Below, one piece after another: positions 1 through 64,000 of a stretch of 64,000 bases of DNA. This DNA is from an uncultured Saprospiraceae bacterium (GTDB lineage Bacteria > Bacteroidota > Bacteroidia > Chitinophagales > Saprospiraceae): contig CALJOK010000046.1 in NCBI GenBank assembly GCA_937981555.1, forward strand, positions 1 to 64,000. Direction: 5' to 3'. Below the pieces are notes generated by a model. The model was given only the letters and a program-made list of their open reading frames with translations, made no database searches and had not been told where the DNA came from. The position numbers and the translations under genes were made by a program. Numbering within the stretch: position 1 is the stretch's first letter; each line of letters starts with the position of its first letter.

Positions 1-2
1 TT

Positions 3-3000
3 TCTTACAAGACGATTATTTATAAAGGTCAGCTGACTACTTTTCAATTGCGACCTTATTTTCCAGATTTACATGATGCATTATTGAAGTCGGCCATCGC
101 TACTATTCACTCTCGATTTAGTACCAACACCGTCCCAAAATGGAAGCTCGCTCAGCCATTTCGATACATTGCTCACAACGGAGAAATCAATACAATTCAA
201 GGGAATCTCAATTGGTGGAAATCGCGAGAAGCACAGTTGGTTTCCGAAATTTTTACGGAAGATGAGTTAGAAAAATTAAACCCAATTTGCGGAACTGGTT
301 TGTCCGATTCTGGAAATTTTGATAACGTTTTGGAGTTCCTAGTTTTGAGTGGAAAGTCGTTGCCGCATGCTTTGATGATGATGATTCCTGAAGCGTGGCA
401 ACATGATGATCAGATGCAAGATTACAAAAAAGCATTTTACGATTATCATGAAAATTTGATTGAACCTTGGGATGGGCCAGCATCGATTTGTTTCACCGAT
501 GGTATCCTAGTTGGCGCAACTTTAGATCGAAATGGATTGCGTCCGTCGAGGTATTGTTTGACCGAAGATGATGTGTTGATCGTGGCGTCAGAAGCAGGAG
601 CTTTGCCGGTTGATCCTTCGACGATTATTTCCAAAGGAAGATTGCAGCCAGGCAAAATGTTGATCGCAGATTTGGATGAAAATCGAATTATCGGAGACGA
701 AGAATTAAAAAATATAGTGTGTCAAAGATTGCCTTTCAGAGATTGGTTAAATGAAAATAAATTAGAACTTCAAGATATTCCATCCTACAAATCGGGGACT
801 CAATTTATGAGTCAAAACAATTTGCGACAGTTGCAAAAATTATATGGTTATACCAAAGAGGATTTAAAATTCATCCTCGGCCCAATGGTCAAAATAGGAA
901 AGGAACCGATTGGTTCGATGGGGTCAGATACTCCGTTGGCGATCCTTTCCCATCAACCGCAGCACTTGGCGAATTACTTCAAACAATTGTTTGCCCAAGT
1001 CACCAATCCGCCAATTGATCCAATCCGTGAATATAGTGTTATGTCCCTGTTTACAAAGCTTGGCGATCAAAAAAATATTTTAAAACTAGATGCAGATCAT
1101 GCCAAATCAATTCATTTAGATCAACCATTATTGACGATTGAAGAGTTATTGAAAATTAAACATTTGCGTCACGATGATTATAAAACGGGTGTCATCGAAT
1201 TAGTTTTTAAACCTGATGGACAAAAAGGAAGACTCAAAGCAGCCATCGATCACATCTGTGCAGTTGCAGAAGATTTGATTCGAAATGGTGCGAATATTTT
1301 GGTATTATCGGATTGTTCGGTGAGTACTAATTTAGCGCCGATTCCAACTCTTTTGGCGACGGGTGCGATTCACCATCATCTGATTCGAGAAGGTTTGCGA
1401 ACCAAAACTTCCATCGTAATTGAAGGAGGAGATATTTGGGAGACGCATCATTTTGCTACTTTGATTGGTTTTGGTGCAGATGCCATAAGTCCATATATGG
1501 CATTTTTTACCATTGATGATTTGGTCGATAATAATTTTTTCGAAAAAGAATTTACCAAAGAAATTTTACATCAAAAATATATCAAAGCCATCGGAAAAGG
1601 CTTATTAAAAATTATGTCGAAAAATGGAATTTCGACTTTGCAATCTTACAAAGGCGCACAAATATTTGAAGCCTTGGGGATTCATACTAAAGTAATCAAT
1701 CAATGTTTTGCAGGCACCGTTTCAAGATTGCAAGGATTAGGTTTTGATGGAATTGCGAGGGAAGTTTTGGAAAAATTTGCCAAAGCTTATCCAGAGACTC
1801 CTGCTAAAAATAATGCTTTAGAAAATGGAGGAGTTTACGCTTGGCGTGAAGATGGGGAGTACCATTTGTTCAATCCACAGACGATTCACTTATTGCAATT
1901 TGCGACTCGAAAAGGAGATCAGGAGGCCTTTAGGAAATACGCAAAATTGATAGATGAGCGAGCAGAAAAAGCATGTACGCTTCGGGGGCTTTTAGATTTT
2001 AGAAAAAGTGAATCCATCGCGATTGAAGAAGTCGAACCGGTTGAGGAAATCTTTAAACGCTTCGCCACAGGTGCGATGTCGTTCGGTTCGATTTCGCATG
2101 AAGCACATTCGACTTTGGCGATTGCCATGAATCGAATTGGAGGACGAAGTAATAGTGGAGAAGGGGGCGAAGATGTCAGCCGTTTTGAAAAAAAGAAAAA
2201 TGGTGACTGGGAACGTTCCGCAATTAAGCAAGTTGCCTCCGGAAGATTTGGTGTGACGAGTCATTATTTGACGAACGCAGATGAGTTACAAATCAAAATG
2301 GCGCAAGGAGCAAAACCTGGAGAAGGGGGACAATTGCCAGGACATAAAGTGGACGATTGGATTGGTCGAGTGCGGAATTCTACCCCAGGGGTTGGCTTAA
2401 TTTCTCCACCGCCACATCACGATATTTATTCTATCGAAGATTTAGCACAGCTTATTTTTGATTTAAAAAATGCCAATCGTAAAGCTCGGATTAATGTAAA
2501 ATTAGTTTCGAAAACTGGTGTAGGAATTATCGCTTCGGGTGTGGCGAAAGCACATGCAGATGCAATTTTGATCTCAGGACATGATGGAGGAACGGGTGCG
2601 TCACCTTTGACTTCCGTTCGTCATGCAGGCTTGCCGTGGGAATTGGGACTTGCCGAATCACATCAAACTTTGGTCAAAAATAAATTGCGAGATCGAGTGG
2701 TTTTACAAACCGATGGACAAATTCGAACTGGTCGAGATTTAGCGATCGCTACACTTTTAGGTGCGGAAGAATGGGGAGTTGCCACAGCGGCACTAGTTGT
2801 CGAAGGTTGCATCATGATGCGAAAATGTCACATGAATACTTGCCCCGTCGGTATCGCTACCCAAAATCCTGACTTGCGTAAACGCTTCACCGCTAAGCCC
2901 GAACACATTATTAATTTCTTTACTTTTTTGGCAGAGGATTTAAGAAAGTACATGGCACAACTTGGTTTTCGAACGGTCGAAGAGATGGTCGGAAAAGTAG

Positions 3001-3938
3001 AATTACTGAAACCCAAAAAAGGCATTTCCAATTGGAAATATAAATCATTGGATTTGAGTCCGATACTTTTTAAAGAACCGGTCGACGAATTAGTTGGACA
3101 ATTTAAGCAAGTGGAACAAGATCATGGATTGAAAGGAATTTTGGATTGGAAACTTTTAAGCGCTATTGGAAAAGGGTTGGAAAAAGGAAAAAGCTTCGCC
3201 ACTAACTTTTTTATAAAAAATACAGATCGTGCGGTGGGAACACTTTTGTCCAATGAAATTTCCAAACGATATGGATTGGAAGGCTTGCCAGAAGATACTT
3301 ATAGTTTTAGATTTAGAGGTTCAGCTGGACAAAGTTTTGGAGCGTTTGCAGTTCAAGGTTTGAGTTTTACATTGGAGGGAGAGTCGAATGATTATTTTGG
3401 AAAAGGATTGTCGGGTGCAAAATTAATCGTGACGCCCGATCGAAATGCGCCTTTTAACGCAGGCGAAAATATCATCATTGGAAACGTTGCCTTTTACGGC
3501 GCGACTTCTGGAAAAGCATTTATCAATGGCTTAGCAGGTGAAAGATTTGCCGTCAGAAATTCAGGCGTTCATGCAGTTGTCGAAGGAATCGGAGATCATG
3601 GTTGTGAGTATATGACGGGAGGACGAATTATTGTTTTAGGAAAAACGGGTAAAAATTTCGCTGCCGGAATGAGCGGAGGAATTGCTTATGTGTTTAACGA
3701 TTGGGGAGATTTTGAAAATCAATACAATCCAGAATTAGTAGACTTAGATCCGTTGGAGGAAGAAGATTTTGAAAATGTAAGAGTATTGTTAAGAGAACAC
3801 TTTTTATATACGAGTAGTAAGAAGGCCTTGGAAATTCTCAATGATTGGGAGATACAAAAACATACATTTATCAAAGTTATTCCAAGAGATTATAAAAGAA
3901 TTCTCGAACAGAAAAAGCAAGAAGTGCTAATTGGCTAA
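3..3938 (+). CDS. gltB: Glutamate synthase large subunit, 5'-truncated by window edge
   Basis: Ferredoxin/NADPH-type glutamate synthase alpha subunit: moves the amide of glutamine onto 2-oxoglutarate to give two glutamates. The frame is open from base 3, so the gene starts outside the window; about 1311 residues are visible of the usual ~1500, and the N-terminal catalytic cysteine of the amidotransferase domain is missing from view. Seen: the glutaminase-domain motif HNGEINT near base 180, the FMN-barrel stretch with GGRSNSGEGGED near base 2140, GHDGGTGASP near base 2580, and the 3Fe-4S cysteines C-x5-C-x4-C with codons at 2808, 2826 and 2841. The C-terminal glycine-rich GXGXG beta-helix follows (about 3300-3750). 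gltD lies 107 bases downstream on the same strand, the normal partner order. The TTG at 48 is internal, not the start. Confidence 0.97.
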   Translation, partial: SYKTIIYKGQLTTFQLRPYFPDLHDALLKSAIATIHSRFSTNTVPKWKLAQPFRYIAHNGEINTIQGNLNWWKSREAQLVSEIFTEDELEKLNPICGTGLSDSGNFDNVLEFLVLSGKSLPHALMMMIPEAWQHDDQMQDYKKAFYDYHENLIEPWDGPASICFTDGILVGATLDRNGLRPSRYCLTEDDVLIVASEAGALPVDPSTIISKGRLQPGKMLIADLDENRIIGDEELKNIVCQRLPFRDWLNENKLELQDIPSYKSGTQFMSQNNLRQLQKLYGYTKEDLKFILGPMVKIGKEPIGSMGSDTPLAILSHQPQHLANYFKQLFAQVTNPPIDPIREYSVMSLFTKLGDQKNILKLDADHAKSIHLDQPLLTIEELLKIKHLRHDDYKTGVIELVFKPDGQKGRLKAAIDHICAVAEDLIRNGANILVLSDCSVSTNLAPIPTLLATGAIHHHLIREGLRTKTSIVIEGGDIWETHHFATLIGFGADAISPYMAFFTIDDLVDNNFFEKEFTKEILHQKYIKAIGKGLLKIMSKNGISTLQSYKGAQIFEALGIHTKVINQCFAGTVSRLQGLGFDGIAREVLEKFAKAYPETPAKNNALENGGVYAWREDGEYHLFNPQTIHLLQFATRKGDQEAFRKYAKLIDERAEKACTLRGLLDFRKSESIAIEEVEPVEEIFKRFATGAMSFGSISHEAHSTLAIAMNRIGGRSNSGEGGEDVSRFEKKKNGDWERSAIKQVASGRFGVTSHYLTNADELQIKMAQGAKPGEGGQLPGHKVDDWIGRVRNSTPGVGLISPPPHHDIYSIEDLAQLIFDLKNANRKARINVKLVSKTGVGIIASGVAKAHADAILISGHDGGTGASPLTSVRHAGLPWELGLAESHQTLVKNKLRDRVVLQTDGQIRTGRDLAIATLLGAEEWGVATAALVVEGCIMMRKCHMNTCPVGIATQNPDLRKRFTAKPEHIINFFTFLAEDLRKYMAQLGFRTVEEMVGKVELLKPKKGISNWKYKSLDLSPILFKEPVDELVGQFKQVEQDHGLKGILDWKLLSAIGKGLEKGKSFATNFFIKNTDRAVGTLLSNEISKRYGLEGLPEDTYSFRFRGSAGQSFGAFAVQGLSFTLEGESNDYFGKGLSGAKLIVTPDRNAPFNAGENIIIGNVAFYGATSGKAFINGLAGERFAVRNSGVHAVVEGIGDHGCEYMTGGRIIVLGKTGKNFAAGMSGGIAYVFNDWGDFENQYNPELVDLDPLEEEDFENVRVLLREHFLYTSSKKALEILNDWEIQKHTFIKVIPRDYKRILEQKKQEVLIG

Positions 3939-3958
3939 TGATAGTTTACCGTGTAATT

Positions 3959-3991
3959 AGGTATCGGATATCTTTAAGGTATCCGATACCT
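3959..3991. other. Perfect 12-bp hairpin in the gltB-gltD spacer
   Basis: Arms 3959-3970 and 3980-3991 are exact inverted repeats (aggtatcggata / tatccgatacct) around a 9-base loop. No T-run follows, so it is not a standard intrinsic terminator. It sits between two co-directional subunit genes, where a processing or mRNA-stabilising hairpin, or partial attenuation setting the subunit ratio, would be plausible. That role is inference. Confidence 0.6.
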
Positions 3992-4045
3992 GCAATACTT
4001 TTAAATTGAAGATATTCGACTCAGCGAGTTAAAAAATAAATAATT

Positions 4046-5476
4046 ATGGCAGATCCACAAGGTTTTTTAAAATATAAAAGAGAGTTACCTAAATCAAGAA
4101 AAGTAGATGTTCGGGTAAAAGATTATCAAGAAATCTATAAAGGTTTTTCTGAAAAAAAAGTTAAAACGCAAGCAAGTCGATGTATGGATTGTGGTGTTCC
4201 ATTTTGTCTTTCGGGTTGTCCGTTGGGAAATGTGATTCCTGATTTTAATGATGCAGTTTACCAAGAAGATTGGGAAGATGCTTATCATATTTTAAGTGCG
4301 ACAAATAATTTTCCAGAATTTACAGGACGAATTTGTCCTGCACCTTGCGAGTCAAAATGTGTATTGGGAATTAATCAACCGCCCGTAGCCATTGAGTTGA
4401 TTGAAAAAAATATTATTGAAAAAGCATTTGAAAAAGGATTCATTCAACCGAATCCACCTGTGATTCGTTCTGGTAAAAAAGTAGCAGTAGTTGGTTCTGG
4501 ACCAGCAGGTTTGGCAGCAGCAGCACAGTTAAATCAAGAAGGACATTCGGTAACGGTGTTTGAACGTAACTCTCGAATTGGTGGATTACTTCGCTACGGA
4601 ATTCCAGATTTTAAATTAGAAAAATGGGTAATCGATCGACGTTTGCAAATTATGGAAGCGGAAGGAATTCGCTTCGAGGTGAATGCGAATGTCGGTAGAA
4701 ATATTCCAGTCAAAAAATTGTTGGATGATTTTGATGCAGTCGTTTTATGCGGTGGTTCAACTGTTCCTCGAAAATTAAATGTCAAAGGGGAAGACTTAAA
4801 AGGCGTTCATTTCGCCATGGAATTTTTAGAACAAAATAACAAAAGGGTAGCGGGCGATACGATTTCGAAGAAAGAGGAATTGGTGGCTACTGGGAAAAAC
4901 GTTTTGGTTATTGGTGGTGGAGATACCGGTTCAGATTGCATAGGAACTTCTAATCGGCATGAAGCGAAATCAATTTTGCAATTAGAAATTTTAGTACAAC
5001 CGCCTAAAAAACGACCAACCGATATTCCTTGGACAGCTGCGCCGATGTTGTTAAAAACAACTTCGTCACATGAAGAAGGTTGCGAACGAGAGTGGGCCAT
5101 TTTGACCAAAGAATTTATTGGTGATAAAAAAGGAAATCTCAAAGCAGTAAAATTAGTCAATGTAAAATGGACAATGAATGAAAAAACTGGTCGATCTAAT
5201 TTTGAAGAAATCGAAGGGACAGAAAGAGAAATTCCTTGTGAGTTGGCATTGTTGGCGGTAGGATATTTACATCCAGAAAAAGAAGGTTTGCTCGAAAAAT
5301 TAAATATTGAATTGACCGAGCGAGGTAATGTCAAAGCTGAAAATTACCAAACGAATTTAGAAAAAGTATTTACTGCTGGAGATATGAGAAGAGGGCAGTC
5401 GTTAGTGGTTTGGGCAATTGCGGAAGGTCGGAAGGCAGCGGAATCGGTGCATGAATTTTTGATGAAGGAAGTTTAG
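4046..5476 (+). CDS. gltD: Glutamate synthase small subunit
   Basis: Beta subunit of NADPH glutamate synthase: oxidises NADPH and passes electrons through FAD and Fe-S clusters to GltB. It has 476 residues, normal for the family. Seen: N-terminal Fe-S cysteines C46, C49, C54, C58 and C97, C101, C105; FAD-binding GSGPAG at 150-155; NADPH-binding GGGDTGSDC near residue 290; C-terminal TAGDMRRGQSLVVWAI, where FAD is contacted. It starts at ATG 4046 after an A/T-rich leader with no Shine-Dalgarno, as usual in Bacteroidota. It forms an operon-like pair with gltB and is closed by a clear terminator. Confidence 0.97.
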   Translation: MADPQGFLKYKRELPKSRKVDVRVKDYQEIYKGFSEKKVKTQASRCMDCGVPFCLSGCPLGNVIPDFNDAVYQEDWEDAYHILSATNNFPEFTGRICPAPCESKCVLGINQPPVAIELIEKNIIEKAFEKGFIQPNPPVIRSGKKVAVVGSGPAGLAAAAQLNQEGHSVTVFERNSRIGGLLRYGIPDFKLEKWVIDRRLQIMEAEGIRFEVNANVGRNIPVKKLLDDFDAVVLCGGSTVPRKLNVKGEDLKGVHFAMEFLEQNNKRVAGDTISKKEELVATGKNVLVIGGGDTGSDCIGTSNRHEAKSILQLEILVQPPKKRPTDIPWTAAPMLLKTTSSHEEGCEREWAILTKEFIGDKKGNLKAVKLVNVKWTMNEKTGRSNFEEIEGTEREIPCELALLAVGYLHPEKEGLLEKLNIELTERGNVKAENYQTNLEKVFTAGDMRRGQSLVVWAIAEGRKAAESVHEFLMKEV

Positions 5477-5486
5477 TTTCCTACTT

Positions 5487-5521
5487 ACAAGGTGATTATA
5501 AGTCACCTTGTGAGTTTTTTT
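5487..5521 (+). terminator. Intrinsic terminator after gltD
   Basis: A 9-bp perfect stem (5487-5495 with 5503-5511, acaaggtga/tcaccttgt) and a 7-base loop are followed by a T-rich run. It starts 10 bases after the gltD stop. Confidence 0.85.
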
Positions 5522-5608
5522 ACCCTCAAAATATTAAACTAAGGAAATATTTTAACCCTTCAAAATGTGTATGTTGTGATTAGTTTTTTTCAAAAATAAA
5601 TACATACC

Positions 5609-6451
5609 ATGAAAAACCTCCAAGACAAAGTCGTCGTCATCACCGGCGCAGCATCAGGAATCGGAAAAGCGCTCGCCCAACAATTTGCCAAAGCAGGAAG
5701 TCATTTAGCCTTAAATGATTTTAATGAAACTGGACTATTGCAAACTATTGAAGAACTTAAACCTTTAAGTTCTGAAAAAATAATTTCTGCCGCATTTGAT
5801 GTTTCCAAAGTTGAAAATTTCGAAAAATTTGCTCAACAAATCTCTGAAGAATTTGGACGTGTAGATATTGTTATAAATAATGCAGGAGTTGCACTTGGTC
5901 GAGTATCAGTTGAAGAAGTGGAGTACAAAGATTTCGAATGGGTGATGAATATTAATTTTTGGGGAATGGTTTATGGTACGAAAACATTTTTGCCATTATT
6001 AAAAAAACAGTCCGAAGCGGCTTTGGTTAATATTTCAAGTATTTTTGGAATTGCAGGGATTGGACATCAAGGACCATATTGTGCATCGAAGTTTGCGATT
6101 AGAGGATTGACCGAATCTTTGCGAATGGAAGCGATGATGGATTTCCCTCATGTCAAAATTCATTCAGTTCATCCAGGTGGAATTAAAACTAATATTGCTA
6201 AAAATTCAAGATGGGCTGGCGAGATAGATTCTGATGAAAAGCAGGAGGAGGTCACGAAGAGATTTGAAAAAATGTTTATCACCACTCCTGAATCTGCTGC
6301 GGCAACAATCGTCAAAGGTATTCAAAAAAAGCGGTCTAAAATATTGATTGGAAAAGATGCGAAACAACTAGATTTGATGGTGAGATTGATGCCCCAAGGT
6401 TATACTAAGTTAGTGATTAATCAATTTGAAAAAGAGAATTTAATGGATTAG
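5609..6451 (+). CDS. Short-chain dehydrogenase/reductase (SDR)
   Basis: Classical SDR: NAD(P)-dependent oxidoreductase with a Rossmann fold, probably cytosolic, substrate unknown. It has 280 residues. Seen: cofactor-binding TGAASGIG at 12-19, structural NNAG at 90-93, and catalytic Ser144, Tyr157 and Lys161 (YCASK). The C-terminus extends past the core and holds MVRLMPQGYTKLV, like acetoin or carbonyl-reductase type SDRs. It stands alone between the gltD terminator and a convergent GcvH-like gene, so context gives no substrate. Confidence 0.9.
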   Translation: MKNLQDKVVVITGAASGIGKALAQQFAKAGSHLALNDFNETGLLQTIEELKPLSSEKIISAAFDVSKVENFEKFAQQISEEFGRVDIVINNAGVALGRVSVEEVEYKDFEWVMNINFWGMVYGTKTFLPLLKKQSEAALVNISSIFGIAGIGHQGPYCASKFAIRGLTESLRMEAMMDFPHVKIHSVHPGGIKTNIAKNSRWAGEIDSDEKQEEVTKRFEKMFITTPESAAATIVKGIQKKRSKILIGKDAKQLDLMVRLMPQGYTKLVINQFEKENLMD

Positions 6452-6461
6452 TATTTCTCGT

Positions 6462-6881
6462 TTATATCTTGTTATAAAAAACGGACATATAGTTTTTATA
6501 TTCATCCGCGCTCATTAAATTTTCCCACTCAGATGGATTAGTCAATTCCATTTTTACTAACCAACCTTGGTCGTAAGGAGAGTCATTGAGCCAATTTGGA
6601 TGATTTTTCAACTCAGCGTTAATTGTAATTATTTTCCCACTTAAGGGAGATTCAATTTCAGTTGTAGTTTTATTGGATTCAATTATTACTAATTCTTTAT
6701 TTTTTTCGATGAAAGTTCCCACTTTTGGTAAGTCGATTGAAATCACCTTTCCAAAAACTGTTTGCGCAAAATCAGTAATTCCAATAGTGAAAATATTTCC
6801 TTCTAGTTGAGCCGTTTCGTTATTTTTCAATACCCATTCATTGGTTTCATGATAACGAGCCTGTGGATTTATCTTTTTCAT
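6462..6881 (-). CDS. GcvH-like lipoyl-domain protein (orphan)
   Basis: Resembles glycine cleavage system H protein, the lipoylated shuttle of the glycine decarboxylase complex. ATG 6881 is preferred, giving 139 residues; the longer frame to 6911 would need a TTG. Seen: an N-terminal YHETNEWV corresponding to the family's YT..HEW, a PxxGTxxExN segment, and ESNKTTTEIESPLSG containing the expected lipoyl lysine. The usual ESVKA context is altered to ESNKT. No gcvT or gcvP is nearby. It may be a diverged paralogue working as a lipoate carrier rather than the housekeeping H protein. Convergent with the SDR (10 bases apart). Confidence 0.8.
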   Translation of the reverse strand: MKKINPQARYHETNEWVLKNNETAQLEGNIFTIGITDFAQTVFGKVISIDLPKVGTFIEKNKELVIIESNKTTTEIESPLSGKIITINAELKNHPNWLNDSPYDQGWLVKMELTNPSEWENLMSADEYKNYMSVFYNKI

Positions 6882-6940
6882 ATCATTTTTTTCTGAAATC
6901 AAGATAGACAAAATTTCGTATTTTGAGCAAAATTTAAAAT

Positions 6941-7735
6941 ATGAAAATGCTGCTACAGTTTCTTTATTTTATTGCTGGGCTTTATCTACTCCTTTGTTTA
7001 TTATTATATTTTTTTCAGGAGCGACTCATCTTCTTTCCTCAAAAATTAGCGGTAGACCACACCTTTAATTTCGAAGGAGATTTTGAAGAAAAATTTTTCC
7101 AAGTCGATGAAAAAACAATGGTTCACGCACTTCATTTTTTTTCCAAAAAGCCGAAAGGAATTATTTTATATTTTCATGGAAATGCAGGGGCGTTAGACGA
7201 TTGGGGAGAAGTCGCTGATGATTTTGTCCAATTGGATTATGATGTTTTGATTTCCGACTTTCGAGGTTTTGGAAAAAGTACAGGTAAAATGACCGAGGCT
7301 AATTTTAATCAAGACGCTCAAATGTTGTATGATTCTTTATTGGAAAAATATGACGCTGCTCAAATTATTATTTATGGTCGATCGCTAGGTACAGGAGTTG
7401 CAGTCGATCTTGCTTCAAAGAATAAAGCGCAACAACTAATTCTCGAAACGCCCTTTGCCAACTTTGCAGATTTAGCGCAAAGTCGGTTTAAAATATTTCC
7501 CGTAAAAGCATTGTTAAAATTCAGTTTTTCTAATAAAGATAAAATAGGAAAAGTAGATTGTCCTATCTATATTTTTCATGGAACAAATGATGAAGTGATT
7601 CCATACAACCATGCTAAAGAATTGCAGTCAGAATTAAAACCAACTTCAACTTTTACTACTATCGAATTCGGAAGTCATAACAACATATCTACATTTCAAG
7701 AATTTTGGACAAAAATTAAAGCAATACTAAAATGA
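6941..7735 (+). CDS. Membrane-anchored alpha/beta hydrolase
   Basis: Serine hydrolase of the ABHD13/YfhR (Bem46-like) type; substrate unknown, probably an ester or lipid at the membrane. It has 264 residues. Seen: a hydrophobic N-terminal anchor (about 5-26), oxyanion motif FHGNAG at 79-83, nucleophile elbow GRSLG with Ser148, acid Asp217 in HGTNDEV and His246 in GSHNN, so the triad is complete. Its stop overlaps the start of the next hydrolase by 4 bases (ATGA), indicating translational coupling. Confidence 0.88.
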   Translation: MKMLLQFLYFIAGLYLLLCLLLYFFQERLIFFPQKLAVDHTFNFEGDFEEKFFQVDEKTMVHALHFFSKKPKGIILYFHGNAGALDDWGEVADDFVQLDYDVLISDFRGFGKSTGKMTEANFNQDAQMLYDSLLEKYDAAQIIIYGRSLGTGVAVDLASKNKAQQLILETPFANFADLAQSRFKIFPVKALLKFSFSNKDKIGKVDCPIYIFHGTNDEVIPYNHAKELQSELKPTSTFTTIEFGSHNNISTFQEFWTKIKAILK

Positions 7736-8604
7736 AGTTTTTATCAACAAAGAATTTATTGATCCTTGCTGTGATAGGATTTATATTTTGGATAATGGTG
7801 AGTTTATTGGGAAGCAAAATTGCTACAAGGGCGCATCCTCAAAAAATACCTTCTTCCCAAAAGTACTTTTCACAAACTGTTGAAAATCAAACATTTAAGT
7901 CTTTTGATCAATTGGAAATTTCGTCATGGTTTATCCCAAATGACACATCTAACAAAGCAATTATTTTGCTCAGCGGGATTGGTGGAAATAGATTAGGTGT
8001 AGTTTTGAGAGCTAAGTTTTATCAAGAAAAAGGTTTCAATGTTTTAATGCCAGACTTGCGAGGAACGGGAGAGAGTGGGGGAGATTTAATTTCTTTTGGC
8101 TGGCAAGAAAGATTTGACTTATTAGCTGGCGTTGATTTTTTAAAGGAAGAAGGAATGCAAAAAATTGCCGTTCATGGAATGTCTTTGGGCGCAGCAACCA
8201 TCGTTTATAGTTTTCAAGAAAAACCAGATTATGATTTTGTGGTGCTTGAATCTTGCTACGATAATATCACCAATGCTTTAAAAAATCGAGTTGACAAATT
8301 TCCAATTCCTTCTTTTGCATTTTATCCGATGACAAAGTTTACAGAAATGAGAGTGGAAGCAAGTTCAACAGATTTGAGTCCTGAGAGATATATAGGGTTG
8401 AATAAAACGCCGATTTTTATTCTTGCAGGAGATGCTGAAAAAAAAGTTAAAAAGGAAGAAACGGAAAAATTGTTTTCCAACTGCAATTCCATAACAAAAC
8501 ATTTACATTTTTTTAAAAATGCCTATCATGAAGATTTTATGAATAGATATAAAGAAGAATGGACATTTGAAATGGAAAAATGGTTGGCAAAAATGTCAAA
8601 TTGA
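7732..8604 (+). CDS. Second alpha/beta hydrolase, coupled to the first
   Basis: Alpha/beta-hydrolase fold protein of 290 residues with an N-terminal transmembrane anchor (about 9-27). The triad is Ser151 (HGMSLGAA), Asp234 (LAGDAE) and His266 (AYHEDF). The oxyanion region reads LLSGIGGNR instead of HGxxG, so the pocket differs from its neighbour. The 4-base overlap with 6941-7735 suggests both are made together. Low sequence similarity but the same architecture suggests an old tandem duplication or a two-enzyme step; substrate unknown. Confidence 0.85.
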   Translation: MKFLSTKNLLILAVIGFIFWIMVSLLGSKIATRAHPQKIPSSQKYFSQTVENQTFKSFDQLEISSWFIPNDTSNKAIILLSGIGGNRLGVVLRAKFYQEKGFNVLMPDLRGTGESGGDLISFGWQERFDLLAGVDFLKEEGMQKIAVHGMSLGAATIVYSFQEKPDYDFVVLESCYDNITNALKNRVDKFPIPSFAFYPMTKFTEMRVEASSTDLSPERYIGLNKTPIFILAGDAEKKVKKEETEKLFSNCNSITKHLHFFKNAYHEDFMNRYKEEWTFEMEKWLAKMSN

Positions 8605-8607
8605 GAA

Positions 8608-8638
8608 GTTGTGATAGCGCTTTAAGCGCTATCACAAC
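8608..8638. terminator. Bidirectional terminator hairpin
   Basis: Perfect 14-bp inverted repeat (8608-8621 with 8625-8638) with a 3-base loop, between convergent genes ending at 8604 and 8646. There is no strong T-run on either side, so termination strength is uncertain. Confidence 0.65.
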
Positions 8639-8645
8639 TCACGTA

Positions 8646-9872
8646 TTAATCTATATTCCCTCCAGGATTTAATCCACTCGGAACTGTCGCTGGAATGGTC
8701 CGATCAAAACCAGGATCATCCAATGCTTGGATAAAAGCAATGATGTCTTGAATATCATTATTATTAAAGTTTTGTAGATTTCGTACATCATTGTCGATGT
8801 CGTTTTGATTGACATTTGGGTTAACATTTAGCCCATTGTTCCCTCCTCCACCATTGCCACCACCTCCGCCATTTCCCCTGGCGAAATTTCTAGCGGTGAT
8901 ATAAAATTGAATCGTTTCTTGCAAGTTACCGCCAACACCATTATGAAAATATGGACCAGTCTCTCCCAGATTTCTTAAGGTAGGCGTTCGGAATGCGTAC
9001 GAACCATTTGCACCTGCATCTGAAGTGGCTAACAAATTATTATCAGGGACACCAACAACATGTAATTCAAAGTCAGAAAACATCGGGCCGCTGTGGCAAT
9101 CGTCACAACCGATATCTTCGAATCGATCCATTCCTCTAATTTGAGCCTGAGTTAGTGCATTTTGATTTCCTGCTTGGAACTGATCGAACGGACTATCGGT
9201 AGCAATTATCGTTCTTTCAAATGCAGCAATAGCAGAACCAATATTAGTTGAAGTGATAGAGTTATTTGTTCCAAAGGCTGCGGTGAAAAGTGTATTATAT
9301 TGCCCAATATTACTTAATCGATTCACGATACTATCAAGTGCCACATTCTCATTAAAGGCATGACCTCGCATTTCTTCAAATGATAATAATGGTCCAAGTG
9401 CTTGAGCTTCTAAACTTCTCAATCTATTATCCCAAAACATCGGAGCTTGAGCTGGATCAATATTCCCATTTGCACTTATTCCATTAAAGGCCGTATTAAT
9501 TATGGTCGGCGTATTTCTGCCTCCAACTTCAATGTCATCGTTTACCGCATCAATTCTAGCTGGTCCCAATCCTTGACCTCCGACACCCATCGGCAACTCC
9601 CTTCCATCTGCATATCCAAAATCTGGATGATGACAAGTTGCACAAGCAACATCCTTTTCGCCCGAAAGAATTGGATCCCAGAATAGTAGCCTGCCAAGGG
9701 AGACCATAGAATTATTATTGACCGTTCCACCTGGCAAGTTGTTTCCATTTCCGTTCGGATCAATTTCATTAATATCTGTGATATTAGTATCTGTACTGGT
9801 AGAATCATCTTTTTGACATGAGGCAAAAAGAAAGAGGATGCTTAAAAGAAATATAATTTGAATGGATCTCAT
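8646..9872 (-). CDS. Di-haem cytochrome c peroxidase family lipoprotein
   Basis: MauG/CcpA-type di-haem protein, expected outside the cytoplasm, reducing peroxide or oxidising another substrate with c-type haems. It has 408 residues. Seen: lipoprotein signal with lipobox FASC (Cys19); two haem sites, CATCH at 77-81 and CDDCH at 256-260; and the conserved GRNTPTIINTAF and FRTPTLRNLGETGPYFHNG segments of the family. Between the second haem and the C-terminus is an Asn/Gly-rich low-complexity stretch (about 330-360), unusual for the family and possibly a flexible loop. Upstream is a long gene-free region shared with the divergent sigma factor gene. Confidence 0.9.
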   Translation of the reverse strand: MRSIQIIFLLSILFLFASCQKDDSTSTDTNITDINEIDPNGNGNNLPGGTVNNNSMVSLGRLLFWDPILSGEKDVACATCHHPDFGYADGRELPMGVGGQGLGPARIDAVNDDIEVGGRNTPTIINTAFNGISANGNIDPAQAPMFWDNRLRSLEAQALGPLLSFEEMRGHAFNENVALDSIVNRLSNIGQYNTLFTAAFGTNNSITSTNIGSAIAAFERTIIATDSPFDQFQAGNQNALTQAQIRGMDRFEDIGCDDCHSGPMFSDFELHVVGVPDNNLLATSDAGANGSYAFRTPTLRNLGETGPYFHNGVGGNLQETIQFYITARNFARGNGGGGGNGGGGNNGLNVNPNVNQNDIDNDVRNLQNFNNNDIQDIIAFIQALDDPGFDRTIPATVPSGLNPGGNID

Positions 9873-10275
9873 AAGAATTAGGTTTTTAAAAAATTAAAAA
9901 ATAGTAATCTGGTTCTTTCAATTCAAAGCAAAGGATTTCAACCTGAACTAGGTTCAGATAAAAAGATCCAACTTGAGTTTTGATAGAAAAGGGGAATTTT
10001 TAATTTTGGTATTTCTTTCTTAAAAAGAGGCAAAATAGAAGACCAAAATATAAGTGTAGATTAAATGCAGATACTATATTTTTAATTTGATAAATATAAA
10101 ATTATGTTCTTGCTGAGATTTTGTAAATTTGGCGTTTTAATTTGCTTAGCTATTATTTTTTTATAAAAAAATTAAAACAAGGTCAAACAGGCAAGTTAAA
10201 GTAAAGACAAAGTAACTTTCAAAAACCCTACCTTTAGATAAAGGAAAATAAGAAAAAGATATAAATATTTTAAAA
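9873..10275. other. 403-base divergent intergenic region
   Basis: No coding frame or RNA gene recognised. It is AT-rich and must carry the promoters for the peroxidase (left) and the sigma factor (right). A small palindrome, ctgaac-tag-gttcag, lies at about 9942-9956. A -7-like box TAAATTTG is at 10124-10131 facing the sigma gene, but without a matching TTG 17-23 bases upstream, so it is weak evidence. Confidence 0.4.
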
Positions 10276-10788
10276 ATGTCAAATTTCACCTCTATTTGCG
10301 AGGAGCCTATCTTTACCAAAATCTTTAAAGAGTACGCGAAATCGCTACATAGTTATTTGTATTACAAAACTGGAAATCACGATTTGTCGGAAGATTTAAC
10401 ACAAGAGGCATTTACTAAGCTTTGGAAAAATTGTGCTTCTGTTATTCCTGAAAGTGCCAAAGGCTATGTTTTTAAAACAGCCAATAACTTACTCATCAAT
10501 AATCATAACCATCAAAAAGTAGTGCTTAAGTTTGAAAATCTTCCGCACACCGATCGAAGTAATGAAAGTCCAGAATTTTTATTGGAAGAAAAAGAGTTTA
10601 AATCAAAACTCGAAGACGCCATTGCTTCTCTTCCTGAAAAGCAACGATTGGTTTTTCTGATGAGTAGAATTGATAAGAAAACTTATAAGGAAATCGCTGA
10701 GATTATAGGAATTAGTAAACAGGCGGTAGAAAAAAGAATGTATAATGCCTTGGATAGTCTAAGGCAAATTTCCAAAAATATAAGATAA
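10276..10788 (+). CDS. ECF RNA polymerase sigma factor (FecI-like)
   Basis: Extracytoplasmic-function sigma-70 factor of 170 residues. Region 2 (about 14-75) includes DLTQEAFTKLWKN, and region 4 (about 110-165) includes the helix-turn-helix segment TYKEIAEIIGISKQAVEKRM. It is followed by a FecR-type anti-sigma gene and a TonB receptor with an STN domain, the classic trans-envelope signalling trio. It should redirect RNA polymerase to the receptor genes when the receptor is loaded. The 132-base gap before fecR means the latter may have its own start site. Confidence 0.93.
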   Translation: MSNFTSICEEPIFTKIFKEYAKSLHSYLYYKTGNHDLSEDLTQEAFTKLWKNCASVIPESAKGYVFKTANNLLINNHNHQKVVLKFENLPHTDRSNESPEFLLEEKEFKSKLEDAIASLPEKQRLVFLMSRIDKKTYKEIAEIIGISKQAVEKRMYNALDSLRQISKNIR

Positions 10789-10920
10789 ATGATTGGTTGA
10801 TTAAGTAATCATTTGGTTTGAAACAGAAACAATTTTAAAAATAAATAAATAGTAAAGTAAGTCTTTTGAAAGGTAGAATGTCTTTATACTGTATTCTCCT
10901 TTTAATCATAAATATTAAAA

Positions 10921-11838
10921 ATGATAAATGACGAACAATTACATAAATGGATAAATGGCACATTGTCGGAAGAAGAGTTGAAAGTGTTTCAACTTCGACC
11001 TGAGTATGATTCTTTGATTGATGTATTTGAAAATACGAATGGACTTTCGGTTCCAAAATTCGATGAAGACAAAATGCTTGCCAAAATTTTACAAGAAGAA
11101 AAGAAAAAGGTTTCACCTGACAAGGGGAGAAGATTCTTTCTTTCTAGTTGGGCCAAATATGGCGTAGCTGCTTCTATTTTGCTATTAGCTGCTTGGCTTT
11201 TTTGGCCTCAATCAGATATGGTGAAATATGATTTAGCACAAGGTGAACGTACAGAAGCGACTCTGCCTGATGGTTCTAAATTTATATTGAATGCGGAAAG
11301 TAAATTGAGTTACAATAAAGAAACTTGGTCAACCAACAGAGTCATCAATCTAGAAGGCGAAGCTTTTTTTGAAGTTAAAAAAGGTTCCAAGTTTTCAGTT
11401 TATACTCCAAAAGGTAGCGTAAATGTTTTAGGAACAAAATTTAATGTTCGATCTAGAAATAATTTTTTAGATGTAAAATGCCAAAGTGGAAAAGTGGAAG
11501 TTGTAAACTTAGATGGAAATGTTCTGGGAGAATTAATTGCCAATGATGCGATTAGAGTTTCAGATAAAGGAAATATTGAAAAATGGAAAACGGTTCCTAG
11601 TGAAAAAGCAGATTGGGTTAATGGAGTTTTTAAATTTAAAAATGTAGCATTGAAAATTGTTTTGGAAGAATTGGAAAGACAATATCAAGTAAAAGTTGAT
11701 GTCAAGAATATAGATTCCAAAGATCAAATTTCCACTAGTTTTCAAAAAGGAAATTTAGAATTAGCATTAAAAACTATTTTAACACCACTTGGTATTTCTT
11801 ATGAAAAAGTGGATAGTCAGAATATCATTTTAAAATAA
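10921..11838 (+). CDS. FecR-family anti-sigma factor
   Basis: Inner-membrane anti-sigma factor of 305 residues. A cytoplasmic N-terminal part is followed by one transmembrane helix (about 80-96), a periplasmic FecR domain (about 105-200, with LPDGSKFILNAESKLSY and GTKFNVR) and a C-terminal DUF4974-like domain (about 235-300), the usual Bacteroidota layout. It would hold the sigma factor until signalled by the STN domain of the receptor encoded 12 bases downstream. Confidence 0.93.
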   Translation: MINDEQLHKWINGTLSEEELKVFQLRPEYDSLIDVFENTNGLSVPKFDEDKMLAKILQEEKKKVSPDKGRRFFLSSWAKYGVAASILLLAAWLFWPQSDMVKYDLAQGERTEATLPDGSKFILNAESKLSYNKETWSTNRVINLEGEAFFEVKKGSKFSVYTPKGSVNVLGTKFNVRSRNNFLDVKCQSGKVEVVNLDGNVLGELIANDAIRVSDKGNIEKWKTVPSEKADWVNGVFKFKNVALKIVLEELERQYQVKVDVKNIDSKDQISTSFQKGNLELALKTILTPLGISYEKVDSQNIILK

Positions 11839-11850
11839 TAATTACTGTAT

Positions 11851-14514
11851 TTGAATATTTATAACAATATATTTACAATTTTTTTTTCTCTTTTTTCACT
11901 TTCTCTTTTTTCTCAACAAAAATTAATTGAGATCAATCTAGAGGAGGTCTCTTTGGAGCAAGTAGTTCAGGTTTTAGAATCTGATTATGGTTTTCTTTTT
12001 TCTTATAAGGTCGATGATATTCAAGATGTCATTGTTCGCCCTCCTGCTAAAAAAACAACTATTGAGGTTTTTCTTTCTTCGATTTTAAAACCTACAGAAC
12101 TGGATTTTGAAATCGTGCAGAGCAATTATATTATATTAAAAAAGAAAAATGCAGTCGACAGCCCATCTGATTTAGCACCAAACAAAAGTCAAAACCTTTC
12201 ACTTTTATGCGGGAAATTAATCGATGGATTTTCTAAAGAGCCTGTTCAATTTGCCAATATTTATTTAAAGAATTCTTCTATAGGAACGACTTCCGAAATT
12301 GATGGATCATTTAGTTTATCTGCTGAAATAAAAAAAAACGATAGCATCATAATTAGCTATGTCGGTTATCCTTCCATTAAAGTTCTAGCTTCCAAATTAT
12401 TACGTCAACCTTGTTCAATTTTTACTTTTGAAACCTATGAGTTTCCGGATGATTTGGTTGTAGTTACAGCTTATCTGACTGATGGCATTAGTACGCAAGG
12501 GAATGGATCATATACTCAGTTGCAGCCTAATAAAATCAAGGCTTTGCCAGGGCAAGCAGAACCAGATGTGCTTAAAACGATTCAGTTTCTACCAGGTATT
12601 TCTTCTCCAGGCGGTTCCGCATCAAGTATCAGTATTAGAGGTGGAACACCTGACCAAAATTTGATCCTTTGGGAAGACATTCCGATCTATCATTCTGCTC
12701 ATTATTTTGGAAACCTTTCTGCTTTAAATCCATACATTATGGATCGAGCAAAAGTATATCGAGGTGGATTTAATTCAGAATATGGGGGGAGAATTTCAGG
12801 AGTGATAGATTTGAAGACGGAGGCTCTTTTAGATGGGAAATCTGACTATGACGTTGGGGTAAATTTTATTAATGCGTTCGCCAATGGAAAGATTTCTTTT
12901 TTGGAAAATAAAGTATCCCTGATTTTTTCAGTTCGAAGATCTATTTCTGAAGTTTGGCGATCACCTACTTTTAAAAACTATGCCCAAAGGGTACAGCGTG
13001 GAATTTTGTTTCAAACACCAAACAATGCTCCAACGTCCGACGAAATTGAAATCGATGATGAGTTTTACTTTTTTGATAGTAATGTAAAAGCTTCTTTTCA
13101 AGTTTCGAAAAAAGATAAAATTTCAATAGCAGGATTTTTTGGGCAAAATGATTTCCAATCGGTATTAAAAAATAATTTACGAAATCAAGTTCAGTCCGAT
13201 AGTTTATTTTTGGAGAACAGCGGTTTGAGTTTTGCTTGGGATCGAAAATGGAATACTCAATTTTCCTCAAAGTTAACCGCACTTGTTTCAGATTATCACT
13301 ATGATTATGATTATAGTATAGTAGGTTTGACTACTGGGCCACAAGATAAATTTGGCTTTAAAAAAAGTATGATTAATGAAAAGCAAATCCACTTTTCTAA
13401 TCAATATAAAACGAGCAAGGATCATAAAATAAAGTTTGGATATCAATTCATCAATTACGATGTAGCTTTTCAAGTAACCAAGCAAACTCGAGATAATCCA
13501 CAAGCGGACCAAAATAAAGTTTATGATTCAGATGTCCACATAGGTTACGCTTCATTTAATACCAATAAAGAAAAAAGGTTGGGTTTTGATTTTGGTTTAA
13601 GAGGTAGTTTTTTGGAAAGTGAAAATCAAAGCTATTTAGAACCTCGATTAAAAACTTGGTTTAAGCTTACGGATCATTTTGGTCTGAATTTTAATACTGG
13701 AAAATACTATCAATTTTTAAGTCAACTAGAGCAGATTGAAGGAGATCGATCTAGTATCGAAACGCCAGTTTGGGTTTTGGCAGGAGAAAAAGAAGTGCCA
13801 ATTTTGGATGCAACGCAATATCAATTAGGTTTTGTTTTTCATAAAAGTGATTGGTTAATTGATGTTCAATCCTATTATAAAAAAATTAATGGATTGACTT
13901 CCTTGGCTACTGGATTTGATGATGAACCATCGGGGATATTTCATTTGGGGCGAGCTGAAATTAGAGGGCTAGATATTTTGATAAAGAAGAGATGGGAAAA
14001 TTATTCGAGTTGGATCAGTTATTCTTTGAGTAAAGTGAAGCATGAATTCCCTACTTTTTTTGATATGGAATTTGATGCATCAAATGATCAACCTCATAAT
14101 TTTCATTGGGTGAATTTATGGAGTTATAAAAATTTTGAATTTTCCTTAGGTTGGAAATATGCGTCTGGTACTCCGTTTTCATTGAAGGAAAACTATACGA
14201 TTGATATTCAACAAGGAATGAATGGGCCAATAGAAAATATTCGACCTTTAGTCAATGAATTTAATAGTGAAAGATTACCTGCAAGGCATCAATTGGATGC
14301 TTCTGTGTTGTATAATTTTTATCCAAAAAATAGTAAAAAATGGAAAGGGAAGATTGGTCTTTCCTTTTTTAATATTTATAATAAAACCAATATTTATAAG
14401 CGAGGATTTTTTATGGATATTCGCCCGAATGTTCCTCCTGGTTTAGAATATACAGATCAATTAGAATTAGGATTTACACCCAATTTTGTGCTTAAATTTG
14501 AGTTTCAAAATTAG
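11851..14514 (+). CDS. TonB-dependent receptor with STN signalling domain
   Basis: Outer-membrane TonB-dependent transducer of 887 residues. Layout: signal peptide (1-21), STN domain (about 25-92), carboxypeptidase-D-like beta domain (about 118-195), plug (about 215-330, with LPGISSPGGSASSISIRGG and NSEYGGRISGVIDLKT), then the beta-barrel. The STN domain should contact the FecR protein encoded just upstream. The start appears to be TTG 11851: an in-frame TAA lies at 11839-11841 and no ATG occurs in the frame before the plug region. No SusD partner follows, so a siderophore or small solute is more likely than a glycan; the ligand is unknown. Confidence 0.92.
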   Translation: MNIYNNIFTIFFSLFSLSLFSQQKLIEINLEEVSLEQVVQVLESDYGFLFSYKVDDIQDVIVRPPAKKTTIEVFLSSILKPTELDFEIVQSNYIILKKKNAVDSPSDLAPNKSQNLSLLCGKLIDGFSKEPVQFANIYLKNSSIGTTSEIDGSFSLSAEIKKNDSIIISYVGYPSIKVLASKLLRQPCSIFTFETYEFPDDLVVVTAYLTDGISTQGNGSYTQLQPNKIKALPGQAEPDVLKTIQFLPGISSPGGSASSISIRGGTPDQNLILWEDIPIYHSAHYFGNLSALNPYIMDRAKVYRGGFNSEYGGRISGVIDLKTEALLDGKSDYDVGVNFINAFANGKISFLENKVSLIFSVRRSISEVWRSPTFKNYAQRVQRGILFQTPNNAPTSDEIEIDDEFYFFDSNVKASFQVSKKDKISIAGFFGQNDFQSVLKNNLRNQVQSDSLFLENSGLSFAWDRKWNTQFSSKLTALVSDYHYDYDYSIVGLTTGPQDKFGFKKSMINEKQIHFSNQYKTSKDHKIKFGYQFINYDVAFQVTKQTRDNPQADQNKVYDSDVHIGYASFNTNKEKRLGFDFGLRGSFLESENQSYLEPRLKTWFKLTDHFGLNFNTGKYYQFLSQLEQIEGDRSSIETPVWVLAGEKEVPILDATQYQLGFVFHKSDWLIDVQSYYKKINGLTSLATGFDDEPSGIFHLGRAEIRGLDILIKKRWENYSSWISYSLSKVKHEFPTFFDMEFDASNDQPHNFHWVNLWSYKNFEFSLGWKYASGTPFSLKENYTIDIQQGMNGPIENIRPLVNEFNSERLPARHQLDASVLYNFYPKNSKKWKGKIGLSFFNIYNKTNIYKRGFFMDIRPNVPPGLEYTDQLELGFTPNFVLKFEFQN

Positions 14515-14552
14515 AAAGGGCTGTCAGTACATTACACACTAACAGCCCTTTT
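14515..14552. terminator. Bidirectional terminator between TonB receptor and CBS gene
   Basis: A 10-bp stem (aaagggctgt 14515-14524 with acagcccttt 14542-14551) and a 17-base loop, flanked by A on the left and T on the right, lie between convergent genes. Confidence 0.8.
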
Positions 14553-14572
14553 CCATCTAATCAATTAAATTT

Positions 14573-15016
14573 TTAAACGATTTTGGCGCCTTCCTCTAAA
14601 ATGTCTTTGTACAAAATCGGTTGAGGATATTCTTTTCTCATAACATGCTTAATAACATCAAAAGCAGTAATCACTCCTTTCAATTTATTATCAAGATTAA
14701 CAACGGGTAAAGTTTTAAATCGACGATCAATAAATAATTCCGCCGCAGTTCCAACCTTATCTTTTGGTTCGATGACCAGTACATTGGTACTCATTACATC
14801 TTTGACCAATTCAAATTTAATAGATTCATGATTGATAGAATTTTTCCATAAATCATAGGACGTAATCATACCGACCAATTTGTGATCTTGATCAACAACT
14901 GGGATTTGTTGGATTTTTTCATTAACCATTAATTTTGAAATGTTGACCACAGTATCATTCGGATGAGCAACGATAGGGTCTGATCTCATGATTTTGCGTA
15001 CTTCTTGATTCAACAT
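14573..15016 (-). CDS. Tandem CBS-domain protein
   Basis: Stand-alone CBS pair of 147 residues: CBS1 at about 8-60 (KLVGMITSYDLWK) and CBS2 at about 72-125 (KLKGVITAFDVIKHV). CBS pairs typically bind adenine nucleotides or S-adenosylmethionine and signal energy state. No catalytic domain is attached and the neighbours give no partner, so the role is unknown. Confidence 0.9.
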   Translation of the reverse strand: MLNQEVRKIMRSDPIVAHPNDTVVNISKLMVNEKIQQIPVVDQDHKLVGMITSYDLWKNSINHESIKFELVKDVMSTNVLVIEPKDKVGTAAELFIDRRFKTLPVVNLDNKLKGVITAFDVIKHVMRKEYPQPILYKDILEEGAKIV

Positions 15017-15181
15017 AATTTTATTTTTTTAGTTTGGTTACCTGAATAATTAAAGTTAACAAAAATATTATCTTCGCCAAATAAAAATGCGTTAAATAAT
15101 ATCCTAATGTATAAGTAAAATTGGCAATTATTTGAATAAGAAAATTAAATTTCCTTTCTTTCAATTTTAAAAAATTAAAAT

Positions 15182-16729
15182 ATGAAAAACCTACTTTTCT
15201 TTTTCTTTCTATTTTTCTTTTTCAATTCTTGCCAAAAAACTAAAACAGATTCTCCACCCAATATCATTTTTATTTTAGCGGATGATTTGGGATACAATGA
15301 ATTAGGTTGTTATGGTCAAACAAAAATTGAAACACCAAATATTGATGCCCTGGCAGAAAATGGAATAAAGTTTACCCAACATTATTCAGGTTCACCAGTT
15401 TGCGCTCCTTCCCGTTGTATTTTTTTGACAGGACAACATTCTGGCCATGCATATGTTCGTGGAAATGATGAGTGGACATCTCGTGGGGATGTTTGGAATT
15501 TTGAAAAAGCGGTAAACGATCCAAATTTGGAAGGACAGTATCCAATGCCTTCAGACTCAATTACGATTGCTGAACTTTTAAAGGAAAAAGGATACGCTAC
15601 AGGTATGGTTGGGAAATGGGGATTAGGTGCACCACTTTCGGAAGGCATTCCAACCAAGCAGGGTTTTGATTTTTTTTATGGGTACAATTGCCAGCGTCAA
15701 GCACACACTTATTACCCCAAACATCTTTGGAAAAATGAAGAGAAAATTTGGTTAGATAATGATCTTGTTCCTCCTGGAACTCAACTTGAAAATATCGCTG
15801 ATTCGTTAGATGAAACTGCTTATAAAAAGTATACCCAAAAAGATTATGCGCCAACTTTGATGCACCAAGAAGCGCTTCAATTTATAGATCAAAATAAATC
15901 AAAACCTTTCTTTTTGTATTACGCTTCTCCAATCCCACATCTTCCTTTGCAAGCTCCTAAGCGTTGGGTTGATTTTTATGAAAATAAATTTGGTGCTGAA
16001 GATCCTTACCCAGGAGGACGAAGTTATTTTCCAAATTATCAACCTCGAGCAACTTATGCTGCGATGGTTTCTTATCTCGATGAGCAAGTCGGAGAGTTAG
16101 TTGAAAAATTAAAAGCTGAAGGAATCTATGAAAATACCTTGATCGTTTTTACTAGCGACAATGGACCAACTTATGATATTGGAGGAGCAGACTCTCCATT
16201 TTTTGAAAGTGCTAATCCTTTTCGAAGTGACAGAGGTTGGGGGAAAGGCTACACCCAAGAAGGTGGCATTCGAGTGCCAATGATTGCTCATTGGCCAGCC
16301 AAAATAAAAGAGAAAAGTACTTCTAATCAACTCTCCGCATTTTGGGATTGGCTACCAACATTTTGTGAAATGGCAGGAGTGGAAAGTACATTTCATTCTG
16401 ATGGTATAAGTTTGTTGCCAACGTTGAATGGAGAAAATCAAAAAGAGAATCATAAATTTTTATATTGGGAATTTCCATCGTATAAAGGACAGCAAGCAGT
16501 ACGAATGGGAAAGTGGAAAGCGATTCGTCAAAATATGTTTGATGGGAATATGGAAGTAGAATTGTTTGATTTGGAAAAAGACTTAGCTTGTCAAAATAAT
16601 GTGGCCAATCAATTTCCAAAGGTGGTTGGAGAAATGAAAATGATTATGGAAAAAGAACATCAAACTTCTGTGGTAGAGCGATTTAGAATTCCAATTCTTG
16701 ATGAAAAAACAAATCGAAATGAAAAGTAA
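15182..16729 (+). CDS. Lipoprotein arylsulfatase family enzyme
   Basis: Sulfatase (alkaline phosphatase superfamily) of 515 residues that hydrolyses sulfate esters after conversion of an active-site cysteine to formylglycine. Seen: lipoprotein signal with Cys17 (FNSC), metal-binding ADDLGYNELGCYG at about 33-45, sulfatase signature CAPSR with Cys74, KWGLG near 145, and FTSDNGP further on. The protein is probably displayed on the envelope for sulfated polysaccharides or metabolites. No SusCD pair is next to it. A membrane-anchored amidohydrolase gene overlaps its 3' end. Confidence 0.93.
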   Translation: MKNLLFFFFLFFFFNSCQKTKTDSPPNIIFILADDLGYNELGCYGQTKIETPNIDALAENGIKFTQHYSGSPVCAPSRCIFLTGQHSGHAYVRGNDEWTSRGDVWNFEKAVNDPNLEGQYPMPSDSITIAELLKEKGYATGMVGKWGLGAPLSEGIPTKQGFDFFYGYNCQRQAHTYYPKHLWKNEEKIWLDNDLVPPGTQLENIADSLDETAYKKYTQKDYAPTLMHQEALQFIDQNKSKPFFLYYASPIPHLPLQAPKRWVDFYENKFGAEDPYPGGRSYFPNYQPRATYAAMVSYLDEQVGELVEKLKAEGIYENTLIVFTSDNGPTYDIGGADSPFFESANPFRSDRGWGKGYTQEGGIRVPMIAHWPAKIKEKSTSNQLSAFWDWLPTFCEMAGVESTFHSDGISLLPTLNGENQKENHKFLYWEFPSYKGQQAVRMGKWKAIRQNMFDGNMEVELFDLEKDLACQNNVANQFPKVVGEMKMIMEKEHQTSVVERFRIPILDEKTNRNEK

Positions 16730-18485
16730 ATTTAAATATATAATAGTTCTAACGGTCGCATTATTTTCTTTATTTCTATTCTCTAAATATTTGATGATTG
16801 ATTTTCCAAAAGAAAAAAGCAGTATTTTTTTTAATGGAAAAATCATTACTCTGGAAGAGGATAGCAGAAAGGTGGAAGCCATTTTTGTAGAGAACGGAAT
16901 CATAAAATCGCTTGGAACGAAGGATGAAATGTTAGCATTGAAAAGTGATGAAACTAGGTTGATTGACTTACAAGGAAAAACATTACTCCCTGGATTTATA
17001 GATAGTCATACTCATCCAGCCTTATCTACTTTTTTACACGGGATGGTAGATTTATCTGGTTTTACTCATTCCTCTCCTGAGCAATTGTGGAACCATCTAA
17101 ATAGTGAAGTTAAGAATTTTGAAAAAGGGGAATGGATCATTTGTCGAGGGTTTGATCCGATTCTGATAAAAGGGTTAGCTGCCCCTCATATTAGTTTTTT
17201 AGATAGCATCGCACCTGAAAATCCCATCTTAATTATTTCTCAAAGTTTACATTCTTTTTGGGCAAATTCGAAAGGATTCGAATTAGCCAATATCTCAAAG
17301 GATACACCTGATCCTACCGAAATGAGTTTTTATGAAAAAGATAAAGATGGAGCGCTAACAGGTTTTATTGCCGAACAAGAAGCGATTAAACCATTCAATG
17401 AAATGTTGGAAGAATCCTTGACGCCAAAGGTTATGATTCAAGCCACACGGGAGGTTTTTGATGAATACTCTCGCAGCGGGAATACTACTATTGTTAGTAC
17501 AGGTCTAACGATAAAAGATGAAAAACCACTTCAATTATACGAACACTTCTCTGCGGGAAAGCCAAAATTGCTAAATCAATTTTTATCCTTTATTGGTTAT
17601 TTCCCAAAACGAAAACCAAGTGTTCGACACTTTATTTATGCAAGGCATGATAGAGCTTTTTTGTTGCCTGACTCTCCTGAGAATGGAGATGACTTTTATC
17701 GATTTTTAGGAATAAAACATTGGTATGATGGTTCGCCGTATACAGGGTCGATGTATTTATCTGAACCCTACAAAGTTTCGGATTTGACAAAAAATGGGTT
17801 GCAAATTCCTGAAGGATATGCTGGGAAAAGATTAATCGAGAAAAAAGATATGATTGATTTTGTAGAAAAATATCAAAAGCTAGGTTGGCAAATTGCCGTT
17901 CATGTGCAAGGTGATCAAGCGATAGAAGAAACAATTGATGCTTTTGAGAAAGTAAATAAAAACAATATAATTACAAATTCGAGACATCGCTTAGAGCATT
18001 GTCTTTTGCTGTCAGATACTTCGATCAAAAGGATGGCTAAGTTGAATATGACGCCAAGTATTCACATCAATCATTTATATTTTTACGGAGAAGCTTTGAA
18101 GAATGAAATAATAGGAGAGGAGCGAGGTGATCAAATATTACCAGTTGCAACGGTTAAAAATAATGGATTGAAATTTTCTTTTCATGCTGATCAGCCGATG
18201 TTTAAAAGTGATCCATTTCGATTAATTCAAACTGCTGTTTTAAGAAAAACAAAAGAAGGAAAATTAATGGGAGATGGAGAGCAAATTGAAATTGTGGAGG
18301 GACTAAAAGCGATGACTATTTACGCAGCTTGGCAAATCAAAATGGAAGATAAAATAGGTTCTATCAAAAAAGGCAAATATGCAGATTTTGTAATTTTAGA
18401 TAAAAATCCATTAGAAATTCCTACGACTGAATTAGAGAATATTCAAATTCTAAAAACGTATGTTCATGGAAATGAAGTGAAATAG
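16719..18485 (+). CDS. YtcJ-like amidohydrolase, membrane-anchored
   Basis: Metal-dependent hydrolase of the amidohydrolase-3/YtcJ family, acting on amides or related bonds; substrate unknown. ATG 16719 is chosen (588 residues); ATG 16701 is also in frame. Either start overlaps the sulfatase 3' end (11 or 29 bases). Seen: N-terminal transmembrane segment preceded by lysines, LLPGFIDSHTHP with the HxH metal pair, VHVQGDQAI and HRLEHC in the middle, SFHADQPM, and C-terminal GSIKKGKYADFVILDKNPL. The N-terminal anchor suggests action in the periplasm, unlike most cytosolic relatives. Confidence 0.9.
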   Translation: MKSKFKYIIVLTVALFSLFLFSKYLMIDFPKEKSSIFFNGKIITLEEDSRKVEAIFVENGIIKSLGTKDEMLALKSDETRLIDLQGKTLLPGFIDSHTHPALSTFLHGMVDLSGFTHSSPEQLWNHLNSEVKNFEKGEWIICRGFDPILIKGLAAPHISFLDSIAPENPILIISQSLHSFWANSKGFELANISKDTPDPTEMSFYEKDKDGALTGFIAEQEAIKPFNEMLEESLTPKVMIQATREVFDEYSRSGNTTIVSTGLTIKDEKPLQLYEHFSAGKPKLLNQFLSFIGYFPKRKPSVRHFIYARHDRAFLLPDSPENGDDFYRFLGIKHWYDGSPYTGSMYLSEPYKVSDLTKNGLQIPEGYAGKRLIEKKDMIDFVEKYQKLGWQIAVHVQGDQAIEETIDAFEKVNKNNIITNSRHRLEHCLLLSDTSIKRMAKLNMTPSIHINHLYFYGEALKNEIIGEERGDQILPVATVKNNGLKFSFHADQPMFKSDPFRLIQTAVLRKTKEGKLMGDGEQIEIVEGLKAMTIYAAWQIKMEDKIGSIKKGKYADFVILDKNPLEIPTTELENIQILKTYVHGNEVK

Positions 18486-18640
18486 AATTTGCCACTATTC
18501 TTTAACTTTTAAAAAGAAATACTTTTTGTAGTAAAAGTCTTCCTTCGTAGATTTCAAGATTTACTTTGTAGAAAAATAAATACTTATTAAAATTAGTTTT
18601 ATACTTTTATGAAATCTTATTTAATCAAAAACAAATAACA

Positions 18641-19033
18641 ATGAAATTACAAAGTTTGGTTTTCTTCTTTTGTGTAGCAATCTTTTCTTTTGTTGGATGT
18701 GATGGAACACCTCAAGAGAACAATGAAAAAATTGATAAAACAGCGGATTCTGCAAAAGAACTAATTGATATTTTAAAAGAAAAAACTAAAGACATAGCCA
18801 ACGACAAAGAGCTTCAGGCTAAATTTAAAGACATTTTGGAAGATGTGAAATTGGAATCTAAAGACCTTGAGAAATTATTAAAGGAGCATGGAGATGACTG
18901 GAAAGAGAAATTGGAAGAAATTTCAAATGATCCAAAGATGAAAGAAAAATTGAAAAACTTGAGCGGAGATGCGGATGAAATTAAAAAGAAGTTAGAAGAG
19001 ATATTTGAAGATGTTTCAAAAGAGAAAAATTAA
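18641..19033 (+). CDS. Small charged helical lipoprotein
   Basis: Not recognised as a named family. The 130-residue product has a lipoprotein signal (lipobox FVGC, Cys20) and then an almost entirely helical Lys/Glu/Asp-rich sequence with no cysteine or aromatic core, so an extended coiled-coil-like rod on the membrane is likely. It stands alone with its own terminator. A structural or cell-surface spacer role is conceivable but unproven. Confidence 0.75.
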   Translation: MKLQSLVFFFCVAIFSFVGCDGTPQENNEKIDKTADSAKELIDILKEKTKDIANDKELQAKFKDILEDVKLESKDLEKLLKEHGDDWKEKLEEISNDPKMKEKLKNLSGDADEIKKKLEEIFEDVSKEKN

Positions 19034-19055
19034 AAAATAGTTTTTTTGAAATCTA

Positions 19056-19093
19056 AAAAACGCCATTTGCAGTAAGTAGCAAATGGCGTTTTT
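19056..19093. terminator. Strong bidirectional terminator
   Basis: A perfect 15-bp stem (19056-19070 with 19079-19093) and an 8-base loop, with A-run and T-run ends, lie between convergent genes 18641-19033 and 19114-20469. Confidence 0.9.
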
Positions 19094-19113
19094 CTATTAA
19101 ATCAAAAATCTGA

Positions 19114-20469
19114 TTAATTCTCTAAAGTAGTTATCTTTTCAACTTCCCCTTCACTCATTGGTGGTGATGGCATTGGCTTTGTCTTTTCAGGTGCTTTTTC
19201 TTCAAGGTCAATAAAAAAGATATTATTCAATCTATTACATTCTACATTAGTAGAAACAGGGTTGATGGTTAAAGCTAAAACTGGAGTAAATTTGGTGACC
19301 TTTGAAATCTCAATTTTAACTTTCTTAGAAATTGTTTCTCCAGGAACAAGCATACCTTTATTATCCCTATTTCCTTTTTTCAAAAATGTAAAATCAACAG
19401 GAATTGATCCTCTTGTCAAATTATGAGACCTGGTGAAATGTGATTCAAGAGCGATATTATCATTTTCCTTTTTAGTTGCACCATGCAATGAAATTGGAAT
19501 GTTTCCAATATTCTTAATAGTGTATTTTACAAGAACAATACGTTTATTTTTTTTCAAAATCTTCGCATCTTCAATGATTAAATCTGCACAAAGTTTTTCA
19601 TTGGAAATTTGATTGTCTAGATCTTCTTCCATCGATTGATTATTTGCAATCGAATCAATGAATTCAGTCTCAGGTACTTCTATTTCCTTTTCATGATCTT
19701 TATCTGGAAAGCCTTCCAAAATAGATTCAGTATCCTTAATTACTAATTTTTCAACACTTTCTTTTTTCTTTGGCTTTACCAAAACAGTTTCATCCAGCGG
19801 TACTTCCTGAGTTTTAGTTTCTTCTTTTTGTGAAGAAGACTCAAAAGGAAATCGTGGACTTTCTAATTCATTATCTGGCAAGGGAACCTCTACAATAATA
19901 TCTTTTACCGCTTCATCAAATTCAGTTTTTTGATCTTCTTTGACTTCTAGTTCTACTTTTTTATCGGTAGAAATATCCTTTTTATCATTCTTGTTTTCAA
20001 CAATTTCGACCTTAGGTTTTTCCATTTCGCTAGCAATTCGATCAGAAGGTGGAATTGGTTTATGAGTAAACTTAATCTTATTTCCCAAAATCAATTGACC
20101 GGGACGAAGAGAAATTGATTGCTTTTTGATGCTTTCAATAATTGAAAATTTGGCTTCAACTAGATCATTTTCTTCCAAGGATTTATCAAATTGAATGATA
20201 AGGTCTTTTGGTATTAAACTAGGTTTTCCCAGCTTAACTTTATTTCGACCATTGTTGACGAGTTTATATTCTATTTTATAGGACTTACCTTTTTTCTTAA
20301 TCACCTTAATTGACTTAACCAATATTCGATTGCCCTTGTATTCAGGTTCGATTTGAGGAATGGTATCAATTAAATTGTTAGTGAAAAAAGTGTGAGATGA
20401 GGCTGCCAATTGTTGTTGGCAAATAAATAGAGAGAATAAAACTAATAATAGTTTCTGTACAATTTTCAT
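19114..20469 (-). CDS. Secreted two-domain hypothetical protein with charged linker
   Basis: No firm family. The product has 451 residues: a signal peptide (about 1-23), a beta-rich domain A (about 46-138), a long Lys/Glu/Asp/Pro-rich low-complexity linker (139-292) and a second beta-rich domain B (about 293-422). A and B look like diverged copies: ILVKSIKVIKKKGKSYKIEY in A aligns with LIIEDAKILKKNKRIVLVKY in B, followed by an N-x-G turn in both. The pattern is reminiscent of CARDB-like Ig domains. There is no T9SS sorting domain, so it is probably periplasmic. Confidence 0.7.
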   Translation of the reverse strand: MKIVQKLLLVLFSLFICQQQLAASSHTFFTNNLIDTIPQIEPEYKGNRILVKSIKVIKKKGKSYKIEYKLVNNGRNKVKLGKPSLIPKDLIIQFDKSLEENDLVEAKFSIIESIKKQSISLRPGQLILGNKIKFTHKPIPPSDRIASEMEKPKVEIVENKNDKKDISTDKKVELEVKEDQKTEFDEAVKDIIVEVPLPDNELESPRFPFESSSQKEETKTQEVPLDETVLVKPKKKESVEKLVIKDTESILEGFPDKDHEKEIEVPETEFIDSIANNQSMEEDLDNQISNEKLCADLIIEDAKILKKNKRIVLVKYTIKNIGNIPISLHGATKKENDNIALESHFTRSHNLTRGSIPVDFTFLKKGNRDNKGMLVPGETISKKVKIEISKVTKFTPVLALTINPVSTNVECNRLNNIFFIDLEEKAPEKTKPMPSPPMSEGEVEKITTLEN

Positions 20470-20586
20470 AATTCAGCAGTTTTGGAGGGTGTATTCGCAA
20501 ATCAATAAAAAATAAAAACAAGAACTATTCCATAATATAATTCTTATTCACAATTCAAACTGCGTGATAGATTGGCGTCAAAGATA

Positions 20587-21060
20587 CTACTCTTTTTTCT
20601 CAATAGTTAACGGTCGATTGATACTTTCTTCCAAAGAAATCATGGTTTCGGTCCTTTGAATACCTGCAATTCTTTGAATTTTGTCATGTAGGACCGTTCT
20701 AAGGTGAAGAGTGTCTTTACAAATTATTTTTACAAAAATACCATAATTCCCCGTTGTATAATGCGCGCTAACGATTTCAGGAATCATTTTTAACCGCTCA
20801 GAAACATCATCATATAAGGAGCTTTTCTCTAAATAAACGCCTAAGAATGCGACTACATCATACCCCAATTTAGTATGATCAATGGTCAGATTTGCCCCGG
20901 TGACAATCCCCATTTCTTTAAGTTTCGTCATTCTTACATGTACCGTTCCACTTGAGACAAATAATTGTTTCGCAATAACGGAATAAGAAGTATTGGAATT
21001 TTCCATCAAAATAGAAAGAATCTTGCGATCAATATCATCAATTTTTCCTGTTTTGTCCAT
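20587..21060 (-). CDS. Lrp/AsnC family transcriptional regulator
   Basis: Leucine-responsive-type regulator. ATG 21060 is chosen (157 residues, normal length); the frame stays open to 21150 but only with an atypical start and a non-family N-terminus. Seen: the AsnC winged helix starting IDDIDRKILSILMENSNTSYSVIAKQL (shown only in part as family evidence), helix VSSGTVHVRMTKLKEMG, and the C-terminal RAM/ligand domain with HYTTGNYGIFVKI. A -7-like box (TAAATTTG, minus strand) at 21097-21104 supports the shorter start. It is divergent from the S41 protease gene, which it might regulate; that is inference. Confidence 0.93.
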   Translation of the reverse strand: MDKTGKIDDIDRKILSILMENSNTSYSVIAKQLFVSSGTVHVRMTKLKEMGIVTGANLTIDHTKLGYDVVAFLGVYLEKSSLYDDVSERLKMIPEIVSAHYTTGNYGIFVKIICKDTLHLRTVLHDKIQRIAGIQRTETMISLEESINRPLTIEKKE

Positions 21061-21096
21061 GGCGTTTTGTTTTAATAAAAAATGGTTAAGTTGGTT

Positions 21097-21104
21097 CAAA
21101 TTTA
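21097..21104 (-). promoter_or_regulatory. Putative -7 box for the Lrp/AsnC gene
   Basis: Reads TAAATTTG on the minus strand (TAnnTTTG consensus), 36 bases before ATG 21060. No TTG at the right distance was found upstream, so the call rests on the -7 element alone. Confidence 0.4.
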
Positions 21105-21170
21105 GGAAAACAATATTAAGAAAAACTTGTTTCATTTTTTGTAAAAACAACGAAAGAAGTATCGTATTAT

Positions 21171-21204
21171 TTGCAAATTCGGAGATAGAAAATTCTTACA
21201 TTTG
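21171..21204 (+). promoter_or_regulatory. Putative Bacteroidota promoter for S41 protease
   Basis: TTG at 21171-21173, a 23-base spacer and TACATTTG at 21197-21204 match the TTG-N17-23-TAnnTTTG pattern. It leaves an untranslated leader of about 20 bases before ATG 21233. Confidence 0.55.
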
Positions 21205-21232
21205 TTCTTTTAGAATCAGTTAACTATAGATA

Positions 21233-22894
21233 ATGCCTGAAATAGAGAATTCCAAGAATGGAAAATTAAATATTTGGCTTCCTTTTCTTTTTGCCGCGAT
21301 GCTTGCCGGTGGAATGTATGTTGGTTCCCAACTTAATCCTGCGCCTCAATTAATCATCCAAACGGATGGAATCGATCCTGCGGAGTTTAGTAAAATTGGA
21401 AATGGTAGAGTTGAGGATTTGCTTCGATTCATAGAAGCTCGCTATGTCGATGAAGTCAATAGTGATGAATTGATTGAGAAAGCAATTGATAAAATTATTT
21501 CTGAATTAGATCCACATTCCTCTTACATTCCAGTTTCACAAGTGGAAAGAATTAATGATGAGTTGGAAGGTAACTTTGATGGTGTTGGAATTGAGTTTAT
21601 CATTTTAGATGATACAATTGTGGTGGTAGCTCCAATTGCTGGCGGACCATCAGAAGAAGCTGGGATTTTAGCAGGAGATAAAATTATTGAGATAAATGAT
21701 TCAACTGCGGTAGGTGGAGAAACGGATGTTCGAGAATTGGTTAACAAACTTAGAGGACAGGCAGGAAGTGAAGTGAAGGTCGGAGTGAAAAGAGGAAAAA
21801 GCAAAACGGTTAAAAATTTTAATATTAAGCGAGAGCCAATTCCAATTTTTAGTGTAGACGTTGGATATATGTTGGATGAGCGAACTGGATTTATTAAAGT
21901 AAATCGTTTTAGCGAAACAACTTATCGAGAATTTATGCAGGAAGTCGAAGAATTGCATGAAAAAGGAATGAAGGATTTGGTTATTGATTTACGTCAAAAT
22001 CCTGGAGGTTATTTGAACAAGGCAACTCAAATGTTAAGTCAACTTTTTCCTGATAAAGGAAAACTATTGGTTTATACGGAAGGAAGAACAGTTCGTAGGA
22101 ATGAATATAAGTCAACAGGATTGACTCATTTTTCCATTGAAAAAGTAGCAGTCTTGATTGATGAAGGATCAGCATCAGCAAGTGAAATCGTTGCAGGTGC
22201 GGTGCAAGATTGGGACCGTGGAGTTATCATTGGACGAAGATCATTTGGAAAAGGATTAGTTCAAGAGCAGTTAGATCTAAATGACGGATCTGCTTTAAGA
22301 TTAACTGTAGCAAGGTATTTTACTCCTTCTGATAGATTGATTCAAAAATCTTATGATGATAAAAATGCTTACAGCTCAGATATCATAAATCGATATCAAG
22401 GAGGTGAACTTTTAAATAAAGATAGTATCCATCAATCAGATACCACTCAGTTTTTTACCAAATTAGAAAAACGAATTGTCTTTGGTGGTGGAGGGATTAC
22501 ACCTGATGTTTTTATTCCTTTGGACACTACATATTTGAACGATTCCTATATTTCTTTGCGTCAGGTTTTACCACAATATATTTATCGCTATGCCGAAAAT
22601 AATGCAAATGAACTTAGAGAAATGTCTTTGGAAAAACTAAGAGATGATTTTGTGGTAGATGATAATATGTTGAATGATTTTTTAAAATTTGGAGAAGAAA
22701 ATGGAGCAAAGGTAGATGCTGAAGATGTTGGAAAAATTAAAGAAAATGTAAAACGATTATTAAAGGCTAGGCTAGCACGAAGTCTGTATAAAGAAGATGG
22801 ATTCTATACGATTTGGAATGACTCGGATGAAGTGGTCAAAGCAGCGTTGAGAGCTTTGAAAAAAGAAAATCCATTAGCGGATTATGATGAATAA
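21233..22894 (+). CDS. S41 family C-terminal processing peptidase
   Basis: Carboxyl-terminal processing protease (Prc/CtpA type) of 553 residues, expected to cleave periplasmic proteins. Seen: an N-terminal membrane anchor (about 13-31), a PDZ domain (about 110-200, with GVGIEF and GILAGDKIIEIN), the S41 core with DLRQNPGGYL near 252-261, and a Ser/Lys dyad of probable Ser315 (GSASASEI) and Lys340 (RSFGKG), 25 residues apart as in the family. It is closed by a good terminator and divergent from an Lrp-type regulator. Confidence 0.95.
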   Translation: MPEIENSKNGKLNIWLPFLFAAMLAGGMYVGSQLNPAPQLIIQTDGIDPAEFSKIGNGRVEDLLRFIEARYVDEVNSDELIEKAIDKIISELDPHSSYIPVSQVERINDELEGNFDGVGIEFIILDDTIVVVAPIAGGPSEEAGILAGDKIIEINDSTAVGGETDVRELVNKLRGQAGSEVKVGVKRGKSKTVKNFNIKREPIPIFSVDVGYMLDERTGFIKVNRFSETTYREFMQEVEELHEKGMKDLVIDLRQNPGGYLNKATQMLSQLFPDKGKLLVYTEGRTVRRNEYKSTGLTHFSIEKVAVLIDEGSASASEIVAGAVQDWDRGVIIGRRSFGKGLVQEQLDLNDGSALRLTVARYFTPSDRLIQKSYDDKNAYSSDIINRYQGGELLNKDSIHQSDTTQFFTKLEKRIVFGGGGITPDVFIPLDTTYLNDSYISLRQVLPQYIYRYAENNANELREMSLEKLRDDFVVDDNMLNDFLKFGEENGAKVDAEDVGKIKENVKRLLKARLARSLYKEDGFYTIWNDSDEVVKAALRALKKENPLADYDE

Positions 22895-22911
22895 TTTTGT
22901 AATAGAAAAAT

Positions 22912-22949
22912 AGCTTGCTCTTCAAAAGATGAAGGGCAAGCTTTTTTTA
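22912..22949 (+). terminator. Intrinsic terminator after S41 protease
   Basis: A 12-bp stem (22912-22923 with 22931-22942, one G-U pair) and a 7-base loop are followed by a run of seven T. Confidence 0.9.
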
Positions 22950-22973
22950 TTTCCCCAGAATGTTGTTCAATAT

Positions 22974-25900
22974 CTATTTTTGAACAACAATTTTTTTGTA
23001 ATAATATTCGCTATCTATTTCTGCCAATAAAATATATTGGCCACTTGGAACCTTGCTCAAATTAAAATTATAACGTCCATTCGTAGCTTGATTTATTTCC
23101 AATGAAATAAGTTTTCCATCAGAGGAGTACAATTGGAAATTTTTAATAGAAACATTATTTTTGATATTATCAACGATTAAATAATCTGTTGTAGGATTTG
23201 GATATATTTCAAAAATATCATTTTGCAATTCAGTTATTTTAGTGGAAAGATTTACCGTTACTATCGAATCAATTTTGCATTCATTAATATCTGTAACTAG
23301 CAAATAGTATTCTCCTGCTTCCAAGTTTTCAATAATTTCAGTTGTTCCTCCATTGTCCCAATTAAAAAAGTATGGTGCTGTTCCTCCGGTAACATTTACT
23401 TCAATGGCTCCGTCAAAATCATTTGTAGCATCATCATCATTGGTTATTGTAAAATCAAGTTCAAATGCTGGAGGAGAGGTTATTTGTACTTGTTCAACAA
23501 CTGTACACCCAACACTATCTTGAACCAAAACGAAAAAATTTCCAGTCCCAAGTCCTGAAATAGAATTATCAGTTATTCCATTATTCCATTGGTAGCTGTA
23601 GGGAGGAATACCTTCTGTAACGAATACAACAGCACTTCCATCATTATCTCCAAAACAATCCAATTCTGTTACACTTGATTGAAGGGTTAAAACTGATTCA
23701 TTTATCATGACAGTATCGGAAGCCATACAATCATTTCCATCTGTAATGGTAACAGTATAAGTTCCAGAAGTAATATTATTGACGAGGTCAGTTGCGCCTA
23801 ATCCATTGCTCCAATTATAATTATAGGGAGGTGTTCCGACATTAACCATTACATTGGCAGATCCGTCATTTTCGCCATTGCAACTTGCCGATAATTGATT
23901 CGTCATTATTTCAAGTGAAGTTGAATCAATAAAAAAATTATGAAAAGAAACACAACCAATATCATCTGTGATAGTAACTACATGATCTCCAGAACCTAAT
24001 GAATTGATACTATTAATACCACTTACATTGTCCCATGCAAAATTAAAAGGAAAGACTCCAACGAGCACATTAATACTTGCAGCTCCGTTGGCATCATCTA
24101 CACAAGTAGGTTTAATATTTTGTAATTCTGTTACTAGTTCACTTTGATTAATTTCTATCGTTTCCAAAAAGGAACATCCATTGGCATCAGTTAAGGTTAA
24201 AGTATATGTTCCAGCGGCAAGGTTGGAAATAGTATCATTTATGGAATTATTTGACCAACTAAAATTGAAAGGCGGTGCTCCATTTTGGATGCTAGCTGCT
24301 ACCCATCCATCATCTTGTCCAAAGCATGTTTTGTCTTGTTGAGAAATATTTGCGCTTAATATTTGTTGTTGTAAGGTCAAAGTAAATTCGTCTGAACAAC
24401 CATCATCATTTGTTGCAATAACCTGAAACGTTCCAGCATCAAGACCTGATAATGAATCCGTAAATGTATTGTTATTCCAGGTGTAACTTATAGTTGAATT
24501 TGGATTAGGAGAAAAAATATTTCCATTAGGTTCGCCACATTTTGGATCCTCGCTCATTAATATGGGTTCAAACCATAAACAATTCGCACAAGCAGGATTG
24601 ACTTCTAAAACTCTATATCGATCTCCTAAAACAATATTAGGTTCTCCATCTCCATCATAATCTTTTACCACGATTCCATCAAATTTTCCTAATCCATCTC
24701 CAAGAGTTTGACTACTGATAAATTCTCCATTTGATCTAAGATAAATTATCTGACCTCCAGCAGTTACTACAAATTCAGGTTCTCCGTCATCATTCAAATC
24801 AGCAATTTCAATCCCGCCAATTGATTCAGAAGAAAGTGCAAAAGTTTCCAAAACCTCAAGAGTATTTCCTTCTAATACATAGAAAAACCCATCTTCAGAA
24901 CCAGCCAAAATTTCTAGATCTCCAGAATTATCCCAATCAAATAATCGCATTGCTGTCAAACCACTTGTTGCACTTGAGCTTTGAGCAAAAGTGCTATGGT
25001 CATAGGTATAAATAAAATCATTACATAGAATTATTTCGTTCTCAGGATCATTATCAATGTTTCCTATCAATATTTCAGATGGAATATTAAACCCAGTAAA
25101 ATCATTACTTTCCCATTCCACCTCAAACGTCAAACTATTTATTATATATAAATTGGAGGAGTTAGCAGCAATAAATTCCAAAGTCCCATCATCATCAATA
25201 TCGTTTACATCAAGTGCTCGAAACTCGGATATATTTTCTTGAAATCCATATTCATGTTCTGCTTCTATATTAAATGTGTTTCCATCGACTATCCAAAATT
25301 TTCCATCATAAGTATCTCCAGCTGCAATAATAATATCTAAATCTCCATCACTCTGATAATCTGCAATTTCTAAATTATACATCCCCGTCCATACATTTCC
25401 AAAGAAATTTCCATCGGATTGAAATTCTATATTTTTGGTAGTCGCATCATAAACAGTTAAAATACCTCCATCATATCCACTCTCGCTTTCAAAACTTAAA
25501 GTAATAATTTCATCTGTTCCATCTTGGTCGACATCTTCTATTTCAAGTCCGTAAAAAGGCCCATCTACATGTGTTGATTGCCACTCATAATTAAGATTGG
25601 ATACATTATGGAAAAACAAATAGTCAGATCCTGTAGAGGAACATCCCGCCCCCCAAACAACTTCTAAGTTTTGGTCATTATCAAAATCAGCTACTGCAAT
25701 TCCGGTTGTTCCATGTTCAGGATTATTGATTTCCCACAGTAATGCACCAGACGATGCATCATGACAATAGATATTTCCCCATTGTCCATCACCATAAAGT
25801 ATTTCCTCTTCGCCATCATTTGTAATGTCGAGCATCATGAATGCATCTATATCTAAGTCCGAATCTATTTCGAATTTTAAAGCTTCTAACTCTACATCAA

Positions 25901-26849
25901 AAAGACCGATTTTGTACCAAGAATCTGCAGCGATTGCTTCCAGGAATCCATCGTTATCTATATCCGATAATTCAATAAAACCACTTGTGTTATCGAAATT
26001 TGGTCGGAAATCATATTCCTCTATTGCATTGGCATTATCAATTTCCAGCGTTGTTCCGTTTGTAAAAACGATTTCTAATTGACTATCCGAATCTACATTT
26101 CCAAAATCGAAATCACCTCCGACTATATTGAATGTTTGTTCTAACTCTAAAGTGATTGGGTTGACAAAATATAAATTGTCTGGGCCACTTACCATAATTT
26201 CTTTAACAGAATCATTATCTCCATCACCTAATTTAATTTGAGCGATACCTTCCCATGATCCAATTCCAGAAAATTCAATAGTTGTTAGCGTTTGGAAATT
26301 TTCTAAGTCCACAATATGAAGTCGACTCGCTTCTCCGATCAATAATTCCATATCACCTGAGTCATCAATATCTGCCAAAGTTAACTTGTCGATGTCATCT
26401 TCAAACAATGCACTTACATATATTTTATCATAGCCTGCAGTTGTTGAATTGTATTTTAAAATATACCAATATCCTTGGTCTCCAAATCCGCTTGAACTTG
26501 CATTGGTAATTAATTCAGTAGTTCCATCATTATCAAAATCGTAAGGAATCAAACTATTGTTTCTTCCTATGCAAGTACCAAAAATAGCATCTTGCCATTC
26601 TATGGAGCAGTTTACATCTGGCGGTAAAAGGCTAGTAGAATTTTGAGTAATAGGAGTAGCTAAATTAGGTGTGGGGTTATCGAAAAACTGTATTTCATTT
26701 TCAGAAAAATTAATTTTATTATTCCCTTCCTTAATCTTTTGATTGTATTGATTCAAAATATCTTTAGGTGGAATAAGATTGTTTTGGGAGGAAATAAAAA
26801 TTGAATTTGAGAAAATAAAGAAGGTGATAAAAAAGTAAATCTTTTTCAT
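22974..26849 (-). CDS. Large T9SS cargo with FG-GAP and SprB-type repeats
   Basis: Secreted surface protein of 1291 residues. Layout: signal peptide (1-21); a long array of FG-GAP/VCBS-like units (about 65-790) with recurring D-x-D-x-D-G-type calcium loops such as DFDNDGTTE and DIDNDGFLE; five to six SprB-type repeats (about 800-1190) of the form S-W-N-N-G...L-xx-GTY-x-V-x-V-TD-x-x-GC; and a C-terminal type IX sorting domain (about 1215-1291, EIYPNPTTDYL to the end). The propeller part may bind calcium or glycans, and SprB-type repeats occur in gliding adhesins. Function is probably adhesion or matrix, inferred. Confidence 0.92.
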   Translation of the reverse strand: MKKIYFFITFFIFSNSIFISSQNNLIPPKDILNQYNQKIKEGNNKINFSENEIQFFDNPTPNLATPITQNSTSLLPPDVNCSIEWQDAIFGTCIGRNNSLIPYDFDNDGTTELITNASSSGFGDQGYWYILKYNSTTAGYDKIYVSALFEDDIDKLTLADIDDSGDMELLIGEASRLHIVDLENFQTLTTIEFSGIGSWEGIAQIKLGDGDNDSVKEIMVSGPDNLYFVNPITLELEQTFNIVGGDFDFGNVDSDSQLEIVFTNGTTLEIDNANAIEEYDFRPNFDNTSGFIELSDIDNDGFLEAIAADSWYKIGLFDVELEALKFEIDSDLDIDAFMMLDITNDGEEEILYGDGQWGNIYCHDASSGALLWEINNPEHGTTGIAVADFDNDQNLEVVWGAGCSSTGSDYLFFHNVSNLNYEWQSTHVDGPFYGLEIEDVDQDGTDEIITLSFESESGYDGGILTVYDATTKNIEFQSDGNFFGNVWTGMYNLEIADYQSDGDLDIIIAAGDTYDGKFWIVDGNTFNIEAEHEYGFQENISEFRALDVNDIDDDGTLEFIAANSSNLYIINSLTFEVEWESNDFTGFNIPSEILIGNIDNDPENEIILCNDFIYTYDHSTFAQSSSATSGLTAMRLFDWDNSGDLEILAGSEDGFFYVLEGNTLEVLETFALSSESIGGIEIADLNDDGEPEFVVTAGGQIIYLRSNGEFISSQTLGDGLGKFDGIVVKDYDGDGEPNIVLGDRYRVLEVNPACANCLWFEPILMSEDPKCGEPNGNIFSPNPNSTISYTWNNNTFTDSLSGLDAGTFQVIATNDDGCSDEFTLTLQQQILSANISQQDKTCFGQDDGWVAASIQNGAPPFNFSWSNNSINDTISNLAAGTYTLTLTDANGCSFLETIEINQSELVTELQNIKPTCVDDANGAASINVLVGVFPFNFAWDNVSGINSINSLGSGDHVVTITDDIGCVSFHNFFIDSTSLEIMTNQLSASCNGENDGSANVMVNVGTPPYNYNWSNGLGATDLVNNITSGTYTVTITDGNDCMASDTVMINESVLTLQSSVTELDCFGDNDGSAVVFVTEGIPPYSYQWNNGITDNSISGLGTGNFFVLVQDSVGCTVVEQVQITSPPAFELDFTITNDDDATNDFDGAIEVNVTGGTAPYFFNWDNGGTTEIIENLEAGEYYLLVTDINECKIDSIVTVNLSTKITELQNDIFEIYPNPTTDYLIVDNIKNNVSIKNFQLYSSDGKLISLEINQATNGRYNFNLSKVPSGQYILLAEIDSEYYYKKIVVQK

Positions 26850-26938
26850 TTGTAGATTGTTTTTATAGATTGATAATTCTTTTGTTAGGAGGCTAATTTA
26901 GGAAGAAGTATCAAGTTCAACAACTAATGAGAGAATGA

Positions 26939-27814
26939 TTATTTGTGTTTTGATATTTTTGGAGAAAAATCTTGGCTGGAAATAGTAATAAAATCTCCTT
27001 GGTTTAAGTGGCTATATTCTTTATTATTTACTTTTATTTTTGCAATATCCTTTCCTATTAAAATCGTCAAATGAAGAATGTTCTCTTCCGTTTTTATTTT
27101 CACTATTTCTCCAGATACTTGAAAAATGCCATTCAGTTTTTCTTTTGAAAAAACATCTATTGGGTTCCCGCTTTGAATTATTTTTCCTTCTTCCAAAACT
27201 AAAACTTCATCAGACATTTTTAATACCTCTGCTAAATCGTGACTAATCAAAATGGTGGTCAAGTTAAATTCTCGGTGAACTTGAAGGATATACTTTTGGA
27301 TTTTATTTCGCATTTCTTCATCCAAAGCGGAGAGTGGTTCATCGAGCAAAAGTAGTTCTGGTTTTTGAACCAAAGCTCTAGCTACGGCAACTCGTTGTTG
27401 CTGACCACCTGAGAGTCGATCAGGTTTTTGATTTTGCAGGTCTCCGATTTCCATTATTTCGATTAACTCATCTAAAATTTTCTTGCTTTGATTTTTGTAC
27501 AAAGCAAAGCTTAAGTTTTCGAAAATAGTCATGTTGGGAAAAAGTGCATAATCTTGAAAAACAAAACCAATTTTTCTTTTTTGAGGAGGAAGGTATATTT
27601 TTTGAGCACTATCTAACAATACATTTCCGTGAATGGATATTTTGCCAAAATCAGGTTTTAATAAACCTGCTAGAATTCTTAAAGTGGAAGTTTTACCTGC
27701 ACCAGATTTTCCGTAAAGGGTAACGAATTTTCCTGGCTCGATGTCAGTCTTGATATCGAGCAGCATTTTGCCAGAAGGCGCATTTAGTTTTTTTTGAAGG
27801 AATATTTCTATCAT
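26939..27814 (-). CDS. modC: Molybdate ABC transporter ATPase
   Basis: ATP-binding subunit of the molybdate importer. Seen: Walker A GKSGAGKT, Q-loop FQDYALFPNMTIFENL, signature LSGGQQQRVAVARAL, Walker B LLLLDEPLSAL, and H-loop ISHD. ATG 27814 is preferred; the frame opens 6 bases earlier at a TTG. ATG 27814 overlaps the modB stop by 4 bases (ATGA), showing coupling. With 291 residues it is shorter than typical ModC (~350), and only a reduced C-terminal Mop/TOBE-like segment is present. It is last in a modA-modB-modC order. Confidence 0.93.
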   Translation of the reverse strand: MIEIFLQKKLNAPSGKMLLDIKTDIEPGKFVTLYGKSGAGKTSTLRILAGLLKPDFGKISIHGNVLLDSAQKIYLPPQKRKIGFVFQDYALFPNMTIFENLSFALYKNQSKKILDELIEIMEIGDLQNQKPDRLSGGQQQRVAVARALVQKPELLLLDEPLSALDEEMRNKIQKYILQVHREFNLTTILISHDLAEVLKMSDEVLVLEEGKIIQSGNPIDVFSKEKLNGIFQVSGEIVKIKTEENILHLTILIGKDIAKIKVNNKEYSHLNQGDFITISSQDFSPKISKHK

Positions 27815-28482
27815 TTCCAAAACCGTTTTAAGTAACCACCATTTACCATGTAAACTAATAGTAAGATGGAAAAGGTTAAGGCAAATAAAATTAAAGAATA
27901 AGAATTGGCTGCCGCATAATTTAGTGATTCAACTTCATCGTATATGGCAATAGAAGCAACTTTAGTCACGCCGGGCATATTTCCTCCGATCATCAAGACT
28001 ACTCCAAATTCACCAATCGTATGTGCAAATGCTAAGACAATTCCAGTCAAAAGCGAAGATTTGATATTGGGCAAAAGCACCCTGGAGAGGGTCGTTATTT
28101 TTGATTTCCCCAACATATAACTTGCTTCCAAAAGTGATTTGGATAAATTAGAAAATCCAGATTGAATAGGATGAACCATAAATGGTAAACTATAAATTAC
28201 AGAAGCAAAAACTAAACCTTCGAACGAAAAAACTAATCTCAACCCAAGCCATTCATCCAACCATTTTCCAAATCCATTTGAAGGGCTAAATGCAATTAGC
28301 AAATAAAATCCCAAAACGGTTGGTGGTAAAACTAAAGGCATGCTGACTAAAGTTTCAATGATAGGTTTGATTTTACTTTTGGAAAAAGCGAGCCAATAGG
28401 CCAAAGGGATGGAAACCAACAATAGAATTATCGTAGTGACGAAGGCTAATTTGAAAGTTAAAAAAAGTGGTTCCCAGTCCAT
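27811..28482 (-). CDS. modB: Molybdate ABC transporter permease
   Basis: Inner-membrane permease of 223 residues with about five transmembrane helices. It has the family loop GEFGVVLMIGGNMPG and SMPLVLPPTVLGFYLL. It lies between modA (38 bases upstream) and modC (4-base overlap) on the same strand. Confidence 0.95.
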   Translation of the reverse strand: MDWEPLFLTFKLAFVTTIILLLVSIPLAYWLAFSKSKIKPIIETLVSMPLVLPPTVLGFYLLIAFSPSNGFGKWLDEWLGLRLVFSFEGLVFASVIYSLPFMVHPIQSGFSNLSKSLLEASYMLGKSKITTLSRVLLPNIKSSLLTGIVLAFAHTIGEFGVVLMIGGNMPGVTKVASIAIYDEVESLNYAAANSYSLILFALTFSILLLVYMVNGGYLKRFWK

Positions 28483-28520
28483 GGAAAATTAAAATTAAAT
28501 TGTCAATCAAAATCAAGGAT

Positions 28521-29282
28521 TCAATCAAAATTGGTTGAATACCCAAAAGTATTTAAAATTTCTTTACCCTTGGTGGAAAAAAGAAAATCAGAAAATTTTA
28601 AAGCTAACTTTTCTTTGTTGGATTTATTTTTCAAGCAAACTATTCCTTGTTGGATAGGTTGATAAATAGAATCCTCGACTTCCACCCATTTTCCTTTGTC
28701 GAGCATTTTAGGAGAAAGAACAACTGATTTTGAGGTAAAACCAATATCTGCCGCTTGCGAATTGACAAATTGATTGACTTGTGCAATGCTCTCTCCATAA
28801 ACTAATTTGGTGGTAAGTTTTTGAAAAATTTGAAAATGGTTTAATACTTCGAGAGCTGCATTTCCATAAGGAGCAGTTTTTGGATTGGCGAGTGCGATAT
28901 GTTTGATGTGATTATTTTCTAATTGTTGAATGGATGGTGTTAATTCCTTTTTCATGGTCCACAAAACTAATTTTCCATGTGCATAAATTTTTGGTTCCCC
29001 TAAGGTTAATCCTTTTTCAAAAAGATCATTTGGGTATTTCATATTGGCAGAAACAAATACATCAAAGGGAGCACCTTCATTAATTTGGGCGGTCAATTTT
29101 CCAGAAGAACTGATAATTATTTCGCATTCAATTCCAGTAGTTTTGGAAAAATCATGAACCAATTCATTGATTGCAAATTGCATATTGGCAGATGTGGCAA
29201 TTCTTAGTTTAGTAGAGTTTTTATTTTTACAAGAAAAAAATAAAAGTATAAAAGGGAAGATTAGTAATATGTTTTTTCTCAA
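28521..29282 (-). CDS. modA: Molybdate-binding lipoprotein
   Basis: Substrate-binding subunit of the molybdate importer, 253 residues. Seen: lipoprotein signal with FFSC (Cys18), oxyanion-binding segment SSGKLTAQI, GAPFDVFVSAN, and the C-terminal domain with SQAADIGFTSKSVV. The start is probably TTG 29282: no ATG lies in the open frame before a stop further upstream, and the next ATG would remove the lipoprotein signal. Divergent from a molybdenum hydroxylase that would use the imported metal. Confidence 0.94.
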   Translation of the reverse strand: MRKNILLIFPFILLFFSCKNKNSTKLRIATSANMQFAINELVHDFSKTTGIECEIIISSSGKLTAQINEGAPFDVFVSANMKYPNDLFEKGLTLGEPKIYAHGKLVLWTMKKELTPSIQQLENNHIKHIALANPKTAPYGNAALEVLNHFQIFQKLTTKLVYGESIAQVNQFVNSQAADIGFTSKSVVLSPKMLDKGKWVEVEDSIYQPIQQGIVCLKNKSNKEKLALKFSDFLFSTKGKEILNTFGYSTNFD

Positions 29283-29444
29283 AGTAGACTTATTTCGTTC
29301 ATTCTAATCAAATAGGAGAGCTCGAAGATAATTGATTTATATCGAAAAAAATAGAAGTATTCAAAGTAACATATAACTAGTTTATTTTAAACAAATTCAT
29401 TGGATAATGATTTGTAATTATATCATTTTTCATTTAAAAAAAGA

Positions 29445-29452
29445 TATTTTTG
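29445..29452 (+). promoter_or_regulatory. Putative -7 box for molybdenum hydroxylase operon
   Basis: TATTTTTG fits TAnnTTTG and lies 43 bases before the small-subunit ATG. The nearest upstream TTG (29412-29414) is 30 bases away, longer than usual. Confidence 0.35.
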
Positions 29453-29495
29453 AAAAATAGAAATCAATTAAATTTTTTCCAAAAAAAATAATATC

Positions 29496-29969
29496 ATGGA
29501 ATTAAAGATTAACGGAAAAATTCAAAATGTAGATGTCGAGGAAGGCATGCCTTTATTATGGGTGCTACGAGATGAATTAAATATGACTGGTACGAAATAT
29601 GGTTGCGGAGTTTCTTCATGTGGCTCGTGTACCGTAATGTTGGATGGTGTGGCTACCAGAACTTGTACTTTGCCTGCTGTCGCAGCTGAGGGAAAAGAAA
29701 TTACTACCATCGAAGGAATTGGTGCTGATGGAAAAATGTCAGAAATTCAACAAGCTTGGGTGGAGCATCAGGTTCCTCAATGTGGCTATTGTCAATCTGG
29801 AATGATCGTCGCAGCAGAAGCATTATTGAACGAAATTCCAAATCCAACTGATGAAGAGATTAATACAAAAATCACCAATATTTGTCGTTGTGGAACTTAT
29901 AATAGAATTCGAGCAGCTATTCACACCGCTGCAAAAATGCGAACGGAGAAATCAGACCTCCTAGGCTAA
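29496..29969 (+). CDS. Molybdenum hydroxylase (2Fe-2S) small subunit
   Basis: Iron-sulfur subunit of a xanthine-dehydrogenase-family enzyme (isoquinoline 1-oxidoreductase alpha type), 157 residues. It carries electrons from the molybdenum site. Seen: plant-ferredoxin cysteines C37, C42, C45, C57 (CGVSSCGSC) and the second helical-domain cluster C96, C99, C130, C132 (CGYCQSGM and CRCGTY). It has no signal peptide and is probably exported folded with the Tat-bearing large subunit 59 bases downstream. Confidence 0.95.
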   Translation: MELKINGKIQNVDVEEGMPLLWVLRDELNMTGTKYGCGVSSCGSCTVMLDGVATRTCTLPAVAAEGKEITTIEGIGADGKMSEIQQAWVEHQVPQCGYCQSGMIVAAEALLNEIPNPTDEEINTKITNICRCGTYNRIRAAIHTAAKMRTEKSDLLG

Positions 29970-30028
29970 TTGTTATTTTTTAACAATTTGAACGCTTTAA
30001 TTTTTTAACAAAATAAAAAAAAGAAAAA

Positions 30029-32275
30029 ATGGGAAAGTGGACACGTAGAGCATTTATAGGTACAGGTGGTTTGATTGGAGTTGGATTAGTTGTAGGGATC
30101 GGTGGTAATATATATTTGAATAAAAATGCTAAAAAATATTCTGGAAAAGGAATGGGCGATGGGAATTCTATGAATGCTTGGATTAGAATTTCTCCTGATA
30201 ATAAAATTACGATTGCTGTTCCTCGTTCAGAGATGGGACAAGGAGTTTATACCTCTGTTCCAATGTTGGTGGCAGAAGAATTGGAAGTGGACATGAAGGA
30301 TATAAAAATCATGCAACCACAACCAGAACCTGCTTATGCCAACACCTTATTAGTGAATCCTAATCCAAGAGATATTTATAGCAGTTTGACCTTTATGGAA
30401 AAAATTGCGCATTTCCTTCCTTTGGTGGCAACAGGAGGAAGTACCACAATTACAGATGGCTTTGATCATTTGCGAGCTGCGGGAGCTAGTGCTAGAGTTA
30501 TGTTGACTAGAGAAGCAGCTAGTCGATGGAGCGTTTCTGAAGCAGATTGTTATGCTGAAAATTCACATATCATCAATCGAAAAACAAAGGAGAAATTCAC
30601 CTATGGTGAGTTAGCTGAAGGAGCAGGGGAAATTGAGTTAGCTGAAATTCCAAAATTAAAAGATAAGAAGGATTGGAAAATTTTAGGAAAAAATGTTCAA
30701 CGATTAGATATTCCTGAGAAGGTAAATGGAACGGCAGAATTTGGTTTAGATGTAAGGTTGGATGGAATGTTGTTCGCAGCGATTCGACATGCGACGTATC
30801 ATGATGGGGTTGTTACTGCTATAGCAAACCAACCTGAAATTGAAAAAATGCCTGGCGTAAAAAAGGTGTTGATTTTACCAAAAGGAGTAGGAGCGGTAGT
30901 CGTTGCCAATAATACTTGGCGTGCAAAAAATGCGGCACTTGCACTTGACTTTGAAGAAACGGGAAACAATACACTTTCATCTGAAAATATAAACAGGCTT
31001 GCGGAAGATGTGATTGCCAACGAATTAATTGCTACACCTTTAGACAAAGGAAATGCAACGGATGTTTTGGACAAAGCTGAAAAAGTGATTGAAGGAAAAT
31101 ATGATGTGCCGTACTTAGCACATGCTTGTATGGAGCCGATCAATTGTACCGTATTGGTCAAAGAGGGGAAAGCAGAAATTTGGGCAGGACATCAAGGAAC
31201 TTCGATCATGTTAGATGGTGTCAATGCATCTACAGGAATTGATAAAGAAAATATTACTGTAAATATGAAATACCTCGGTGGAGGTTTTGGGCGTCGAGCG
31301 GAAGTCGATATGATTTTGCATGCAGGATTTGTGGCTAAAGAAATGGAAGGTACACCCGTTCAATTAGTGTACACTCGAGAAGAAGCGATGCGACACGAGA
31401 TGTATCGACCTTTTGTAAAAAGTCATTTTAGAGCTGTGGTAAATGCTAACGGTGATATTGAAGCTTGGGAAAATAAGATGGCTTTACAATCTGTTGGTTA
31501 TAGTTCACTTATGAGAATCAAACCAGCCTTTGCAGAACCACCTGCAAAAGATCCTTCTACGATTGAAGGTGCTGCGAATTTACCTTACACGATGGTGAAT
31601 GCCAAAGTTGCTTTTGGACAATTGGATTTGCCGATTCAAGTAGGGAATTGGAGAAGTGTAGGAAGCTCACAAAATGCCTTTTTTACAGAATCATTTATGG
31701 ATGAATTAGCACATTCAGTTGGACAAGATCCTTACGAATTTAGAAAAAGTAAAATTCAACATGAACCTCGTTTCTTAAAGGTATTGGAAAAAGCGGCAGA
31801 GATTAGTAATTGGAAAACACCTTTGGCAGAAGGAAGATTTAGAGGAATTGCTATCCATGAATCTTTCCGATCTATCGTTTGTCAAGTAGTAGAAATTACG
31901 AAAGTGGACGAGAAGAAATTTAGTGTAGATAAATATTACAATGTAATCGATTGTGGTCGGGTAGTTAATCCTGATACGGTCGAAGCGCAAATGCAAAGTG
32001 GAATTATGTACGGATTATCCGCAGCACTTTACGGTCAGATTACTTTTAAAGATGGCGAAGTGGAGCAATACAATTTCCCTCAATATGAAGTAGTCAGAAT
32101 GAATGTTGCACCAACGGTACAAGTCCACATTATGGATAATGATGAATTCCCCGGTGGAGTAGGAGAGCCAGCGACACCGCCAGCAGCGCCTGCTTTAGGT
32201 AATGCAATTTTTGCAGCGACGGGAGAAAGAATTCGATCATTGCCATTGATGAAGCATGGTTATACTTTTGTGTAA
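30029..32275 (+). CDS. Molybdenum hydroxylase large subunit, Tat signal
   Basis: Molybdopterin-binding catalytic subunit of the isoquinoline 1-oxidoreductase/aldehyde oxidase type, 748 residues. The N-terminus is a twin-arginine signal (TRRAFIG, Arg6-Arg7, then a hydrophobic stretch), so the enzyme should be periplasmic. Seen: molybdopterin-contact motifs such as GGGFGRRAEVD and the near-C-terminal GGVGEPATPPAAPALGNAIF, whose GEPATPP glutamate matches the catalytic base of the family. No FAD subunit is present, so electrons probably go to a cytochrome or another carrier. Substrate unknown (aldehyde or N-heterocycle). Confidence 0.94.
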   Translation: MGKWTRRAFIGTGGLIGVGLVVGIGGNIYLNKNAKKYSGKGMGDGNSMNAWIRISPDNKITIAVPRSEMGQGVYTSVPMLVAEELEVDMKDIKIMQPQPEPAYANTLLVNPNPRDIYSSLTFMEKIAHFLPLVATGGSTTITDGFDHLRAAGASARVMLTREAASRWSVSEADCYAENSHIINRKTKEKFTYGELAEGAGEIELAEIPKLKDKKDWKILGKNVQRLDIPEKVNGTAEFGLDVRLDGMLFAAIRHATYHDGVVTAIANQPEIEKMPGVKKVLILPKGVGAVVVANNTWRAKNAALALDFEETGNNTLSSENINRLAEDVIANELIATPLDKGNATDVLDKAEKVIEGKYDVPYLAHACMEPINCTVLVKEGKAEIWAGHQGTSIMLDGVNASTGIDKENITVNMKYLGGGFGRRAEVDMILHAGFVAKEMEGTPVQLVYTREEAMRHEMYRPFVKSHFRAVVNANGDIEAWENKMALQSVGYSSLMRIKPAFAEPPAKDPSTIEGAANLPYTMVNAKVAFGQLDLPIQVGNWRSVGSSQNAFFTESFMDELAHSVGQDPYEFRKSKIQHEPRFLKVLEKAAEISNWKTPLAEGRFRGIAIHESFRSIVCQVVEITKVDEKKFSVDKYYNVIDCGRVVNPDTVEAQMQSGIMYGLSAALYGQITFKDGEVEQYNFPQYEVVRMNVAPTVQVHIMDNDEFPGGVGEPATPPAAPALGNAIFAATGERIRSLPLMKHGYTFV

Positions 32276-32297
32276 AAAACAAAATTGATCAATAATT

Positions 32298-32347
32298 AAA
32301 AGTCAAATATCTATTTTTAAAAAATGGGTATTTGACTTTTTTTTTTG
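32298..32347 (+). terminator. Intrinsic terminator after molybdenum hydroxylase
   Basis: A 12-bp perfect stem (32298-32309 with 32329-32340) is followed by a run of T through 32347. It separates the operon from the next TonB receptor. Confidence 0.85.
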
Positions 32348-32399
32348 ATAAAAAGGACAAAGCTGAAAGTTGAAACGTTTTCATAAAAACTAATAAGCT

Positions 32400-34694
32400 A
32401 TGAAAAAAATATCTTTCCTATTTTTCTTTCTTACGATTCCATTCCTCAACCTTTTTTCCCAACAAACAATTCACGGAGTAGTGGTAGATTCAATTGGTGA
32501 TCCTTTGATTGGTGCAAACGTTATTTTAAAAGGTTCAGAAGGAATAGGTACTTCAACTGATATTTATGGAACCTTTTCACTTGAAATACCTTATCCACCT
32601 TATATTTTAGTTTTCTCCTATACAGGTTATCAGTCAGTAGAATTGGAAATAAATACTGATACGGTAAAAGTTATATTGAGTGAATCGCTTTCGTTTACTA
32701 GTTGTAGTTACTTGTTTTACTATGATGAATCTCCAATCGATATTGATATGCCAGCTCCAGTTATGAAGTTAATTGATCGGCAATTGATACGTGACAATGA
32801 TCTAGAAATAGCTCCAGTATTAAATAGAATTCCAGGTGTATTTATGCAAACTGGTGATTTGAAAACGAGTCGAATTTCAATTAGAGGTGTAGGAGCACGC
32901 TCCCGATTTGCAACGAGGAAAATTAGAACTTACCTAGATGATATTCCTTTGTTTACTGCTGATGGTTCTTCGGCGATTGATGAAGTTGATTTGTCATTAG
33001 TTAATCGAGTTGATGTATGGAAGGGGCCAACAGCAAGTAATTATGGTGCAGGTCTAGGAGGAATGATTCATTTGAAAACAGATCTATTTAATAATTCTTT
33101 TGGAGATAATTCTGTGTCTTCAAAGTTTACGGGAGGCTCATTTGGTTTGATTCGAAATGTAACTAATCTAGCTTTGACGAATAAAAAAAATACAGCAGGT
33201 TTAAAGATTAATTTGAATAATACGCATAGTGATGGATTTAGAGATAATGGAAAGTTTGATCGGAAAGGCGCAACTGTTTTAGCGAAATTTAAGCCCAATC
33301 GAAAATTAAAAACAACGTTACTTTTTAATTATTCTAATGGAAATGCTTTAAACCCATTTGCATTAAATGAAGAGGGGTGGAAAAAAAATCCTCAAATAGC
33401 GAATCCAGATTATGCAGAAGTTGGAGCCTACAAAAAGTACACAAAACTTCTCTTTGGAATTTCTAATCAAGTAGAGATAGCAAAAATTGGAAAAACTAAA
33501 TTGATTAATAAAACTAGCCTGTTTGGGAATATTAAAAATTCAGAAGAGAAAGATCCTTATGGTTTTTATAATAGAAATAGACAGAATATAGGATTGCGGA
33601 CAAGTTTTGAATTAAATAAAAATGGTTTAAATCCTTATTTTAATCCAAATTTTTCCATAGGAATGGAAGCTATTCAAGAAGATTATGAACTTAATATTTT
33701 TGACCTTTTAGAGGGTGAAAAAGATATTCTCTTTGGTGATTTTTTAAGTTTAAAAAATACAATTAACTTTTTTGTTCAATCGTATTTTGAATTTTATGAT
33801 CGATGGACATTGTTAGCTGGAGTTAATTTAAATCAATTAGACTATAAATATACGAGAGCGAATCAGCGGTATTACGAAAACTCAAACGAGAAAAGAACTG
33901 CTGATTGGATTCTATCTCCACGAGTTGGAGTCTCATTTGAATTACTTGAATTTGTCACTTTTTTTTCGTCCATGAGTCATGGTACTTCTCCAGCAACTAC
34001 AGATGAATTTTTTCCATCTTCTAATGAGATTGATAAAAATGTACAACCTGAAACTGGCTGGAATTTCGAAGTAGGTGTTCGGGGGAATCATAATTTAAAA
34101 TGGAAATATGAATTGTCTTTTTATCAAATGAACATCAATAATTATTTGGTTTATACTCATTATTTAGATTGGACTTATGGTGATGTCAATTCTGGAAAAA
34201 CTCAATATAGAGGTGTTGAAGCATATGTAGAATATGATTTTAATTATCGAGTAAAGGGATTAGTTGGATATGCAAGTTATAGTTTTAACGAATCAAAATT
34301 CGTTGAGTTTGATAATGGGAGATTTGATTTTGCGGGAAATGAAATACCCGGAGCACCTCAAAATTTATTAAATATTGGTTTTGATTATCGCTCAATAAAA
34401 GGAATTTATGGAAATCTAAATTATCGATTTGTAGATGAATTTGCCATGAATGATGAAAATTCTGCTTACTCTGATTCGTATGGATTAATTAATCTTAAAT
34501 TAGGTTATCAAAAAAAGTTTTCCAATAACTTTCAATTTGATTTTTTTGTTGGGGTTCAAAATTTATATAATAAAGAATATGCTTCTTTAATTCGAGTTCA
34601 AAGAAATATTTATAATATTTCTAATCCGGAATTTTATTATGCTGGCTTGCCAAGAAACATTTATGGAGGAGTTAGTATCAAGTTTAATTTTTGA
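32400..34694 (+). CDS. TonB-dependent receptor
   Basis: Outer-membrane receptor of 764 residues: signal peptide (1-20), a carboxypeptidase-regulatory-like domain (about 23-95), plug (about 120-230, with LNRIPGVFMQTGDLKTSRISIRG (partial) and KGPTASNYGAGLGGMIHLKT), then the barrel ending in aromatic Phe (VSIKFNF). It lacks an STN domain, so it is not a sigma-signalling transducer. It has FecA/siderophore-receptor character. It follows the molybdenum cluster but has a terminator between, so functional linkage is not supported. Ligand unknown. Confidence 0.92.
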   Translation: MKKISFLFFFLTIPFLNLFSQQTIHGVVVDSIGDPLIGANVILKGSEGIGTSTDIYGTFSLEIPYPPYILVFSYTGYQSVELEINTDTVKVILSESLSFTSCSYLFYYDESPIDIDMPAPVMKLIDRQLIRDNDLEIAPVLNRIPGVFMQTGDLKTSRISIRGVGARSRFATRKIRTYLDDIPLFTADGSSAIDEVDLSLVNRVDVWKGPTASNYGAGLGGMIHLKTDLFNNSFGDNSVSSKFTGGSFGLIRNVTNLALTNKKNTAGLKINLNNTHSDGFRDNGKFDRKGATVLAKFKPNRKLKTTLLFNYSNGNALNPFALNEEGWKKNPQIANPDYAEVGAYKKYTKLLFGISNQVEIAKIGKTKLINKTSLFGNIKNSEEKDPYGFYNRNRQNIGLRTSFELNKNGLNPYFNPNFSIGMEAIQEDYELNIFDLLEGEKDILFGDFLSLKNTINFFVQSYFEFYDRWTLLAGVNLNQLDYKYTRANQRYYENSNEKRTADWILSPRVGVSFELLEFVTFFSSMSHGTSPATTDEFFPSSNEIDKNVQPETGWNFEVGVRGNHNLKWKYELSFYQMNINNYLVYTHYLDWTYGDVNSGKTQYRGVEAYVEYDFNYRVKGLVGYASYSFNESKFVEFDNGRFDFAGNEIPGAPQNLLNIGFDYRSIKGIYGNLNYRFVDEFAMNDENSAYSDSYGLINLKLGYQKKFSNNFQFDFFVGVQNLYNKEYASLIRVQRNIYNISNPEFYYAGLPRNIYGGVSIKFNF

Positions 34695-34764
34695 AATGTG
34701 AAAATTTATTTATTCACAATACTTAATATCAATTTTCATTTTTACTTTTGTCAAAAAATAATAA

Positions 34765-35022
34765 ATGTTACCAGATCCTAAAATATTATTACAGCTCGTT
34801 TCTATGCGAATGCCATTCGGGAAATATGAAGGTAGATTACTTTGTGATTTACCTGTTTCGTATTTGGAATGGTTTCATAACAAAGGTTTTCCGACGGGGA
34901 AATTAGGAATGTTGCTAGAGACGATGCATGTGATTAAGTCGAACGGGTTGGAGGATTTGTTGAAACCGTTGAGGACAAATCGATTTCCAGAGAAAGGGCA
35001 GGAGAAGAAATTTAGGAAATGA
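34765..35022 (+). CDS. DUF3820 family protein
   Basis: Small protein of 85 residues with MPFGKYEGRLLCDLPVSYLEWF, typical of DUF3820, a family seen in DNA-processing nucleases and stand-alone forms. Function unknown. Its stop overlaps the start of 35019-35357 by 4 bases. Confidence 0.85.
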   Translation: MLPDPKILLQLVSMRMPFGKYEGRLLCDLPVSYLEWFHNKGFPTGKLGMLLETMHVIKSNGLEDLLKPLRTNRFPEKGQEKKFRK

Positions 35023-35357
35023 AGGAGTTTATTAGAAATTGTTCTATTATCATTTTGGTTTTAATAGCTCTCTTTATTATTTCAAAATGTAGAGGTGATA
35101 TTTTAAAAAGAGATGGAATCCAAGGAGTTGGAAAGATCGTTGATATACGGAGAACGACTAAAGGTAAAACTACTAGAAAGACTATTGTTCTTATTGAATA
35201 TTATCATGAAGGTGAAAAATTTGTTGGCACAAGAACAAGAATAAGAGATGTAAATATTGGAGATTGTTTCGAATTAATTTATGTTCCTAAGAATCCTGTA
35301 AATATGAGTATTGATTTTAATGAAAAGGTTAATTGTTCGAAAAAAAAAGATGAATAG
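35019..35357 (+). CDS. Hypothetical membrane-anchored protein (DUF3592-like)
   Basis: Product of 112 residues: one N-terminal transmembrane helix (about 7-22), then a small beta domain (GVGKIVDIRRTTKGK, GEKFVGTRT, IGDCFELIYVPKNP) resembling DUF3592-type extracytoplasmic domains. Coupled to the DUF3820 gene by an ATGA overlap. The TAG stop lies inside the terminator stem. Function unknown. Confidence 0.75.
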   Translation: MKEFIRNCSIIILVLIALFIISKCRGDILKRDGIQGVGKIVDIRRTTKGKTTRKTIVLIEYYHEGEKFVGTRTRIRDVNIGDCFELIYVPKNPVNMSIDFNEKVNCSKKKDE

Positions 35358-35383
35358 TAATTATTACTATTCATCTTTTTTTT
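35349..35383 (+). terminator. Terminator overlapping the stop codon
   Basis: A 12-bp perfect stem (35349-35360 with 35364-35375), extended by flanking A and T runs, with a 3-base loop and a T-run. The left arm contains the stop codon of the upstream gene. Confidence 0.88.
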
Positions 35384-35393
35384 AATGAAAATC

Positions 35394-36035
35394 TTACTTC
35401 GTCTTCGGTCGCAACAAATTAAACTTCTCTGCCGCCTTCCGATGCGAATGAATTAATTTATCAAATTCAATTAAAGGCAAAGGAATCCGACTCTCCACCA
35501 CATCAGTATCAAGTGGTTTATATTTTTCATCAGGAAATGGAAAACTAACTGCTTCCCCATCTTTTCCAATCATATTTTTAACCTCCAAAAAATATTGAGT
35601 ATGACTGTCCTTCTCAATATAATGAACTACAATCGGTTCCATATCCAACGGGTAAAATCCAATCTTTTCTAAGGATTGCATCACCATCGTTCGCAGCATA
35701 AAGATGGCCGCTTTGTTATTCGTATAACTTTCAAGAAGCGTTTTTCGTTTTCGTTCATTTTTATAAATGATCGCTTGTGTTTTTCTTGGAAATTCTAATT
35801 TATCTAAAACTTTAAACAGCGAATTTTCATAATCCATGTATTGCTCATAGATTTTTTCTTCAGAGCCTCCAGGTAATTTAAAATTGGTCACATCCCGAAA
35901 TCGGTCTCGATCTTTTACCGCTAAAATATTAGCGTCTCCATCAGCATCATCGAAACAATAAACGATTCCGACATAATGACTTTGAGGCGGTTCAGGCACT
36001 TCAGTCAATTTGAAAAATTGATATTTATCTATCAT
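35394..36035 (-). CDS. Nudix-like protein with a broken Nudix box
   Basis: A 213-residue protein whose start (GIVYCFDDADGDANILAVKD...FKLPGGSEE) looks like the first half of a Nudix hydrolase. The catalytic helix is not canonical: after LPGGSEE (54-60) there are about 55 extra residues before RTMVMQSLEKIGF (115-127), which aligns with the REUXEEXGU half but lacks the REx2EE acids. It may be a non-catalytic Nudix fold, a binding protein, or a distant family. Neighbours give no clue. Confidence 0.6.
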   Translation of the reverse strand: MIDKYQFFKLTEVPEPPQSHYVGIVYCFDDADGDANILAVKDRDRFRDVTNFKLPGGSEEKIYEQYMDYENSLFKVLDKLEFPRKTQAIIYKNERKRKTLLESYTNNKAAIFMLRTMVMQSLEKIGFYPLDMEPIVVHYIEKDSHTQYFLEVKNMIGKDGEAVSFPFPDEKYKPLDTDVVESRIPLPLIEFDKLIHSHRKAAEKFNLLRPKTK

Positions 36036-36119
36036 ATAAAAAAGGTTGTTTTATGGTATAATTAGTAGAGTTAATAATTTAAATAATATTGTATTCTGTA
36101 AATGTCGAACGTTTCATAT

Positions 36120-36938
36120 CTAATAATCAGTTTTAATATCTTTGTTGAATGGCAATTTTATTTGATAACCTAAGTCATTAGATTTAGAATCATCAGCAAC
36201 ATCTAAACCATATTTTATTTTTGAGGTATCACCGTAAACAAATGTTCCAAACATACGATCCCACAAAGAAAAGATATTTCCAAAATTAGTATCTGTCCAA
36301 GGGCGTTCGAAGTGGTGGTGAAATTTATGCATATTTGGAGTGATCAAAAGGTAGCTTAAAAATTTATCCAATCCCTTTGGCATATTCAAATTTGAATGCG
36401 ACCAATAAGTACAAATAACGGTCGTAATTCTATAAATCATATAAACGCCAAACGGAATTCCTCCGATTAAAATTCCTCCCAAAGCAAATAATTCTCGAAA
36501 CATATAATCACCTGGATGATGTCGAGTTCCTGTAGTCACATCAACTTGAGTATCACTATGGTGAACCATATGAAATCGCCACATAAATGCTACTCGGTGC
36601 AATAAATAATGAACCAAATATTGAGCAACCAAATCCAAAAACATGACTCCTAAAAGTACCTCTGCCCACAATGGAAGTTCAATCAAATATAATAATCCAA
36701 AATTATTATTACCTGCCCAAATAAAAATTCCAGCGGTTAAAACGCCAAAAAGTACATTAATTAAAATGGATGTGGTCAATAATACTAAATTCACTCTAGC
36801 GTGCTTCCATTTTTCATAAGTATTTTTGGCCAAAGGAAAAGCACTCTCTAGTATCCAAAAGATGCCCATACAAAAAACTATCCAGAGAAATTTCTGGGCA
36901 CTTGATAACTCTTCAAAAAATGTAATGAATTCTTGCAT
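36120..36938 (-). CDS. Sterol desaturase / fatty acid hydroxylase family
   Basis: Integral membrane di-iron oxygenase, 272 residues from ATG 36938 (the frame reaches 36986 only with TTG). Seen: several hydrophobic helices and the histidine clusters HYLLHR, HMVHH, HHPGD and HKFHHHFERPWTD, as in the superfamily that hydroxylates or desaturates sterols and lipids, for example carotenoids or fatty acids. Substrate not predictable; no carotenoid genes are adjacent. Confidence 0.9.
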   Translation of the reverse strand: MQEFITFFEELSSAQKFLWIVFCMGIFWILESAFPLAKNTYEKWKHARVNLVLLTTSILINVLFGVLTAGIFIWAGNNNFGLLYLIELPLWAEVLLGVMFLDLVAQYLVHYLLHRVAFMWRFHMVHHSDTQVDVTTGTRHHPGDYMFRELFALGGILIGGIPFGVYMIYRITTVICTYWSHSNLNMPKGLDKFLSYLLITPNMHKFHHHFERPWTDTNFGNIFSLWDRMFGTFVYGDTSKIKYGLDVADDSKSNDLGYQIKLPFNKDIKTDY

Positions 36939-37082
36939 ATTATTGTTTTCTATTTCGTTTGTAAGTAAGTTGCACTTGAATTTCAAGTGGAATAAAGGTA
37001 ATTAGTTTTTTTATAAAAAGAATAAAAAATAAATAGACTTTAGGTTTCATGAAAACATGATTCAAATTATAAAACTAGTTTA

Positions 37083-37613
37083 ATGTCAGATATCAAATTA
37101 TATCCAATTCGATTTATTGAACCGGTTCAATTGAAGGATGGAACGCTGGTTCAGTTGCGTCCAATTCATCCCTTGGATGGAAAGCAGGCGGAAGAATTTA
37201 GAGGGAAATTATCGGCAGAAAGTGTGTATGATCGGTTCTTAGGCTACATTCCTAAAATCTCGGAAAAATTAGTTGATCGATTAACCAATATTGATTACTC
37301 CAGAGAAATGGCGATTGTGGCAGAAGTCCATAATGAAAATGAAAAAGAAGTAATCGCAGTAGGACGAATTGCAAGTGATGAAAATTTGGCAGTAGATTTT
37401 GCGATCATCATTGCAGACAATTGGCAAGGGAAAGGATTAGGAACAATCTTGACCAGTTATCTAATTGATGTGGCGAAGGAAATGGATTTCGAGAAAATCT
37501 ATGCTACTGTTTTTACGAGGAATAAAGGCATGCTCGAAATTTTGCGTCGTAAAGAATTTATTTTTCGGAAAGAAGACGAGATGACTACTTATGCGGAATT
37601 ATTGTTGAAGTAA
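37083..37613 (+). CDS. GNAT family N-acetyltransferase
   Basis: Acetyl-CoA-dependent acyltransferase of 176 residues. Seen: the pyrophosphate-loop motif NWQGKGLGTIL and a preceding beta strand ending VDFAIIIAD. It resembles the acetyltransferase domain of Pat-like protein acetyltransferases (LRPIHPLDGKQAEEFRGKLS, YDRFLGYIPKIS), but no CoA-ligase or cNMP domain is attached. Target unknown. Confidence 0.88.
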   Translation: MSDIKLYPIRFIEPVQLKDGTLVQLRPIHPLDGKQAEEFRGKLSAESVYDRFLGYIPKISEKLVDRLTNIDYSREMAIVAEVHNENEKEVIAVGRIASDENLAVDFAIIIADNWQGKGLGTILTSYLIDVAKEMDFEKIYATVFTRNKGMLEILRRKEFIFRKEDEMTTYAELLLK

Positions 37614-37660
37614 ATTTTATAATGAGATTAAACCAATATTTCGGTTAAGTATATTTTTTA

Positions 37661-37729
37661 ACTACAGAGAAAAAAGAGCAGGGACAGAGAGGAAACAGAG
37701 TTCTCCGTTATCTCTGTGGTAATTTTTTT
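37661..37729. terminator. Imperfect hairpin between convergent genes
   Basis: actacagaga (37661-37670) pairs with tctctgtggt (37711-37720), with one G-U pair and a long internal region, followed by T-run 37723-37730. It lies between convergent 37083-37613 and 37731-39320, where a shared terminator is expected. Confidence 0.5.
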
Positions 37730-37730
37730 T

Positions 37731-39320
37731 CTAATGAAAGATAATATGCAAAAGAACTAACGAAGCTAATAATCCCAAACCAATCTGCTGCACCCCTTTT
37801 GATTCTTTTTGTAAAAAAATAATATCCTTCCATTTCTTAAATCCAGCCTTCCAACTTCCCAAAGTCAAAATAGAAAAAGCAATTATGATCACCCAACCTG
37901 CTCGTACGAAGTAATTCATGGTTGGGAAAAAACCATCAAATGAAATCAATCCAAAATCAAATCCTTTAAAAATTAAATGCAACGGTATCGTCGATAAAAA
38001 GGCAATCAATGCTACTCGATGATTCGGAGCAACCAAAAATGCAGCCGAACAAATCAATACTACAATTCCACAATTAATATAATATCGCAATTCATTTAAA
38101 GTGTGTGTAAATGCTGCTTCTGGATTTTCAAATTTGACATAGAGCAAAACAAAACCCATCAAAACGCCCGTAATTAAACTGATCAAAACTGTTTTTCTTC
38201 CCGCATTAACAACTTGCCGATCGGTAGCATTTTTATTAATATAACCTTTATAAATATCAATGGAGAAAAGCGTAGCTAAGGAATTAAAAGTCGAATCCAC
38301 CGTACTCATCAACGAAGCAAAAAGCGCACAAAGAATAATTCCTTTTACGCCTGTCGGCAAATATGTTTTAACCAAATATGGAAATGCTAAATCAGGTTCA
38401 GCCAGCGGAGTTCCATTTTCTTGCATGATTCCATAAAGAGCAATTCCAGGAATGACAATCAAAGCTGCCATCACATATTTAATAATACCACCGAGCATCA
38501 AACCTTTTTGAGCTTCTCGCAAACTCTTCGCAGCTAATGATCTTTGGATCACCGTTTGGTTGGCGCACCAATAATTTATATTTAAAAGAAACAATCCAAA
38601 TATATGAGTCCAAGGTAATTTGTCATGATCTGCTGGTAAATGTAGATGCATCAATTCTGGCGTTTTGATATATAGTTGAGACCATCCTCCCAAATGATAA
38701 ACTGCCGTAAACATCACCACAAATCCACCTAACAAAAGAATCGTAAATTGGATAATATCTGTTTTGACCACCGCAGCCAATCCACCTAAATAAGTATAAA
38801 TGGCAGAAAAAACACCCAAGCCAAAAACCAAAATTGCAATCCTAATAATTCGATCTTCATGAATAAAACTCAACTGTTCTGCAAAAACTAAATCTGCTGC
38901 ATATGCCCCCCAAAACAAAGCTGCACCTAAAGTGATCGTAGCAAATAACAATATATTTGCAATCGAATAAAATAACGCAACACATCGTCCTAATCGTTTT
39001 TGAATAAATTGAGTAATCGTAATTATCCCATCTTTCAAATACATGGGCACAAAAATAAATGCTGCCATCAAAATTCCTTGCACCGCATTTATTTCCAAAC
39101 TTGCTTGCGCTAATCCATACAAATAAGCAGAGCCCATCATCCCTAAAAATTGGTAACCATTAATATTAGTCGCGATAGTCGACAAAGCAATCGAATACCA
39201 TTTCAAGTTTCGATTACTCAAAAAATATTCTTCAGTCGTTACATCTCCTTTGCTTCGACCTGAAACTGCCACAACAAAAATGATGACAAAATAGGTGAGT
39301 ACAATGGCTAAATCTATCAT
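37731..39320 (-). CDS. Sodium:solute symporter family transporter
   Basis: Na+-coupled importer (SSS family) of 529 residues with about 14 hydrophobic helices. Seen: the N-terminal MIDLAIVLTYFVIIFVV helix, SVSGRSKGDVTTEEYFLSNR-like loop, GGLAAVVKTDIIQ (family signature region), NQTVIQRSLAAKSLREAQKG and the LFASLMSTVDSTFNSLATLF helix. Such proteins import sugars, myo-inositol or carboxylates; substrate unknown. Head-to-tail with the SsuD-like gene, 51 bases away. Confidence 0.93.
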   Translation of the reverse strand: MIDLAIVLTYFVIIFVVAVSGRSKGDVTTEEYFLSNRNLKWYSIALSTIATNINGYQFLGMMGSAYLYGLAQASLEINAVQGILMAAFIFVPMYLKDGIITITQFIQKRLGRCVALFYSIANILLFATITLGAALFWGAYAADLVFAEQLSFIHEDRIIRIAILVFGLGVFSAIYTYLGGLAAVVKTDIIQFTILLLGGFVVMFTAVYHLGGWSQLYIKTPELMHLHLPADHDKLPWTHIFGLFLLNINYWCANQTVIQRSLAAKSLREAQKGLMLGGIIKYVMAALIVIPGIALYGIMQENGTPLAEPDLAFPYLVKTYLPTGVKGIILCALFASLMSTVDSTFNSLATLFSIDIYKGYINKNATDRQVVNAGRKTVLISLITGVLMGFVLLYVKFENPEAAFTHTLNELRYYINCGIVVLICSAAFLVAPNHRVALIAFLSTIPLHLIFKGFDFGLISFDGFFPTMNYFVRAGWVIIIAFSILTLGSWKAGFKKWKDIIFLQKESKGVQQIGLGLLASLVLLHIIFH

Positions 39321-39371
39321 AGGAAATTAGTTGATTCTCGTTTTCTAAATGTATTTTCGTTATGGTAATAA

Positions 39372-40538
39372 TTATTTTCGCACTCCACCCGCTAAAGGTG
39401 TCAAAGGCATTTCTTTCGGAATTCGACCTTGCTCCTCTGGTAAAGATATAGTTTTTAAATGCGGTAAAACCATTTTTGCAAACAACTCACATTCTTCCAA
39501 ATGTGGATACCCAGAAAAAATAAATGATCGAATTCCCAAATCCATATATCGTTGAATTTTTTCTAAAATCTGCTCAGGCGTACCAACCAATGCAGCACCA
39601 CAACCTGAACGAGCACGACCAATACCAGTCCATAACAATGGTTCTACAAATCCATCATCGTCTGATGAATCTCTCATGTTAGCTTGACGAGATACTCCTA
39701 AAGATTTAGCATCCAAGGCACGCTCTCTGATTTCTTTTCCATGCTCAACATTGCCATCAACTTTAGACATTAATTTTTTTGCGGCAGCTTTTGCTTCTTG
39801 TTCCGTCTCTCGAACAATGACATGAATCCGAAGACCAAAGTCAACTGTACGATTATATTCAGCAGCTTTATTGGACATCGTCGTCATCAATTCTTCTAAC
39901 TTCTTTTCAGTTTCTGGCCACATCAAATAAACATCGCAATGTTCCGCACACAAATCAACACCAGCAGGGGAGTAGCCTCCAAAATATAAAAGTGGGCCTC
40001 CGTTTTGTTGATATGGTTTGACAGGGTCGGTGGGTAATTTTATGTTATAAAAATCTCCTGAGAAATCAATTTCATCTTGTGTCCAAGCTTGCTTTAAAAT
40101 TTGAATAACTTCTCTTGATCGTTGATATCTTTCAGCTGAACTCAAATCAGTTCCAGGCAGATTCGATGAAATTATATTGATCGTCAATCGCCCTTTTAAA
40201 ATATGATCGAGTGTCGCAATTGCTCTAGCCAACATCGGAGGATGCACTTCGCCACATCGAATCGCAGCCAACAAGTTAATATTATTGGTGAGCGGTGCAA
40301 CTGCCGAAGCAAACGTCATGGTGTCTTGCCCCACTTGATATGAAGACGGACAAAGGATATTTCGATAGCCTAATTTATCAGCGGCCAATAAAACTTTGGA
40401 AGCGTTGTCCCAACTACTTTTATGATCCATGCTGTGTGCCCCGAGTATTTCATCATCACCATTACAGATTGGCGCAAACCATGAAATTTCTGCTCCATCA
40501 ATATTTTTAGAGCGTATATTTATTTTTGATTCTCCCAT
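39372..40538 (-). CDS. LLM-class flavin monooxygenase (SsuD-like)
   Basis: FMNH2-dependent luciferase-like monooxygenase of 388 residues, closest in motif pattern to alkanesulfonate monooxygenase SsuD: LRIHVIVRETEQEA, LWTGIGRARSGCGAALVGTPEQI, and FIFSGYPHLEECELFA. No SsuE reductase or sulfonate transporter is adjacent, so the true substrate may be another C-S or C-N compound. It lies 4 bases after an aldo/keto reductase gene, a likely operon. Confidence 0.9.
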   Translation of the reverse strand: MGESKINIRSKNIDGAEISWFAPICNGDDEILGAHSMDHKSSWDNASKVLLAADKLGYRNILCPSSYQVGQDTMTFASAVAPLTNNINLLAAIRCGEVHPPMLARAIATLDHILKGRLTINIISSNLPGTDLSSAERYQRSREVIQILKQAWTQDEIDFSGDFYNIKLPTDPVKPYQQNGGPLLYFGGYSPAGVDLCAEHCDVYLMWPETEKKLEELMTTMSNKAAEYNRTVDFGLRIHVIVRETEQEAKAAAKKLMSKVDGNVEHGKEIRERALDAKSLGVSRQANMRDSSDDDGFVEPLLWTGIGRARSGCGAALVGTPEQILEKIQRYMDLGIRSFIFSGYPHLEECELFAKMVLPHLKTISLPEEQGRIPKEMPLTPLAGGVRK

Positions 40539-40542
40539 CTTT

Positions 40543-41427
40543 TTAATCTATATCTTTTCCAGTTGAGGCTTTCCAAAGCAAATACCAATCTTGTCGAGTC
40601 AATTCAATTTTGCAAGCATCCAAAGCAGATTTTACTCTTTCGATTTTTGAAGTTCCGATGACTGGAATAATTCCAGCAGGATGTTTGATTAGCCAAGCTA
40701 ATAGAATTTGATCGAGTCCCACTTGATATTTTTCTGCCAATTCATTTCCCACTTTTTGAATGCGAAGGATTTGTTCATCTGCTGTTTTTTCAAAAACTTT
40801 CCCTCCACCAAGCGGAGACCAAGAAGTTGGAGCAATCCGATTTTTTTGACATTGTAAAAGTGTTCCATCTTCAAATGCATCCAATCGAGTAATAGAGATT
40901 TCCACCTGATTGGTTTCCAAAGGAAAAATGGAATTCAAAATATCAAATTGAATTGGCGTAAAATTAGAAACACCAAAATGTTTCACTTTTCCTTGCGCTT
41001 TCAAATGAGTAAACGCCTCTGCAATTTCATGTGGATCCATCAAAAAGTCAGGACGATGAATCAAAAGCAAATCCAAATAATCCGTTTCCAAAAGACGCAA
41101 TGATTCTTCTGCCTGTTTTAAAATATGATCTTTTGAATTATTGTAAGTATTAGTGAGGAATTCTGGCTTTCGTTCGGTGGTTAGACAAATGCCACTTTTG
41201 GTGGTGATTTGTATTTTTTGCCGAAGGCTAGGATTGTGTTTTAGTAATTTTCCAAAATCACTTTCCGTCGAATAATGACCGTAAATATCTGCGTGATCAA
41301 AATCATTCAATCCCATTTCGAGGCAACCTTCCACGAATTTTTCTAACTCTGCCAAATTCATTTTTGCGCCCCATTCACCCAGCCGCATGGTACCTACGAT
41401 GATCGGTGCAAATTGTATTGATTCCAT
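40543..41427 (-). CDS. Aldo/keto reductase
   Basis: NADPH-dependent aldo/keto reductase (YdhF-like) of 294 residues. The catalytic tetrad is visible: DHADIYGHY (Asp, Tyr), TTKSGI (Lys), LLIHRPD (His). NADPH contacts are suggested by the C-terminal GTSKIERVKSALDA. It could reduce the aldehyde released by the LLM monooxygenase encoded 4 bases downstream; this is inference from gene order. A -7-like TATATTTG is at 41454-41461 (minus). Confidence 0.9.
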   Translation of the reverse strand: MESIQFAPIIVGTMRLGEWGAKMNLAELEKFVEGCLEMGLNDFDHADIYGHYSTESDFGKLLKHNPSLRQKIQITTKSGICLTTERKPEFLTNTYNNSKDHILKQAEESLRLLETDYLDLLLIHRPDFLMDPHEIAEAFTHLKAQGKVKHFGVSNFTPIQFDILNSIFPLETNQVEISITRLDAFEDGTLLQCQKNRIAPTSWSPLGGGKVFEKTADEQILRIQKVGNELAEKYQVGLDQILLAWLIKHPAGIIPVIGTSKIERVKSALDACKIELTRQDWYLLWKASTGKDID

Positions 41428-41453
41428 GTTCGTTTTTTATTTTTTGAAAAAAA

Positions 41454-41461
41454 CAAATATA
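41454..41461 (-). promoter_or_regulatory. Putative -7 box for AKR-monooxygenase pair
   Basis: Minus-strand TATATTTG, 26 bases before ATG 41427. No TTG at the right distance, so weak. Confidence 0.35.
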
Positions 41462-41507
41462 CAATTACTCAAATCATTTTCTATTTTTACAAAAAATAAT
41501 CGTTAAT

Positions 41508-41600
41508 AAAAAATCTGTGGTTCAACTAAAATTGAAATCAAAAATGACCAATGGAAGAGTTGGCTCCAATTTTAGCTGAACTTAAGACACAGGATTTTTT
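41508..41600 (+). other. Long imperfect inverted repeat with T-run
   Basis: The left arm 41508-41534 and right arm 41567-41600 share aaaaaatc, gtg, gttca and ctaaaattg in inverted order, with a 6-base insertion in the right arm. The right arm ends in six T. It lies in the divergent gap just before the thioesterase start (41626), so it may be an upstream terminator or attenuator. Confidence 0.5.
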
Positions 41601-41625
41601 AGGAATAAATAGATAAAAGAGTTTT

Positions 41626-42369
41626 ATGAAGAACGACGAACAATTGATCCACTTTGAAGAAGGACAAATAAAAGGCTATGATGTAGATATTCATCAGCGG
41701 GCAACGATTCCAGCAATGGTGATGATGATGCAGGAAGCTGCAATGCAACATGTTTTACGAATTGGAGTTTCGGCAAAAGAATTAGTCAAAGAAGATTTAG
41801 CATGGGTGTTGCATCAGCAATATTTTGAGTTTTTTCGACAGCCGATGTTGGGCGAAAAGTTAAGCATACAAACAAATCCAACTGGCTTGGAAAGGATATT
41901 TACTTATCGAGATTTTCAGATGAAGGATGAAAACGGAGAAGTGTCTGCTCAAGCAAGTTCCTCTTGGATTCTGATGGATACGGAAACTAGGAAGATGGCA
42001 AAGTATCCAGAATTTATTTCAGAGATGCTAAAGCCTTCCAATGATTTTGAAAAATTGCCTCGACCACCTAGAATGAAATTTAAAATCGAAAAACCTGATT
42101 TTGAAAAAACTTTTCAAGTGGGATTTCATGATTTAGATTTCAATGGACATTTGAGTAATTTTTATTATTTTAAATGGATGTTGGATTCGATGCCTTCTGA
42201 TTTTTTAAAAAGTAATCAGTTGCAATCTTTGCAAATTCGATTTAAGGAAGAATGTTATTTGGATGATGAGGTTAAAGTTTTGATTGAAAAAATGGAGGAG
42301 AAAACTTACGTACATGTATTGTTGAAGGAAGGAAAAGTGCTGGCGGAAGGGAGAACTATTTGGAAATAG
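41626..42369 (+). CDS. Acyl-ACP thioesterase-like double hotdog protein
   Basis: A 247-residue protein with two hotdog domains, like acyl-ACP thioesterases: first domain with MQEAAMQHVLRIGVSAKEL and VLHQQYFEF, second with HDLDFNGHLSNFYYFKWMLD, corresponding to the family's DVNGHVNN-type active-site region. Expected to hydrolyse acyl-ACP or acyl-CoA to free fatty acid in the cytosol. No fatty acid synthesis gene is adjacent. Confidence 0.88.
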   Translation: MKNDEQLIHFEEGQIKGYDVDIHQRATIPAMVMMMQEAAMQHVLRIGVSAKELVKEDLAWVLHQQYFEFFRQPMLGEKLSIQTNPTGLERIFTYRDFQMKDENGEVSAQASSSWILMDTETRKMAKYPEFISEMLKPSNDFEKLPRPPRMKFKIEKPDFEKTFQVGFHDLDFNGHLSNFYYFKWMLDSMPSDFLKSNQLQSLQIRFKEECYLDDEVKVLIEKMEEKTYVHVLLKEGKVLAEGRTIWK

Positions 42370-42375
42370 TGACTT

Positions 42376-42498
42376 AGCTTTGCGAAACTAGTGGGTAAGC
42401 ATAAAGTGCATGCAAAGTTTCGTAAAGCGGATTTAATTACAAAAGTCGCTTTACAAAACCTCGCAAGGCTCTAAGCTTCCCGCTGGTTTGGCAAAGCG
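42376..42498. repeat. Nested long inverted repeat (hairpin element)
   Basis: Outer arms 42376-42400 and 42475-42498 match at about 19 of 24 positions when inverted (several differences are G-U compatible). Inner arms 42412-42429 and 42447-42464 match at 15 of 18. Together they fold the whole gap into one long hairpin. Candidate palindromic mobile element or structured RNA. Confidence 0.6.
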
Positions 42499-42520
42499 AA
42501 GGTTGTTAAAATAATATTGG

Positions 42521-43645
42521 ATGAATAAAACAAAAAATCTCATCATTGGCGCAGGCCCAGCAGGCTTAGCCGTCGCAGGTCGAATGCGGAAACAAAATCT
42601 TGATTTTGTAATACTAGAAAGCTCTAAAAATATTGCTGACCGTTGGCATCATCATTATGATCGATTGCTTTTACATACGGTTAAGCAATTATCACACTTG
42701 CCTCATTTGGAATTTCCTGAAGATTACCCGACCTATGTTCCAAGAGCTAAGTTGGTGAAGTATTATGAAGATTATGCGAAGCATTTTGAGATCAAACCCC
42801 ATTTTAATGAAACGGTAGTTTCTATTAAATTAGAAAATGAAGGATGGGAAGTGATGACTAAAAATGGAAAACAATTCATTGCTGAAAATGTAATTATCGC
42901 AACAGGAATTAATCGAATTCCAAATGTTCCAGTTTTTAAAAATCAAGAAAGTTTTCAAGGTAAGATAATGCACAGTATTGATTATAAAAACACGCAACCA
43001 TTTGAAGGCCAGAAAGTTATTGTGATTGGAATGGGGAATACTGGAGCTGAGTTAGCACTTGATTTGAGTGAAAAAAATATTGATGTAACTTTGGCAGTAC
43101 GCAGTCCAATTACACTAGTTCCAAGAGATGTCAATGGTCGGCCGGTGCAATTGACAGCAAGGACTTTAGCAAAAATTCCTTTTGGAATAGGAGACTGGTT
43201 GGGTACTCAAATTCGAAAAATCGTTATTGGTGATTTGACAAAATATGGCGTTCCGATGTCGAAGCAACATCCTGTCGTGCAACTTCGAGAAACAGGAAAA
43301 ACACCCGTCATCGATTTAGGAACGGTTGCTCAGATCAAAAAAGGAAAAATAAAAATCGTAGGGAAAATTGATTGCTTTTTTGAAAAAGGAATAGTCTTCG
43401 AAAGTGGTGAAAAGATTGAATTTGATTCAGTTATTTTGGCAACAGGTTATCGTGCAAAAGTGGAAGACTTTTTAGAAAATGGAAAATATTTTTTAGATAA
43501 ATATGAAATCCCAAAACAGCCTGTTGGAGAGGGGGAATTTAAAGGTTTGTATTTTGTCGGGTTTGATAATTATAAATTGGGTGGGATTTTGGGGACGCTT
43601 TATAATGATTCGGAATTGGTGGTAGAGGATATTATGGGAAAGTAA
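42521..43645 (+). CDS. Flavin-containing monooxygenase-like oxidoreductase
   Basis: FAD/NADPH oxidoreductase of 374 residues. Seen: GAGPAG at 10-15 (FAD), the FMO identifying motif FQGKIMHSIDY at 145-155, GMGNTG at 170-175 (NADPH), and the distal ATGYR. This is the YUCCA/CzcO-like class of small FMOs that oxygenate nucleophilic N or S substrates. Substrate unknown; likely cytosolic. Its ATG lies 22 bases after the long hairpin element. Confidence 0.9.
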   Translation: MNKTKNLIIGAGPAGLAVAGRMRKQNLDFVILESSKNIADRWHHHYDRLLLHTVKQLSHLPHLEFPEDYPTYVPRAKLVKYYEDYAKHFEIKPHFNETVVSIKLENEGWEVMTKNGKQFIAENVIIATGINRIPNVPVFKNQESFQGKIMHSIDYKNTQPFEGQKVIVIGMGNTGAELALDLSEKNIDVTLAVRSPITLVPRDVNGRPVQLTARTLAKIPFGIGDWLGTQIRKIVIGDLTKYGVPMSKQHPVVQLRETGKTPVIDLGTVAQIKKGKIKIVGKIDCFFEKGIVFESGEKIEFDSVILATGYRAKVEDFLENGKYFLDKYEIPKQPVGEGEFKGLYFVGFDNYKLGGILGTLYNDSELVVEDIMGK

Positions 43646-43648
43646 TTT

Positions 43649-44092
43649 TCACATTTCATCTTCGTCCAATGTTCCAATTTTTTTTTCAAAATGTTCTTTT
43701 GCATTCATACCTTTGATCGCAAAATATAAACCTCCAATTGCAACACCTGTAATAAAAAGTCTATAAAACATAATCGCAATTCCAAAAAAATTAGAAGCAT
43801 CAATTCCAAAAGAATAAGGCGAACCAGTTAGAAATCCTAACCATCCCCATAAATAAAATAATACAACTACTGCTAAAACAACTACCGCAAAAAAAGGATA
43901 TTTAAAAATAACTTGATCCGAAATAAATAGCACCGCTGTAACGGCTAACTGAATAAAAATTGGAGTTTCCCATCCCACCGCTGAATACATTCCATAAGAA
44001 GCAATGAGGGAAAGAACCATTAAAAACTTAATAGCTTTTTTTGCTTTTTCTAGTTGAACATCTACCGCCCATAGTTGTTTATTGCTTGTCAT
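43649..44092 (-). CDS. Hypothetical four-helix membrane protein
   Basis: Not recognised. 147 residues with four likely transmembrane helices (about 22-42, 46-64, 67-87, 100-125) and a charged C-terminus. Convergent with the FMO gene (3 bases apart) and divergent from trxB. Confidence 0.75.
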   Translation of the reverse strand: MTSNKQLWAVDVQLEKAKKAIKFLMVLSLIASYGMYSAVGWETPIFIQLAVTAVLFISDQVIFKYPFFAVVVLAVVVLFYLWGWLGFLTGSPYSFGIDASNFFGIAIMFYRLFITGVAIGGLYFAIKGMNAKEHFEKKIGTLDEDEM

Positions 44093-44169
44093 GTTTCTTT
44101 TTCTTTTGAAAAATAAAGATAAAAATTATAATCATTTGGCAACGGACAAAAGGATTATAAAAATATTCT

Positions 44170-44177
44170 TATTTTTG
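44170..44177 (+). promoter_or_regulatory. Putative -7 box for trxB
   Basis: TATTTTTG fits TAnnTTTG, 70 bases before ATG 44248. No TTG at standard spacing. Confidence 0.4.
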
Positions 44178-44247
44178 CACCCGATTTAAAAAACAGACAT
44201 TACTATTTGATTTAAATTTTTAATCAAAATCTAAAAATAATATTAAA

Positions 44248-45198
44248 ATGGAGAATGGAATTGAGCATGTAAAATGTTTAATAATTGGCTCAGGGCCAGC
44301 AGGTTATACAGCAGCAGTTTATGCCGCCCGTGCGAATATGAATCCTGTTTTATATACTGGACCAGAAATTGGTGGTCAGTTGATGATTACAACTGATGTA
44401 GAAAATTACCCAGGATATCCAGAAGGAGTTATGGGCCCACAAATGATGGAAGATTTTCAAAAGCAGGCGAAGCGATTTGGAACAGATATTAGAATGGCGA
44501 TGATTTCTAAAGTTGATTTTGCAGGACCAGTTCATAAAGTATGGACTGATGCTGGCGTAGAAATTCATGCTGATTCAGTTATTATTTCTACTGGTGCAAG
44601 TGCAAAGTGGTTAGGTTTGCCGAAGGAAGATGAGTTTGCTCGAAATGGTGGAGGTGTATCTGCATGTGCAGTTTGTGATGGATTTTTCTATCGAGGTCAA
44701 GATGTAGTAGTTGTTGGTGCAGGAGATACTGCGGCAGAAGAAGCAACTTACTTATCAAAGTTGTGTAAAAATGTTCACATGCTAATCCGAAGAGATGAAA
44801 TGCGTGCTTCGAAAATTATGCAAGAGCGAGTCTTAAAAGCGGAAAATATTACGGTTCATTGGAATACAGAGGCGACTGAAATTTTAGGAGAATCGACTGT
44901 AGAAGGTATCCGAGTGAAAAATAATAAAACGGATGAGACTCAGGTTTTAGATGTAACTGGATTTTTCGTAGCAATTGGTCACAAACCAAATACAGATATT
45001 TTTGGTGATTGGTTGACTAAGGATGAGACAGGTTATATCGTTACTAATCCAGATCGAACGACAACTAATGTCGAAGGTGTTTTTGCAAGTGGAGATGCAC
45101 AAGATCATGTTTACCGACAAGCTGTAACGGCTGCGGGAACTGGTTGTATGGCTGCCCTTGATGCAGAAAGATACTTGGCTGAAAAAGGAATAATTTAA
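44248..45198 (+). CDS. trxB: Thioredoxin-disulfide reductase
   Basis: NADPH-dependent thioredoxin reductase of 316 residues. Seen: GSGPAGYTAA at 15-24 (FAD), redox-active CAVCDG with Cys140 and Cys143, GAGDTAAEEATYLSKL (NADPH), and FASGDAQDHVYRQA at the C-terminal FAD site. It keeps thioredoxin reduced for repair enzymes such as the MsrB family. Confidence 0.97.
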   Translation: MENGIEHVKCLIIGSGPAGYTAAVYAARANMNPVLYTGPEIGGQLMITTDVENYPGYPEGVMGPQMMEDFQKQAKRFGTDIRMAMISKVDFAGPVHKVWTDAGVEIHADSVIISTGASAKWLGLPKEDEFARNGGGVSACAVCDGFFYRGQDVVVVGAGDTAAEEATYLSKLCKNVHMLIRRDEMRASKIMQERVLKAENITVHWNTEATEILGESTVEGIRVKNNKTDETQVLDVTGFFVAIGHKPNTDIFGDWLTKDETGYIVTNPDRTTTNVEGVFASGDAQDHVYRQAVTAAGTGCMAALDAERYLAEKGII

Positions 45199-45214
45199 AT
45201 AATGGTTAACTGTG

Positions 45215-45284
45215 AATGGTGAATGGTTAATAATCTCAAAGTGAAATCTATATTTGGGAAATTAACTGTTCATCATTCACCATT
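45215..45284. repeat. Intergenic inverted repeat
   Basis: aatggtgaatg (45215-45225) and cattcaccatt (45274-45284) are exact inverted copies; the left arm lies in a short gaatggt tandem. It sits between trxB and the aldolase gene and may serve as a weak terminator or a dispersed intergenic repeat. Confidence 0.5.
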
Positions 45285-45372
45285 TTATAAAACATACCAA
45301 ATAGAACCGTATTGAACCTATTTTACAAATCAGGAAAATCAATTATGGTTTTTTTTTAAAATTAAAAACGAA

Positions 45373-46449
45373 ATGGCTACTAAATTTAGAGCAGGTGTAC
45401 TTTATGGCGATGAAGTAACTGAATTATTCAACTACGCGAATGAAAATAACTTTGCAATTCCAGCCGTAAATGTGATTGGAACAAACTCTGTAAATGCGGT
45501 TTTAGAAACAGCAAGAGATTTGAACTCACCAGTCATTATTCAATTCTCTAACGGTGGTGCTCAATTTTTTGCAGGGAAAGGTTTGGGAAATGAAAATCAA
45601 AAAGGAGCAATCTATGGTGGTGTAGCAGGAGCTGCTCACGTTCATGCCATGGCAAAAGCGTATGGTGTAACAGTAGTTTTACATACGGATCATTGTGCTA
45701 AAAAATTATTGCCTTGGATTGATGGTTTGTTAGCTGCAGGTGAAAAGTTTTATGCGGAACGAGGATATCCATTATACAGTTCTCACATGTTGGATTTGTC
45801 AGAGGAGCCAATTGAAGAGAATATCGAAATCTCTAAAAAGTATTTCGAACGAATGAATAAAATTGGGATGACAATCGAAATCGAATTAGGTGTAACTGGT
45901 GGTGAAGAAGATGGAGTAGATAATTCAGATATTGATTCTTCCAAATTATATACACAACCAGAAGAGGTTTCTTATGCGTACGAAGAGTTGAGAAAAGTAA
46001 GTGATAAATTTACGATTGCAGCTGCTTTTGGAAATGTACATGGTGTTTACAAACCAGGAAATGTAGAATTGACACCGGTTATTTTGAAAAATTCTCAAGA
46101 CTTTGTGCAAAAGAAATTTAAAACAGAAGATAATCCAATCAATTTTGTTTTCCATGGAGGAAGTGGTTCTAGTCAAGAAGAGATTCGAGAAGCAATTGGT
46201 TATGGCGCAATCAAAATGAACATTGATACTGATATGCAATGGGCATTTTGGGATGGTGTGAAAAACAATTACGAGGCTAAAAAAGATTACATGCAAACGC
46301 AAATCGGTAATCCTGATGGCGATGATAAACCGAACAAAAAGAATTACGATCCAAGAGGTTGGTTAAGAAAAGCGGAAGAATCATTTGTGGTTCGATTGAA
46401 GCAAGCGTTTGAAGATTTGAATTGTGTAGGAACGAATGCAGCGGAATAA
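45373..46449 (+). CDS. fbaA: Class II fructose-bisphosphate aldolase
   Basis: Zinc-dependent aldolase of 358 residues, reversible cleavage of fructose 1,6-bisphosphate in glycolysis and gluconeogenesis. Class IIa features: VVLHTDHCAKK (active-site Asp106 and zinc ligand His107), IEIELGVTGGEEDG, AFGNVHGVYKPGN, VFHGGSGSS, and GAIKMNIDTDMQWAFWDGV. It has its own terminator. Confidence 0.96.
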   Translation: MATKFRAGVLYGDEVTELFNYANENNFAIPAVNVIGTNSVNAVLETARDLNSPVIIQFSNGGAQFFAGKGLGNENQKGAIYGGVAGAAHVHAMAKAYGVTVVLHTDHCAKKLLPWIDGLLAAGEKFYAERGYPLYSSHMLDLSEEPIEENIEISKKYFERMNKIGMTIEIELGVTGGEEDGVDNSDIDSSKLYTQPEEVSYAYEELRKVSDKFTIAAAFGNVHGVYKPGNVELTPVILKNSQDFVQKKFKTEDNPINFVFHGGSGSSQEEIREAIGYGAIKMNIDTDMQWAFWDGVKNNYEAKKDYMQTQIGNPDGDDKPNKKNYDPRGWLRKAEESFVVRLKQAFEDLNCVGTNAAE

Positions 46450-46470
46450 CTTCAGTTTTTGATAGCATAA

Positions 46471-46510
46471 AAAAATGCAATTACATTGTTATGTAGTTGC
46501 ATTTTTTTTT
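46471..46510 (+). terminator. Intrinsic terminator after aldolase
   Basis: A 16-bp stem (46471-46486 with 46491-46506, one G-U pair), a 4-base loop and a T-run to 46510. Confidence 0.9.
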
Positions 46511-46825
46511 GCTGTTGATTAGGATTAACTGGTGAGAAATATGATTTAACTATTTTAGTTTTATGTTTTACAGTTCGTGGATGAATTGAGCATTGTCCTT
46601 TCATTGAAAAAAAAATGACCAAAAAATTCTAGGTGAAAAAATAGCTAAACGCATGGCAAGCTCCCGCACCTTTATTTTTATTTCCCAATCACTCTTTGAT
46701 TCACCGAATCAAACAACGCAGGATCCTCGCCCGCTCCTTACTTCTCATGGTTTTCCTTTCAAATATAGTTTTGGCTAAAAAAGTAAAATTTGAAGTTTTG
46801 TACAAAGGTTGAAATAGAGGTAAGG
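46511..46825. other. Gene-free region with a GC-richer structured patch
   Basis: No supported gene. Bases about 46640-46750 are clearly more GC-rich than the flanks and contain a perfect 8-bp hairpin (tttgattc 46695-46702 with gaatcaaa 46706-46713) and an outer aggtg/cacct pairing (about 46630/46672). The short frames here are all interrupted. It could be a structured RNA or a remnant of an inserted element. Confidence 0.4.
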
Positions 46826-47248
46826 TCATTTAATCTTTTTCAAAATAATCTTCCCACGAGTTTCTAAAATCAACTCATCACTCGTCTTCTTCACAATTTT
46901 ACAAAATTGATTTTCATTGTCTCTTTTTAGAAAAAAACCACCAGTTGAATTTTCAACTTGATAAATGACATCTTGGGTTTTGTCATTTTTGAGTTGGGTG
47001 GAAATTTTTAAAGTTTGATTCTCGAAATGCCAGGTTTCTTTTATGTTGTCTCGGATAGGGAAGGAGGTTTCGTTGATGTTGTCGATTTCCGAAGTGTTGT
47101 TTCCGTTAGCATCAGTTTTAAAAGTGGTGTCTTTTATTTCAACGGTTTGGGAAATGAGTTGGTATGTTTCTGTTCCTGTGATGGTTTGTGGCGTATCGGA
47201 ACAGGAGAAGATTAAAATCGAAAGGATAAATGGTAAATGATATTTCAT
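46826..47248 (-). CDS. Small hypothetical lipoprotein
   Basis: 140 residues with a lipoprotein signal (IFSC, Cys16) and a beta-strand-rich body (ETWHFENQTLKIST, VIYQVENSTGGFFLKRD), suggesting a small lipocalin-like barrel. Family not identified. Confidence 0.7.
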   Translation of the reverse strand: MKYHLPFILSILIFSCSDTPQTITGTETYQLISQTVEIKDTTFKTDANGNNTSEIDNINETSFPIRDNIKETWHFENQTLKISTQLKNDKTQDVIYQVENSTGGFFLKRDNENQFCKIVKKTSDELILETRGKIILKKIK

Positions 47249-47289
47249 AAAATTGATATAAGATTTTGATAAAAAGGGAATGATGAAAA

Positions 47290-48207
47290 TTAGTTTTTAA
47301 TAGGCTCGTCAAAAACTAAAAAGAAAGGATATTTATTTCTTATCCCTCTTCTTTGAGAATAATTTAATTCGTAGTATCCTTGGCTAAATATTTTTCTACT
47401 TTCTTCTTCCCATAATTTCATCAAGGTTGATTTCAACTCTGCAAGAGGAAATAATAAGTCTTGATAAGTACAACTTTTGGATGGAGATAAAATGTAGGAA
47501 GTTGCTTTAGCTTTATTCCATTCTTTAATCTTTTCAGCTAGTTCTTTTTTTGAAAAATTCGTATTCCCAATTTTAAAACCTGTGGGAAGAATCTCAATAG
47601 TTTTTACAGACCTTTTTGAGTTTTGATCATTTAATTCCGAAGCTGTAATATTGGGAGGCGGAGGTGGTGGTGGAATAAGTTTATTGTTGTGTTTAAAATA
47701 ACCTTGATTCAATTTTATAAAATCATCATCCATCTCATTTTTTAAAGAATCCATTACCTCATTTATAACTGAATTATTATTATCGAAATAATTCATTCTA
47801 AATAAAAAGCCTGTCGTACAAACATTTTCAAATCGAATTTTATCATCCGAATTACAAACAAAGTGGATTTTTAAAATCCCTAATTTGGGGAATGTATATA
47901 AAATAGGTTCTAATTTTTCATAAATTAAATCCTTATCAACGACCAATTCAATCAACATAACTGATAATTGAAGTTCTTTATATTTGGATTTATATTTTAT
48001 TTTATCAAATAATTTTTTTCTTAAATCACTTAAAGCGATACTATCATTTTCAAGATACAATCCACCATTTTTATCAACTGAAATTGAAACGTAATCTTTT
48101 AAATCATAATCGATTTGTACATATTCAAACTGAGGAACGTCAATATCAATTTGTCCATACAGTTGAGTTTGAAAAAATATAGTTAAGATTAAAAAGACGC
48201 TTTTCAT
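47290..48207 (-). CDS. Hypothetical secreted protein with proline run
   Basis: 305 residues. A signal peptide (about 1-18, ending LYG-Q) is followed by a region with VSISVDKNGGLYLENDSIALSDL that recalls biopolymer-transport (ExbD-like) periplasmic segments, a central PPPPPP hinge (about 177-184), and a C-terminal domain. No sorting domain. Transcribed toward 47248 and directly downstream of dnaG (6-base gap). Confidence 0.6.
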   Translation of the reverse strand: MKSVFLILTIFFQTQLYGQIDIDVPQFEYVQIDYDLKDYVSISVDKNGGLYLENDSIALSDLRKKLFDKIKYKSKYKELQLSVMLIELVVDKDLIYEKLEPILYTFPKLGILKIHFVCNSDDKIRFENVCTTGFLFRMNYFDNNNSVINEVMDSLKNEMDDDFIKLNQGYFKHNNKLIPPPPPPPNITASELNDQNSKRSVKTIEILPTGFKIGNTNFSKKELAEKIKEWNKAKATSYILSPSKSCTYQDLLFPLAELKSTLMKLWEEESRKIFSQGYYELNYSQRRGIRNKYPFFLVFDEPIKN

Positions 48208-48213
48208 TTTGTT

Positions 48214-50277
48214 CTATTTAAAAACCACCGTATTCAATTCCTTCGCCAAATCACTACTCATCTGTTTCAATTTCATCACCATTTTTAATTGTGTATTCAC
48301 CGCATCCACATCTCCTTTCTCAGAAGCCAATTTCATTTCATCTTGACTTTTTTTACTCATCCGAATTAACTTGGCTAACTTGAAACGCTTCAAAGAAAGC
48401 ACACTATCTAAGGTGAAATTCTCATCAGGTTGAGGTTGAGTTTGCAAAGTCACGCCCCATTTTTTTTGCCAATTTTCACTATACTCATTGGGTGAAGTGG
48501 AAAGATCTAATGCTAATTGAGCAATCTCCTCATCTTCATGACCGATATAAAATTGAGGGGTCAAAGGTTTCTCATCCACCAAATGTTGCAAACTCAAAGT
48601 CGCCACTCGATGATACAAAAGATTATCAAAGTCCTCCAATACATCTTGAATATTCGCCAAAACAAATTGGCCAACCGTGATGTTTTCTTCTTTATCAAAA
48701 ATCACATTACAACCTGTTACAAGAATTCTAATGATTTCTTTTTCTTTAAATGCATCACCACTTTTTTTTGCAGAAGGTCTTGATGCGATGCTGTGAATTC
48801 CTTGTTCTTCTGCCGCAGCGATTGCATCCATTGCCGCCAAATCTTCAGGGCTAGGTTCATTGGCATAAGGATTTTGATTCGGACTCTGATTCGAATTAGG
48901 AGTTGGCGTTTTTTTAGGAGTGATCGCTTTTTCTCTTTCCGCTCTTCGTTTTTCAAATAGTCGTTTGGTTTCACTCTTTTTAACCAAGCTTTCCAAAATT
49001 CGATTCGCCTCAGCTACCAAATATTTTTCTTCGACATCCATGATCGAAGCACACTCTTTAATATAAAGTGAACGTTTTAAAACATTAGGAATCTTCGCAA
49101 TACTTTCGATGATACTTCCAATAAGCCGCGTCTTTTTGACGGGATCATTTTTAGCTTCTTCGAGCAATAATTTTGTTTTGAAAAATATAAAATCATCTGC
49201 CTTCTCGTCAATGTATTTTTTAAAAGCTTCCGTTCCAACCTTTTGCAAATACGAATCTGGATCTTCCCCATCAGGTAGCAAAACCACTTTTACGTTCATG
49301 TCCTGCTCTAATACCAAATCCAATCCACGCAAGGCAGCTTTGATTCCAGCATTATCCCCATCGTACAAGATTTTCATATTTTTGGTAAACCGACTGACCA
49401 GCTGAATTTGTCCAACTGTCAAGGAAGTACCAGAGGAAGCGACGACATTGGTAATCCCAGACTGATGTAACGAAATTACGTCAGTATAGCCTTCCACCAA
49501 AACACATTCATCTAATTTTCGAATTTCACTCTTGGCATAATATGCGCCAAAGAGTACTCGACTTTTATTGTAAATATCTGACTCAGGAGAATTAATATAT
49601 TTGGCAGCCTTAGCATCTTTCTGTAAGATCCGTCCACCAAAACCAATAATTTTCCCACTCAAATTTCGAATGGGAAACATCACTCGTTCGCGATAAAAAT
49701 CACTTCCATATTGAGTTGTCAAACCCAGTTTTTTTAGCAAGTCAGTATTATGAGAATCCTGCGTCGCTTGCAAAGTGAAGCTGTTCTTTTGCTTCGAAGT
49801 ATATCCCAAATGCCAATGCTCAATCGTCTCTTCTCGGAAACCTCTTTCTTTAAAATAACTCAAACCAATACTTTTCCCTTCATCCGTTTCCATCAACTCT
49901 TTGTTGAAATAATCTGCAGCATATTGGTTGGTGATAAATAAACTATCGGCTAATTGTCTTTCCTTTCGTTGCGATTCGGTCAATTGTTTTTCAACGATTG
50001 CGATATTGTACCGTTCCGCCAAATATCTTAATGCCTCAGGGAAAGACATATTTTCATGGTTCATGATAAACCGCACCGGGTCACCACCTTTTCCGCAACC
50101 GAAACATTTACATAAATTCTTCGCAGGGGAAACCACAAAAGAAGGCGTCTTCTCATTATGAAATGGGCACAAACCTTTAAGATTAGAACCAGCACGTTTC
50201 AAGTTCACAAAGTCACCAACGACATCTTCAATCTTTGCGGTGTCGATTATTTCTTGTACCGTTTTTTGTGGAATCAT
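48214..50277 (-). CDS. dnaG: DNA primase
   Basis: Bacterial primase of 687 residues making RNA primers at the replication fork. Seen: CHC2 zinc finger with Cys37, His40, Cys58 and Cys61 (CPFH ... CFGCG), catalytic core with GFGGRIL, Toprim motif VEGYTDVISLHQSGI and DGDNAGIKAA, then a charged linker (about 430-490) and a helicase-binding C-terminal region. Located opposite tkt across a long noncoding gap. Confidence 0.97.
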   Translation of the reverse strand: MIPQKTVQEIIDTAKIEDVVGDFVNLKRAGSNLKGLCPFHNEKTPSFVVSPAKNLCKCFGCGKGGDPVRFIMNHENMSFPEALRYLAERYNIAIVEKQLTESQRKERQLADSLFITNQYAADYFNKELMETDEGKSIGLSYFKERGFREETIEHWHLGYTSKQKNSFTLQATQDSHNTDLLKKLGLTTQYGSDFYRERVMFPIRNLSGKIIGFGGRILQKDAKAAKYINSPESDIYNKSRVLFGAYYAKSEIRKLDECVLVEGYTDVISLHQSGITNVVASSGTSLTVGQIQLVSRFTKNMKILYDGDNAGIKAALRGLDLVLEQDMNVKVVLLPDGEDPDSYLQKVGTEAFKKYIDEKADDFIFFKTKLLLEEAKNDPVKKTRLIGSIIESIAKIPNVLKRSLYIKECASIMDVEEKYLVAEANRILESLVKKSETKRLFEKRRAEREKAITPKKTPTPNSNQSPNQNPYANEPSPEDLAAMDAIAAAEEQGIHSIASRPSAKKSGDAFKEKEIIRILVTGCNVIFDKEENITVGQFVLANIQDVLEDFDNLLYHRVATLSLQHLVDEKPLTPQFYIGHEDEEIAQLALDLSTSPNEYSENWQKKWGVTLQTQPQPDENFTLDSVLSLKRFKLAKLIRMSKKSQDEMKLASEKGDVDAVNTQLKMVMKLKQMSSDLAKELNTVVFK

Positions 50278-50380
50278 TTATTGGAAAAGATTTAATTGAT
50301 TGATTTAAAAATCATATTTGGAATAATAATTTTTTTTTGTAAAAATACCAAAAATCTGGCAATCCTAATATCTCATTTCA

Positions 50381-50466
50381 AAAACAAAGTAACACGTGGT
50401 GGTCTGCTTTAGCTGATCTAGAAACTCAAGTCAGCTAAAGCAGACCACCACGTGTTACTTTGTTTT
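50381..50466. repeat. 36-bp perfect inverted repeat
   Basis: Arms 50381-50416 and 50431-50466 are exact inverted copies with a 14-base loop. The core reads acgtggtggtctgctttagc on the left arm. The outer ends are A- and T-rich, so transcription from either side would produce a very stable hairpin. It is too long for an ordinary terminator; a mobile palindrome or replication-related structure is possible. Confidence 0.85.
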
Positions 50467-50470
50467 CCAA

Positions 50471-50563
50471 AACTTTAACGTCTAGTTAAAAACTTTAACC
50501 GAAACCATTTTAACTTACAATAAGCTGATTATCAATAAGTTACAAAATTAACTTTAACGTCTA
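50471..50563. repeat. Short direct repeat pair
   Basis: aactttaacgtcta occurs at 50471-50484 and 50550-50563, same orientation, 79 bases apart. Either a regulatory site pair or duplicated ends; nothing decisive. Confidence 0.45.
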
Positions 50564-50698
50564 TTAAAATTGGTAACATCTTTTGGTTGAAAAATTGTCC
50601 ATTTTCTACTTGATGATTAAAGAGTAGAGGAGCAAGAACAGATTTTAATTGTCATTTTAATTTTGATTAAAAAGTATGGGTGTTCTCATAGTGTGTGG

Positions 50699-50740
50699 AT
50701 TACCCTTCCTTCGGAAACGATTGGGAGGGTAATTTTTTTT
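50699..50740 (+). terminator. Orphan intrinsic terminator (possible small RNA 3' end)
   Basis: An 11-bp stem (attacccttcc about 50699-50709 with gggagggtaat about 50723-50733, one G-U pair) is followed by eight or more T. No + strand gene precedes it: dnaG is on the other strand. It therefore ends an unannotated transcript or acts in the tkt upstream region. Confidence 0.75.
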
Positions 50741-50810
50741 GGAAAAAATTTAAATCAACAATTTGTGGAGAAATTTTCCATCCTTAATTATTCATTTTTC
50801 ATTAGTTAAT

Positions 50811-50818
50811 TATCTTTG
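50811..50818 (+). promoter_or_regulatory. Putative -7 box for tkt
   Basis: TATCTTTG matches TAnnTTTG, 46 bases before ATG 50865; the -33 TTG is not evident. Confidence 0.45.
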
Positions 50819-50864
50819 TGTCGAATTTGAGAATGATTTTTAAAAAATTAACAAACCGTACAAT

Positions 50865-52919
50865 ATGTCAAATCAAATTGAAGGGAAAACAATCGCGACA
50901 CGAGCAGCTGATAATATCAGAATTCTTGCCGCAGCAATGGTTGAAAAAGCAAAATCAGGTCACCCAGGCGGACCGATGGGAGGAGCCGATTTTGTTCAAG
51001 TACTCTACTCTGAATTTTTAAATTATGATCCGGACGATATGTCTTGGCCAATGCGTGATCGCTTCTTTTTAGATGCAGGACACATGTCTTCGATGTTATA
51101 TGGTGTGCAAACATTGTTGGGGAATTATACGATGGATGAAATTAAAAACTTCCGTCAATGGGGTAGTCCAACTCCTGGTCACCCAGAAGTAGATGTAGCA
51201 AGAGGAATTGAAAATACATCAGGACCATTAGGTTTGGGACATGCATTTGGAGCAGGAGCTGCCATTGCAGAACGATTTTTAGCAGCTCGATTTGGAGAGG
51301 TGGTAGAGCACATGACTTACCTTTATATTTCTGACGGAGGAATTCAAGAAGAAATTTCTCAAGGAGTAGGAAGAATTGCAGGGCATTTAGGTTTAGGGAA
51401 ATTAGTGATGTTTTACGATGCCAACGATGTTCAATTGTCAACGATGGTTGATGAAGTGACTAAAGAAGATACAGCTAAAAAATATGAAGCTTGGAATTGG
51501 CATGTTATTACAATTGACGGTAATGATACTGACGCGATTCGTCATGCAATTCAAGCAGGGGTAGATGAGTCAGAACGACCAACTTTAATTATCGGAAAAA
51601 CGGTAATGGGTAAAGGAGCAATGACAGAAGGTGGAGAAATATATGAAGGGAAAGTAGATACTCATGGTCAGCCATTGAGTAAGTCAGGAGGAGATTTTGC
51701 CGCTTCGGTCAAAAACTTAGGAGGAGATCCAGAAGATGCTTTTCAAATCTTTCCAGAAGTAAAAGAATTTTATGCGAATGTTTTAGATAGAAAAAGAGAG
51801 GTAGCCCAAAAACGAAAAGCGGCTTTTGAAACTTGGAAAACTGATAACCCAAAACGTTCAGCTAGATTAGCAAAATTCTTCTCAGACAAAGTACAGGAAA
51901 TTGATTGGTCTGCGATCGAACAAGACAAAAATTCAGCGACTCGAAATGGGTCAAAGAATGTATTAAGTCATTTAGCTGATCATGTCGAAAATATGATTGT
52001 GTCTTCAGCCGATCTTTCGAATAGTGATAAAACGGATGGTTTTTTAAAGAAGACAACGGCCTTCCAAAAAGGAGATTTCAAAGGACAATTTTTGCAAGCA
52101 GGTGTGGCTGAGTTGACGATGTCAGCTTTGTGTACCGGATTAGCTTTACATGGTGGAGTGATTCCAGTTTGTGCAACATTCTTTGCATTTTCTGATTATA
52201 TGAAACCTGCGATGCGAGTAGCTGCTTTGATGGAAACTCCGGTGATTTTTATGTGGACGCATGATGCATTTAGAGTAGGAGAGGATGGGCCGACGCACCA
52301 ACCGATTGAGCAAGAAGCACAATTAAGATTGTTGGAGCAGTTGAAAAATCACTCTGGAGAAAATAGTCTTTTAGCATTGCGACCTGCGGATACGGATGAA
52401 GCAACAGTTGCTTGGAAAATGGCTTTCGAAAATAGAAAGACACCAACAGGGATGATTTTCTCTAGACAGAATATTCAAACACTTCCAGCAAGCGAAGGAA
52501 ATACGAGATACCAAGATGCTTTGCAAGCTCAAAAAGGAGCTTACGTAGTTCAAGATTGCGAAGGTACACCTGATGTAGTATTGGTAGCAAATGGTTCTGA
52601 AGTAGCGACTTTGATTGATGGTGCCGCAAAATTAAGGAATGACCATGGTAAAAAAGTAAGAGTAGTTTCTGCGATTTCAGAAGGATTATTTAGAAATCAA
52701 TCTGCAGATTATCAAGAGTCTGTTTTACCTGCTGCTTGTCCGACGTTTGGTTTGACTGCTGGCTTGCCTAGTACTTTACGAGGTTTAGTTGGAGCAAATG
52801 GGGAAGTATTTGGAATGACGCATTTTGGTTATTCAGCACCTTATACTGTGTTGGATGAGAAGTTTGGTTTTACGGGGGAGAATGTGGTGAAGCAAGTGCT
52901 AGAATTATTGAGTAAATAA
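50865..52919 (+). CDS. tkt: Transketolase
   Basis: Thiamine-diphosphate-dependent transketolase of 684 residues, non-oxidative pentose phosphate pathway. Seen: GHPGGPMGGADF near the N-terminus, cofactor-binding stretch SDGGIQEEISQG ... YDANDVQL, pyrimidine-domain FAFSDYMKPAMR and THDAFRVGEDGPTHQPIE. The product, erythrose 4-phosphate, also feeds aromatic amino acid synthesis. Confidence 0.95.
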   Translation: MSNQIEGKTIATRAADNIRILAAAMVEKAKSGHPGGPMGGADFVQVLYSEFLNYDPDDMSWPMRDRFFLDAGHMSSMLYGVQTLLGNYTMDEIKNFRQWGSPTPGHPEVDVARGIENTSGPLGLGHAFGAGAAIAERFLAARFGEVVEHMTYLYISDGGIQEEISQGVGRIAGHLGLGKLVMFYDANDVQLSTMVDEVTKEDTAKKYEAWNWHVITIDGNDTDAIRHAIQAGVDESERPTLIIGKTVMGKGAMTEGGEIYEGKVDTHGQPLSKSGGDFAASVKNLGGDPEDAFQIFPEVKEFYANVLDRKREVAQKRKAAFETWKTDNPKRSARLAKFFSDKVQEIDWSAIEQDKNSATRNGSKNVLSHLADHVENMIVSSADLSNSDKTDGFLKKTTAFQKGDFKGQFLQAGVAELTMSALCTGLALHGGVIPVCATFFAFSDYMKPAMRVAALMETPVIFMWTHDAFRVGEDGPTHQPIEQEAQLRLLEQLKNHSGENSLLALRPADTDEATVAWKMAFENRKTPTGMIFSRQNIQTLPASEGNTRYQDALQAQKGAYVVQDCEGTPDVVLVANGSEVATLIDGAAKLRNDHGKKVRVVSAISEGLFRNQSADYQESVLPAACPTFGLTAGLPSTLRGLVGANGEVFGMTHFGYSAPYTVLDEKFGFTGENVVKQVLELLSK

Positions 52920-52950
52920 ATCAAACAACTTTTTAGAATTTATAAAAAAT

Positions 52951-52983
52951 GCACTTTGAAATAATTTTCAAAGTGCATTTTTC
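52951..52983 (+). terminator. Intrinsic terminator after tkt
   Basis: An 11-bp perfect stem (52951-52961 with 52966-52976) and a 4-base loop, extended by flanking A and T runs. Confidence 0.9.
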
Positions 52984-53036
52984 TTTCCTAGTTTCTTATT
53001 AAAATCATAGAAGCAATTTTGTCGTGCGATGATTTC

Positions 53037-53942
53037 TTAATTCATATTTCTATATTCTGAAGGACTATTTCCAGTCTTGGATTTAAATAATTTGCTAAAG
53101 TGTTGAGGATATTCAAAACCTAAATCATAAGCAACTTCACTAATGGTAGAGGTAGAATTGAGCAACAACGATTTTGCTTTTTCCAATAGGTAGCCATGAA
53201 TATGGTCTTTAGCACTTCTGCCAGTTTCTAATCGTAACAAATCACTCAAATAACTACCAGACATGTTTAGTGCTTTTCCACATTGAGTTATAGAAGGAAT
53301 GCCGTTATTTTTTAATTCATCAGAACTAAAATAAACTTCAAGATATTTTTCAAAACGAACGATAAAATCCTTATTCAGATTAGCACGAGTATAAAACTGT
53401 CGATCATAATAACGATGACAATATTTTATTATCGACTCCAAATTAACGATTAACAATTCCTGCGAATGCTTATCTATATTTTGTTCTAATTCAATTTCTA
53501 TTCGCTCCACTAAATCTGTCAATATTTTTTTTTCCTTTGTAGAAGTATGCAAAGCTTCATTGATATCATACTCAAAAAATGAATAATCCTTAATGGTTTT
53601 ACCTAAATTGGATTTGCGAATTAAATCAGGATGAAAAAGAATATTCCAACCATTATGGTCTAATTCAGCATCGGTATTATCAAATACGGTCACTTGATTC
53701 GGTGCGATAAATGCTAAAGTTCCCTCTTCATAGTCATAGGAATTTCGACCATAGGAGAAAGAGCCTTTTACATTTCCCTTCATTCCTAGAAGGTACAAAT
53801 CACTCGTGACCTTTGCATTTCCAAAATCAAAATCAACTTTGGGCCATTCTCTGATAACTGTAATCAGCGGGTGCAATGGCTTTGCTAAACCGAACATATG
53901 ATGCACTTCTGCGATACTTTTTATGTGGAAGAAATCTGACAT
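53037..53942 (-). CDS. AraC family transcriptional regulator
   Basis: 301 residues. The N-terminal ligand/cupin-like part (SFSYGRNSYDYEEGTLAFIAPNQ) is followed by a C-terminal AraC double helix-turn-helix (about 205-300), including ISEVAYDLGFEYPQHFSKLFKSKTG (partial match to the family signature). Next to the SDR-SRPBCC pair, which it may control; that is inference from proximity, 190 bases away on the same strand. Confidence 0.92.
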   Translation of the reverse strand: MSDFFHIKSIAEVHHMFGLAKPLHPLITVIREWPKVDFDFGNAKVTSDLYLLGMKGNVKGSFSYGRNSYDYEEGTLAFIAPNQVTVFDNTDAELDHNGWNILFHPDLIRKSNLGKTIKDYSFFEYDINEALHTSTKEKKILTDLVERIEIELEQNIDKHSQELLIVNLESIIKYCHRYYDRQFYTRANLNKDFIVRFEKYLEVYFSSDELKNNGIPSITQCGKALNMSGSYLSDLLRLETGRSAKDHIHGYLLEKAKSLLLNSTSTISEVAYDLGFEYPQHFSKLFKSKTGNSPSEYRNMN

Positions 53943-54132
53943 ATTAGATTAGTTTTTGGAAGAATACCATGAGTGAAAATCAATATTAAAAAAGATAGAA
54001 AGAGCGTCCAGCATAGTTTAATGATATGCAATGACTTTACAAATATTATTTTTAATTATTTACTTTCCACCCAAAGTACTATAAATTTGATAGTTCTGTT
54101 TCGTTAAAGATTAGTAGTTAGTAAACTCATTT

Positions 54133-55032
54133 TTAATACCGAACACTTGTCATCTCCTCAGACAAATCCCAAAGTCGTTTTGCATTGGTTTCGTGGTGAG
54201 ACATTTTATTAGATTGTACTAAAATAGGAGAACCTTTGGCTTCCATAAATCCTGAAGGACCATAGTAATCACCCGGTTTAGCCACTTCATCAATAGCAGC
54301 TCTAAGTGTTGGTAAAACACCATTTTCTACATTTTGAGAAAAGATAGGATTTAGCACTCTAAAGAACAACGAATGCCTTTGTAAGTCTGTGCTCGTCCAG
54401 CCAGGATGAGCAGCAGTTACTATTGGAGCAGCGGAATCACCTTGAAGTTTTTTAGCTAATTCATAAGTAAAATAAAGGTTTGCTAATTTGCTATCTCCAT
54501 AAGCTTTTCCTGTATCATAAGTTCTTTTTTTCCAGTTGATATCATCAAAGTCAATATTTCCTTGTCGGTGCGCAACACTAGAAGTTGCTACGATTCTAGC
54601 TGCTTTGGTCTTTTTTAATAGAGGCATTAAATGTCCAGTCAAAGCGAAATGTCCTAAATGATTGACACCCATTTGTATTTCAAAACCATCTTCGGTTTTG
54701 GAAAAAGGACAAGCCATCACGCCAGCATTATTAATTAAAATGTCCAAATGGTCATAGGAAGATTTTACGCCTTCGGCAAAAGTTTGGATAGATTTTAAAC
54801 TATTGAGCTCTAGTTTTCTAACGTCGATGATTGCGTTAGGAAATGTTTGGGATATTTCTTTTGCAACGTTTTTTCCTTTTTCTATATTTCTAACCGCCAT
54901 TACAACTGTTGCATTTTTTCCGCTCAAAACTTTAGTCGCTTCTTTTCCTAAGCCACTTGTTGCACCTGTAATAATGACTATTGTATCTTTTTGATTTGGA
55001 ATATTATTGGAGTTCCATTTTGATTTTGCCAT
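54133..55032 (-). CDS. SDR oxidoreductase (retinol-dehydrogenase-like)
   Basis: 299 residues. Seen: TGATSGLG at 22-29, NNAGVMACPF, Ser in ATSSVAHRQG, and Y-G-D-S-K (AYGDSKLANLY) as the YxxxK pair. The pattern fits the retinol dehydrogenase/WWOX type SDRs. It is 30 bases downstream of the SRPBCC gene, so co-transcribed. Confidence 0.9.
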   Translation of the reverse strand: MAKSKWNSNNIPNQKDTIVIITGATSGLGKEATKVLSGKNATVVMAVRNIEKGKNVAKEISQTFPNAIIDVRKLELNSLKSIQTFAEGVKSSYDHLDILINNAGVMACPFSKTEDGFEIQMGVNHLGHFALTGHLMPLLKKTKAARIVATSSVAHRQGNIDFDDINWKKRTYDTGKAYGDSKLANLYFTYELAKKLQGDSAAPIVTAAHPGWTSTDLQRHSLFFRVLNPIFSQNVENGVLPTLRAAIDEVAKPGDYYGPSGFMEAKGSPILVQSNKMSHHETNAKRLWDLSEEMTSVRY

Positions 55033-55062
55033 GATTTTCTTTTTTAATTTTATTATCCATGA

Positions 55063-55557
55063 TTAAGACCTCTCGCAAAAAATTTTGAATCCTTTGTTCA
55101 TTTCATTGTATTTTTCAATCATATTTGCTTTAATTTTTTTTGTCATAATGAAAGACTTTAGCATCCCTTTCATCTTTTCATAATGTACGAGGCGAGTTCC
55201 TTTTCCATTATTGATGGACTCAAAAATAAAGACGTGTTCAGCACTTATAAATATTCCTTTGCTAAATCCCCAATTAAATACTTCTTCATTATTATCATAA
55301 ATCGAAGGATAAACTGGAGCTTTGGCGGGATCTCCTTTTCTTCCAAAGTTCAACATTAAGTTAATAGTTGGTTTAGTGCTCAAATCGTTGAGGTCTCCAC
55401 TTTTAACTGCGATCTCTGGAATTACAGTATTCCACTCTGACCATTTTTCAAATTGTAAAAACCTGTTCCGAACTATTTTTGGTGAAGCATCTATTTCAAT
55501 TTCTGTAAAGGCGGTATATTTTCCTTTTACATCATTTGGCTGTCTATAATATTTCAT
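55063..55557 (-). CDS. SRPBCC-domain protein
   Basis: 164 residues from ATG 55557 (the frame reaches 55608 only at a TTG). START/polyketide-cyclase-like fold suggested by FTEIEIDASPKIVRNRFLQF, WSEWNTVIPEI and EHVFIFESINNGKGTRLVHYE. These bind hydrophobic ligands. The pairing with an SDR suggests a shared small-molecule step, substrate unknown. Confidence 0.82.
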   Translation of the reverse strand: MKYYRQPNDVKGKYTAFTEIEIDASPKIVRNRFLQFEKWSEWNTVIPEIAVKSGDLNDLSTKPTINLMLNFGRKGDPAKAPVYPSIYDNNEEVFNWGFSKGIFISAEHVFIFESINNGKGTRLVHYEKMKGMLKSFIMTKKIKANMIEKYNEMNKGFKIFCERS

Positions 55558-55695
55558 AGTCTTTATTATTATTTTATCCTTAGTTGTTGATTGTGTTATT
55601 ACGGTCAAACAAAGGCCAGATAAAGGTGAGTCTTTTGAATTGTAGAGATTTAATCATTTCGCAGAAACTTGAATACATTTCGCCGAAATGAAAAC

Positions 55696-55739
55696 AAAAA
55701 GAGGCAAGATGTTGATTAACATCTTGCCTCTTTTTTTTT
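55696..55739 (-). terminator. Strong terminator between TauE gene and SRPBCC gene
   Basis: A perfect 18-bp stem (55696-55713 with 55718-55735) and a 4-base loop, with A and T runs on either side, so active in both directions. It serves the minus-strand TauE gene ending at 55787. Confidence 0.9.
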
Positions 55740-55786
55740 AATTAATTTTCCTATGATTCCTTTTGATGGTATTGGGGCAACCACTT

Positions 55787-56554
55787 TTATTTAAAAAATA
55801 TCAAAATTGCACCTATCGCAGTCATCATTAAAATCAATTTTCGATACGCTTCATTTTTAATCTTTTCCACCACTTTTAAGCCTACTAAAAAACCAACAAT
55901 CACCATTGGGAATAATCTAAAATTTACCGCCATCGATTCCATCGAAATACTTTCCCAATGGAAAATATGAAAAGGTAATTTGAAAATATTAATGATAAAA
56001 AATAACCATGCAGCAGTTCCAATAAATTGATCTTTAGGCAATCGCATTGCCAGGAAAAATATGTTGGAAAATGCTCCTGCTAAATTCCCTAACATAGTCG
56101 TGACTCCCGCCATAAATCCCATCATTCCACCAAACCATTTTGAGGTAGGGACAGTTTTTACTTTTTTATTTTCCCACCAAAACATCATGATAACTGAACC
56201 AATAATGATGACTGCCATGATGTTTTTGAAAATGTCAGGCAATAAATCTTTTCCAGCATAACTTCCTATCACGACCCCTAACATCATCCAAGGCAAAAGT
56301 TGCATTAAATATTTCCATTGAGCATGACGGTTATAATAAATGACAGCCATTATGTCACCAAAAATAAATAAGGGTAAAACGATTCCAGTAGATGCTTTGG
56401 ACTCAAAGACGAATGCTAAAGTGGTAACGATAATTATGCTAATTCCTTTGATTCCTGCTTTTGAAATTCCAGCTAAGAATGCTGCAAAAAAAGCATAGCC
56501 CCAATAAAGATTTGAAACTTGAAACTGAGGAGTTAACTCGAGGAATGAATTCAT
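55787..56554 (-). CDS. TauE/SafE family permease
   Basis: Integral membrane protein of 255 residues with about eight helices; family motifs AGISKAGIKGISII near the start and LGNLAGAFSNIFFLA in the middle. The family exports sulfite, sulfoacetate or other small organosulfur anions. Monocistronic with its own terminator. Confidence 0.9.
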   Translation of the reverse strand: MNSFLELTPQFQVSNLYWGYAFFAAFLAGISKAGIKGISIIIVTTLAFVFESKASTGIVLPLFIFGDIMAVIYYNRHAQWKYLMQLLPWMMLGVVIGSYAGKDLLPDIFKNIMAVIIIGSVIMMFWWENKKVKTVPTSKWFGGMMGFMAGVTTMLGNLAGAFSNIFFLAMRLPKDQFIGTAAWLFFIINIFKLPFHIFHWESISMESMAVNFRLFPMVIVGFLVGLKVVEKIKNEAYRKLILMMTAIGAILIFFK

Positions 56555-56678
56555 ATAGTATTGGTAATCAGTTTATTTAGTATGATGAAAATAACCATTA
56601 ATCAATCGGTTATATGATTTCTTGATTTAATAAAAATCAAATAAAAAGAAATAGGATTTATGTTAAAAAAGTAATCTA

Positions 56679-57425
56679 TTATATATTTTGATAAAACGTA
56701 TCAATATCATCATCCCAAATAGTTAGAATTCCTTTTCTTTTACATCCTTGATCTACATTGATAACATTCGCCATGTATTGTGGTTTATCGAAACCACTTA
56801 ATGTTGTTGGAGTATGTCCAATATAGATTTTATCATATTTTCCTATTTTTGATTTCTTTGTAAGATTATTTTTAATCTTTAAATTATTGTCTTTATGCCA
56901 CAGTTGTAAAGACTCATAGTTTAAACTTCTGTCCCAAAGTAACTCTTCTTTCTTTTGTTTTAGCGTTTCTTCAAATCCAATTTTTAGATCAAAACCAGCA
57001 TGAATAAAAAGTTTATTTTGATCCAAGTAATAGTACTTTAGTTCATCAAAAAAAATCTTTTTATGAGTGATAATAAATTCGTCATCATACTTCAAATATG
57101 ATTCATAAGTTGATTTTCCGCCTTGAATATACCAATTTGGATATTTTGATTTTATATACCTTTCGTTCCTGAAATTTTCGAAATCATGATTTAAAATATC
57201 AAGAAACATTTTATCATGATTTCCCAATAAAAATATGTTTTCAAACTTTGATTGGTTTTTTATTTCCAGTAAAGTCCTGACTACTTCAAATGAATTTTCC
57301 CAACCATCTACATAATCTCCAATTCCAATTATTCTATCTGTTTCAATATTAAAGTTTGCATTTCTTAGTGCCTTGTTTAAAGCATCTAGATTCCCATGAA
57401 TATCCCCAATGACTAGTGTCCTCAT
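56679..57425 (-). CDS. Calcineurin-like metallophosphoesterase
   Basis: 248 residues. Metal-binding motifs GDIHGN at 7-12, GDYVDGWENS, LLGNHDKMFL, IHAGFD and GHTP are all present, as in bacterial PPP-type Ser/Thr or diadenosine tetraphosphatases. Substrate unknown. It lies 35 bases downstream of the aminotransferase gene on the same strand and may be co-transcribed. Confidence 0.9.
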   Translation of the reverse strand: MRTLVIGDIHGNLDALNKALRNANFNIETDRIIGIGDYVDGWENSFEVVRTLLEIKNQSKFENIFLLGNHDKMFLDILNHDFENFRNERYIKSKYPNWYIQGGKSTYESYLKYDDEFIITHKKIFFDELKYYYLDQNKLFIHAGFDLKIGFEETLKQKKEELLWDRSLNYESLQLWHKDNNLKIKNNLTKKSKIGKYDKIYIGHTPTTLSGFDKPQYMANVINVDQGCKRKGILTIWDDDIDTFYQNI

Positions 57426-57460
57426 TGTTTTCGGTTTTATTATAAAAGGATGGAGAAATG

Positions 57461-58669
57461 TTAATTTGGAATTTCTTTTTTTGACATCGCATAAGCAAAA
57501 ATCTGTTCCACTTTTTCCACTAAAATATCTATCTCATCCTCTGTATTATAATAATGAATGGATGCTCTTGCAACCCCTTCTAGTCCTCTTTTATCCATAT
57601 CGATTACAGAACTAAACCTAAGACTTGCCGAAAGATTAATGCCTTGTTGTAACAATGCATTTACAAGTTCTTCCGAGTCAACTCCTGCAACTGAAAAAGT
57701 CACGATTCCACATTTCTTTTTTCCAACATCAGTTACTTCAATTCCTCCAATTTTTTCTAATTCGCTTCGCAAGTAAGTAGATAAATGTTGAATTCTTTTC
57801 CAAGTGTTTTCAACGCCTAAATTATTTAAATAGGAGAGTGCCTTAGTAAATCCTAATACCAATGCATAAGACTTTTCCCATTGTTCAAATATCTTTACAC
57901 TACAATCTAAATCATAATTATCAGCATCCTTCCAATGTGCCGTCACCATATCTAAAGTGGCTGGAGTTAATCTTTTCAAAACTTCTTTTCTGACATAAAT
58001 AAAACCCATTCCACGAGGTCCACGTAAATATTTTCTACTCGTCGTACTTAAAAAGTCACATTGGATTTTTTCGACATCAACTGGAATTTGACCAACAGAT
58101 TGGCAAGCATCAAGGAGATATAAAATGTTATGTTTTTTTGTGATTTTCCCAATCTCTTCGGCAGGCATTATCAAGCCGCTATTGGTTGGGATATGAGTGA
58201 CTGCGATAAGTTTTACCTTTGGCGAAATCATCTCCTCCATTTTTTCTAACAATATATTCCCGTCGTCGTCACTAGGGACAATTTTTACCTCAATTCCTTT
58301 TTCTTCTTTTAATTTTAAATAATTGAGATAGCAATTTCCATATTCAACTTCTGTCGTTAAAAGTACGTCACCTGCTTCCCACGGAATTGAAAATAACACT
58401 TTGTTTATTCCATCTGAAGCATTTGAAACGATGGCAATTTCGTCGTCAGCAGCATTGATTAATCGACCAGCTTCCGTATAGAATTCATTGATGATATTTT
58501 CATATTTATTTTTTACTTCGTAGCCACCTAGTGTTGCTTCGAGTTGTAAATACTCTGTTATTATATCAATAGTTTCTTTTACCGGAAGCGAGCAACCTGC
58601 ATTATTAAAATGAATTACAGCCTGTGTTCCTGGAGTATCTGCTCGAAGTTGTTCTATGTTTAAACTCAT
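57461..58669 (-). CDS. Class V PLP aminotransferase
   Basis: PLP enzyme of 402 residues of the cysteine desulfurase/isopenicillin-epimerase type (EgtE-like). Seen: NNAGCSLPV near 22-30, Asp187 in LLDACQSVGQ, and probable PLP lysine Lys213 in TSRKYLRGPRGMGF. The active-site cysteine loop of NifS/IscS is not evident. Its ATG overlaps the stop of the secreted nuclease gene by 4 bases. Confidence 0.88.
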   Translation of the reverse strand: MSLNIEQLRADTPGTQAVIHFNNAGCSLPVKETIDIITEYLQLEATLGGYEVKNKYENIINEFYTEAGRLINAADDEIAIVSNASDGINKVLFSIPWEAGDVLLTTEVEYGNCYLNYLKLKEEKGIEVKIVPSDDDGNILLEKMEEMISPKVKLIAVTHIPTNSGLIMPAEEIGKITKKHNILYLLDACQSVGQIPVDVEKIQCDFLSTTSRKYLRGPRGMGFIYVRKEVLKRLTPATLDMVTAHWKDADNYDLDCSVKIFEQWEKSYALVLGFTKALSYLNNLGVENTWKRIQHLSTYLRSELEKIGGIEVTDVGKKKCGIVTFSVAGVDSEELVNALLQQGINLSASLRFSSVIDMDKRGLEGVARASIHYYNTEDEIDILVEKVEQIFAYAMSKKEIPN

Positions 58670-60633
58670 TTGGAAATAAAGATTAATGGTTTTGTTTGAA
58701 AGTTTTTTTCTCCTTTTATTTTCAGAAAATAGGTGCCGTTTGGAATTTGTAAAGGTACTGTTATAGAATTTTTTCCTTTAGGTAATTTCCCTAGATTTTT
58801 TTCAAAAATAATTTTTCCATCAAAATTAACTAAGGAAATTTGCATAGCTTCTGACTTATCCAAATTCAACGTAACTAAATCATTTTGAGAAAAAGGATTT
58901 GGGAAATCAACGGAAAAGTTATTTTCTAACGCTGCCGCTACCGTATTCACGGGAGTAGTCAATTCACTTTCCATGTCTAAAAATACCACAAAACCATCAT
59001 GGTCAGATGTTCGATACAAAGGAGGAAATTGACTTTCAAAGTCTGATGAGAAATCTGCATTTCCTCTCACATATTGCATTTTGTTAAATGTAAAACCTTG
59101 AATGTCATTCGTTAAGCAATGATCTAAAATTTGCGCATTGTCTTGAAAAACATAGGAATACTGCTCTTCCAATGGAAGAGTTAATCCTTGGTTAATCAAG
59201 GGAGTAGAGACAATATTTTCCACAGGATATTCTGCTCCAAGTGATGGTGTTCCTGCGATTTGGTTCAGCACATCGACATATCCATCTGAAAATTGAAACG
59301 CATTAAAATCACCTACCACAAATAAATTTTCGTCAATTCTATCTTCCACCATTTGAGCTACAGATATTGCAGCTTCATGTCTTTTTATTTTGGTACTGGT
59401 TTGCGTAATGCCACCCAGAGATCTTAAATGAAGATTTATAATACTGATCGGTTGGGGTGGAGAACTATTGAAATTAGCTTCTAAAAGAAGTGGTGGACGA
59501 TCATGGGTTCTTCCGCCTGTACTGAGATTCTCATCAACACCTAGTCTAGTAATTTGAACATCACTAACCGTATTTTTTACCAAGTAACCTAGATTAATTA
59601 CCCAGCTTCCATTGTCACCATTTGGAATTAGATAAGGTGTATAAATAAGGTCAGGATTGTTTTCTTTGATTAAAGTAGCGATATCTTCGAGCACAGCTAA
59701 ACTACGAATTTCTTGGAGTGCAACAATGTCTGGTGCCTGCATCAAATCAACGATGTACTTTTCTACTTTTAGTCGTCGGATTACATATTCATCTTCTAAA
59801 TTAGATAAGCCTCTAATGTTGACGCAGCCAATTGTTGCCTGAGTAGAGTTGGGTTCATCTACCTCAATTAAAGGAGCTTCTCCAGTAATTTCATAATCAG
59901 TTGCAAGCACTAAATAATCATCAAAAGCAAAGTTCACAACCCCTGTCGCGGCAATATTCATTCTTGCCCAAAGTTGATCGGCATCTGGTAAATCTAATCC
60001 ACCTAATTTTACTTCAAAGATTTCAGGATTTCCATCAAACTCAGGTAAACTACCAGGAGCAGGTGTTTCAATTCCCGGCTCTCTAAATGCTCTAGTCGAA
60101 CCAATTTTCACAGACGTTTCTCCATATTGATTGGTAGGAGAATTAGTAATCGCTTGAGGAAATGAAACCAACATACCTTCCACTTTTTCCAAATCAGGAA
60201 TCGCTACATTAATAGGTGAGGGAAAGTCTTCAGTTAAGATTACTGGTAGCGGAAGAGTAACATTAGTCGAGTCGATAGTAATAGTTATTCCATCCGCTTC
60301 ATCCATTTGAGTTCGTTGAAAACTTTCTCGAACTGTTCCAGTAATAGAAACCATATTTCCAATTTCAACTGATGGAGTATTATTGGTAACAATGATAAGT
60401 CCATCAGAAGTCGCTTGATTATTGTCAGAACGATAAGCTGGTGTTTGAATAAAAAAGTAATCCTCGCCAACGGCAGTCACTACATTTTCATTGGTTTCCA
60501 CACTTTGATTTAAATAAGGTGTAAAAAGTTCTTCGCCTTGAATTTCCCAAACTTCTAAAACAGGAGTTTGGCCACTTAAAGTGTTGATAGTCAGTAAGAT
60601 AGTAGTAAAGATGTAGAAGAGTTTATTTATCAT
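58666..60633 (-). CDS. T9SS-secreted endonuclease/exonuclease/phosphatase protein
   Basis: 655 residues. Signal peptide (1-21), a beta-rich OB-like region (about 25-255), EEP catalytic domain (about 265-560, with QEIRSLAVLEDI, HLRSLGG, GDFNAFQFSDGY, SDHDGFVVFLD) and a C-terminal type IX sorting domain (about 580-655, VDFPNPFSQND to the end). Resembles ExeM-like extracellular nucleases used for DNA scavenging. Unusual partner: the following gene is a cytosolic aminotransferase with ATGA overlap. Confidence 0.92.
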   Translation of the reverse strand: MINKLFYIFTTILLTINTLSGQTPVLEVWEIQGEELFTPYLNQSVETNENVVTAVGEDYFFIQTPAYRSDNNQATSDGLIIVTNNTPSVEIGNMVSITGTVRESFQRTQMDEADGITITIDSTNVTLPLPVILTEDFPSPINVAIPDLEKVEGMLVSFPQAITNSPTNQYGETSVKIGSTRAFREPGIETPAPGSLPEFDGNPEIFEVKLGGLDLPDADQLWARMNIAATGVVNFAFDDYLVLATDYEITGEAPLIEVDEPNSTQATIGCVNIRGLSNLEDEYVIRRLKVEKYIVDLMQAPDIVALQEIRSLAVLEDIATLIKENNPDLIYTPYLIPNGDNGSWVINLGYLVKNTVSDVQITRLGVDENLSTGGRTHDRPPLLLEANFNSSPPQPISIINLHLRSLGGITQTSTKIKRHEAAISVAQMVEDRIDENLFVVGDFNAFQFSDGYVDVLNQIAGTPSLGAEYPVENIVSTPLINQGLTLPLEEQYSYVFQDNAQILDHCLTNDIQGFTFNKMQYVRGNADFSSDFESQFPPLYRTSDHDGFVVFLDMESELTTPVNTVAAALENNFSVDFPNPFSQNDLVTLNLDKSEAMQISLVNFDGKIIFEKNLGKLPKGKNSITVPLQIPNGTYFLKIKGEKNFQTKPLIFISK

Positions 60634-60722
60634 GTGATTTTATTTTCTCAAAAAAAGATGCAAAGTATTATTAATTTTAACCAAATAATTAAACAATACA
60701 TTTATTATTTTATTTCTATAAT

Positions 60723-61202
60723 ATGCAAAATACAACCAACGATCCTTTTTTCGAAAAAGCCAAAGATCCTGTGATGCAAGCATCTGTGATTTTAGGTTTA
60801 GTAATCATTTTTATGACGCTCACAAAGGTAGCATCTTTGACTGGAGCAGTCGAATTTAAAGATTACTTTCCGTGGATAATATCGGCTTCTTTCCTTTTGT
60901 TTTTTACTGTCTTGAATTCGATTTTTAGTCTTACCTCGGACGATATCAACAAATATTGGATCAGATCGATTGTTTGTTACTTAGGTTTAGCAATAGTTTC
61001 GGCTGCTTTGGCGTATTTAGTTTCGTCAGTAGCATTCAATGATGCTGGGACGATTCGTTGGATTTTTTATGTACTGACTTTTGTGTACCTAGTATTTTTG
61101 TCGATTCTAAATTTTATGAAAAAAATTGTCGCGTTTGCGGAGAGAGAAGAATGGACCGCTCCGAAGAAAAGAAAAGGCAACAACAAGAAAAGAAGGAGGT
61201 AA
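60723..61202 (+). CDS. Hypothetical four-helix membrane protein, basic tail
   Basis: 159 residues, four likely transmembrane helices (about 19-40, 49-69, 82-104, 112-130) and a strongly basic C-terminus ending KKRRR. Family not identified. The helix arrangement and basic tail would suit cytoplasmic anchoring. Confidence 0.75.
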   Translation: MQNTTNDPFFEKAKDPVMQASVILGLVIIFMTLTKVASLTGAVEFKDYFPWIISASFLLFFTVLNSIFSLTSDDINKYWIRSIVCYLGLAIVSAALAYLVSSVAFNDAGTIRWIFYVLTFVYLVFLSILNFMKKIVAFAEREEWTAPKKRKGNNKKRRR

Positions 61203-61286
61203 TAATTCAGTACTTGAAAGGAAATGTTTTAGTATAAAATAAGTGTTTTATATATTTTAAAATTCATCATTCAAAATTAGATAATC

Positions 61287-61835
61287 ATGTCAAAAATATT
61301 TTCAGGTTTATTGTTTTCAGTTTTTGTAATTGTACTGTTATTATCCTGCAGTCAAAATCCTAATGTTGCCAATTCAGAGTATGATGTAAAAAAAGCAGAA
61401 GCAAGGATTGCCAAAGTAAATGCTGAAGTTGGTGATACCTTAAAAAAAATCGTCAAAACAAAACAAGAGTGGAAAGCTCAATTAACGAAAGAAGAGTATT
61501 ATGTTTTGCGAGAAGCAGGAACAGAAAGATCTTTTTCAGGTGATTTGTGGGATAATAAAAAAGAAGGGATTTACACTTGTGCGGCATGTGATTTACCACT
61601 TTTTGATTCTTCGACTAAATATAAATCAGGAACTGGTTGGCCAAGTTTTTATCAGCCAATCAATGAAGTAAACCTTGGAAGAGATACTGATCAAAATTTA
61701 GGTTATACTCGAAATGAAGTTCATTGTGCAAGATGTGGCGGACACCAAGGTCACGTTTTTGATGATGGTCCAAAGCCAACGGGATTGAGATATTGTATTA
61801 ATTCTGTTTCTTTAAATTTCGTAGAACAGAAATAA
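61287..61835 (+). CDS. msrB: Peptide-methionine (R)-S-oxide reductase lipoprotein
   Basis: MsrB domain (about 60-178): reduces methionine-R-sulfoxide in proteins. Zinc cysteines in CAAC and CARC, substrate motif GTGWPSFYQP, catalytic Cys170 in RYCINS. A lipoprotein signal (LLLSC, Cys21) makes it extracytoplasmic, which implies a periplasmic electron source rather than cytosolic thioredoxin. Confidence 0.95.
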   Translation: MSKIFSGLLFSVFVIVLLLSCSQNPNVANSEYDVKKAEARIAKVNAEVGDTLKKIVKTKQEWKAQLTKEEYYVLREAGTERSFSGDLWDNKKEGIYTCAACDLPLFDSSTKYKSGTGWPSFYQPINEVNLGRDTDQNLGYTRNEVHCARCGGHQGHVFDDGPKPTGLRYCINSVSLNFVEQK

Positions 61836-61857
61836 ATTTCTATGTTTTGAGTTCCCT

Positions 61858-61895
61858 ATTCCCAAGGTGGCTTCAAGCCATCTTGGGAATAATTA
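61858..61895 (+). terminator. Terminator-like hairpin after msrB
   Basis: A 15-bp stem (61858-61872 with 61876-61890, one G-U pair) and a 3-base loop, but only a weak T-run follows. Confidence 0.65.
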
Positions 61896-61961
61896 TTTTA
61901 AAAGTGGGCTTAGAAATCGTAAAACAACCTTTAATTAATTTAGTAAAAATGAAGGAAACCC

Positions 61962-61992
61962 TTGTTTTCCATAAAATTAACTATTAGGTTTG
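61962..61992 (+). promoter_or_regulatory. Promoter of the phenylalanine operon
   Basis: TTG at 61962-61964, a 20-base spacer and TAGGTTTG at 61985-61992 match the Bacteroidota TTG-N17-23-TAnnTTTG consensus well, the best match in the window. Transcription would begin around 61998-62000, shortly before leader peptide 1 at 62015. Confidence 0.7.
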
Positions 61993-62014
61993 TATAAATT
62001 AATCAAATAAAAAG

Positions 62015-62080
62015 ATGAAAAATCTTAAAAACAATTCATTTTATTTTAGCTTTTTTTATTTCTGGAACACTACGAAGTAG
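62015..62080 (+). CDS. Leader peptide 1 of the pheA attenuator (21 aa, aromatic-rich)
   Basis: ATG 62015, 21 codons, TAG 62078-62080. Codons 9-17 read FYFSFFYFW, eight of them aromatic (five Phe, two Tyr, one Trp). The frame begins about 15 bases after the predicted start of transcription and is followed by a strong terminator, as expected for a ribosome-sensing leader peptide. Too short for a functional protein. Confidence 0.8.
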   Translation: MKNLKNNSFYFSFFYFWNTTK

Positions 62081-62102
62081 GGGCTAGCTTGAATATGTTT
62101 TT

Positions 62103-62147
62103 AAACAAAAAAGAGTTCCTAAAGATTTTAGGAACTCTTTTTTGTTT
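62103..62147 (+). terminator. Attenuator terminator 1
   Basis: A 21-bp perfect stem (62103-62123 with 62127-62147), core aagagttcctaaa with tttaggaactctt, a 3-base loop, and T-rich bases in the right arm. It lies 22 bases after the leader 1 stop. Confidence 0.85.
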
Positions 62148-62189
62148 GCATTAAAAGATTTAAGAAAATGCAAAACTGAATATAGAATC

Positions 62190-62252
62190 ATGAAAATCCT
62201 AACCAATACATTTTATTTTTATTTTGGTTTCTGGTTTTACGATGCATCGTAA
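62190..62252 (+). CDS. Leader peptide 2 of the pheA attenuator (20 aa, aromatic-rich)
   Basis: ATG 62190, 20 codons, TAA 62250-62252. Codons 8-17 read FYFYFGFWFY, nine of ten aromatic (five Phe, three Tyr, one Trp). Same composition as leader 1 but independent sequence. Followed by a second terminator before pheA. Confidence 0.82.
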   Translation: MKILTNTFYFYFGFWFYDAS

Positions 62253-62295
62253 AGAGGACATTCATTTGATCTATTTATTCTTAGAATAAAAAATC

Positions 62296-62323
62296 AAAGT
62301 CCTCAGTTGAGGACTTTTTTTTT
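62296..62323 (+). terminator. Attenuator terminator 2
   Basis: A 9-bp stem (aaagtcctc 62296-62304 with gaggacttt 62309-62317), a 4-base loop and T-run to 62323, ending 20 bases before pheA. Confidence 0.87.
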
Positions 62324-62343
62324 ATTTAAATACAAAAATTTTA

Positions 62344-63258
62344 ATGAGTAATTACAAAAATTTAAAATCGGAGGAAGAGAAAATTGAAGCGGTTTCAGCC
62401 ATCAATTCTGATATTTCGAATCAGCCAAGAATTGCGATCCAAGGAGTACCAGGAGCATTTCATCACATCGCTGCTCGAAGATTTTTTAATGATAAAAAAT
62501 TAGAAATTATTCCAGCGGATACTTTCGATGAGTTAGTAATTAAAGCTGAAGATAAATTACAAACTGATCAAGCATTGATGGCGATTGAAAATACGATTGC
62601 AGGAAGCATCTTGAATAATTATCAATTATTAAATCATTCTAACCTTCATATTGTAGGGGAAGTTTATTTAAGAATTCAGCAAAATTTAATGGTTTTGCCC
62701 GGTGTGAAAATTGAAGATTTGACGGAAGTTTATTCTCATCCTGTAGCGATAGTGCAATGTTTGAAATTTTTCAAACAATATCCACACGTGAAATTGATTG
62801 AGTCGGAAGATACAGCGTTAAGTGCAAAACGGGTGAGAGATGGACAGCTAAAAAATACGGGAGCCATTGCAAGTTCCTTGGCTGCAGAGATGTATGGATT
62901 AGAAATGATTGGAAAAAGTATCGAAACTTATAAGAAAAATTATACTCGATTTTTAGTACTCGGTCGAACTGAAAGTCCTGTGAATAAAGAGTTTAATAAA
63001 GTTTCTCTTTGTTTTACTTTGCCGCATGAAGTAGGAAGTTTGCATCAAGTTTTAGCAGCATTGGCATTGTGTAAAACTAATTTGACCAAGATTCAATCTG
63101 CACCACTTTTGGATAGTGAGTTTGAGTATTTGTTTTTTGTAGATTTTTTATTGGACGAAAATAAAGATTTTGAGAGCATCATTAATGTCATCAAAAAGCA
63201 TACTTTGGAATTAAGAATTTTAGGTACTTACAATAAAGGAGAAAAACATGAACATTAA
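62344..63258 (+). CDS. pheA: Prephenate dehydratase
   Basis: Prephenate to phenylpyruvate, the last committed step to phenylalanine; 304 residues. Seen: N-terminal region with IQGVPGAFHHIAARRFF, ENTIAGSI, HPVAIVQC, YTRFLVLG (catalytic TRF), then a C-terminal ACT regulatory domain (about 215-295, SLHQVLAAL) that normally binds Phe for feedback inhibition. There is no fused chorismate mutase. Preceded by two aromatic attenuators and overlapping the next gene by 11 bases. Confidence 0.95.
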   Translation: MSNYKNLKSEEEKIEAVSAINSDISNQPRIAIQGVPGAFHHIAARRFFNDKKLEIIPADTFDELVIKAEDKLQTDQALMAIENTIAGSILNNYQLLNHSNLHIVGEVYLRIQQNLMVLPGVKIEDLTEVYSHPVAIVQCLKFFKQYPHVKLIESEDTALSAKRVRDGQLKNTGAIASSLAAEMYGLEMIGKSIETYKKNYTRFLVLGRTESPVNKEFNKVSLCFTLPHEVGSLHQVLAALALCKTNLTKIQSAPLLDSEFEYLFFVDFLLDENKDFESIINVIKKHTLELRILGTYNKGEKHEH

Positions 63259-64000
63259 GCAAGCCAGTAGATTAAACTCGGTCAAGGAATATTATTTTTC
63301 CAAAAAGCTCAAGGAGATTGCTGACCTTCGAGCAACTGGAAAAGATATCATTAACCTTGGAATTGGAAATCCAGATTTACCACCTTCTGATGCAACTCGA
63401 AAGAAATTGGAAGAAGCGATTTGGGAAAATAATACCCATGGTTATCAAAGTTACCGAGGTGCTCCACAACTACGCAAAGGTATTGCGGATTGGTATCAAA
63501 GATATTATCAAGTAGATGTGAATCCTGAAAATGAGGTATTGCCGTTGATCGGATCGAAGGAAGGAATCATGCATATCTCGATGAGTTTTTTGGAAGCAGG
63601 AGATGAAGCTTTAGTTCCAAATCCAGGTTATCCAGCTTATCGAACAGCTTCTATGTTGGCAGGTGCAAAAGTGGTTAACTATGATTTGGTTGAGGAGTTG
63701 GGGTGGATGCCTGATTTAGAAAAAATAGAGGAACAAGATTTGAGTAAAGTAAAAATCATGTGGGTGAATTTTCCCAACATGCCGACAGGTGCTGCTGCCC
63801 ATCCAGATTTTTATAACAAGCTAATTACATTTGCGAAGCGCAATGAAATTTTAATCATCAATGACAATCCTTATAGTTTTATTTTACGAGATCAGCCAAT
63901 GAGTCTGATGTCGATACCCGAAGCAAAAGATGTGGCGATGGAATTAAATTCGTTGAGTAAATCTCACAACATGGCTGGTTGGCGAATCGGAATGTTGGTC
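63248..64000 (+). CDS. Class I/II aminotransferase, 3'-truncated by window edge
   Basis: PLP-dependent aminotransferase, first 251 residues seen. Motifs: NLGIGNPDLPPS, YQSYRGAPQLRKGI, PNPGYPAY, and the PLP lysine in SLSKSHNMAGWRIG (Lys238). It starts at ATG 63248, overlapping pheA by 11 bases, so coupled translation is likely. With pheA it probably transaminates phenylpyruvate (and 4-hydroxyphenylpyruvate) to Phe/Tyr. It belongs to the LL-diaminopimelate/aspartate aminotransferase-like group, so specificity cannot be fixed by sequence alone. Confidence 0.93.
   Translation, partial: MNIKQASRLNSVKEYYFSKKLKEIADLRATGKDIINLGIGNPDLPPSDATRKKLEEAIWENNTHGYQSYRGAPQLRKGIADWYQRYYQVDVNPENEVLPLIGSKEGIMHISMSFLEAGDEALVPNPGYPAYRTASMLAGAKVVNYDLVEELGWMPDLEKIEEQDLSKVKIMWVNFPNMPTGAAAHPDFYNKLITFAKRNEILIINDNPYSFILRDQPMSLMSIPEAKDVAMELNSLSKSHNMAGWRIGMLV

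Follow-up and report, generated by a model that had tools for sequence, protein, structure and literature searches.

Probable tandem attenuators upstream of the pheA operon

The leader transcript of a Phe/Tyr biosynthetic operon found near the end of the 64 kb stretch of DNA analysed here (hereafter, the window) very probably carries two complete ribosome-mediated transcription attenuators in series. On the + strand, the region upstream of pheA is formed by a single promoter, leader 1, terminator 1, leader 2 and terminator 2, in this order (Table 1). Both leaders are short ORFs rich in codons for the product of the operon, and an intrinsic terminator lies between each of them and the next unit. 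A preliminary description, made from the sequence alone, had placed both leaders, both terminators and pheA at these positions, and this was confirmed by re-reading of the sequence, by the ORFs and folds, and by the match of the gene product to PF00800. As for the terminators, the terminator scan of the window returned terminator 2 and not terminator 1, and a separate script returned both.

Table 1. Features of the pheA leader region and the genes downstream (window coordinates; energies and hairpins are from predicted folds)
Feature	Positions	Strand	Remarks
Promoter	61962..61992	+	TTG at 61962-61964; TAGGTTTG, of the TAnnTTTG type, at 61985-61992
Leader peptide 1, MKNLKNNSFYFSFFYFWNTTK	62015..62080	+	aromatic in 8 of codons 9-17
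Small hairpin across the leader 1 stop codon, CTAC-GAA-GTAG	62070..62080	+	4 bp
Region 2 of leader 1, TAGGGGCT	62078..62085	+	antiterminator with 62114-62121, AGTTCCTA
Terminator 1	62106..62144	+	-21.3 kcal/mol
Leader peptide 2, MKILTNTFYFYFGFWFYDAS	62190..62252	+	aromatic in 9/10 consecutive codons
Hairpin across the leader 2 stop codon, TTTTACGA-TGCA-TCGTAAAG	62235..62254	+	predicted fold
Region 2 of leader 2, GAGGAC	62254..62259	+	antiterminator with 62299-62304, GTCCTC
Terminator 2 and T run	62296..62325	+	stem 62296-62317, -11.7 kcal/mol
pheA, prephenate dehydratase	62344..63258	+	PF00800, E 2.8e-54
Aminotransferase class I/II, second gene	63248..64000	+	PF00155; extends beyond the window

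The pheA gene is the first of a pheA-aminotransferase-tyrA-DAHP synthase operon; past the window, the contig (L040) continues with tyrA (PF02153, PF20463), followed by a gene for DAHP synthase/chorismate mutase (PF00793, PF01817). The operon therefore covers the pathway's entry step as well as Phe and Tyr, in keeping with the mixed Phe, Tyr and Trp codons of both leaders. On the other side, a hairpin of 16 bp, ending in a T-rich stretch (61857-61891) and located 3′ of a SelR-domain gene, parts this gene from the pheA promoter. Farther along the same contig, past the end of the window (L040:8124-14497), consecutive genes code for a protein with a TIR domain (PF13676), an ATPase of the AAA type (PF07728) and a protein of great length, and are possibly a defence or signalling cluster.

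Three short ATG ORFs with at least 7/10 aromatic residues are present on the two strands of the 64 kb, of which only leaders 1 and 2 have a terminator behind them; the search of both strands of the window turned up no other such pair of aromatic leader and terminator. In 100 dinucleotide shuffles, ORFs with at least 8/10 aromatic residues arose at a rate of 0.03 per window, and none of the shuffled windows had such an ORF together with a terminator.

The tandem recurs across pheA loci

The preliminary description had called for a search of related pheA upstream regions for paired aromatic leaders; this search was positive, and the tandem recurs in many genera. It is thus not unique to this organism, but a lineage-wide variant rather than a local oddity. 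We collected 127 pheA loci, 91 of the family of the window (L002 and L003 among them, the other 89 by handle) and 36 from outside it, from genomes that cover part of the 256 matches of a phylum search and part of the 202 matches of a family search; L011, L107 and L108 were excluded as duplicates. A uniform rule, an ATG ORF with at least 6/10 aromatic residues and a terminator near its stop codon, was applied throughout. Two attenuators were called in 42 of the 127 loci, one in 63 and none in 22, part of the latter being threshold or contig-end effects. Forty of the 42 double loci belong to the family of the window, where they represent 30 of the 71 genus codes sampled (with L003, the locus of the cultured species Lewinella cohaerens, and its near copy taken together), and the other two (L005 and L006) come from distant MAGs titled Bacteroidetes and Bacteroidales. 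Besides the calls of the script, L089 (with a TTG start) and L076 look double by eye.

Forty further loci of the phylum were called single (11) or without leader (29) by the script; by eye, two leaders are present both in L222, which the script had called single, and in L223, for which it had called no leader. For family code f28, represented by 30 loci, four were called double, and L260, L261, L266, L267, L269 and L287 show another aromatic ORF to which the script assigned no terminator; in two of these genomes, both terminators are readable by eye (L222, L223). The tandem thus also occurs in a further family, f28.

Five loci of genus code g58 (L043, L044, L049, L050 and L056) have a single Phe/Ile-rich leader (e.g., MKNNFFINFINIFFCESS in L056), which replaces the aromatic run and falls below the aromatic cut-off in all five; these are among the 22 loci without a call. 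In L003 and L047, terminator 1 and leader 2 are more than 200 nt apart, the distance being far shorter in their relatives; the L047 gap carries repeated short inverted motifs. A third leader was considered for these long gaps, but none was seen on reading their sequence, and the script found a maximum of two per locus. The content of the operon was also considered as a cause of the tandem and rejected: among the loci with enough downstream sequence, all three further genes are present in 12/12 double and in 23/26 single loci.

Own-terminator pairing in both leaders

Immediately past the stop codon lies a strand, commonly GGGACT or GGGGCT, whose complement (AGTCCC or AGCCCC) forms the 5′ arm of the terminator that comes next; strand and arm covary across loci. 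In the window, the region 2 duplex of leader 1 (-10.1 kcal/mol) is seen in stalled-ribosome folds, in which that of leader 2 (-11.3 kcal/mol) was examined too. Pairing and comparison together indicate, for both leaders, an antiterminator that is built from the strand just past the stop codon and that excludes the terminator.

Pairing was quantified in 41 double loci (L061 was omitted as a near copy of L003). The loci share kinship, so that none of the following statistics is an exact probability: own pairing was stronger than cross pairing in 34/41 double loci (Wilcoxon p 3.7e-6), with cross pairing equal or stronger in 7/41; at p 0.05 the duplex was better than shuffled strands in 33/41 first leaders, 28/41 second leaders and 31/63 singles, and no better in 8/41 first and 13/41 second leaders; and against terminator arms permuted among loci, z was -9.8 for leader 1 and -7.9 for leader 2, with 0/10,000 permutations as low.

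We also modelled the folding of the leaders as a function of the position of the ribosome. For a ribosome stalled midway through the aromatic codons, the model predicted three or more antiterminator pairs in 41/41 first leaders, 36/41 second leaders and 47/63 singles; when the ribosome was placed at the stop codon, the same was predicted in 11 first leaders, seven second leaders and 10 singles, a drop which is partly built into the model because a ribosome at this position covers the strand. The informative part of the model is the predicted location of the post-stop strand, at a site that a terminating ribosome would cover. When left untranslated, leader 2 of the window already folds, in the model, with the antiterminator (7.5 expected pairs), and its off state would therefore depend on translation; this weighs against a simple ribosome-free off state and was counted against the favored explanation.

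From the parts, the own-terminator pairing, the single promoter motif and the conservation, all of which are established by sequence and comparison, we infer ribosome stalling, termination in cells and a product law. RNA polymerase would start at the single promoter, and in either leader the stalling of a ribosome at Phe, Tyr or Trp codons would mask the 5′ half of the hairpin across the stop codon, freeing the post-stop strand; the latter would then pair with its own terminator, at the 5′ arm, and transcription would continue. A ribosome reaching the stop codon would instead cover the post-stop strand, and the terminator would form. Since both terminators must be passed, read-through would approximate the product of the two, and a sharper, multiplicative response of the pair is plausible.

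Two probable sensors on one transcript

If the two leaders sensed different amino acids, one mainly Phe and the other more of Tyr and Trp, the pair would be a two-signal gate. This division of labour would suit an operon that feeds Phe as well as Tyr, and second leaders are indeed slightly richer in codons for Tyr (mean 3.56 vs. 2.88, p 0.0018) and Trp (0.54 vs. 0.34, p 0.0047). However, Phe codons are equal in the two leaders (4.73 and 4.85), Phe and Tyr codons are mixed in both, with a Tyr share of 0.38 vs. 0.42 (paired p 0.07), and Trp codons occur in 14/41 first and 16/41 second leaders. With differences that are only mild, codon content was rejected as an indication of divided labour, which we regard as unlikely.

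That a single leader regulates, the other being a relic or a plain terminator, is improbable to a greater degree. The own-terminator pairing is valid for both ranks, and in the genus trio (L001 as the reference) the spacer has drifted but both leaders and terminator 1 are conserved: 56/66 bases of leader 1 are kept in L012 and 51/66 in L002, terminator 1 has 38/39 bases kept in L012 and likewise in L002, and leader 2 has 61/63 bases kept in L012, where the spacer that precedes it retains only 16/45. What a sole regulating leader has in its favor is that losses are common in the family of the window, with one leader in 36 and none in 15 of the 89 handle loci, as called by the script.

In 39/40 double loci, leader 1 is preceded within 80 nt by the motif TAnnTTTG, which we take to be the Bacteroidota promoter consensus (L092 was left out of this count because it lacks upstream sequence). 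Between terminator 1 and leader 2 the motif is found in 0/40 double loci which, with 1.1 expected by chance over the 1390 positions, denotes no enrichment of a second such promoter and is not proof of its absence; over the whole interval between the two start codons, 4/41 loci have the motif. A sigma-70-type scan, whose list does not include the TAnnTTTG promoter of the pheA region, was uninformative (three sites vs. 5.4 in shuffles) and was not used as evidence. The own-terminator pairing, together with a promoter motif that precedes leader 1 and is not enriched between terminator 1 and leader 2, places both attenuators in series on one transcript, an architecture that is well supported by the sequence data; the earlier reading of the region as two independent attenuators in series is supported by the same observations and by the recurrence in many genera. 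Every leader-terminator unit is complete by itself, as would also suit a leader 1 and terminator 1 that form a separate gene for a small RNA or a small protein, followed by a leader 2 with its own promoter; the counts of the motif downstream of leader 1 and the short spacer between terminator 1 and leader 2 (median 25 nt) make such independent genes very improbable.

A hairpin of at least 5 bp across the stop codon was found in 32/41 first and 32/41 second leaders, with 12.0 and 13.1 expected; at the RNA level, this hairpin accounts for the YGxP ends of many leader peptides. In leader 1 of the window the stem is shorter, which we counted against the tandem attenuators as the best explanation. 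Nascent-peptide arrest at YGQP- or YGSP-like ends, in which the sensor would be the peptide and not tRNA charging, is the least probable reading of all, because the codons for these ends form the stop-codon hairpin, explaining the motif as RNA, and because such ends are absent from the leaders of the window and from many leaders outside the family.

Conservation and history of the tandem

First leaders are most like the first leaders of other genera in 34/39 cases, and second leaders like other second leaders in 30/39. This resemblance within ranks gives no support to a recent duplication of one leader, in agreement with the preliminary description, which had noted that the two leaders did not look recently duplicated. 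A PNQ-like start of the peptide is seen in leader 2 of 17/41 double loci (e.g., L046, L047 and L016) and in 0/41 first leaders.

In a pheA tree of 125 rows, built with a quick method that leaves 45/122 inner branches open (L055 and L061 were left out), 40 doubles, two of them by eye, fall in one group of 75 rows together with 23 single loci and 12 with none; L005 and L006 stand away from this main group. The double label requires 15 changes on the tree, compared with 35.3 in shuffles. These sequence relationships fit an old tandem within the family of the window, with later losses, and the tandem may have had one ancient origin followed by many losses.

Other operons in tandem genomes carry single leaders

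In genomes with the pheA tandem, exactly one Trp leader precedes trpE in 17/17 cases, one His leader precedes hisG in 14/17 loci (none called in three), and one leader precedes ilvD in 8/17 (none called in nine). Likewise, trpE has one leader in 10/10 of the f28 genomes with two aromatic ORFs at pheA. No double leader was found before trpE, hisG, ilvD or thrA in the 78 loci examined; thrA, considered as a single-leader control, says nothing, as no leader was called in 17/17. The single-leader trpE and hisG attenuators share the layout of the pheA leaders of the same genomes. Single attenuators were recorded before trpE (Trp-rich in L132-L148; also L332-L341), hisG (His-rich, L162-L178) and about half of the ilvD loci (Ile/Val-rich, L289-L305).

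Relation to known attenuation systems

Textbooks describe leader-peptide attenuation with a single sensor for each operon. In the pheL-type Phe leader of enteric bacteria, a run of aromatic codons and alternative hairpins are followed by a terminator before pheA, and attenuation of pheA involves one leader only. The region in the window has the same elements as the pheL type (RF01859) but has two leaders where pheL has one. The RF01859 covariance model scored 29.5, 22.6 and 20.6 bits, vs. a gathering score of 55, with one match on the wrong strand; no Rfam family reached its gathering score in the window, which gave merely weak matches at E up to 10.

In Flavobacterium psychrophilum, a transcriptome study describes a structured element 5′ of pheA that is shared across the family, as well as clues for leader-peptide attenuation before amino-acid operons (PMC9723704). 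Our script called single aromatic leaders at pheA loci of the Flavobacteriaceae; an aromatic leader before pheA is common to these loci and to the window, which however has two attenuators instead of one. In the mgtCBR leader of Salmonella, two short ORFs and two attenuators are reported to respond to ATP and proline, independently and additively, and without intrinsic terminators (PMC3641672). Two short ORFs and two attenuators per leader are thus a shared feature, whereas the lack of intrinsic terminators sets mgtCBR apart, as its distinct signals and additivity probably do; with regard to two signals of the mgtCBR type, the codon make-up of the pheA leaders is nearly alike, pointing away from distinct signals. 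Double T-boxes are reported for amino-acid genes of Firmicutes; they and tandem riboswitches repeat a sensor before one operon, as here, but their sensor is an RNA that binds tRNA or a metabolite, and not a translating ribosome. Engineered attenuators placed in series are said to improve dynamic range (PMC3753616); these are also two in series, but are synthetic and controlled by antisense RNA. Bacteroid-trp appears in the literature as a listed motif. In the openly accessible papers searched, we found no description of a natural same-signal tandem of leader-peptide attenuators.

On balance, we favor the view that the tandem is a natural, long-kept series circuit, in which two same-signal ribosome-mediated attenuators would act as a multiplicative switch for the Phe/Tyr operon in three separated Bacteroidota groups, with single trp, his and ilv attenuators in the same cells. 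The pheA operon would then have to pass two stop signals in succession, both of them sensing translation, where a single one is usual, and its shut-off should be tighter. The conserved doubling provides natural series circuits in many species, with controls both in single-leader relatives and in the single-leader operons of the same cell, and makes it testable whether a repeated attenuator gives a sharper or merely a deeper repression. It also raises the question of why a doubled attenuator should be needed by an operon that supplies two amino acids.
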